Part shown: one piece after another, positions 1 to 32,487 of the stretch
How the letters are laid out: every line of letters starts with the position of its first letter
How positions within the stretch are numbered: the stretch's first letter is position 1
Assembly (NCBI GenBank): GCA_029865385.1
Contig: JAOUGX010000033.1
Location: 1-32,487, forward strand
Reading direction: 5' to 3'
DNA: 32,487 nucleotides
Origin: Gammaproteobacteria bacterium
Lineage (GTDB): Bacteria; Pseudomonadota; Gammaproteobacteria; Steroidobacterales; Woeseiaceae
Notes under the pieces: model-generated
The model's input: only the letters and a program-made list of their open reading frames with translations
What the model was told of the DNA's origin: nothing
Database searches by the model: none
Made by a program: the position numbers and the translations under genes

Positions 1-161
1 TTAGAGGAGCCGGAGAGCGAATACATAGCGGGCCAGGAGATAGCGTCTCCAACAAAAGGCCGAATATACAAACGCGTCTGAATTCTGTTTACGAAATCTG
101 TTTGCTAGACTGGAGGAGTCCATATACAAAGCGGACGTCGACAAACGTATAATAATTCTAA
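1..161. other. Window-edge intergenic sequence
   Basis: No gene can be supported here. The minus strand is open from about position 120 to a TAA at 3-1, so it could hold the last codons of a leftward gene, but the peptide is too short to recognise. The right end carries the -10 element described separately. Confidence 0.4.
148..153 (+). promoter_or_regulatory. Consensus -10 box, possible leaderless promoter
   Basis: A perfect TATAAT lies 8 bases before the ATG at 162. A start point about 7 bases downstream would fall at 160-161, directly at the start codon. No Shine-Dalgarno sequence precedes the ATG; the bases between are an A/T-rich run. The matching -35 position (about 125-130, TACAAA) is weak. 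Leaderless transcription of the first gene is inferred. Confidence 0.4.
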
Positions 162-875
162 ATGATCAATGCCGAGAAAATTCCGTGGAAGCGCCTTTCT
201 ATTGAGGCAGCAGCCATTGTTACTAGCATTTTGTTGGCATTCGCGATCGATGCGTGGTGGGATGAAAGAGTCAGTCACGGCCGTAGCGTCGCCCAACTAA
301 ATACGCTTTCGACAGAGTTCGTCGAGGTTCAATCGCAACTGCAACGGCACGAAGCTACCCTCCTAGGCCTGCGGCAGGCTGTTTCCGATCTTCTGATCCA
401 AATTGGGCCCGACTCTAAATTGCAGCCTATTGATTCTCTCTACGCACTAATAGACCTTAGTTTTCGCGCCTCGACGATGGAGCTGCCAACAGGCTCTTTG
501 AAAGCTTTACTTGATACAGGTGATTTGTCGACTATTGCTGGTGATGAACTAAAAGTACTTCTTGCTGCTTGGCCAGCCGAAGTTTCGCGGTTGCGAAATC
601 AATCCGGCATGTTAGAGGCAAATCGAGAGGAAATTATTCGATATCTTCACGACAAAATTCCTACCCTTGCTGTCACCCACAAGACGGATCAGATGAACCA
701 CTATCCAAAGCCAAGTTTTGTAGGCAAGCCGGAAGCAATACAACGAGACATGAAAGTTGAGGGCCTTTTTGGAAATAGAGGCATGTTAATCGAGGACACG
801 CTCGACATTGTCTTGGAGCTTGAGATTCAGGCGGCAAATTGCGTAAGCCTAATTGCGGCTGAATTGCCTAACTAG
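162..875 (+). CDS. Membrane-anchored hypothetical protein
   Basis: A 237-residue protein that I cannot assign to a named family. One hydrophobic segment (about residues 14-30, ending in FAIDAWWDE) should anchor it in the inner membrane. The rest, mostly predicted helical with a coiled-coil-like stretch near residues 45-75 (TEFVEVQSQLQRHEATL), would lie on one side, probably periplasmic. This N-terminal hydrophobic-IDAWWDE pattern recurs in uncharacterised proteobacterial proteins. The gene is clearly AT-richer than the core genes: counted lines are 38-47% GC. No Shine-Dalgarno is visible, and a consensus -10 lies just upstream. It stands alone, without an obvious operon partner. The reading frame is clear; the function is unknown. 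Confidence 0.7.
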   Translation: MINAEKIPWKRLSIEAAAIVTSILLAFAIDAWWDERVSHGRSVAQLNTLSTEFVEVQSQLQRHEATLLGLRQAVSDLLIQIGPDSKLQPIDSLYALIDLSFRASTMELPTGSLKALLDTGDLSTIAGDELKVLLAAWPAEVSRLRNQSGMLEANREEIIRYLHDKIPTLAVTHKTDQMNHYPKPSFVGKPEAIQRDMKVEGLFGNRGMLIEDTLDIVLELEIQAANCVSLIAAELPN

Positions 876-1030
876 CTCGGTTGATCAGAGTCTGCTTTTG
901 GCCGAGTGCTGAAGTCCGCCTGGGAGAAAAACGACGGGCCGGTAGCGCTCGAAAGCGGCCGCTTGAAAGTTTTGCGCTATACTTTCTGCCTGTGACCCTG
1001 GGCCACCGGTTACTGACATAGGGGTTTGCA

Positions 1031-1429
1031 TTGCGGGCTCATCTTCTTCTTGCTCTCACGCTTTTCGCACATGCTTCCGGTTGCACTGAGGCGGACAACG
1101 AGATCGTGGTTGCCGAGAACGGCGAGCAGCCTGCCAAAGTGGGCGCTGCAATGCGAGAATTGTCTTGTAAGTCGTTTGAGCAGAATTTTGCCAAATTGAT
1201 AGAAAGTTCACGGGACTGTGATACAGACGCCGACTGCGTAGCTACCGCGTTCGGATGTCCCTTTGGTTGTGTGAGCGTGGTAAACAAGCACAAACTCCCG
1301 GAGCTTCAAGCGGCGTCCTTAGAATCGGCTGAGTCTTGTCAGAGCTGCCTATACGATTGCGGCATTGGGCCGTCGACTGTGTTGCCCGTTTGCAGGTCCG
1401 GAAAGTGCGACTTTGTCAGCAAGAATTAG
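1031..1429 (+). CDS. Cysteine-rich putative lipoprotein
   Basis: A 132-residue exported protein starting at TTG, preceded by a weak purine-rich TAGGGG. The N-terminus has a short hydrophobic signal (LLLALTLFAHASGC) ending in a possible lipobox with Cys18; Ala rather than Leu at -3 makes lipidation uncertain. The mature part holds ten further cysteines, including C-D-x4-D-C and C-x3-C spacing (residues about 63-82) and a C-terminal CQSCLYDC stretch, so up to five disulfides in the periplasm are plausible. The DxDC pattern resembles small Cys-rich secreted proteins of unknown role. A good -10 match (TATACT, 978-983) lies upstream without a clear -35. No partner gene. Function unknown. Confidence 0.65.
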   Translation: MRAHLLLALTLFAHASGCTEADNEIVVAENGEQPAKVGAAMRELSCKSFEQNFAKLIESSRDCDTDADCVATAFGCPFGCVSVVNKHKLPELQAASLESAESCQSCLYDCGIGPSTVLPVCRSGKCDFVSKN

Positions 1430-1585
1430 CTCATGGTCAAACGTCTACTCCTGGCCGAACGGCGACGGTCGCGATTGAATTAAACGAGCGGCGGGTATGC
1501 GCCCGGCAGCAGCCGCCCAGGTGCTAAACCGCTGGCATACCGCTTGTGACCCGAAGCAGCAATTGAAATCCGATGAGCCGATAGA

Positions 1586-2065
1586 TTGAACTGGGATGCT
1601 ATTAGTGCGGTGGCCGAGGCCGTCGGCGCAGCAGGCGTGATTGCGTCGCTCCTGTATTTGGCCATGCAAGTCAGGGCCAGCACTCGGGCGCCGTCGGTTG
1701 AATCGAAGCTTGCTACCACCCGGATGTATACGGATTTCTTGGTGATGTTGGTGCAGTCACCTGAACTAAATGACGTATTTCTTCGAGGTCGCAAGGATAT
1801 CAATGCGCTCGGGCGAGATGACTATATGCGCTTCTCGAATCTCGCGCTCATCGCTTTTTCATTCTTCTCCGCCGGATACTTTCAATATTCGAGTAAGACA
1901 CTGAACGATGCCGATTGGTACGAACTCCGGGCCATTGTCAAGTACTGGTTGATTGGCAAAGGGTGCCGGGATTGGTGGTACAAGCTCGGGCATTTGAGTT
2001 TCGATGCGCCGTTTCGTCAGTTTGTGGAATCCGAAATCGCCGAACTGCCCGAAGCACGGAATTGA
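1586..2065 (+). CDS. Small membrane-anchored hypothetical protein
   Basis: A 159-residue protein beginning at TTG. Residues about 11-30 (AVGAAGVIASLLYLAMQVR) form one transmembrane helix near the N-terminus. It is followed by a helical domain rich in aromatic residues (FSFFSAGYFQY, DWWYKLG). The pattern of a short acidic start, one helix ending in YLAxQVR, then a soluble tail with a W/Y-rich middle recurs in many uncharacterised gammaproteobacterial proteins. That resemblance is why I accept the TTG start, which places the helix at the expected distance. No Shine-Dalgarno is obvious. It stands alone, with about 150 bases of unassigned sequence on each side. Function unknown. Confidence 0.6.
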   Translation: MNWDAISAVAEAVGAAGVIASLLYLAMQVRASTRAPSVESKLATTRMYTDFLVMLVQSPELNDVFLRGRKDINALGRDDYMRFSNLALIAFSFFSAGYFQYSSKTLNDADWYELRAIVKYWLIGKGCRDWWYKLGHLSFDAPFRQFVESEIAELPEARN

Positions 2066-2209
2066 TCATTCCCAGTTTAGTTATTGTCCGCGTGTGGCCC
2101 AAAGCCGCGTGGGCGGAAGCGTCTTTTCGAAGTGACAACTTCATGGCCGCCGTTATTCGCTGACACCGGACGGGTGGCGACTTTTTAGCAGTACAACTGA
2201 GCATTGACC

Positions 2210-2725
2210 ATGTTGCGTTGGATAATTAACAAGAGACTGGATGCCGAGGAGGACAAACTCGGCGAATCCATGGACTACCTGCGGTATGTCAACGGCAAAA
2301 GTCCGGCGGCAATGCTGCGATTTGCTGCCATTGTGCCATTTGCAAACAGCAGGAAAACACTGCCTGCGGACGCCTGGTATGCAGCACAAATAGTAGCGCT
2401 GCAACACGCAGACTGTGGTCCATGCCTGCAGATCGGTGTCAGTTTAGCGCGCAAGGACGGCGTGGACGTCAGCATTATCGAACACATACTCAGTGGAAAC
2501 TGGTCAGCACTGCCGCCGCAGTTGACGACGATCTGCCAGTTCACCAAGGATGCCGTGGCCGACAAGTTCGCCAGTGACGAGTTACGTCAGCAAATCATTG
2601 ATCAATACGGCGAAAAGGGGCTTATCGAGCTTGCGTTTGCGATTGCCGCTGCTGCGATCCCGCCGACGGTCAAGCGGGTGCTCGGATTCTCCAGAAGCTG
2701 CTCGGCCGTCGAGATTCGGACTTGA
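2210..2725 (+). CDS. AhpD/carboxymuconolactone decarboxylase-like protein
   Basis: A 171-residue, probably cytoplasmic protein. A Cys-x2-Cys pair in HADCGPCLQIGVSLA (about residues 67-81) sits in the context typical of the AhpD/CMD fold, where the cysteines act in peroxide or thiol redox chemistry. The preceding YAAQIVALQ and the following helix IIEHILSG fit the same all-helical domain. The usual His three residues after the second Cys is replaced by Ile, so alkylhydroperoxidase activity is uncertain. Two in-frame starts are possible: TTG 2204 and ATG 2210. I prefer the ATG because neither has a Shine-Dalgarno. The C-terminus is slightly longer than the minimal domain. Substrate unknown. Confidence 0.68.
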   Translation: MLRWIINKRLDAEEDKLGESMDYLRYVNGKSPAAMLRFAAIVPFANSRKTLPADAWYAAQIVALQHADCGPCLQIGVSLARKDGVDVSIIEHILSGNWSALPPQLTTICQFTKDAVADKFASDELRQQIIDQYGEKGLIELAFAIAAAAIPPTVKRVLGFSRSCSAVEIRT

Positions 2726-2821
2726 AGGTCCGATTGCTTGTCACGAAAGCGGCGAGGCACACCGGTATTCACCGGTGGCCTCGCCATTTTCTTGATTGCC
2801 CCGGGCTATAGGGCGTGTTCC

Positions 2822-3649
2822 TCAGGGCGCCTCACACTCATCGGGCTCGATCGGCGGTGTGCAGAAAACGCCGCCTTCCGTGATTGTTTGGTTGCCGAAT
2901 TGTTCGGTTGCCAGCACCTCGAATTCGTAAATTCTGTTCGGCTCCAGGAACTGCTTTGGCACGATGAAGCTGGTCTCGTTTGCAGACAGGTCGGCGTCGA
3001 GCACGGTCTTGGTGGCGCCAGGCAGTAAGGTCGCTTCGGTAACGTCCGCGACCACCACGTGATAACCAACCACCGTGACCGGACCGAGGTAGGGTACGAG
3101 CGGCTCTGTCACCTTCCTCCACTTGATGCGCAGGTGCGCGCTGTCCGAAACGATATCCCCGTCTTCCGGTCGGACAATCTTTGGCCCGGCGGGCACCCGG
3201 TGCGTAAGCTCAGCCTTGCCTTCAAATTCGTCCTCCCCGCTCTCACCCTCGAATTCGTACCATCCGGCCGGCCAGGCGGCGAGAAGTTCGCTCAGCGTAA
3301 TCTCCTCATCGGGAGCCTCATGCTCGCAACCGAGTGCGTCAATCAGGTCGGTAATCGGCGGCTCCACGCGTTCCTGAAACTGTTCGGTCAGGTCGCTCGT
3401 GTTTTCCATGCCATACACTGCCAGCAGGCTGAAGACGACCTGGCCGTACGGATTTTCCACCTCGACCTCGGTAACGCCGTCGGTATCGAAGCTCATCTGA
3501 ATACCCATGTCGCAGGCCGACGCGTTGGTCTCGAAATGGATGTTGGTTTGCTTGAACGGTTGCGCCTTGTCCGCCATAGCAGCAGTCATTGCCAACACTG
3601 GCACGCACGTCATCGCGGCCTTGCACAAAATGCCGATGTTTTTGTTCAT
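2822..3649 (-). CDS. Secreted protein with fibronectin III-like C-terminal domain
   Basis: A 275-residue protein with a classical signal peptide (residues 1-26, ending AAMADK), so periplasmic or extracellular. The N-terminal half is acidic and contains two cysteines (about residues 46 and 107). From about residue 152 (GPKIVRPEDGDIV) to about 265 the sequence has the alternating beta pattern of a fibronectin type III-like domain: LRIKWRKV, GYHVVVADV, RIYEFEVLATEQFGN. The start ATG has a good GGGAGA ribosome site. It is divergent from the lipoprotein gene at 4018. No catalytic motif was seen; a binding or adhesion role is inferred from the fold only. Confidence 0.68.
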   Translation of the reverse strand: MNKNIGILCKAAMTCVPVLAMTAAMADKAQPFKQTNIHFETNASACDMGIQMSFDTDGVTEVEVENPYGQVVFSLLAVYGMENTSDLTEQFQERVEPPITDLIDALGCEHEAPDEEITLSELLAAWPAGWYEFEGESGEDEFEGKAELTHRVPAGPKIVRPEDGDIVSDSAHLRIKWRKVTEPLVPYLGPVTVVGYHVVVADVTEATLLPGATKTVLDADLSANETSFIVPKQFLEPNRIYEFEVLATEQFGNQTITEGGVFCTPPIEPDECEAP

Positions 3650-4017
3650 GGTCGTCTCCCGTAGTGTTTTGTCCGACGTGCATTAGACAGGGGACGTTTG
3701 AGAAACCGGTCGAAGACATTGGCATGGACCGGTGCCGAGCCGTTATTACCGGCCACCTGTGGCCGGGGTCTGCCTGTCGATAGCCGAGCTATTCGCCGAT
3801 GTGAATCACCGCTACTGTTGAAGGGGACGCTCAATATCGGGATAACGGAAGAAATACCGATTAACGGCCGCTCATTAGATCCATCGGCCGCGTGAATTTG
3901 TTGAATAGCAGGAAAAACGACTAAGATTGGATGGAAGAGACAGGCCGAAAACGAGCTGAAGCGCAGCTCGGGGACCCAAAAGTATGCGTCCGGGTCCAGG
4001 GACTCAAGGAGAGCAGC
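3650..4017. other. Divergent intergenic region with an 18-bp palindrome
   Basis: This 368-base stretch between divergent genes holds no supportable gene. It carries a perfect palindrome at 3749-3766 and presumably promoters for both flanking genes, though I find no convincing -35/-10 pairs. Open frames here are short and lack ribosome sites. The AAGGAG at 4006-4011 belongs to the gene at 4018. Confidence 0.5.
3749..3766. repeat. Perfect 18-bp inverted repeat (operator-like)
   Basis: CCGGCCAC, two bases, then GTGGCCGG. The two-base centre is too tight for a good RNA hairpin, so a dimeric protein binding site is the more natural reading. It sits about 100 bases upstream of the secreted-protein gene on the minus strand and about 250 upstream of the gene at 4018. 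Confidence 0.4.
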
Positions 4018-4707
4018 ATGAACAAGCCCACAGTTGTTTTTCTGATATTGATCACCGTGCTTTGCGTTGCCTGCGATCCGGCAGGCAAGAAATGGCAAGA
4101 AGCGAAAGAAGCGGATACGGTGCCCGCGTATAGATCATTTCTTGACGAACATCCCGAATCGAAATACGGTGCCCAGGCGCTTCAAGCAATTGACGACCTC
4201 ACATATCAGAGCGCCGTTTCGGCCAATACTGAAGATGAGTTCGAGGAATATATAAGAAACTTTCCCGAAGGTGCGAGTGTATCTGACGCGCGAGCCCGGC
4301 TTGAGAAACTCAGCCTCGATCGCTTTGTAGGTAACATTGATGACCATATCCTGGGGTTCATTAACGGAACGGAAACGGACATCGTCGCATTGCAAGGCAA
4401 ACCGTGGATCGAGTTGGATATTAATCGCAGCCTGAAGTCCGGTGGATTCGATATCTATAACGGTCGGCCGGTTATTCGCGAGAACTCGCAAATGGTATTT
4501 CAAGACCCAGATGAGCAGTTTCAGTTTCTCGGCACAACCATTGCCGAGCCGCAGTACTCGGAATTCGCCAAGTTGGCCAAACTGGAGGAATCAGTGTTTG
4601 AAGCTGGCGTAAAGATTAGTCTCAAATCGGGGGTGACGCTGCAATACGATGGCGATGAATGGGCTCACGTCAACACAGAGTCATTGCCGACCAGCGACCA
4701 GCCGTAG
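4018..4707 (+). CDS. Putative lipoprotein with TPR-like N-terminal part
   Basis: A 229-residue protein. The ATG at 4018 is chosen over an upstream in-frame ATG at 3931 because AAGGAG (4006-4011) is correctly spaced and because the protein then begins with a signal sequence ending LCVAC (Cys19, probable lipidation). Residues about 25-98 show two helical repeats of the kind AYRSFLDEHPESKYGAQAL and EEYIRNFPEGASVSDARARL, resembling the tetratricopeptide-like units of BamD/YbgF-type envelope proteins. The C-terminal part (about 100-229) is predicted beta-rich and unrecognised. A periplasmic or outer-membrane location is inferred. Partner proteins are unknown. Confidence 0.72.
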   Translation: MNKPTVVFLILITVLCVACDPAGKKWQEAKEADTVPAYRSFLDEHPESKYGAQALQAIDDLTYQSAVSANTEDEFEEYIRNFPEGASVSDARARLEKLSLDRFVGNIDDHILGFINGTETDIVALQGKPWIELDINRSLKSGGFDIYNGRPVIRENSQMVFQDPDEQFQFLGTTIAEPQYSEFAKLAKLEESVFEAGVKISLKSGVTLQYDGDEWAHVNTESLPTSDQP

Positions 4708-4754
4708 GTCGCCGAGATTGTTGTTATCCGCTTGGCTTTTCTGACGAGACAATG

Positions 4755-5486
4755 TCAGTGATCCTGCAAGACAACATCCGCATCCCAGACGATCAATCGA
4801 CTGTTACCGGTTGGCTGCCGCGCGACAAACGCAAAATCCGCCGTAATTCGATCCGGGTTCGACGGCATCGAGAGCAACTCAAATTCGAAATACTGCGTGC
4901 CGGCTGGCCCGTTAAGCGGACTGAACCCGTCACCGCTTGCACCTACGGTGTTCGACGGTATGAAAATGGAATCGCTTCTGGCCGGATCGGGACGCATGGG
5001 TCCCGGCACTAATGGGCCGTTGGCCTGACTATAGGCGATCACCTGTATGGAGCCGATTCGGATGTCGACAAAACCCGGCGTCGAGCTGGATCCGTCATGC
5101 CGCTCCGCTTCTGCATCGGCAAAAGAAAGCGGGGCGTTGCGAATGCTTTCCAGATCCTGATCGTTCAGTACGTATCGATCGCTGTTGCACGGCGTAAGCA
5201 GATCGAAATCAAACGGTATGGTGATGTTATTGAAGGTGTGAGACCCGGTAGTAAACATGTTGTGCATCTCGCTATCCGACAATCGAACGGGCTGGCACAA
5301 TCCGTTCGGTGTCCTGATTCGAACAACGTAATCGCCAAGGGGATCCGGTGGCAGCAGAACGTAGCGAAAGCTGAATTTTTCGGATTCGGCGACGTTTTGC
5401 CAGGCACTGGAGCTGCAGGCAGTCAGACCGGAGAATGAAAGAACTACTAAAAGCGAAATCAGACTACTAAGATTGGAAGCACGCAT
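4755..5486 (-). CDS. Hypothetical lipoprotein
   Basis: A 243-residue protein with a type II signal peptide: a hydrophobic run followed by SGLTAC, lipidated Cys24. The mature part is beta-rich and contains two further cysteines (CQPVRL, TPCNSDRY) about 40 residues apart. An RTPNG motif precedes the first, and the C-terminal half ends in FVARQPTGNSRL. I do not recognise the family. The ATG is preceded by GAGG at a rather long distance. It converges on the lipoprotein gene at 4018-4707, with 47 bases between stops, and has no operon partner. Envelope location is well supported; the function is not. Confidence 0.68.
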   Translation of the reverse strand: MRASNLSSLISLLVVLSFSGLTACSSSAWQNVAESEKFSFRYVLLPPDPLGDYVVRIRTPNGLCQPVRLSDSEMHNMFTTGSHTFNNITIPFDFDLLTPCNSDRYVLNDQDLESIRNAPLSFADAEAERHDGSSSTPGFVDIRIGSIQVIAYSQANGPLVPGPMRPDPARSDSIFIPSNTVGASGDGFSPLNGPAGTQYFEFELLSMPSNPDRITADFAFVARQPTGNSRLIVWDADVVLQDH

Positions 5487-5676
5487 TTTGGTCTTGCCTC
5501 GCTGACAGAGTGATACGTTATGTACTCCACTTGCTCAAAATACCCGTCAGGAATTATAGCCTGGCGCGACCAGATCGTCATTCGCCTGAATTGCCGAACC
5601 GAGCAGGCCGCGCGTTTCCCCCGATGCATGATTAACGGCCGGCAAGCCGTGGCCGACAATACATAAGGTAAAGAAC

Positions 5677-6114
5677 TTGATTGAAACGATAATGATTATC
5701 ACCATCGGCCTGATCGGCGGCATTGCTGTCGGTACCCAGGCACCCATTGCAGGCGCCATGGCGCAACGCGTCGGCGGCGCGTCAAGCAGTTTTGTCGTGC
5801 ATCTCGGTGGAATGATTGCATCGCTTTTGCTGCTGCTTGCCCGCCGCGGTGAACAGATTCAGGAATGGCGCACCCTGCCATGGTACATACTCGGTTGCGG
5901 CGCTTTCGGACTCGTTTTGTATATGTCGCTAAGCCATACCGTTCCGAGGTTCGGTGCGACGGCCGCGATTACATTGTTGATTGTCGGCCAGTTACTGGCC
6001 GGTATAGTCATAGATCATTTCGGTGCTTTTGATATCGATGCCCGGCCGATTGACCTGAGCCGCGCGGCAGCGGTAGTACTGCTCCTCGCAGGCGCCTATC
6101 TGATGATTCGATAA
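5677..6114 (+). CDS. DUF606/YdcZ-family membrane protein (DMT-like)
   Basis: A 145-residue integral membrane protein of the DUF606 (YdcZ) family, half-size relatives of drug/metabolite transporters that often act as pairs. It shows about five hydrophobic helices and the family pattern GGIAVGTQAPIAGAMAQRVG followed by SSSFVVHLGGMIASLLLLL. The second half repeats the theme (GATAAITLLIVGQLLAGIVID). The TTG at 5677 is preferred because AAGG (5665-5668) lies 8 bases upstream; the ATG at 5692 is the alternative. A Fur-box-like palindrome overlaps codons 4-8. No second DUF606 gene is adjacent, so if it works as a dimer it would be homomeric. Substrate unknown. Confidence 0.78.
   Translation: MIETIMIITIGLIGGIAVGTQAPIAGAMAQRVGGASSSFVVHLGGMIASLLLLLARRGEQIQEWRTLPWYILGCGAFGLVLYMSLSHTVPRFGATAAITLLIVGQLLAGIVIDHFGAFDIDARPIDLSRAAAVVLLLAGAYLMIR
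5688..5700. promoter_or_regulatory. Fur-box-like palindrome over the DUF606 start region
   Basis: GATAATGATTATC is a perfect 6-1-6 palindrome and matches the core of the known Fur consensus. With flanks it matches 14 of 15 positions of the 7-1-7 form. It lies inside codons 4-8 if translation starts at TTG 5677, or across the start if ATG 5692 is used. Binding by Fur at this site is inferred, and codon use for Ile-Met-Ile-Ile could produce it by chance. Confidence 0.4.
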
Positions 6115-6157
6115 GGCTGATTCCGCGGAATTTGAGAACTGCGGTATTGCCCACTTT

Positions 6158-6883
6158 TCAACGGATCGCGTAGCTCACCTGCACCTGCACGTTTACGCTC
6201 ACCTGGCCTTCCGAAATGCCTGGCACTGGCGCGGCTTCTGCCATGTCGAAACGGCCTCCTCCCATGAACGGCACCGGGTAACCGCCGCCGGATGACATCG
6301 AGATAGTCTGCACGTCACCGAGCTCCACGCCCGCGAGTTTGGCCAGTGATTCGGCACGACCCTTTGCATCCGCCATCGCCAATGCCCGCGCTTTCTCCTC
6401 CAGCGCCGCCGTGTCCATCACGCCGAAGCTGACGCCATGAATAGAGTTGGCGCCGGCGTCGGTTACCGCTGCCAGCACTTCGCCCACTTTGTCGATGTCA
6501 TTGACAGTCACGTTAACCACATTCGAAACATGATAGCCGCTGATCTTCATCGCGCCGGTCCCGTTCGGGTTGTGCTGCTGCTCGGGCCAGATGCTGTAGT
6601 TCGCCGTCTGCACGTCTTTTCTGTCGATACCCTGCTTGTCGAGTGCCTGCATGATGCGCTCTACAATGGCCTGATTTTCGCGCGTGGAATCGGCAACCGT
6701 TGCCGCAATGGTCTGTATTCCTGCGCTGACCCTGGCCTGGTCCGGGCGGCCGGCGGCTTCGCCGAGGCCGGTAACCGAAATCGTGCGAACGCCTGCGGGG
6801 TCCTGCGCCGCGGCGAATCCGCAAAATGCCATTGCCAATAGGGCCAGCAACATGGGCTGCTTGAAAGTTCTCGATGATGTCAC
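6158..6883 (-). CDS. SIMPL domain (DUF541) periplasmic protein
   Basis: A 241-residue exported protein. I start it at the GTG at 6883 because AAGGAG lies 7 bases upstream and a signal peptide (MLLALLAMAFCGFAAAQ, ending near residue 27) follows directly; the frame stays open upstream to 6982 but without a ribosome site. The mature protein fits the SIMPL/DUF541 family: ISVTGLGEAAGRPDQARVSAGI at its start, the YxIWPEQQ and GYHVSNVVNVTV segments in the middle, and ALAMADAKGRAESLAKLAGV plus VSVNVQVQVSYAIR at the end. The family is envelope-located with no established reaction. It is last of three minus-strand exported-protein genes sharing a GACAAGGAG ribosome site, with a folded leader (6898-6948). 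Confidence 0.85.
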   Translation of the reverse strand: MTSSRTFKQPMLLALLAMAFCGFAAAQDPAGVRTISVTGLGEAAGRPDQARVSAGIQTIAATVADSTRENQAIVERIMQALDKQGIDRKDVQTANYSIWPEQQHNPNGTGAMKISGYHVSNVVNVTVNDIDKVGEVLAAVTDAGANSIHGVSFGVMDTAALEEKARALAMADAKGRAESLAKLAGVELGDVQTISMSSGGGYPVPFMGGGRFDMAEAAPVPGISEGQVSVNVQVQVSYAIR

Positions 6884-6897
6884 GCCGGTGCTCCTTG

Positions 6898-6948
6898 TCG
6901 CGGTCACTTCGGGTGGCCAATCCACCCGAAGATGCAATTCGACCGCGA
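6898..6948 (-). promoter_or_regulatory. Nested hairpin in the leader of the SIMPL gene
   Basis: An inner 9-bp perfect stem (TTCGGGTGG at 6908-6916 with CCACCCGAA at 6922-6930, 5-base loop) sits inside an outer 8-bp perfect stem (TCGCGGTC at 6898-6905 with GACCGCGA at 6941-6948). On the minus-strand transcript the outer stem ends one base before AAGGAG. There is no U-tract, so a simple terminator for the upstream gene is not favoured. An extra UCCUU (6960-6956) could pair with the AAGGA of the ribosome site. A regulatory role is inferred. Confidence 0.5.
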
Positions 6949-6998
6949 TCATTTGAAGGAATTCCCGAAAGTGCGCTTTCACGCTGGCTTTTGGTTAA

Positions 6999-7835
6999 TC
7001 AGAGCCTGCGGGCTTCCTCGACGATACCGACAGGCACGCTGGCAACCTCGCCGCTCAAAGCGATTAGCAGTGTTCCGGCAGAGATTTGGCCCTCAAGCAT
7101 CGCGAGCCCCTCGAAGTTCGAGCCGTTCCAGGCCGCATCCGGTCCGGTGCAGCCGTCGATCGAATAGCTGACACCGTACATATTCGCGAAACTGACGACC
7201 GTACTCACCTGGCCGTTGATGACGCAACCGGTCGAAGCGTTCTGCAAAAACATCGCTCCGTCGGATGCGATATTGAGTACATCGCCCGCCATCGTCTGGT
7301 ACTGGCCGGCTACGGTCGCCAGCGACGAGCTCCGGTTGTAGAGCGGGTCGAAAGTCAGCGTCAGTTGCTCGTCGAACTCGAGGCCTGCCCGGGTGGTGCA
7401 CTCCTTGCTTGCCGTAATGGATTGCTGCTCGACCAGCGTGCCCGAAAGGAAGCAGTCGGCGACGGTGCTGCCGTCCGGGAAGGTATCGCCGTACGCGGTA
7501 ACCAGCTCGAATCCGCTACCCAGTATGTTGTTGGTTCCGACCGATACCGTACCGGAGCCGATCCGGCCGATTCCGTCGACGTAGCGCAAAGTGTTGTGCC
7601 GGCTGATCAACGCGACGACGTCCGCGCCGCTGGCGTCCGTGCCACGCCAGATGCCGTCCGGTATGACGGCTGGCGTCAAATCCCAGTTGACCGTGCACTG
7701 CCCATTGATCCAGTTCTCGTTGTAGCGGCAGTCCGGACCGCCCGTGTCGCCGCCCCCGCCGCAGCCGGCCAGGCCGAGCACCAGCCCAAACAAGCCGATC
7801 CGTGTTGCGCCTACCCCAAATTCGATGATGTCCAT
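6999..7835 (-). CDS. Gly-rich-linker lipoprotein with beta-rich repeats
   Basis: A 278-residue protein with a clear lipobox (GLAGC, Cys25) followed by a GGGG linker. The mature part seems to hold two beta-rich lobes. The first begins near residue 62 with GIWRGTDASGADVVALIS and runs to about 165. The second starts near 175 with VAGQYQTMAGDVLNIASDG and contains GCVINGQVS and SIDGCTGPDAAWNGS, giving a Cys pair. This WxGT... and GCxxNG layout occurs in uncharacterised proteobacterial lipoproteins; I know no function. The ATG has AAGGAG at 7 bases, but that site is in the arm of a perfect 10-bp hairpin (7845-7874). It lies between the secreted 183-residue protein gene and the SIMPL gene on the same strand. 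Confidence 0.75.
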   Translation of the reverse strand: MDIIEFGVGATRIGLFGLVLGLAGCGGGGDTGGPDCRYNENWINGQCTVNWDLTPAVIPDGIWRGTDASGADVVALISRHNTLRYVDGIGRIGSGTVSVGTNNILGSGFELVTAYGDTFPDGSTVADCFLSGTLVEQQSITASKECTTRAGLEFDEQLTLTFDPLYNRSSSLATVAGQYQTMAGDVLNIASDGAMFLQNASTGCVINGQVSTVVSFANMYGVSYSIDGCTGPDAAWNGSNFEGLAMLEGQISAGTLLIALSGEVASVPVGIVEEARRL

Positions 7836-7844
7836 TGCCCCACT

Positions 7845-7874
7845 CCTTGTCAGCGATATTGCTTGCTGACAAGG
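7845..7874 (-). promoter_or_regulatory. Hairpin sequestering a ribosome-binding site
   Basis: CCTTGTCAGC (7845-7854) and GCTGACAAGG (7865-7874) are perfect 10-bp complements around a 10-base loop. In the minus-strand mRNA the 3' arm contains the AAGG of the AAGGAG that serves the ATG at 7835. When folded, most of the ribosome site is paired. The following bases (AGTGGGGCA) are no U-tract, so it is not a typical terminator. Control of translation, for example by temperature or a ligand, is inferred. Confidence 0.55.
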
Positions 7875-7892
7875 ATCCGGGTTTGGCAGGGC

Positions 7893-8444
7893 TCACTCCT
7901 GAGGAAAGGGAGATTTGGACCTGATGATTCGCTGATCTTTCGGCCGATGGCCGCGGCGAATGGAAAGCACGAGCTCATTCGCGTCGAATACCGCCATGTC
8001 GCTGGACGTCCCGTATGGCATGGATGCTGCGACTCCCGTGCTGATCGCTTTCCACGCATCGTGCAGGAACCCGAGCTGCCGGGCCGTCGCCAGGTCGCCG
8101 TAAACCGGCCGCGGGTAGCACTGCGGCAGGGACCGGCTGCCGCAATAGTCACCGCCTTCGGCACCCCAGCCTACGGGAATGCCTTCGGCATGCAGGGCCG
8201 AAGTGAATGCAGCCGTGGTTGCAGCCGCGGTATCCATGCAATAGTCCGGCGGGTCGGGTACCACGGGTTGCCCTTTGGCCTCTCGCAGTAGCGCCGGCTC
8301 GCGGCTGCCAGCCGACAATGCGGCGACTTGCGAAATAACGATATCGCGCAATCTGTCGCATCCATCGTCGATCGGCGTTAACGATGCCGCCTGCAGCTCG
8401 GTCAGCAATGCCAGCGGCCACAACGCAAAAACTCGCTTGGTCAT
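7893..8444 (-). CDS. Small secreted hypothetical protein
   Basis: A 183-residue protein with a short signal peptide (residues 1-19, ALWPLALLTELQA). The ATG is preceded by AAGGAG at 6 bases. The mature sequence has four cysteines (about residues 29, 69, 100 and 108), two of them in GGDYCGSRSLPQCYP, compatible with two disulfides in the periplasm. It also has a cluster of helix-favouring Ala/Thr residues near 72-83. The C-terminus is basic (RRGHRPKDQRIIRSK). I recognise no family. It is the first gene of the three-gene minus-strand set of exported proteins, 57 bases before the lipoprotein start at 7835, so co-transcription is likely. Confidence 0.6.
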   Translation of the reverse strand: MTKRVFALWPLALLTELQAASLTPIDDGCDRLRDIVISQVAALSAGSREPALLREAKGQPVVPDPPDYCMDTAAATTAAFTSALHAEGIPVGWGAEGGDYCGSRSLPQCYPRPVYGDLATARQLGFLHDAWKAISTGVAASMPYGTSSDMAVFDANELVLSIRRGHRPKDQRIIRSKSPFPQE

Positions 8445-8448
8445 GACT

Positions 8449-8519
8449 TACTCCTTGTCTTTGACGTTCGAAGATAACGACAGCAGCTTCCATCGATTGG
8501 CGGCCACTGAACAGGAGTA
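8449..8519 (-). promoter_or_regulatory. Possible long-range masking of a ribosome site
   Basis: In the minus-strand leader of the 183-residue protein, UACUCCUGUUC (8519-8509) can pair with GACAAGGAGUA (8459-8449): seven continuous pairs, two mismatches, two more pairs. The paired region covers the AAGGAG that serves the ATG at 8444. The 49-base loop makes this weaker than the hairpin at 7845-7874, and anti-Shine-Dalgarno matches of this length can arise by chance. Confidence 0.3.
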
Positions 8520-8589
8520 TTTCCGGGCAAAACGCACAGAAGCACGGACGCGCTCAACGCGCGCCCGTACCGTCTTGTACTTATCCGAT

Positions 8590-8610
8590 GGCCGGCAACG
8601 AAAGCCGGCC
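8590..8610 (-). terminator. Hairpin downstream of the MAPEG gene
   Basis: A 7-bp GC-only stem (GGCCGGC at 8590-8596 with GCCGGCC at 8604-8610, 7-base loop) begins 8 bases after the stop of the MAPEG gene on the minus strand. No U-tract follows, so an intrinsic terminator is only a possibility; it may instead protect the 3' end. Confidence 0.3.
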
Positions 8611-8617
8611 GGGCTGA

Positions 8618-9007
8618 CTAGCCCTGATACCAACGCAATGCCGGACCGATCAGGCTGCCGAGTATCAGCGTGACCGTACAGATCGCGCCGATGGTAAATC
8701 CCATCGAGCGGGATTTCGGATCGGCAAGATAGGCTCTCCGGTAGATGAGCCTGGAAATGACAAACAACAGCCCCAGACCCGCGGCGGTCATGACGTGCAC
8801 AAAGGTGCCGAAAATCCACATGCCGGGAATGACAATAATGAGCTGCTCGACGGTATTCTGGTGTACGCGAAACGCTCTCTCGAACTCCGCATGACCGCTC
8901 ATCGCCGGCGCATCGACCCCATGGGCCACACGCGCCTTGCCCACCAGAAAGGCGAACACGAAAACCTGCAATAACGCCAAAGCCGTTACCATCGCAATTG
9001 CTTCCAC
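8618..9007 (-). CDS. MAPEG family membrane protein
   Basis: A 129-residue integral membrane protein with about four helices. It matches the MAPEG superfamily (microsomal glutathione transferases and eicosanoid enzymes): FERAFRVHQNTVEQLII at about residues 43-59 and SRLIYRRAYLADPKSRSMGF at about 84-103 are the characteristic cytosolic-side Glu/Arg/His/Asn and Arg-Tyr elements that bind glutathione in characterised members. The GTG start (9005-9007) is supported by a GGAG-type ribosome site (GAGGAGAGAGCG). Bacterial members are mostly uncharacterised; glutathione-dependent detoxification is inferred. It is a single gene, divergent from the transporter at 9158. Confidence 0.85.
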   Translation of the reverse strand: MEAIAMVTALALLQVFVFAFLVGKARVAHGVDAPAMSGHAEFERAFRVHQNTVEQLIIVIPGMWIFGTFVHVMTAAGLGLLFVISRLIYRRAYLADPKSRSMGFTIGAICTVTLILGSLIGPALRWYQG

Positions 9008-9157
9008 CGCTCTCTCCTCGTTTTTTTGCTATTGTCCAGCCTCGGGCCGACTGACGAAGACCGGTTCGAGGGTGTCGTCGAATAGTACATTAACGACAGC
9101 CTTTGAGGATGATTCCTTCGCAATGAGGCGGCTGCGCCGGGAAACCCAATAACAACA

Positions 9158-10480
9158 ATGGTCAAGCCCACAGGTCATTCTTCTCCCGTCGCAAGATTTG
9201 CGCACTTTATCGGCATAGAGCCGGGTGAGTTTCCCGCGGTCGCCTGGTCGTTCGTGTATTTTTTCTGCCTGATGGCCGGCTACTACATGCTTCGCTCCGT
9301 TCGCGAAGCCATGGCCATTGTCAGCGGCGTGGAAAACATTCCGTGGTTGTTCACCGGAACGTTCGTATTGATGATCCTGGCCACACCGGTGTTCGGCTGG
9401 GTTACTTCGCGCTATCCGCGCAGAAAGTTTCTGCCCTGGGTCTACTATTTTTTCATCGCGAACATCGTGCTGTTTTACGCGGCGTTTGCGCTGGCCAATG
9501 CTGGCATTCTCGATCAGGTGTGGATCAGCCGCATCTTCTTTACCTGGTTGAGCGTCTTCAACCTGTTCATCGTGTCGGTCTTCTGGAGTTTCATGGCCGA
9601 CATTTACAGCAAGGATCAAAGCCGGCGCCTGTTCGGCGTCATCTCGGCCGGCGGCAGCGCCGGTGCCTTGCTCGGGCCGCTGCTGACCAGCGCGCTGGTC
9701 ATTCCCATCGGCTTCGAAAATCTGTTGCCTTTGTCTGCCTTGCTGCTGCTGTTCGCCGTCTATTGCGTGCACCGCCTGCGCGGTTGGGCCACCCGGGACG
9801 CGCCGGGCAATCCGTCGCGCGGAGACAAGGAAGGCCAGTTGATCGGCGGCAGCGCCTGGGCCGGAATGCGACTGGTCATCACCACGCCGTATTTCACCGT
9901 CATTGCGATAGCCATGGTTTGTTCGAATTTCCTTGGCGTCGCGCTCTACATGTACATGGCGCAGCTCGTAAGCGAAGCATTCGACAACACCGACAAGCAG
10001 ACCCAGGTGTTTGCGTTAATCGATACCTTCACCAATGGCCTGTCACTCCTCGGCCAGCTGTTGCTGGTCAAGCAATCGGTGCGCTACCTCGGAATCGGCA
10101 CGACGCTCGCGTTGTTGCCCTTCGCCTCGGCCATCGGCTTTGCGCTGCTGGCAATCAACCCGGTCTTCATCGTGATGGCGGTGCTCCAGGTAGCGCGCCG
10201 CTCGTTGACCTTCGGCTTTGCAAAGCCGGCCAGCGACATGCTGTATTCGGTGGTTTCCAAGGAAGCAAAGTACAAAGCGAAAAATTTCATCGACACGGTC
10301 GTTTACCGGGGCGGGGATCTTTTCTCGGCCTGGACGATCAAACTGCTGGCCGGGCTCGGTATCACAGGCGTCTCTCTGGTGTGCATCCCGATTGCTATCG
10401 TTTGGACCGCGCTGTCCATGTGGATTGGCCGTGAATACCGGCGCCGGGACTGGGATCTGCATGCGAAAGGATACAATTGA
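9158..10480 (+). CDS. MFS/ATP:ADP antiporter-like transporter
   Basis: A 440-residue protein with about twelve membrane helices. Features such as YYMLRSVREAMAI (residues about 42-54), RRLFGVISAGGSAGALLGPLL (about 152-172) and SKEAKYKAKNFIDTVVYRGGD (about 368-388) resemble the Tlc/NTT nucleotide carriers (ATP:ADP antiporter family, an MFS relative), especially the KYKAKxxID segment. Free-living bacteria often carry such homologues annotated just as MFS transporters, and nucleotide exchange should not be assumed. The ATG at 9158 gives a typical soluble N-terminus. Its stop overlaps the TTG start of the aldo/keto reductase, so the two are probably translationally coupled. Substrate unknown. Confidence 0.78.
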   Translation: MVKPTGHSSPVARFAHFIGIEPGEFPAVAWSFVYFFCLMAGYYMLRSVREAMAIVSGVENIPWLFTGTFVLMILATPVFGWVTSRYPRRKFLPWVYYFFIANIVLFYAAFALANAGILDQVWISRIFFTWLSVFNLFIVSVFWSFMADIYSKDQSRRLFGVISAGGSAGALLGPLLTSALVIPIGFENLLPLSALLLLFAVYCVHRLRGWATRDAPGNPSRGDKEGQLIGGSAWAGMRLVITTPYFTVIAIAMVCSNFLGVALYMYMAQLVSEAFDNTDKQTQVFALIDTFTNGLSLLGQLLLVKQSVRYLGIGTTLALLPFASAIGFALLAINPVFIVMAVLQVARRSLTFGFAKPASDMLYSVVSKEAKYKAKNFIDTVVYRGGDLFSAWTIKLLAGLGITGVSLVCIPIAIVWTALSMWIGREYRRRDWDLHAKGYN

Positions 10481-11394
10481 ACAGAAATAATCACTGGACC
10501 CGGCGCGATGCGATCAAGGCAGCCGCCGCCATCGCCAGCCTGCCGCTGCCTGCCTGGTCGAAGGAAGCCACCATGCTGAAGCGCCCAATTCCAAAGACCG
10601 GCGAGGAATTGCCGGTCATCGGGCTCGGTACCTACAACGTTTTCGATGTCGCCAGCACGGCCGAAGAGCTCGCCCCGCGCAGGGAAATCGTCGATCTGAT
10701 GATCGAAAAAGGCGCCAGCCTCATCGACTCGTCTCCGATGTACAACCGAGCCGAGAAAGTCGTCGGCGACATCATCGAGCAAAGCGGCAAGCGGGAAAAA
10801 CTGTTCCTGGCGACCAAGGTCTGGACGGACGGCAAGGCATCAGGCGAACAGCAAATGGCCGCATCGGCCAAACTTATGCAGGCGGACGTCATCGACCTGA
10901 TGCAGGTGCACAACCTGCGCGATCTCGACGTCCACATGGCGACCATCCGTGACTGGCAACAACAAGGCCGGATTCGCTACAACGGCATTACCGACTACCG
11001 CGCCAGTGCACTGGATGAACTCGAGGCAGCAATGCACAAGCATCGGCCGCAGTTCATCCAGATCAATTATTCGCTTGGCGAAACCGAAGCCGATCGCCGT
11101 GTATTACCGCTCGCCAGCGACTTAGGTATTGCCGTCATCGCCAATCGCCCGTTTCAGTCGGGCCCACTGTTCTCGGCGGTGCGCGGCCGTGAGCTACCGG
11201 GCTGGGCCACGGATTTCGCCGCGAGCTGGGGCCAGTTCTTCCTGAAATTCATCGTCAGCCATCCGTCAGTAACGGTCGCCATACCGGCAACCAGCAAGCC
11301 GCATCACATGGCGGATAATCTCGGCGCGGGTTTCGGCGAAATGCCGGATGCTGCAACGCGAAAGAAGATGGCCGCTTTCTTCGCCAGCCTGTAG
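10477..11394 (+). CDS. Tat-exported aldo/keto reductase
   Basis: A 305-residue NAD(P)H-dependent aldo/keto reductase with an N-terminal twin-arginine signal (TRRDAIKAAAAIASLPLPA, residues 8-26), so likely folded in the cytoplasm and exported to the periplasm. The catalytic tetrad is visible: Asp84 and Tyr89 in DSSPMYN, Lys114 in ATKVW, His145 in MQVHN. The TTG start overlaps the stop of the transporter gene by 4 bases and has AAAGGA upstream. The length is normal for the family plus a signal. Family members reduce carbonyl groups; the substrate here is unknown. Reliance on a soluble nicotinamide cofactor in the periplasm would be unusual, which makes the Tat signal noteworthy. Confidence 0.85.
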   Translation: MNRNNHWTRRDAIKAAAAIASLPLPAWSKEATMLKRPIPKTGEELPVIGLGTYNVFDVASTAEELAPRREIVDLMIEKGASLIDSSPMYNRAEKVVGDIIEQSGKREKLFLATKVWTDGKASGEQQMAASAKLMQADVIDLMQVHNLRDLDVHMATIRDWQQQGRIRYNGITDYRASALDELEAAMHKHRPQFIQINYSLGETEADRRVLPLASDLGIAVIANRPFQSGPLFSAVRGRELPGWATDFAASWGQFFLKFIVSHPSVTVAIPATSKPHHMADNLGAGFGEMPDAATRKKMAAFFASL

Positions 11395-11405
11395 AGAAGC
11401 CGTGC

Positions 11406-11822
11406 ATGCAGAACGCAGGACTGGGTCGCCGCCTCGGCGCCGCGCTTTACGACGGATTGCTGGTCTTTGCGTTGATGAGTCTTGCCACGCTCCCCTTCAT
11501 CGCCGTTCGCGGCGCTCAGCCCGTGGAAGCCGGCGCGCTCGGTTACCGGATCACGATGCTGGCGATCGCCTGGTTGTTTTTCGCGATCTACTGGTCACGG
11601 TACGGACGAACGCTGGGTTCGCAAGCCTGGCGCATGCGGGTGGAAACAGCGGACGGAAAAAGGCCGACATTCGGCAGGGCCAGCGTGCGTTTTCTCGCCG
11701 CAATTCTGTCATGGCTGCCGTTCGGCCTGGGTTTCTGGTGGCAGCTGTGGGACGGCGACAGGCTCACCTGGCACGACCGCCTGTCGGGTACGCGCCTTCG
11801 TTATTACCCGAAAGGAAACTAG
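11406..11822 (+). CDS. RDD family membrane protein
   Basis: A 138-residue protein with three or four membrane helices. The N-terminal GRRLGAALYDGLLVF supplies the Arg and Asp-Asp-like positions of the RDD family (here R..D), and SRYGRTLGSQAWRMRV (about residues 64-79) is the second conserved block, followed by a final WHDRLSGTRL segment. Members are inner-membrane proteins of mostly unknown role, some linked to ion or solute transport. The ATG lies 11 bases after the aldo/keto reductase stop, so it is probably the last gene of a three-gene unit starting at 9158. A nested palindrome follows and may end transcription. Confidence 0.85.
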   Translation: MQNAGLGRRLGAALYDGLLVFALMSLATLPFIAVRGAQPVEAGALGYRITMLAIAWLFFAIYWSRYGRTLGSQAWRMRVETADGKRPTFGRASVRFLAAILSWLPFGLGFWWQLWDGDRLTWHDRLSGTRLRYYPKGN

Positions 11823-11839
11823 GAAAATTCCGATCTATT

Positions 11840-11925
11840 CGTCATTGCGAGCCCCGCGAAGCAATCTCCCGCGTCGAATTCGATGATTTGAAGATTGCTT
11901 CGTCACTTCGTTCCTCGCAATGACG
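11840..11925. repeat. Nested palindromic repeat (REP/MITE-like)
   Basis: An outer 12-bp perfect inverted repeat (CGTCATTGCGAG at 11840-11851, CTCGCAATGACG at 11914-11925) encloses an inner 10-bp one (CGAAGCAATC at 11857-11866, GATTGCTTCG at 11893-11902). From memory, CGTCATTGCGAG...GAAGCAATC palindromes recur between genes in many unrelated bacteria. It lies between the convergent ends of the RDD gene and lptG and could act as a two-way terminator or mRNA 3' stabiliser. Confidence 0.8.
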
Positions 11926-11950
11926 GAGGACTTCGAATAAATCGGGCATC

Positions 11951-13015
11951 CTAGCGGACGCGACTCAGTGCGACGGTCGTCACGATCAGCAGCATCGCGG
12001 TTGGCACCCAGGTCACTATCGCCGGGTTCAGATTGAATACCTGGCCGGAATTCGCCAGCATTTCACTCGCCAGAAAATACGCGAGCCCGATCAGCACGCC
12101 GATCATCAGGCGGCTTCCTGCACCTGATGACCGCAATGAACCGAATACGAACGCCAGTGCCAGCACCGGCATGATGACGACAGTCGCCGTCTGCGAAATA
12201 CGCGACCACAGCTCGGTTTCGTAGCGCACGGATTTCAGGCCGTTCTTTTTCAGGTACCGGACGTAGCTCAAAAGCCCGCGGCCCGACAGACTGATCGGCT
12301 TGACCAGCGTGATACCCAGCAATTCGCTGTCTATTTCAAAAGATTCGACTGCAAGCGATGACTGAACTGACTGGACGCCATCGTCCTTGAATCGTGTTTC
12401 CCGATAGTTCTCGAGAATCCAGCGATCGGATTCGTCGATGCCGGCATTCTCGGCCCTGGCAATCGAGGCCAGCGTATCGTCGTCATTGAATCGAAACAGA
12501 TAAACGCCGCCGAAATTGTATTCCGTGTTGACTCGATCGAGGTGCAGGATGACCGAACCGTCCTTGATCCAGGCTGCGTTACCTGCGGATGTTCGCTCCT
12601 GACCGGCCCTTGCTTCGTCGCGCATCGTGCGTGCGAAATAATCGAGCGGCGGTCCGATGTACTCGGCAATGAGTCCCGTCAACACCATCAGCACGACGCC
12701 GGAAACGGCGACCATTCCGGCAAGCCGCATAACTGACAAGCCGGCCGTGCGCATAACCACGATTTCGCTGTTGGTCGCCAGTGCGCCCAGTCCGAGCAGC
12801 GAGCCGATGAGAGTGGCAATGGGCAACATTTCGAACGACAGTTGCGGCAGCCGCAGCAATGCGTACATCAATGCCTGCGGGACACCGTAGTCAGCCTGCG
12901 TATCCTCCAGCTGAGCGATGAACTCGAACAGTCCGGCCAGCGCGAGCAACACCAGCATCACCAGCAGTGTGCTGATCAGTATCGTGCGCATCAGGTAGGT
13001 CGTGAGCAGACTCAT
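11951..13015 (-). CDS. lptG: LPS export ABC transporter permease LptG
   Basis: A 354-residue inner-membrane permease. With LptF and the ATPase LptB it extracts lipopolysaccharide from the inner membrane and hands it to LptC/LptA. The layout is typical: three N-terminal helices (including LLVMLVLLALAGLFEF and ALLRLPQLSFEMLPIATLIGSLLGLG), a large periplasmic beta-jellyroll (about residues 125-265, with AWIKDGSVILHL), and three C-terminal helices. The cytoplasmic coupling region near residues 83-92 (SEIVVMRTAGLS) is conserved. The start overlaps the lptF stop by 4 bases (ATGA), so the two are translationally coupled. Convergent with the RDD gene across a palindromic repeat. Confidence 0.95.
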   Translation of the reverse strand: MSLLTTYLMRTILISTLLVMLVLLALAGLFEFIAQLEDTQADYGVPQALMYALLRLPQLSFEMLPIATLIGSLLGLGALATNSEIVVMRTAGLSVMRLAGMVAVSGVVLMVLTGLIAEYIGPPLDYFARTMRDEARAGQERTSAGNAAWIKDGSVILHLDRVNTEYNFGGVYLFRFNDDDTLASIARAENAGIDESDRWILENYRETRFKDDGVQSVQSSLAVESFEIDSELLGITLVKPISLSGRGLLSYVRYLKKNGLKSVRYETELWSRISQTATVVIMPVLALAFVFGSLRSSGAGSRLMIGVLIGLAYFLASEMLANSGQVFNLNPAIVTWVPTAMLLIVTTVALSRVR

Positions 13016-14109
13016 TTACGGCGGCCGACGGCGAAAATGCGCCGATGCAATCCGTTCTGTATCGAAAGCATGCCAACGGCAATCGCCAACATCAGCGCGT
13101 GCACCCACCAGATTCCGATCGCAGGCGAGACCGTGCCCTGTTCGAGCCAGGCTTTGCCCGCGCTCATCAAATTGAAATAGATTATGAATACCAAGAGACC
13201 GATAGCGAGCCGCGCGTAGCGGCCCTGGCGCGGCTGGCTCTTGCTCAGCGGCACGGCCAGAATCGCAAGAATCAGAGTCGCCAAAGGAACACCCAGCCGA
13301 AAATGCCATTCGGCAATTTCTTCTGGGTTTGACGACGTCATCAAATCGAACGTTCGCATTGCACGCGGCTCCGGAATCTTCTCTTCCACTCCCGGTAACC
13401 GGTACGGGATGCCGTGCTCGGCAAATTCCATGACGCGGAACCGCGACGTTCCGGGAATTCCTTCGTAACGCCGGCCGTCGAACAATATGAAGTAACGCGT
13501 GTTCGGGTCGTCGGAGTTACGCTGCTCGCCGCGCTTGGCGACGATGACCTCCACGATTCCCTCATCCAGCTGGCGCTCCATGAACACGTTTTCGATCACG
13601 CCGGGCCCGATTACCGTCTCGGCGTAAATAACTGCACCCTGCGAGTTGTCGACCGCGAATCGTCCCGGTTCGATGCTGGCTATGTCGGCCTGCCTTCGCG
13701 CTTCGAGATTGATGCGCTCGATTGCCGATAACGCTTTCGGTGCGGTATCCATGGCCAGCCAGCCGACACCGAACACCAGCGGCAGCATGAGCCACGACAA
13801 TGGGCGATAGATATCGCCGGGCCCGACACGGCAAGCCATCATGGCCGGAAGCTCGCTGTCCCGGTACAGGCGACCGAGAGCGAGCATGATCGCGAGAAAC
13901 AGCCCGATAGGAACGAGCACGGTCATGTACTGTAACGCCGTCAGCCCGATTATCTGGAAAATGGCGTTCTTCGGCAGACTGTCTTTCGCAACTTCACCGA
14001 GAACCCGGGCAAACTGGTTCGTCAAAAGAATGAACAGCAATACGCCAGTGACTGCCAGCCAGCTGAGCGCTATCTCGCGAAAAATGTAACGATCGAGGAT
14101 GCGTAACAT
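13012..14109 (-). CDS. lptF: LPS export ABC transporter permease LptF
   Basis: A 365-residue partner of LptG in the LptB2FG lipopolysaccharide extractor. It opens with the characteristic LDRYIFREIALSW, followed by helices (GVLLFILLTNQFARVL, YMTVLVPIGLFLAIMLALGRLYRDSE), a periplasmic jellyroll domain (about residues 125-270), and three final helices. The coupling-helix motif SELPAMMACRVGP (about residues 84-96) is present. The gene is divergent from pepA, the usual gammaproteobacterial arrangement, with about 218 bases between starts that must hold both promoters. It heads the lptF-lptG operon. Confidence 0.95.
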   Translation of the reverse strand: MLRILDRYIFREIALSWLAVTGVLLFILLTNQFARVLGEVAKDSLPKNAIFQIIGLTALQYMTVLVPIGLFLAIMLALGRLYRDSELPAMMACRVGPGDIYRPLSWLMLPLVFGVGWLAMDTAPKALSAIERINLEARRQADIASIEPGRFAVDNSQGAVIYAETVIGPGVIENVFMERQLDEGIVEVIVAKRGEQRNSDDPNTRYFILFDGRRYEGIPGTSRFRVMEFAEHGIPYRLPGVEEKIPEPRAMRTFDLMTSSNPEEIAEWHFRLGVPLATLILAILAVPLSKSQPRQGRYARLAIGLLVFIIYFNLMSAGKAWLEQGTVSPAIGIWWVHALMLAIAVGMLSIQNGLHRRIFAVGRRK

Positions 14110-14327
14110 CGATAGGTCAGTGATTTTCTTAAAAAGTTTGGCCGGATCAGTGTAGACTACCCCTTTTGAATTGCCCGGGACAGTCCTTCTGTCTCAGCGG
14201 ATCGCCGCAAGGCTATCAAACAACAAAGGCCGCACCGGCGGCATCCAGCGACCCTGAATGCGGATCCCGTTCTGCCGGCGCACACATGAATCCGGTAGCT
14301 GGTCGAACCAAAGGAAAAAACTGGCTT

Positions 14328-15824
14328 ATGGAATACTTCACTACGACCAGCGGCGCTGCCCGCCAAACCGGGCAATGTGTCATCGTCGGAGTCTATGAGA
14401 ACGGCAAACTCAGTCGCGGCGCAGAGGATATGGATGTTGCGAGTCACGGCGCGATCCGCAAATTGCTCAAGCAAGGCGACCTTTGCGATCAGCTGGGTTC
14501 CAGTCGCGTGCTGCGTAACATCGAAGGTGTGCGGGCACAGCGCATCGTCGTCGTCGGCCTTGGCGACGCAAATGAACTCGGTGTCAGCCAGTTCCGTTAT
14601 GCGCTTCGTTCCGCGCTCGACAGTCTTGCGGGCAGCAAGATCAAGGACATCGTCAATTTCCTGACCCTGGAAGATATCGAAGGCAGCAGTGCCTATTACC
14701 TCGCGCGCTACACGGTCGAGACGATCCACGGAAAACTCTACTCATTCAACAACCTGAAGACCGGCAAGACCGTGGGCGACATACCGGTCAAAAAAATCGG
14801 CATTGCCGTTGCCAGCCGCAGTGATGCCACGAAAGCAAAGCTTGGCGCGACACATGCCGACGCGATATCGCAGGGGATGAAGCTGGCGCGCGATCTCGGC
14901 AACCTGCCGCCGAACGTCTGTACGCCGACCTATCTCGCGAAGACGGCACAGAAACTCGCGAACTCGCACGGCGGCCTGCAGACGAAAATTTTGAACGAGC
15001 CGGAGATTCGCAAGCTTGGCATGCATTCCTTCCTGTCCGTCAGCAACGGCTCGGCCGAACCGGCAAAACTGATCGTCATGCAGTACAAGGGCGGCGGCAA
15101 GGACAAGCCCGTGGTGCTGGTAGGCAAGGGCATCACGTTCGACTCCGGCGGCATTTCCCTGAAGCCGCCACCGGCAATGGACGAGATGAAGTTCGATATG
15201 TGCGGCGCCGCATCCGTGATCGCAGCGATCGCAACCGTCGCAATATTGAAACTGCCGATAAACGTCAACGTCGTTGTCCCAACCTGCGAAAACCTGCCGG
15301 GCGGTACGGCAACCCGACCCGGCGATATCGTCGAAAGCATGTCGGGACAGACAATAGAAATACTGAACACCGACGCCGAGGGCCGATTGATCCTGTGCGA
15401 TGCGTTAACTTACTCGCGGCGATTCAAACCGCATACCGTTATCGATGTGGCCACCCTGACAGGCGCCTGCGTTATCGCGCTCGGCCACTACCGTACTGCG
15501 GTAATGAGTCCGTCCGACGATCTTGCAGCGAAAATAACCGGCGCCGGTATCGCGGCCGATGACCGATGCTGGCAGATGCCGATGGGGCCCGAGTACGAGC
15601 GGCTGTTGCGCAGCAATTTTGCGGATATGGCCAACGTCGGCACCCGTGAAGGCGGCGCCATCACGGCCGCCTGCTTCCTTGGAAAATTTACAAAGGGACT
15701 GAACTGGGCCCACCTCGATATCGCGGGAACCGCTTCGCGCTCCGGTGTACGCAAGGGTGCAACAGGGCGGCCGGTTCCGGTGTTGAGCGAGTTCCTGCTC
15801 AGGCACGCCGGCGCCCTCCCCTGA
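14328..15824 (+). CDS. pepA: Leucyl aminopeptidase (cytosol aminopeptidase, M17)
   Basis: A 498-residue two-metal exopeptidase that removes N-terminal amino acids. In gammaproteobacteria PepA also binds DNA in recombination and regulation. I start at ATG 14328 (EYFTTTSG...), which aligns with the E. coli N-terminus; the frame is open to 14166 but upstream residues do not resemble PepA. AAGGAA lies 11 bases before. Metal and active-site residues are visible: Lys267 and Asp272 (GKGITFDSGG), Asp290 (KFDMCGAA), and Asp349, Glu351 and Arg353 (NTDAEGRL). The length matches the family (about 500). holC begins 2 bases after the stop, indicating an operon with holC and perhaps valS. Confidence 0.96.
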   Translation: MEYFTTTSGAARQTGQCVIVGVYENGKLSRGAEDMDVASHGAIRKLLKQGDLCDQLGSSRVLRNIEGVRAQRIVVVGLGDANELGVSQFRYALRSALDSLAGSKIKDIVNFLTLEDIEGSSAYYLARYTVETIHGKLYSFNNLKTGKTVGDIPVKKIGIAVASRSDATKAKLGATHADAISQGMKLARDLGNLPPNVCTPTYLAKTAQKLANSHGGLQTKILNEPEIRKLGMHSFLSVSNGSAEPAKLIVMQYKGGGKDKPVVLVGKGITFDSGGISLKPPPAMDEMKFDMCGAASVIAAIATVAILKLPINVNVVVPTCENLPGGTATRPGDIVESMSGQTIEILNTDAEGRLILCDALTYSRRFKPHTVIDVATLTGACVIALGHYRTAVMSPSDDLAAKITGAGIAADDRCWQMPMGPEYERLLRSNFADMANVGTREGGAITAACFLGKFTKGLNWAHLDIAGTASRSGVRKGATGRPVPVLSEFLLRHAGALP

Positions 15825-15826
15825 GC

Positions 15827-16255
15827 ATGTCACGGGTCGATTTCTACATTCTTGCTGATGCCGGCGAATCTGCCCGGCACATTTTTGCGTGCCGTCTCGC
15901 GGAAAAAGCCTATCGCCTGAAGAACTCGGTGCACATCCGCACTGACGATCGGGGCCTTGCGTCCAGGATCGACGACCTGCTGTGGACATTCCGCGACGGC
16001 AGCTTCGTGCCGCACGAGATTGTCGGGACCCAGGCGACCGCTGAGGCGCCCGTCACCATCGGCAGTAGCGACAACGACAGTGCGGCCGGCGGCGATCTGT
16101 TGATTAACCTTTGTAAGGATCTGCCGGCGAATCCTGCGGCTTTTCCGCGCATCGCGGAGATTGTAAGCTCCGATGAGGACAGCCGCCTGCATAGCAGGCA
16201 GAGGTTCGCAGCCTACCGCGACCAGGGACATTCACTGGACACACACAATATCTGA
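15827..16255 (+). CDS. holC: DNA polymerase III chi subunit
   Basis: A 142-residue homologue of HolC (E. coli 147), which links the clamp loader to single-strand-binding protein. The pattern is typical: VDFYILADAG at the N-terminus, CRLAEKAYRLKNSVHIRTDD (about residues 22-41), then DDLLWTFRDGSFVPHEI (about 49-65), and a later LLINLCKDLP block. The position between pepA and valS is the well-known gammaproteobacterial order and supports the call. The ATG lies 2 bases after the pepA stop. The C-terminal region is less conserved, as usual for this family. Confidence 0.93.
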   Translation: MSRVDFYILADAGESARHIFACRLAEKAYRLKNSVHIRTDDRGLASRIDDLLWTFRDGSFVPHEIVGTQATAEAPVTIGSSDNDSAAGGDLLINLCKDLPANPAAFPRIAEIVSSDEDSRLHSRQRFAAYRDQGHSLDTHNI

Positions 16256-16349
16256 ACGGGCGGATTGGCCTTCGCCACTGCAATGACGGGCCCGGCGCGC
16301 ATGCCTCGCTATGATTAAATATTTTTTTTGAATATATCGATTGAGTTTA

Positions 16350-19106
16350 ATGGATAAGTCTTACCGCCCGCAGGACATCGAGCGACGCCAATACCAGCGC
16401 TGGGAAGAAAACGGCTACTTCGCACCCGGTGGCGATGGAAAGCCGTATTGCATCGTCATTCCGCCGCCGAACGTGACCGGAACCCTGCATATGGGCCATG
16501 CGTTCCAGGACACGATCATGGACGCGCTGATCCGCTATCACCGTATGCTCGGCCGCAATACGCTGTGGCAACCGGGCACGGATCACGCGGGCATAGCCAC
16601 GCAGATGGTGGTTGAACGCCAGCTAAACGCCCGGGGCCAGAGTCGCCGCGATCTCGGCCGAGAGAAATTCGTCGAAAAGGTATGGGAATGGAAAAAGGAA
16701 TCGGGCGGGCAGATCTCGCAGCAATTGCGCCGCATGGGCGCCAGCGTCGACTGGAAGCGCGAGCGTTTCACGATGGACGAGGACCTGTCGGCGGCAGTAA
16801 CCGAAGTCTTCGTTCGTCTGTACGACGAAAAGCTCATTTACCGCGGCAAGCGGCTGGTGAATTGGGATCCGGTGCTGCACACCGCGTTATCCGATCTCGA
16901 GGTGCTGCAGGAAGATGAGGCCGGGCACCTGTGGCACTTCCGTTATCCGCTGGCGTCGGGCGATGGCCATCTTGTCGTCGCAACCACCAGGCCGGAAACG
17001 ATGCTCGGCGATTCCGCTGTGGCGGTGCACCCTGACGACGAACGCTACCGTGAATTGATCGGGCAGGATGTGATCCTGCCAATCGTCGACCGACGCATGC
17101 CGATCGTCGCGGACGACTATGTCGATCCGGAATTCGGTACGGGCTGCGTGAAGATAACGCCGGCACACGATTTCAACGACTACGAACTCGGCCGTCGTCA
17201 CGACTTGCCGATGTACAACATTTTCGACGACAACGCAGCAATTAACGACACTGCGCCGGCGCCTTACCGCGGACTCGATCGCTTCGACGCGCGCGAAAAG
17301 ATCGTTGCCGAACTGGATGCGCTCGGGCTGGTCGAGAGAATCGAAGATTACGTCTGCAAGATTCCGCGCGGCGATCGCAGCGGCGCGGTCGTCGAACCCT
17401 ACCTGACCGATCAGTGGTACGTCAGCATCAAGCCACTGGCAGAACCCGCTATAAAGGCCGTCGAAACCGGTCGCATCCGCTTCGTCCCGGAAAACTGGTC
17501 GAAAACCTATTACGAGTGGATGCACAACATCCAGGACTGGTGCATCAGCCGGCAACTGTGGTGGGGCCACCGTATCCCGGCATGGTACGACAGCGACGGC
17601 AATATCTACGTCGGCCGTGACGAAGCCGACGCGCGGGCCAAGAACGAACTTGCCGATTCTGTTGAACTTCGGCAGGACGAGGATGTTCTGGATACCTGGT
17701 TCTCGTCGGCGTTGTGGCCGTTCAGCACCCAGGGCTGGCCACAGCAGACCGAAGACCTGAAAACTTTTTATCCGGGCCAGGTGCTGGTCACCGGCTTCGA
17801 CATTATCTTCTTCTGGGTTGCCCGCATGATCATGATGGGACTCAAGTTCATGGGCGACGTGCCGTTCCATGAGGTTTACATCCACGGCCTGATCCGCGAC
17901 CAGGACGGGCAGAAAATGTCCAAGTCCAAGGGCAACGTTCTCGACCCGCTGGATCTTATCGACGGGGTAGACCTCGAAACCCTGCTCGAAAAGCGCACCA
18001 GCGGCCTGATGCAGGATCACCTTCGGCCCGCCATCGAAAAGGCAACGCGCAAGCAGTTTCCGCATGGCATCGATGAATTCGGCGCCGACGCGCTCCGGTT
18101 TACCTTTGCATCGCTGGCAACGACCGGCCGTGACATCCGTTTCGATCTTGGCCGCATCGATGGCTACAGCAATTTCTGCAACAAGCTGTGGAACGCCGCC
18201 AACTACGTGTTGATGAACACCGACGAGCTCGACGATGGCGACGCCTGCTACGGCCCCGCCGATCGCTGGATTCGTTCTCGGCTGGATCGCGCCGTGGGAT
18301 CGGTACGCGAGCATTTGGACAACTACCGCCTGGATCTCGCTGCGCAAGTGATGTACGACTTCACCTGGTACGAGTTCTGTGCCTGGTACCTGGAACTGTC
18401 CAAACCGGTTCTTCAGTCCGATGAAAGCAGCCCGGAAGAAAAACGCGGCACCCGGCGAACACTAATCGAGGTGCAGGAAACGCTGCTTCGTTTATTGCAC
18501 CCTCTGATGCCATTCATCACCGAAGAAATCTGGGGGCATGTCGCACCACGGGCCGGAGTCACCGGCGACACCATCATGCTGCAGGCGTTTCCCGAATCGT
18601 CTCCGGCAAATCGCGACGCTCAGGCGGAGCAGGAACTCGACTGGGTCATGCGATTCATTCTCGGAATCCGGCAGATCCGCGGAGAAATGGACATTGCGCC
18701 GGGCAAACCGCTGCCTGTCATCATGGAGAATGCCACTGCGCAGGATACGGAACTCGCGAACCAACATGCGGCCTTGCTAAAGCGCGTCGGCCGCGTCGAC
18801 TCCATCTCGCTGCTGCAAGCCGGCGAAACGGCGCCGCCGGCCGCGACCGCGCTGCATGGCGAGATGCGGCTGCTGGTGCCGATGCAGGGCCTGATCGACG
18901 TGGATGCGGAGCGGCAACGACTGGCTAAGCAGAAGGAAAAAATTCTGATCGACCTGGAGCGAAGCCGCAACAAGTTGGCCAATGCCAATTTTGTGAACAA
19001 TGCGCCGCCCGATGTCGTCTCACAGGAGTCGCGCCGCGCCGAAGAATTCCAGAGCCAGCTGTCGCAGATCGACGAGCAAATTGCCCGCCTGGCCAGTTTT
19101 ATTTGA
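16350..19106 (+). CDS. valS: Valyl-tRNA synthetase
   Basis: A 918-residue class I synthetase that charges tRNA-Val and edits misactivated threonine. The HIGH-type motif is HMGH (residues 47-50, in [13 protein letters not shown]) and the KMSKS loop is at 522-526. The CP1 editing domain (about residues 200-340, with [11 protein letters not shown] and [10 protein letters not shown]), anticodon-binding domain and C-terminal coiled coil (about 848-918, [21 protein letters not shown]) are all present. I use ATG 16350, which matches the E. coli start; TTG 16341 is an in-frame alternative. It follows holC after about 94 bases that include a run of eight T (16322-16329), so it may have its own promoter. 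Confidence 0.97.
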
Positions 19107-19201
19107 GGCACAGATCACAATTCGGCTGGCAGGGAGTGCAAAGGTCCGACCGATCCGCGACTATTGGTGGCATATATTGTCCGGGCAAGCAGGAGTCCTT
19201 G

Positions 19202-20138
<937 letters not shown>

Positions 20139-20164
<26 letters not shown>

Positions 20165-21164
20165 TAGACTACCGGGCGTTCTCAATCCGACGCGATTACG
20201 AGAAGCGGCGCAGGAACGCGTAGGCCGCTGGGCACAAAAGCGCCAAGGTAAAGATCCCCGAAATACGCGCCTGTTGTCGAAGCGCATCTACATCCTTCCG
20301 ACAGGCATCGGACTCATCTTCGCGCTGATGACCTTTGCCATGCTGCTCGGCTCTATGAACTACAACAACAACCTGTCGTTCGTGCTGACTTTCCTGCTGA
20401 TCAGCGCGGGCCTGGTCTCGATGCACCAGTGCCAGCGGAATCTTGTCGGCCTGGAGATCAGCTTTGCCGGCGTGGATCCGGTATTTGCCGGGCAGTCGGC
20501 GGAGTTTCGTATTGCCGTTACCAATCATGCGAGAACGCGCCGCTACAATATCCAGCTATATTTCGGGCGCATCCGCAGCGATATCGACGACCTCGAGCCC
20601 GGCGAGAGCCGCGTATTTCACCTCGACCTGCCGACCACGGCACGAGGACAGGTCAGCCTGCCGCGATTCGGCATCCGCACGCTTTTCCCGTTTGAACTCT
20701 TCAGAGCATGGGCCTGGCTGCACATGGACCTGCAGGGTCTGGTGTACCCGCGGCCGGCCGATCACGCACCGTTGCCACCGCCGACGGAAACCGCGCACGG
20801 CCACCGGCAGCACGACGCACGCGGCGAGGAGGATTTCGCGGGCCTGCGCAAATTTCATAGCGGTGATTCACCGCGACAGGTCGCGTGGAAAGCCTTTGCA
20901 CGCAGCGGCGACCTGCTGTCGAAGCAGTTCTCCGGCGCGGATACCAGCAGCCAGTGGTTCGATCTCCGGCAGGTCGAGGCCGCGGATTTCGAAACGCGGC
21001 TGTCGATCCTTACGCGCTGGATAGTCGATGCGGAACGAACCCACGCCGACTACGGACTGCGGCTGATCAGTGACGAAATTCCGCCGGCCAACGGCGCCGC
21101 GCACCGGCACCAATGCCTGGAGGCGCTGGCACTGATCGACTTCGACAGCGGGTCCCTGTCGTGA
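20139..21164 (+). CDS. DUF58 domain membrane protein
   Basis: A 341-residue protein of the DUF58 family, encoded with MoxR ATPases in many bacteria. A basic N-terminal segment is followed by two close membrane helices (about residues 53-95: IYILPTGIGLIFALMTFAML and LSFVLTFLLISAGLV). A beta-rich stretch follows, then the conserved DUF58 core (about residues 230-265: DFAGLRKFHSGDSPRQVAWK and FARSGDLLSKQF), which resembles part of a von Willebrand A-like fold. It overlaps moxR upstream by about 29 bases and the transglutaminase downstream by 4 bases (GTGA), so the three are likely made together. The function of this system is not established beyond a link to envelope stress or maturation. Confidence 0.9.
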
Positions 21165-23128
21165 GCCGCCGCAATGGTACAGACGGCTCCCTGCTGGCGA
21201 GTTTGCCCTACACGCTCGGCGCCCTGGCGTTTTCCATAGCGCCGCACGTTCAGTATTTGCCGGTGTGGGTGACCGTGACTTTCCTGAGCTGTTCGGCCGC
21301 TCGCTGGTACATCGAGAAACGACGCTGGCGACTGCCGCCGGCGTGGCTGCGAATCGCGCTCGCGATGCTGTGTTTCCTCGCCATCCTGTTCTCGTATAAC
21401 CAGACGATAAGTGGAGTAGGACCCGGGTCCGCGCTGCTCGCGGTCATGGGTTCGCTGAAGATGCTAGAAACGCGCGTACGGCGCGATCAGTTTGTACTGT
21501 TGTTCATTTCCATTTTCATGATCATGGCGTCGCTGCTGCGCGAACAATACCTTTGGTCGCTGCCCTATTTGCTCGCCGCCGTGCTAATCACAATGACGGC
21601 CTGGCTGCGTATGTCACAAGCCCGCGACGTCAGCTTGCTCCACAGCCTGCGCAGCAGCTCCCGTCTGCTGCTCTATGCGGCGCCGATTGCGCTTGCGATG
21701 TGGATATTCTTCCCGCGAATCTCGACGCCGTTCTGGTCCGTACCGATCGATACCAGCAGCGGCCGCTCCGGCTTGAGCGAAAACATGAGTCCCGGCGATA
21801 TCAGTTCGCTGTCACTTTCCGATGCTGTTGCCTTCCGCGTTACCTTCGATGGAGCTGTTCCACCGCCGAGCCAGCGCTATTGGCGGGGCCTGGTATTGCA
21901 CCAGTTCAACGGGCGCAGCTGGACCGGTCGGGAACCGCTGCCTGATCCGAAAGCGAGGGACCGTATTTCTGCCACCGGCGATGCCTATCGTTACCAGGTC
22001 ACGCTCGAACCCACCCGGCAACACTGGATCTTCGCGCTGGACATTCCTGTCGACTGGAGCCCCGAGACGATCAAGATGGGGAGTGATCTGCATCTCGCTT
22101 ACACGTTCCCGATCGATCAGCGAATTCGCTACAGCGCCGTATCGCGTACGCGTTATTCGGTCGACTCGCAGCTCACAAGGATGGCCCGGGACTGGTACAC
22201 GCGCTTTCCGGAAGAGCGAAACCCGCGCTCGATTGAATACGCCCGCGAACTGCGCGCCGCGGCGGGCAGCGACGAGCGCTACATCAATACCGTTATCAGA
22301 GCGTTTCACGACGAAGAATACTTCTACACGCTGCAGCCGCCTGTGCTGGGCCGCGATCCGGTCGATCAATTTCTTTTTCAGACCCGCCGCGGCTTCTGCG
22401 AACACTACGCATCCGCTTTTGCGCTGCTGATGCGGGCGGCCGGCATACCCTCACGCATCGTCCTCGGTTACCAGGGAGGCGAACTGAATCCCTACGGTAA
22501 TCACATGATCGTGCGGCAATCCGACGCTCACGCATGGACCGAAGTATGGTTGGCGGATCGCGGCTGGCAGCGCATCGATCCGACGGCGGCCGTTGCCCCG
22601 GAACGAATCGAATCCGGCATGTCGGGCGCCATGTTCGGCGAGATAGGCGCAAGCTGGGGACTGAACGCGCCCGCCGAATGGCTGCACCAGCTGACCTTGT
22701 CGCTGGATGCACTGAACGCGAGATGGAACGAATGGATTCTCGGTTACGGCCCGGAGAACCAGGAGCGTTTCATGAAATGGCTTGGCATGAGCAAGCCGGA
22801 CTGGCAGAAGATGTTTCTCACGCTGATCGCACTGGTCACGATCGGTATCGTCGTTATCAGCATCGTGCTTATGCGGCGCAACCGTCCGCCGCCGCGTGAC
22901 CCGGCTGCCGTGCTTTACGGCCAGTTCACGCGAAAGGCCGGCCTGCCACCGCGCACAGGCGAAACGCCGTTTGATTACGCGCAACGCTTGCGAGAAACAT
23001 CGGTACAGCAATCGGATTGCGTCGATCGTGTCACGTCACGTTATCTGAAAGCGCGCTACGGCACGCCGGATGAACACGCATTGCAGGAGCTGGAAGACGC
23101 CGTCAGTAAGTTCCGCAGGAGCGCTTGA
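21161..23128 (+). CDS. tgpA: TgpA-type membrane transglutaminase (DUF3488/DUF4129)
   Basis: A 655-residue polytopic protein like Pseudomonas TgpA. The N-terminal DUF3488 region has five or six helices (about residues 10-190). A periplasmic transglutaminase-like domain follows with Cys413 (RRGFCEHYASAFA), His457 (DAHAWTEVW) and Asp473 (QRIDPTAAV) as the papain-like triad. A further helix (about 551-571) and a short C-terminal DUF4129-type tail end the protein. I start at GTG 21161, overlapping the DUF58 stop, not at the earlier in-frame ATG 21113, which would overlap that gene by 52 bases. It closes the moxR operon; its natural substrate is unknown. REP-like repeats follow. Confidence 0.9.
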   Translation: MSRRNGTDGSLLASLPYTLGALAFSIAPHVQYLPVWVTVTFLSCSAARWYIEKRRWRLPPAWLRIALAMLCFLAILFSYNQTISGVGPGSALLAVMGSLKMLETRVRRDQFVLLFISIFMIMASLLREQYLWSLPYLLAAVLITMTAWLRMSQARDVSLLHSLRSSSRLLLYAAPIALAMWIFFPRISTPFWSVPIDTSSGRSGLSENMSPGDISSLSLSDAVAFRVTFDGAVPPPSQRYWRGLVLHQFNGRSWTGREPLPDPKARDRISATGDAYRYQVTLEPTRQHWIFALDIPVDWSPETIKMGSDLHLAYTFPIDQRIRYSAVSRTRYSVDSQLTRMARDWYTRFPEERNPRSIEYARELRAAAGSDERYINTVIRAFHDEEYFYTLQPPVLGRDPVDQFLFQTRRGFCEHYASAFALLMRAAGIPSRIVLGYQGGELNPYGNHMIVRQSDAHAWTEVWLADRGWQRIDPTAAVAPERIESGMSGAMFGEIGASWGLNAPAEWLHQLTLSLDALNARWNEWILGYGPENQERFMKWLGMSKPDWQKMFLTLIALVTIGIVVISIVLMRRNRPPPRDPAAVLYGQFTRKAGLPPRTGETPFDYAQRLRETSVQQSDCVDRVTSRYLKARYGTPDEHALQELEDAVSKFRRSA

Positions 23129-23147
23129 CGCGCATCATTCGTCGCAG

Positions 23148-23211
23148 TCGCCTGCAGTGCAGGCTCCTACAGTCCTGCTGCAGCCCTTGTAGGAGACTGC
23201 ACCGCAGGCGA
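23148..23211. repeat. Inverted pair of 24-bp REP-like repeats
   Basis: The first unit, 23148-23171, is on the minus strand; the second, 23188-23211, is on the plus strand (TGTAGGAGACTGCACCGCAG then GCGA). They differ at two positions and are separated by 16 bases, so together they can form a long stem-loop like a REP doublet (BIME). They lie just after the tgpA stop, in the gap between convergent genes. Confidence 0.8.
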
Positions 23212-23231
23212 CAACGATGCCCGGCAAAACC

Positions 23232-23255
23232 TGTAGGAGCCTGCACCGCAGGCGA
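23232..23255 (+). repeat. Third 24-bp REP-like repeat unit
   Basis: A single plus-strand copy beginning TGTAGGAGCCTGCACCGCAG. It differs from each of the other two units (23148-23171, 23188-23211) at one position. The TGTAGGAG...GGCGA style is like REP units of pseudomonads and relatives. It is 31 bases from the stop of the UMF1 transporter gene, and each unit can fold on its own through CCTGC...GCAGG. Confidence 0.75.
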
Positions 23256-23286
23256 CCGATGTCATGCGGTGCCGACGTAGTTGCGT

Positions 23287-24537
23287 TCAGGATTCTGAAT
23301 CCACGCGCGTAAGTGCTATCGCGCCGAGGACGAACAGCGGCAGAACAGCGACGATGATGAATCGCGGATCGGCAAAAAAGAACCCGACGACTCCGATCAT
23401 GACCGGGCCAAGAACATGCGCGAATTTGGTCAGCATGTTGTAGAAGCCGAAAAACTCGCCCGACCGTTCGGCGGGAATCAGTGAGGCAAATAGAGACCGG
23501 CTCATGCCCTGCACGCCGCCCTGCACCAGGCCGATCGTGACCGCCATTGCATAAAACTGGCCAACCCTTTGCAGGAATACGGCGTAGACCGCAACCGCGA
23601 TGTAAACGGCGAGCCCGACGTATATCGCTCGTTTCGCACCGATGCGGTGTCCGAGGTAACCAAAACCGAGCGTCGCGGGAAATCCGACGAAGTTGGTAAG
23701 CAACAGTGCCAGAACAAGGTCAGATTCCTTGAAACCCAGGCGCTGTCCGAAATTGACAGCCATGAATATCACCGCGAAGAGCCCGCCGATATACAGCCAG
23801 TAGGCGATGAGGAACAGCCAGACCTTGCGATACTCCCTGATCCGGCGGACGGTCTCGGCAAGTGCCTGGTAGGCTGCAAGGATAGTGCTGCCCTTGCCGC
23901 TCGCAGATGCCTTGTTTTCCCGCACGACCAGCATCAGCGGCACCAGGAAAATCAGCCACCAGGCGCCGACAGAAACGAATGCAAACTTGACGCCTTCGGT
24001 TGCGTCGGCAAAACCGAACAGTTGCGGTGACTGCAGCATCCAGACATGCAGCGCAAGGAGCGATGCGCCGCCGAAATAACCGAGGGAAAATCCGAGCGAT
24101 GAAACCAGGCTGTAATGCCTTGGTTCGCTCACGTCGACAATCAAGGAGTCATAAAACACGTTCGCGCTGTAGTAGCCAATGGACGCCAGCGCGAACAACA
24201 CAAGGGCGAGTGGCCATCCACCCTCGCCCACCATTGACAGCGACGCGGTGGCGACGGCACCAATAACGGCCAGCGTGAAGAGAAACCGCTTGCGATAGCC
24301 GCCGCTGTCTGCAATGGCGCCAAGAATCGGCGCCATCAGCGACACGATGAGACTGGCCGATGCGGTCGCCCAGGTCAGTCGGGCGGTTACGGAAGCGCCA
24401 TCATCGCCGGCACTCCAGTACAGGCCGAGAAAAAGCGGAAAGAGTACGGCGAGAACACTGAGTGCGAACGCAGAGTTGCCCCAGTCGTAGAGGGCCCATG
24501 CCACCACCTGCTTGTTGATGAAACGCCTGTCGGCCAT
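23287..24537 (-). CDS. UMF1/Atg22-like MFS transporter
   Basis: A 416-residue transporter with about twelve helices. The N-terminal VAWALYDWGNSAFALSV is the signature of the UMF1 group of the major facilitator superfamily (related to yeast vacuolar Atg22). Further matches are APILGAIADSGGYRKRFL (the loop 2-3 motif), NVFYDSLIVDVSEP, and GVQGMSRSLFASLIPAERSGEFFGFYN in the second half. Some fungal relatives export amino acids from the vacuole; bacterial substrates are unknown. The ATG is 22 bases after the prfC stop on the same strand with no strong ribosome site, so it is probably expressed from the prfC transcript. Convergent with tgpA over REP-like repeats. Confidence 0.88.
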   Translation of the reverse strand: MADRRFINKQVVAWALYDWGNSAFALSVLAVLFPLFLGLYWSAGDDGASVTARLTWATASASLIVSLMAPILGAIADSGGYRKRFLFTLAVIGAVATASLSMVGEGGWPLALVLFALASIGYYSANVFYDSLIVDVSEPRHYSLVSSLGFSLGYFGGASLLALHVWMLQSPQLFGFADATEGVKFAFVSVGAWWLIFLVPLMLVVRENKASASGKGSTILAAYQALAETVRRIREYRKVWLFLIAYWLYIGGLFAVIFMAVNFGQRLGFKESDLVLALLLTNFVGFPATLGFGYLGHRIGAKRAIYVGLAVYIAVAVYAVFLQRVGQFYAMAVTIGLVQGGVQGMSRSLFASLIPAERSGEFFGFYNMLTKFAHVLGPVMIGVVGFFFADPRFIIVAVLPLFVLGAIALTRVDSES

Positions 24538-24559
24538 GGGTATTCGCCGTCGTGATTAA

Positions 24560-26140
24560 TCAGTAATCGCGCGTTGTCCTGAACTCGACCTCCGGCCAAC
24601 GTTCCTCGGTAAGACTAAGATTGACCTTGCTCGGCGCAATGTAGACCAGACTGTCACTGTGATCCAGCGCCAGGTTGTCGTGCGCCTTGCGGGAAAAATC
24701 GGCTAGCATCTTTTCGTCGTCGCATTGAACCCACCTTGCCGTTGCGACGTTTATCGCCTCGAACTGGCACTCGACCTTGTATTCGTCACGCAACCGGTGT
24801 GCAACGACGTCGAACTGCAACGGACCGACTGCACCAAGGATCAGATCGTTGTTTCTGAGCGGCTTGTACAACTGCGTGGCGCCCTCCTCGCACAATTGGG
24901 CGAGCCCCTTTTGCAGCGCCTTGAGACGCAAAGGGTCCTTCAGAATCGCGCGCCGGAAAATTTCCGGCGCGAAACTGGGAATACCGGAGAATCGCAATTG
25001 CTCCCCCTGGGTAAAGCTGTCGCCGATATTGATCGTGCCGTGATTGTGCAGGCCGATGATATCGCCGGCATAGGCAGAATCGGCGTGCTGCCGGTCGGCA
25101 GCCATAAAAGTAATGGCATCCGGAATTCGCATTTCCTTACCGCTGCGCACGTGCAGCAGGCGCATGCCCTTTTCATACATTCCGGAACAAATGCGCATGA
25201 ATGCTATCCGGTCCCTGTGAGCCGGGTCCATGTTTGCCTGAATCTTGAAAATAAACCCGGTCAACTCGCTTTCGCTCGCTGAAACGGTGCGAGTGTCGGC
25301 GACCCGCGATGCCGGTGCCGGTGCGTGCTCGACGAAAGCATCGAGCAACTCCCGCACGCCGAAATTGGTGATCGCCGATCCGAAAAAAACCGGCGTTTGA
25401 CGGCCGGCGAGATATTCGCCGACATCCAGTGCGGGGCAGGCGCCCTTCACCAGTTCGACCTCCTCGCGAAACCTAGCAAGATCGTCGCCCAGCGCTTTCC
25501 CTGCTTCGGCCGAATCCAGTCCGTCGATAGAGCTGATGTTTGACGCACGTTGGCGGCCTGCCGCCGAATAAAGATAAATACGGTCCTGCAATAAATGGTA
25601 AACGCCCTTGAGCTGGCGTCCCATGCCGATCGGCCAGGTAACCGGTGCGCAATGAATACCGAGAACGGATTCGATCTCGTCCAGCAAATCAATCGGTTCG
25701 CGCCCGTCGCGATCGAGCTTGTTGATGAACGTCATGATGGGCGTATCGCGCAGCCTGCAGACCTCCATCAACTTGATAGTGCGTTGCTCGACGCCCTTCG
25801 CGCAGTCGATCACCATCAACGCCGAATCGACCGCGGTCAGTGTCCGGTAGGTATCTTCGGAAAAATCCTCGTGGCCCGGCGTATCCAGAAGATTGACGAT
25901 ACGGTCGCGATACGGAAATTGCATGACAGAAGAGGTAATCGAGATCCCTCGCTCCTGCTCCAAAGCCATCCAGTCCGAGGTGGCGTGCCGGCTCGCCTTC
26001 CGCCCCTTGACAGTGCCGGCCAGCTGGATTGCACCGCCGAAAAGCAGCAGCTTTTCTGTCAGCGTGGTTTTGCCGGCATCGGGATGCGAAATAATCGCAA
26101 AAGTACGTCGCTTGCTGACCTGGGATCGAATATCGGGCAT
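24560..26140 (-). CDS. prfC: Peptide chain release factor 3 (RF3)
   Basis: A 526-residue translational GTPase that recycles RF1 and RF2 from the ribosome after termination. The P-loop is SHPDAGKTT (residues 18-26), followed by [14 protein letters not shown] (G3), NKLDRD (G4) and the RF3-specific [20 protein letters not shown] stretch around residues 55-75. The C-terminal half ([20 protein letters not shown], then [13 protein letters not shown]) matches RF3 and separates it from EF-G and LepA. The length equals that of E. coli PrfC (529). It starts 72 bases after the rimI stop on the same strand and may share its transcript. Confidence 0.96.
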
Positions 26141-26212
26141 GGGATAGCGGGATCGGGCGAAATGGCGGCGCAGTTTAGCCCGAACACCGTGCGCTGGCCA
26201 GCCGGCCGCCGG

Positions 26213-26689
26213 TCAAAGCGTCTTCTTTATGCGCAACGACAATACGGCGGCGTCTTCACGACCGCCTTTCGCCTGGTAATAGGACGGTCGACTGGCTATC
26301 TGCCGGAATCCCCTTTTGCGATAGAGGGCCAACGCGCCGACGTTCGACGGCCGGACCTCGAGAAAAACCTCGGTCACCTCAGCCTCCCGAGCGCTGTTGA
26401 GAGCCTCTCGCAGCAATTTGTCCCCGTAACCCAGTTTTCGAAACAGCGGATCGACACACAGATTGAGAATGTGCGCCTCGCCCGCTGCAACGGAAAGGAT
26501 GGCGTAGGCGACCACGTAGTCGCCACGAGTCAGTACGGTGCAGTGATAGCCGGCCAGCAGGCAATCGCGGAAGACGCCGTGGCTCCACGGGAACTCGTAG
26601 CTGCGACGTTCTATATCTGAAACCAGCGGCAGATCGTCGTGAATCATGCGACGAATATGAACAGGTACTTCCTCGATCCTGGAAATCAC
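26213..26689 (-). CDS. rimI: Ribosomal protein alanine acetyltransferase RimI
   Basis: A 158-residue GNAT acetyltransferase that in E. coli N-acetylates ribosomal protein S18. The N-terminal RRMIHDDLPLVSDIERRSYEFPWSHGVFRDCL is family-typical. The acetyl-CoA loop is RKLGYG (84-89) within LCVDPLFRKLGYGDKLL, the likely general base is Glu111 (FLEVRPSN), and Tyr123 is in ALYRKRGF. The GTG start overlaps the stop of the uracil-DNA glycosylase gene by 4 bases (GTGA), so the two are translationally coupled; this pairing is common in gammaproteobacteria. The short C-terminal extension (KGGREDAAVLSLRIKK) is normal for RimI. Confidence 0.92.
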   Translation of the reverse strand: MISRIEEVPVHIRRMIHDDLPLVSDIERRSYEFPWSHGVFRDCLLAGYHCTVLTRGDYVVAYAILSVAAGEAHILNLCVDPLFRKLGYGDKLLREALNSAREAEVTEVFLEVRPSNVGALALYRKRGFRQIASRPSYYQAKGGREDAAVLSLRIKKTL

Positions 26690-27360
26690 GGCGTAAGTTC
26701 CGTTAGCAGCTTACGCACGGTGCACAGGTCTTCCCAGGCTTTACGTTTTTGCGTCGGGCTGCGCAGCAGGTAGGCAGGATGATAGGTGACGATCAAGGGA
26801 AGTTTGCCGTCATTCAGACTGTGGGTCCTGCCACGCAACTGGCCCAATGGCGCATCCGTGTGCAGCAGATGATGTGCGGCGATTCGACCAACGGCGAGTA
26901 CAAGCATCGGTTGCAGCAGTTCGACCTGCCGCTCCAGGTGCCTCCGGCACATGCCGGCCTCCTCCGCCGACGGATCGCGATTATTCGGCGGCCTGCACTT
27001 GAGGACGTTGGCGATGAATACGTCGCTGCGGGAAAAGCCAATTGCGCGCAACATCTCGTCCAGCAACTTGCCGGCACGGCCGACAAACGGTTCACCGCGC
27101 CGGTCCTCTTCGGCACCGGGTGCCTCACCGATGATCATCAGTTGCGCGTTACGACTGCCGACGCCGAAAACGGTCTGCGTTCGGCTCTCGTGCAACGGAC
27201 AGCGTTTGCAATCTGCAACCAGCTGGCGAAGTTGTTCCCAATCCGTTGTCGTCGCGGCATTGTCATCGGCGACAGGCGGCGGCTCCGCTGTGCTGCGGCG
27301 CGTCCAGACTTCTATCCCGATCGCATCGAGGTAGGCGCGTCTTTGGGTTTCAGCAGACAT
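26686..27360 (-). CDS. Family 4 uracil-DNA glycosylase (Fe-S)
   Basis: A 224-residue DNA repair enzyme that removes uracil from DNA. The start ATG at 27360 ([16 protein letters not shown]) is preferred to the longer frame beginning at 27444 because AGGA lies upstream and the shorter product matches family length. Four cysteines are spaced for a 4Fe-4S cluster: Cys51, Cys54 ([10 protein letters not shown]), Cys122 ([11 protein letters not shown]) and Cys138. GEAPGAEED (78-86) is the motif with the uracil-contacting loop, and TYHPAYLLR (192-200, His194) is the second catalytic block. This family shares sequence with a domain once annotated as a phage DNA polymerase. Coupled to rimI. Confidence 0.93.
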
Positions 27361-27489
27361 CGGAAATCCTGGGTCGGGTATGGTTCGGATGGAATCGCAC
27401 AGCGGAACTGTCCGTTCACCAGCTGGAATTTTGCCACGTTGCACGGGGCGATGACACCGGCCGCGCCGACAGGCTGCGATCCCCGCGAT

Positions 27490-28116
27490 TCATGGATGTG
27501 GCAGCGTGCCCAGTATGTCGCTGCCGGCCTTCACTTCCCGTCCTGACTCGACCAGGACGCGGCTGTTGATTGGCATATAGACCTCGGCAAAACGCGTCAG
27601 CCTGAGGTAAGCGCAACGCTGACCTTGTCCTACGCGTTCGCCGTATCGGGAAAAGGCACGCGGTACCAGGCCGAATCGATTGCCGTGAAATCTCAACACG
27701 ACGTCATCGCCCTCATCCGTTCGGACCCATAAACCCGGTACTTCGGCATCCGATCGCTTATTCGAAATGTGGCTGTGGTAATCGAGGAGCATGCCTTCCA
27801 CCGGACTGCGCGCCGTGTAGGTGCCAAGACTGCTGATACGAATGATGATCTTGTGCGCGGCATTGCCGACAATTCCGTTATCAACGATTATAACTTCGAC
27901 AATCACGCCATCGACCGGGCTCACCACGGCCAGAGGACTCGACGGAACCGCCCGGTGCGGATCGCGAAACAGGAAATACAACCCGCCCAGCATCAATGCG
28001 GGCGGTACGGAAGCAGCCCAACCCAGGTAGTACCAGCACAACCCGGTTGCGATGGTGCAAGCCGCGAGAAACGGAACACCTTCTTTGGCGACCAGCGAGT
28101 ATCGACGTCCTTTCAA
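27490..28116 (-). CDS. Phosphatidylserine decarboxylase homologue, catalytically degenerate
   Basis: A 208-residue protein of the short (proteobacterial/archaeal-type) phosphatidylserine decarboxylase family, which normally makes phosphatidylethanolamine. Collinearity is good: KEGVPFLAA, two helices, FLFRDPHR (50-55), SPVDG (66-70), VYMP (179-182) and KAGSDILGTL. Asp69 is kept. However, the catalytic His of the CHVNR motif is Tyr100 (TYTAR), and the Gly-Ser self-cleavage site is Thr174-Arg175 (LRLTRFAEV), so it should not form its pyruvoyl group. It may be a pseudoenzyme or have a different role. Start is TTG 28116 with AGGGA about 10 bases upstream. Divergent from proS; 129 bases upstream of the UDG gene. 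Confidence 0.75.
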   Translation of the reverse strand: MKGRRYSLVAKEGVPFLAACTIATGLCWYYLGWAASVPPALMLGGLYFLFRDPHRAVPSSPLAVVSPVDGVIVEVIIVDNGIVGNAAHKIIIRISSLGTYTARSPVEGMLLDYHSHISNKRSDAEVPGLWVRTDEGDDVVLRFHGNRFGLVPRAFSRYGERVGQGQRCAYLRLTRFAEVYMPINSRVLVESGREVKAGSDILGTLPHP

Positions 28117-28176
28117 ATGTATGTGATCCCTGAAGCTGTCTTTCCAGCAAATTCGCGAGTCCCGACACGCGTCGTG

Positions 28177-28182
28177 TAGAAT
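28177..28182 (+). promoter_or_regulatory. Probable -10 box of proS
   Basis: TAGAAT preceded directly by TG and followed by a GC-rich discriminator lies 32 bases before the proS start. The best -35 candidate (TTCGCG, 28152-28157) is weak and 19 bases away. A small inverted repeat (ACACG...CGTGT, about 28165-28177) overlaps its left edge. The assignment rests mainly on position and the -10 sequence. Confidence 0.4.
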
Positions 28183-28214
28183 ACCGCCGCCATTCGTACC
28201 GGGTCAGAATATAC

Positions 28215-29921
28215 ATGCGTTTTACTGAATTTGGACTAACCACACTGAAAGAGGTGCCGTCGGAGGCGGAAATCGTCAGTCATCAGCTGATGCTTCGCGC
28301 CGGCCTGATCCGGCGCCTCGCGTCCGGTCTGTTTACCTGGATGCCGCTCGGTCTGAGGGTGTTACGCAAAATCGAGAACATCATTCGCGAGGAGATGAAT
28401 CGCGCCGGCGCACTCGAGCTATTGATGCCGGCCGTACAACCAGCCGAGTTGTGGCAGGAATCCGGTCGCTGGGATGAATACGGCCACCTGTTGCTCCGCA
28501 TGAGCGATCGGCACAATCGCGATTTTTGTTTCGGCCCGACGCACGAGGAAGTCATTACCGATATCGCCCGTCGCGAATTGCGCAGCTACAAGCAATTGCC
28601 GGTGAATTTCTACCAGATACAGACCAAGTTTCGCGACGAGATTCGGCCGCGCTTCGGCGTCATGCGCGCACGCGAGTTCATCATGAAAGATGCGTATTCC
28701 TTTCATGTCGATCAAAAATCGTTGGAAGTCGGATACCAGAAGATGCATGCTGCCTACACGGCGATTTTCAAACGCCTCGGCCTGCGCTTTCGGGTCGTGG
28801 ATGCCGACAGCGGAGAAATCGGCGGGAGCCGGTCACAGGAATTTCATGTACTTGCAGATTCGGGCGAAGACGCTGTTGCCTGGAGTAACCAGGACAGCTA
28901 TGCGTCCAACGTCGAGACCGCCGCTACACTTCCGCCAACTGGCAGCGCGCCGTCGCCGGCAGCCGAACTTGCCAAGGTCAGCACACCGGGCGTGAAGACA
29001 ATCGACGACCTGGCAGCATTTCTGAAAATCGACGCGACGAAGATCGTAAAGACACTGATCGTCGATGGCGACACCCAACCGGTCGCACTGGTCTTGCGCG
29101 GCGACCATGAACTGAATGCAGTAAAAGCAGCGAAACTTGTTGGCGTAACATCACCCTTGCGTATGACAGACGCGGACGTCATTCGCAAGGCAACCGGCTG
29201 CACGCCGGGGTTTGCCGGGCCGATCGGTTTGAAGATTCCCGTGTACTTCGATCACGCCGTTCGAATCATGTCCGATTTTGTCTGCGGTGGTAACGAAAAG
29301 GACCTGCATTACACCGGCGTGAATTTTGGCCGCGATCTGCAGTTAGGGGAAACCTTCGACTTGCGCAATGTTGTCGCTGGCGATCCTGTGCCGGGCGGCA
29401 AGGGAAAGCTCAGCATTGCGCGTGGCATTGAAGTCGGCCACATTTTTCAGCTTGGTACGAAATACAGCGAAGCGATGAACGCGACCGTCCAGGATCCGGA
29501 CGGTGCCGACGTCTTAATGGCAATGGGTTGTTACGGTATCGGCGTTACCCGTATCGTGGGCGCGGCCATCGAACAGAACCACGACGACAAAGGCATCATC
29601 TGGCCCGAACCGCTCGCTCCGTTCGACGTGGTGCTGATTCCGATCAACATGCATCGATCCGAGCCGTTGCGTGAAGCGGCCGAGAATCTCTATGCGGACT
29701 TGCAGAAGATAGGCGTCAGTGTGCTGTTCGATGATCGCGACGCCCGCCCCGGCGTCAAATTCGCCGATGCGGAATTGATTGGGATTCCACACCGGCTGGT
29801 AATCAGTGACCGGGGTCTTGAGGCCAACGAGCTGGAATACCGGCACCGGCGGGACAGCGACTCGCGCCAGTTGAAACGTGAAGCCGCTCTCGAATTGCTG
29901 CAGAATTCGGGGTTAAGCTGA
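28215..29921 (+). CDS. proS: Prolyl-tRNA synthetase (bacterial type)
   Basis: A 568-residue class II synthetase that charges tRNA-Pro. It has the bacterial-type layout: the catalytic core begins with [24 protein letters not shown] and [11 protein letters not shown] (106-116), motif 2 is [20 protein letters not shown] (136-155), the inserted Ala-tRNA-Pro editing domain occupies about 225-385 ([25 protein letters not shown]), and motif 3 is [14 protein letters not shown] near 440-453. The C-terminal anticodon-binding domain ([19 protein letters not shown], then [22 protein letters not shown]) is complete. Length equals E. coli ProS (572). The ATG is 98 bases from the divergent decarboxylase homologue; a -10 candidate is at 28177. 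Confidence 0.97.
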
Positions 29922-29950
29922 AACGATATCCGATGGCGAAGGCCCGGTGT

Positions 29951-30523
29951 ATGAAGAGCATTACTCCCCGGTTGATAGTTCTAATGCTGGTGCTGGCTTG
30001 CGTCAGCCCCGCTCCGGCACAGGACGCGCCGGATCCCGCGTTACGTGATTTGCTGCGGGCGGTTGCCTCGGAAGCCGACAGTTTCGAAGACCATTTTGCC
30101 GCCCAGGTCTGGCTTACTGACATGTCGGCAAGACTTGAACGACAGGTGGCGAATCCGAACGAGCGGTTGACGATCCTGAAGCGCGTGCATTACGAAGCGA
30201 CTCGCTGGGAGCTGCCGCCGGAACTGGTCCTGGCCGTCATCGACGTCGAAAGCAACTTCGACCGCTTCGCAATTTCCGTCGCCGGTGCGCGCGGCCTCAT
30301 GCAAATCATGCCTTTCTGGCTAAAGGAAATCGGGCGACCCGAAGACAACCTCATGCATATCGACACGAACGTTCGCTATGGATGCACGATTCTGAAGTTT
30401 TATCTCGACCTCGAGAAAGGGGACCTCGCACGCGCCCTTGCCCGCTACAACGGCAGCCGGGGTCAGCGAAAATACCCCAACAAGGTCCTGGATAAGCTAC
30501 GTCTCAAGTGGTTCCGGGTCTGA
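29951..30523 (+). CDS. Lytic transglycosylase, SLT domain
   Basis: A 190-residue exported muramidase-like enzyme that cleaves peptidoglycan glycan strands. I start at ATG 29951, with GAAGG at 29938-29942, because it is directly followed by a signal peptide (about residues 1-24, ending SPAPAQ). The upstream ATG 29933 has no ribosome site. The SLT domain (about residues 80-190) has catalytic Glu100 (AVIDVESNFDRFAIS), GARGLMQIMPFWLKEIG (112-128) and ARYNGSRG near the C-terminus. It is small and consists almost only of the SLT domain and a helical N-terminal part. It lies 29 bases after proS, possibly in the same transcript, and its stop abuts that of acyP. Confidence 0.9.
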   Translation: MKSITPRLIVLMLVLACVSPAPAQDAPDPALRDLLRAVASEADSFEDHFAAQVWLTDMSARLERQVANPNERLTILKRVHYEATRWELPPELVLAVIDVESNFDRFAISVAGARGLMQIMPFWLKEIGRPEDNLMHIDTNVRYGCTILKFYLDLEKGDLARALARYNGSRGQRKYPNKVLDKLRLKWFRV

Positions 30524-30808
30524 TCAGCCCGTTGTAAACCGTCGCGGCGCCGAAATTTCGACCGGTCCTTCGTCGAGCGACTCGACCTTGGCAAGCGCAG
30601 GTCCGTCACGCAACCAGTTGCGGAGCGATAGCAATGCCGCGGGTTTGCCACACGCAACAACTTCGACGCTGCCGTCCGGCAGATTGATCGCATGTCCGGT
30701 GACGCCGAGACTATGGGCAACGTCCCGGGTGCTTGCACGAAAAAACACGCCCTGAACCTTGCCACGGACGACGAAACGACGGCACTGGATTTCAGAGTCC
30801 TGTTTCAT
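30524..30808 (-). CDS. acyP: Acylphosphatase
   Basis: A 94-residue cytosolic enzyme that hydrolyses acyl phosphates. The family signature VVRGKVQGVFFRASTRDVA contains the phosphate-binding loop and catalytic Arg24; catalytic Asn42 is in GHAINLPDGSVEV, where the usual GWVRN is GHAIN. Length is standard. Its TGA stop touches the stop of the lytic transglycosylase gene on the other strand; together they form the palindrome TGATCA. No strong promoter was noted. The same-strand gene upstream at 30853 (DUF4398-like lipoprotein) is 44 bases away, so co-transcription is possible but no functional link is known. Confidence 0.92.
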   Translation of the reverse strand: MKQDSEIQCRRFVVRGKVQGVFFRASTRDVAHSLGVTGHAINLPDGSVEVVACGKPAALLSLRNWLRDGPALAKVESLDEGPVEISAPRRFTTG

Positions 30809-30852
30809 GCCCGCGGTAGACCAGCGCTGCCATCAGCGCAAACCCTGGAAAC

Positions 30853-31188
30853 CTACTTCGGCGTTTCAACGGTTGCGAGTGCATGCAATGCCTTTTGCTT
30901 GGCCTGCATCGCATCGCGCCGAGCCTGGGCATAGGCTCGATCGGCAAGATTTTTTTGTGCGCTGTCGAGCAGGGCCTCGGCCTCACGAATGTCGTCGGGC
31001 GCCGCTTTTTCGGCACCGGCTTCCTTGGCGACCGAAATCGCTTGCCGTGCGTCACTCATTTCCTGCACCGGCGGTGCCGTCTCGCAACCCGGAGTGATAG
31101 CCAGCAAAGCAAGTAAGGCGGCGAACGCCGCGGCACGTAAGGCCGGCGCAGCTTTTTTTTCCTCAGACCTTGCGGTAGCAGCGTGCAC
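30853..31188 (-). CDS. DUF4398-like lipoprotein
   Basis: A 111-residue exported protein. After a basic N-terminus there is an Ala/Leu-rich signal (AAAFAALLALLAITPGC) with probable lipidated Cys35. The mature part is one helical hairpin typical of DUF4398: PVQEMSDARQAISVAKEAGAEKAAPDDIREAEALLDSA repeats in style, rich in Ala, Glu and Lys, and likely coiled-coil. The start is a GTG without an obvious ribosome site, and the long charged N-region before the signal is unusual, so the true start could be different, but there is no inner ATG. A periplasmic or outer-membrane helical role is inferred; partners are unknown. Confidence 0.75.
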   Translation of the reverse strand: MHAATARSEEKKAAPALRAAAFAALLALLAITPGCETAPPVQEMSDARQAISVAKEAGAEKAAPDDIREAEALLDSAQKNLADRAYAQARRDAMQAKQKALHALATVETPK

Positions 31189-31301
31189 GCGGCAACGCTA
31201 GCAAGCGGCCAGCTCCACAGTCAAGCCGAAGGGCAGACCTGACGACGGTCGTAACGACTGCTACAGTTGCTCGCCGGAAATCGACTGTAGCGGAGCCTGA
31301 A

Positions 31302-31658
31302 ATGCCCATTGCGCTTACCATCTATCACAATCCAGGATGTTCCAAGTCACGGAAAACCCTGGAGTTAATTCGAGAGCACGGCATCGAGCCCAGGATTATC
31401 GAGTACCTGAGGGAACCGCCGCCGCCGGCGACCACGCTGCGGCTTGCCAAAATGCTCGGGGTTCCGGTTGCCGACCTTCTCAGGACCGGCGACGGCAACG
31501 AAACCGATGAGACCCTGTCACTGAATGACGGCGCGCTCGCCAGCTGGCTGCAGGATCACCCGGCCGCCTTGCAACGACCGATCGTCGTCGACGAGACGAG
31601 CGCCAGGGCCGTAATCGGAAGACCGCCGGAAACGGTGCTTAAGCTGCTGATAGCATGA
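31302..31658 (+). CDS. ArsC/YfgD-family reductase (glutaredoxin-type arsenate reductase-like)
   Basis: A 118-residue thioredoxin-fold protein of the ArsC group. TIYHNPGCSKSRKTLELI contains the catalytic Cys13, and the C-terminal RPIVVDETSARAVIGRPPE matches the phosphate- or arsenate-binding block (RPIVV...GRPPE). The sequence is closest to E. coli YfgD, whose real activity is uncertain, and not to plasmid arsenate reductase, which has a longer tail. GGAG lies about 8 bases before the ATG. The stop overlaps the wrbA start by 4 bases. The position beside hda is the same as yfgD-hda in E. coli, which supports orthology. Confidence 0.9.
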   Translation: MPIALTIYHNPGCSKSRKTLELIREHGIEPRIIEYLREPPPPATTLRLAKMLGVPVADLLRTGDGNETDETLSLNDGALASWLQDHPAALQRPIVVDETSARAVIGRPPETVLKLLIA

Positions 31659-32248
31659 AAGAAATACTGGTTCTGTATTACTCGCGGTACGGCGCGACCG
31701 AGGCTCTGGCGCGGGAAGTCAGCGTGGGGGTCGATACGGTGGCCGGGGCTGCCGCACGCCTCAGGACAGTCCCCGCTGTCTCGGCAAACAGCGAAGCGAG
31801 CGAGGATGCGATCCCGGCCAAAGGGCCACCGTATGCGTCGATCGATGACCTGGTCGAATGCGCCGGCCTCGTTATCGGAAGCCCGACACGCTTCGGCAAT
31901 ATGGCGGCAGCAATGAAATATTTCCTGGACGGCACCGGCAGCCTGTGGCTGGGCGGCGCATTGGCGGGCAAACCGGCCGGTCTGTTTTCCTCAACCTCGA
32001 CACTGCACGGCGGCCAGGAATCGACACTTCTGACCATGGCAATCCCGCTGCTGCATCACGGCATGCTGATTACCGGCATTCCGTATACGGAAGCCGCGTT
32101 GTCGACGACCACGACCGGTGGATCGCCTTACGGTGCCACCCATGTCAGCTGGAACCGCAAGCCGGACTCGCTGTCCGACGACGAAAAATCGCTGGCTCGC
32201 GCGCTCGGCGCACGCGTCGCCTCGGTCGCACTTAAACTCGCCGATTGA
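31655..32248 (+). CDS. wrbA: NAD(P)H:quinone oxidoreductase, WrbA-type flavoprotein
   Basis: A 197-residue flavodoxin-like protein. The FMN phosphate-binding loop is YYSRYGATEALA (about residues 8-19), and the family-specific SPTRFGNMAAAMKYFLDGTGSLW (about 76-98) and FSSTSTLHGGQESTLL (about 111-126) blocks are present. WrbA enzymes reduce quinones by two electrons and so limit redox cycling. The length matches E. coli WrbA (198). The ATGA overlap with the ArsC/YfgD gene suggests coupled translation. The stop is one base from that of convergent hda. Confidence 0.92.
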   Translation: MKEILVLYYSRYGATEALAREVSVGVDTVAGAAARLRTVPAVSANSEASEDAIPAKGPPYASIDDLVECAGLVIGSPTRFGNMAAAMKYFLDGTGSLWLGGALAGKPAGLFSSTSTLHGGQESTLLTMAIPLLHHGMLITGIPYTEAALSTTTTGGSPYGATHVSWNRKPDSLSDDEKSLARALGARVASVALKLAD

Positions 32249-32249
32249 G

Positions 32250-32487
32250 CTAGCTGTCGATGACCGTGCGGACAAACGGAATGGTCAGCCGACGTTGCGT
32301 TCGCAAGGCTTCTGCATCCAGCCGGTCGAGCAGCGCATACAGGCTGCCCATGTCACGGCGCGTTCTGGACATCAGGTAGCTGGCAGTATCCGCGGGCAAG
32401 TCGAGACCGCGATGCCGCGCCCGCAGCTGCAATGCCATCGTCGTGTCCTGCTCGCTTAGCGCCTGCAACTGGAACACGGTCAGCAGC
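32250..32487 (-). CDS. hda: DnaA regulatory inactivator Hda, C-terminal part
   Basis: The last 79 codons of a gene that continues beyond the window's right edge. The C-terminal lid region LLTVFQLQALSEQDTTMALQ, followed by GLDLPADTASYLMSRTRRDMGSLYALLDRLD, matches Hda, the AAA+ protein that with the sliding clamp stimulates ATP hydrolysis by DnaA to prevent re-initiation of replication. DnaA itself would carry a DNA-binding domain after this point; here the protein ends at VIDS. The N-terminal clamp-binding motif and Walker boxes are outside the window. Confidence 0.9.
   Translation of the reverse strand, partial: LLTVFQLQALSEQDTTMALQLRARHRGLDLPADTASYLMSRTRRDMGSLYALLDRLDAEALRTQRRLTIPFVRTVIDS

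Follow-up and report, generated by a model that had tools for sequence, protein, structure and literature searches.

The locus considered here raises the question of what a hairpin does when it closes the Shine-Dalgarno (SD) box of a predicted lipoprotein gene: whether it regulates translation, holds it constantly low, or has some other origin, including chance. The analysis covered a window of 32,487 nucleotides, that is, the whole stretch of DNA presented, and the coordinates of the relevant features are collected in Table 1. On the minus strand, positions 7875 to 7844 read TCCTTGTCAGC-AAGCAATATC-GCTGACAAGGA and form 11 perfect pairs closing a loop of 10 nt. The preliminary description of this region had placed a perfect 10-bp hairpin at 7845-7874; its position and pairing hold, but the flanking pair T7875/A7844 lengthens the stem to 11 bp. 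The claim that the stem covers most of the AAGGAG box is also borne out, as the stem is predicted to pair five of the six SD bases. The box is separated from the ATG (7835-7833, minus strand) by the spacer TGGGGCA. In a 66-nt leader, the predicted mean unpaired probability of the SD bases is 0.13 at 37 C; the adjacent AUG is modelled as more open than the SD.

Table 1. Coordinates of the hairpin, the neighbouring genes and the related start regions.
Feature	Positions	Strand	Remark
Upstream gene P0002, 183 aa	7893..8444	-	kept in 32 of 107 family genomes
Stretch between the P0002 stop and the stem, 17 nt	7876..7892	-	possible ribosome standby (inferred)
Stem 5' arm TCCTTGTCAGC	7865..7875	-	contains anti-SD CCTT
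Stem loop AAGCAATATC, 10 nt	7855..7864	-	
Stem 3' arm GCTGACAAGGA	7844..7854	-	includes AAGGA of the SD
SD AAGGAG, 7 nt ahead of the ATG	7843..7848	-	stem takes in five of its six bases
GACAAGGAG-N11-ACATCATCGA block	7822..7851	-	over the lipoprotein SD and start
Predicted lipoprotein, 278 aa	6999..7835	-	22 of 107 family genomes have a relative (own counted)
SIMPL leader composite stem	6891..6961	-	CTTCGGGTGG/CCACCCGAAG, TCGCGGTC/GACCGCGA, TTCCTT vs AAGGAG
Other copy of the GACAAGGAG-N(6-14)-ACATCATCGA block	6871..6899	-	over the SIMPL SD and start

The stem is not followed by a U-tract and does not appear in the list produced by the terminator scan. Thus an intrinsic terminator was rejected, in line with the preliminary description, according to which the hairpin does not look like one. 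A genome-wide search for palindromes with perfect 9-bp arms and loops of 3-25 nt found the stem at one place and no second copy, and on these grounds a dispersed repeat of the REP/REPIN type was rejected as well. Both intrinsic terminators and REP/REPIN palindromes are short intergenic stem-loops like this one; the difference is that the lipoprotein stem lacks the U-tract and is present in a single copy. A looser pattern, CCTTGT-N3-33-ACAAGGAG, occurs at two other places in the genome, against one control match. One of these places is 3 nt before the ATG of a 99-aa open frame, and the other has no start codon 3-13 nt downstream.

Among the perfect stems of the window (loops of 3-20 nt) this is the longest, and 30 dinucleotide shuffles gave on average 0.17 stems of at least 11 bp per window. 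In simulation, 56 of 3,000,000 leaders carrying AAGGAG had a perfect stem of at least 11 bp over the given SD, or 1.9e-5 per leader. The corresponding expectation is 6e-4 for the window with its 31 called genes and approximately 0.07 for an assumed genome of 3600 genes. The stem is therefore unlikely to be noise within the window, although at this rate per genome chance alone will produce some such stems when many genomes are scanned. The gene calls behind a sample of 105 leaders from the same genome are crude; in this sample no other perfect stem covering an SD is as long, the next having 6 bp, and 97 leaders have no such stem of at least 4 bp. By measures of energy and accessibility the leader is unusual, not extreme. 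The folding energy of the region -50..+15 ranks fifth of 105, the accessibility of the SD ranks 9, 13 and 14 with 50, 80 and 120 nt of upstream sequence, and the z-scores against shuffles are -2.7 (95 nt) and -3.0 (80 nt).

The assignment of the gene product as a lipoprotein, also made in the preliminary description, is a plausible prediction: a hydrophobic stretch precedes a lipobox-like LAGC, whose cysteine is invariant in eight aligned relatives. The 278-aa protein matches no model of Pfam or NCBIfam. It belongs to an unnamed but widespread family of predicted lipoproteins in which motifs such as SPGGIW and GCVINGQ are conserved; matches occur in 58 of 396 genomes of the order (own included). 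The best match in another genome has 45% identity, and no close orthologue was found among the 107 genomes of the family or the 396 of the order. A pattern scan of contigs with the protein gave 20 matches, none of them a relative, and a contig scan with an alignment of three sequences gave four loci, which lie outside the set that was folded; two of the four are on contigs equal in length to ones used before (L003, L004). The lipoprotein has an N-terminal extension of nine residues, found in none of seven aligned relatives.

Of 31 relative loci fetched, one being a paralogue from the same genome, seven lack a clear start and were left out (L010, L016, L017, L018, L020, L021, L022), so that 24 leaders were examined. 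An SD of at least 4 nt is present in 16 of them. None of the 24 leaders, all distant, contains a perfect stem longer than 7 bp in the region -80..+15 of the chosen start, and the longest perfect stem touching at least three SD bases has 6 bp. Sharing of the pairing by orthologous leaders, put forward earlier as a check, was thus not observed. However, at such distances the missing stem says only weakly anything about function, and since the leaders cannot be aligned with the stem, its conservation is unproven rather than disproved. Some relatives have the SD closed by unrelated folds (unpaired probability 0.00 in L006; 0.03 in L011, 0.02 in L024 and 0.00 in L132 with 80 nt) and some have it open (0.8 in L009 and, with 50 nt, in L011), where the 80-nt values of L011, L024 and L132 come from an automatic choice of starts in which 11 of 31 loci had no lipobox start, nine had no SD, and some starts are wrong.

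The next gene on the 3' side of the lipoprotein gene encodes a SIMPL-family protein, and its SD is masked as well. Perfect stems of 10 bp and 8 bp are stacked here in one hairpin, at the base of which TTCCTT pairs with AAGGAG. This fold is stronger than the lipoprotein hairpin (z -4.2), and none of 200 shuffles was equally stable. The predicted unpaired probability of the SIMPL SD is 0.05, versus 0.31-0.68, that is, open, in the leaders of nine SIMPL relatives. One of the nine, from the same-genus genome G008, contains a very strong palindrome, and yet its SD is open (0.68).

The best explanation of the lipoprotein hairpin, which we put forward tentatively, is a damper that constitutively lowers translation from within an intercistronic gap and that ribosomes arriving from P0002 may relieve in part. 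The TGA codon of P0002 is in the same frame as the lipoprotein ATG, 57 nt before it and 17 nt before the stem. An mRNA running through from P0002, as the co-directional arrangement and the short gap suggest, would span 7875-7844 and is predicted to fold into the 11-bp stem holding five of the six SD bases. If the usual quantitative rules of hairpin strength apply, a barrier of -17.5 kcal/mol would make fresh binding of 30S subunits at the ATG rare. A hairpin this stable can hide the ribosome landing site, and by itself the lipoprotein gene would probably yield little product. Residual translation could be due to ribosomes that stay on the mRNA past the TGA of P0002 and move 57 nt to the ATG; alternatively, 30S subunits may wait on the 17-nt unpaired stretch. 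The damper would be a fixed setting with no sensing of temperature. Of this scheme, the sequence itself shows the complementarity with its rarity and its position; the fold and its stability are predictions.

Several observations favour the damper: the perfect stem over the SD, with its low predicted accessibility, its rarity and its first place in length among the 105 leaders; the conservation of P0002, a genuine gene on the same strand; and the closed SD of the downstream SIMPL gene, where those of the nine relatives are open. On the other hand, no leader of the 24 relatives has the stem (the longest perfect stem is 7 bp), and the same-genus genome G007 does not keep the gap. Moreover, closure of the SD is common: the rank of the lipoprotein SD is only 9 or 13 of 105, and some relatives are equally closed (L006 and three others at 0.03 or below).

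A 2025 review (PMC12548453) describes several coupled downstream genes that are silenced by structure at the ribosome site when uncoupled, in agreement with the damper. Against it, the same review reports for genes VII and IX of phage f1 that coupling was abolished when the stop codon was moved well upstream of the hairpin (+89 nt), and here the stem is wholly past the stop codon of P0002. The two genes are co-directional and closely spaced, though 57 nt is long for coupling, and translation of P0002 does not reach the inhibitory structure, which starts 17 nt past the stop. Unfolding-type coupling fits poorly, because the stem lies entirely beyond the P0002 stop codon; coupling of the scanning type is possible. 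P0002 itself has no match in Pfam or NCBIfam, and its order with the lipoprotein gene is not kept: in G007, the MAPEG gene and P0002 occur in order and are followed by another gene.

SD-masking stems are of a known kind, and the lipoprotein hairpin is at most another member. Translationally coupled pairs such as f1 VII/IX (PMC12548453) share with this locus co-directional genes, a structured downstream ribosome site and an intrinsically strong SD. However, typical pairs overlap or nearly touch, whereas here the stem lies past the upstream stop and the start is at +57 nt. Structured standby sites, as described in PMC3936740, resemble it in that single-stranded RNA adjoins a hairpin close to the SD, but the hairpins studied there spare the site that binds 16S rRNA, whereas the lipoprotein hairpin overlaps the SD. 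A real damper would add another case to the genes whose strong SD is shut by a stable intercistronic stem, and would offer a natural test of ribosome start behind a structure of ~17 kcal/mol without stop-codon overlap.

The main and serious rival of the damper, possible though in our estimate unlikely, is a chance inverted repeat over the SD that is neutral or nearly so, as the gene may be weakly expressed or the mRNA may rarely hold both arms. The genome-wide expectation of ~0.07 stems is compatible with this, and so are the uniqueness of the stem in its own genome and its absence from the 24 leaders. The expectation for the window alone speaks against it, as does the adjoining SIMPL leader, which is also extreme. 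So do the gaps between the successive genes MAPEG, P0002, lipoprotein and SIMPL, the hairpins of which have energies of -27.2, -18.3 and -20.2 kcal/mol and rank 1, 6 and 4 of 51 co-directional gaps, a ranking made after the pattern had been noticed. The MAPEG-P0002 gap (8445-8594, minus strand) has the strongest hairpin of the 51 (z -3.1), which may be a terminator whose T stretch is weak.

The strong hairpins in all three gaps also favour a reading in which the stem protects or defines the 3' end of the P0002 mRNA, or is a cleavage site of the RNase III type, the overlap with the SD being incidental. This reading is doubtful: the U-tract is absent and the terminator scan made no call, the overlap with the SD is exact, and no gap hairpins were seen in G007 (z +0.73, +0.39).

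The starts of the lipoprotein and SIMPL genes also share a sequence block. The pattern GACAAGGAG-N(6-14)-ACATCATCGA occurs in the 3.92 Mb genome at only two places, which are these two adjacent gene starts, with 0 control matches; by eye, it was not seen in the printed leaders of the nine SIMPL relatives. The nine-residue extension of the lipoprotein lies at the point at which the block runs into the coding sequence, and the reading frame there differs from that of SIMPL. These observations suggest the copying of an initiation region from one neighbour to the other. Against copying, the two occurrences differ in the middle part of the block, and CATCATCGA is over-represented in a 241 kb sample of the genome (9 found versus 1.2 expected).

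The 9-mer GACAAGGAG occurs three times in the window (6891, 7843 and 8451, minus strand; 0.13 expected), and its three places are the SDs of three successive genes. The closure of these SDs ranks 10, 13 and 15 of 105 with 80 nt of upstream sequence and 13, 14 and 20 with 120 nt, while with 50 nt only that of the lipoprotein gene is closed (rank 9) and the other two are ordinary (52 and 85); like that of the gaps, this ranking was examined after the pattern was noticed. One could imagine a start module common to the neighbouring genes, in which the start block, taken from SIMPL or from a source common to both, was duplicated at the lipoprotein start, adding the nine residues, each copy then gained its own unrelated SD-closing arm on the upstream side, and the successive cistrons are opened only by upstream ribosomes. 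As a whole, this scheme is decidedly doubtful. A copied start block next to an equally masked neighbour could be used to ask whether masks arise independently after duplication of an initiation region.

It is improbable that the palindrome acts as DNA, that is, as an operator binding a protein at a promoter in the gap. The two 11-bp arms have centres 21 bp apart, which by simple arithmetic is two helical turns. However, the genome has no second copy with perfect 9-bp arms, half-site matches are at the control level (19 and 19 versus 16 and 20), and the only nearby site resembling a promoter overlaps the start of the coding sequence and occurs at the shuffle rate (one found, 0.9 expected).

An RNA thermometer or another RNA switch, as suggested in the preliminary description, is very improbable. 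The hairpin resembles ROSE-like thermometers, such as that of Pseudomonas ibpA (PMC3669281), in holding the SD just 5' of the start codon, here beside a more open AUG. The differences are that its pairing is long and perfect, whereas thermometers use mismatches and open between growth temperatures, and that there is no heat-shock gene at this hairpin. The isolated stem has a modelled energy of -17.5 kcal/mol at 37 C and, even at 60 C, of -10.6 kcal/mol, and the modelled mean unpaired probability of the SD is 0.06, 0.10, 0.14 and 0.19 at 4, 25, 42 and 80 C, respectively. With the stem this stable and the SD closed up to 80 C, a thermometer is not supported. Of the features of ROSE and fourU thermometers, only the paired SD is predicted here; opening in the growth range, imperfect pairing and a family match are lacking. 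According to PMC3669281, perfecting the SD pairing in the ibpA thermometer abolished expression at both low and high temperature. The Rfam search of the window yielded no family at the gathering score, and of the three sub-threshold matches at the hairpin, two are to microRNA models, one of which is the best of the three (E 0.41), and the third is an end fragment. Thus, of the earlier interpretation, the predicted masking of the SD and the exclusion of a terminator stand, and the thermometer does not.

Finally, a stop-codon readthrough signal, the stem promoting a fusion of P0002 with the lipoprotein, is hardly credible: the TGA is in frame and the gap, divisible by three, is open for 19 codons with no stop between, but the same frame without a stop is expected quite often (an estimate of ~0.15), the fusion would bury the signal sequence and lipobox of the lipoprotein, the stem begins 17 nt from the TGA, and the gene pair is not conserved.

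Elsewhere in the same genome, perfect palindromes of 22-29 bp were found at L042 2980-3043, L047 2764-2839, L056 151-205 and L061 8462-8529. The SIMPL leader of G008 (L103) contains a palindrome of similar length. These look like candidate dispersed palindromic repeats.
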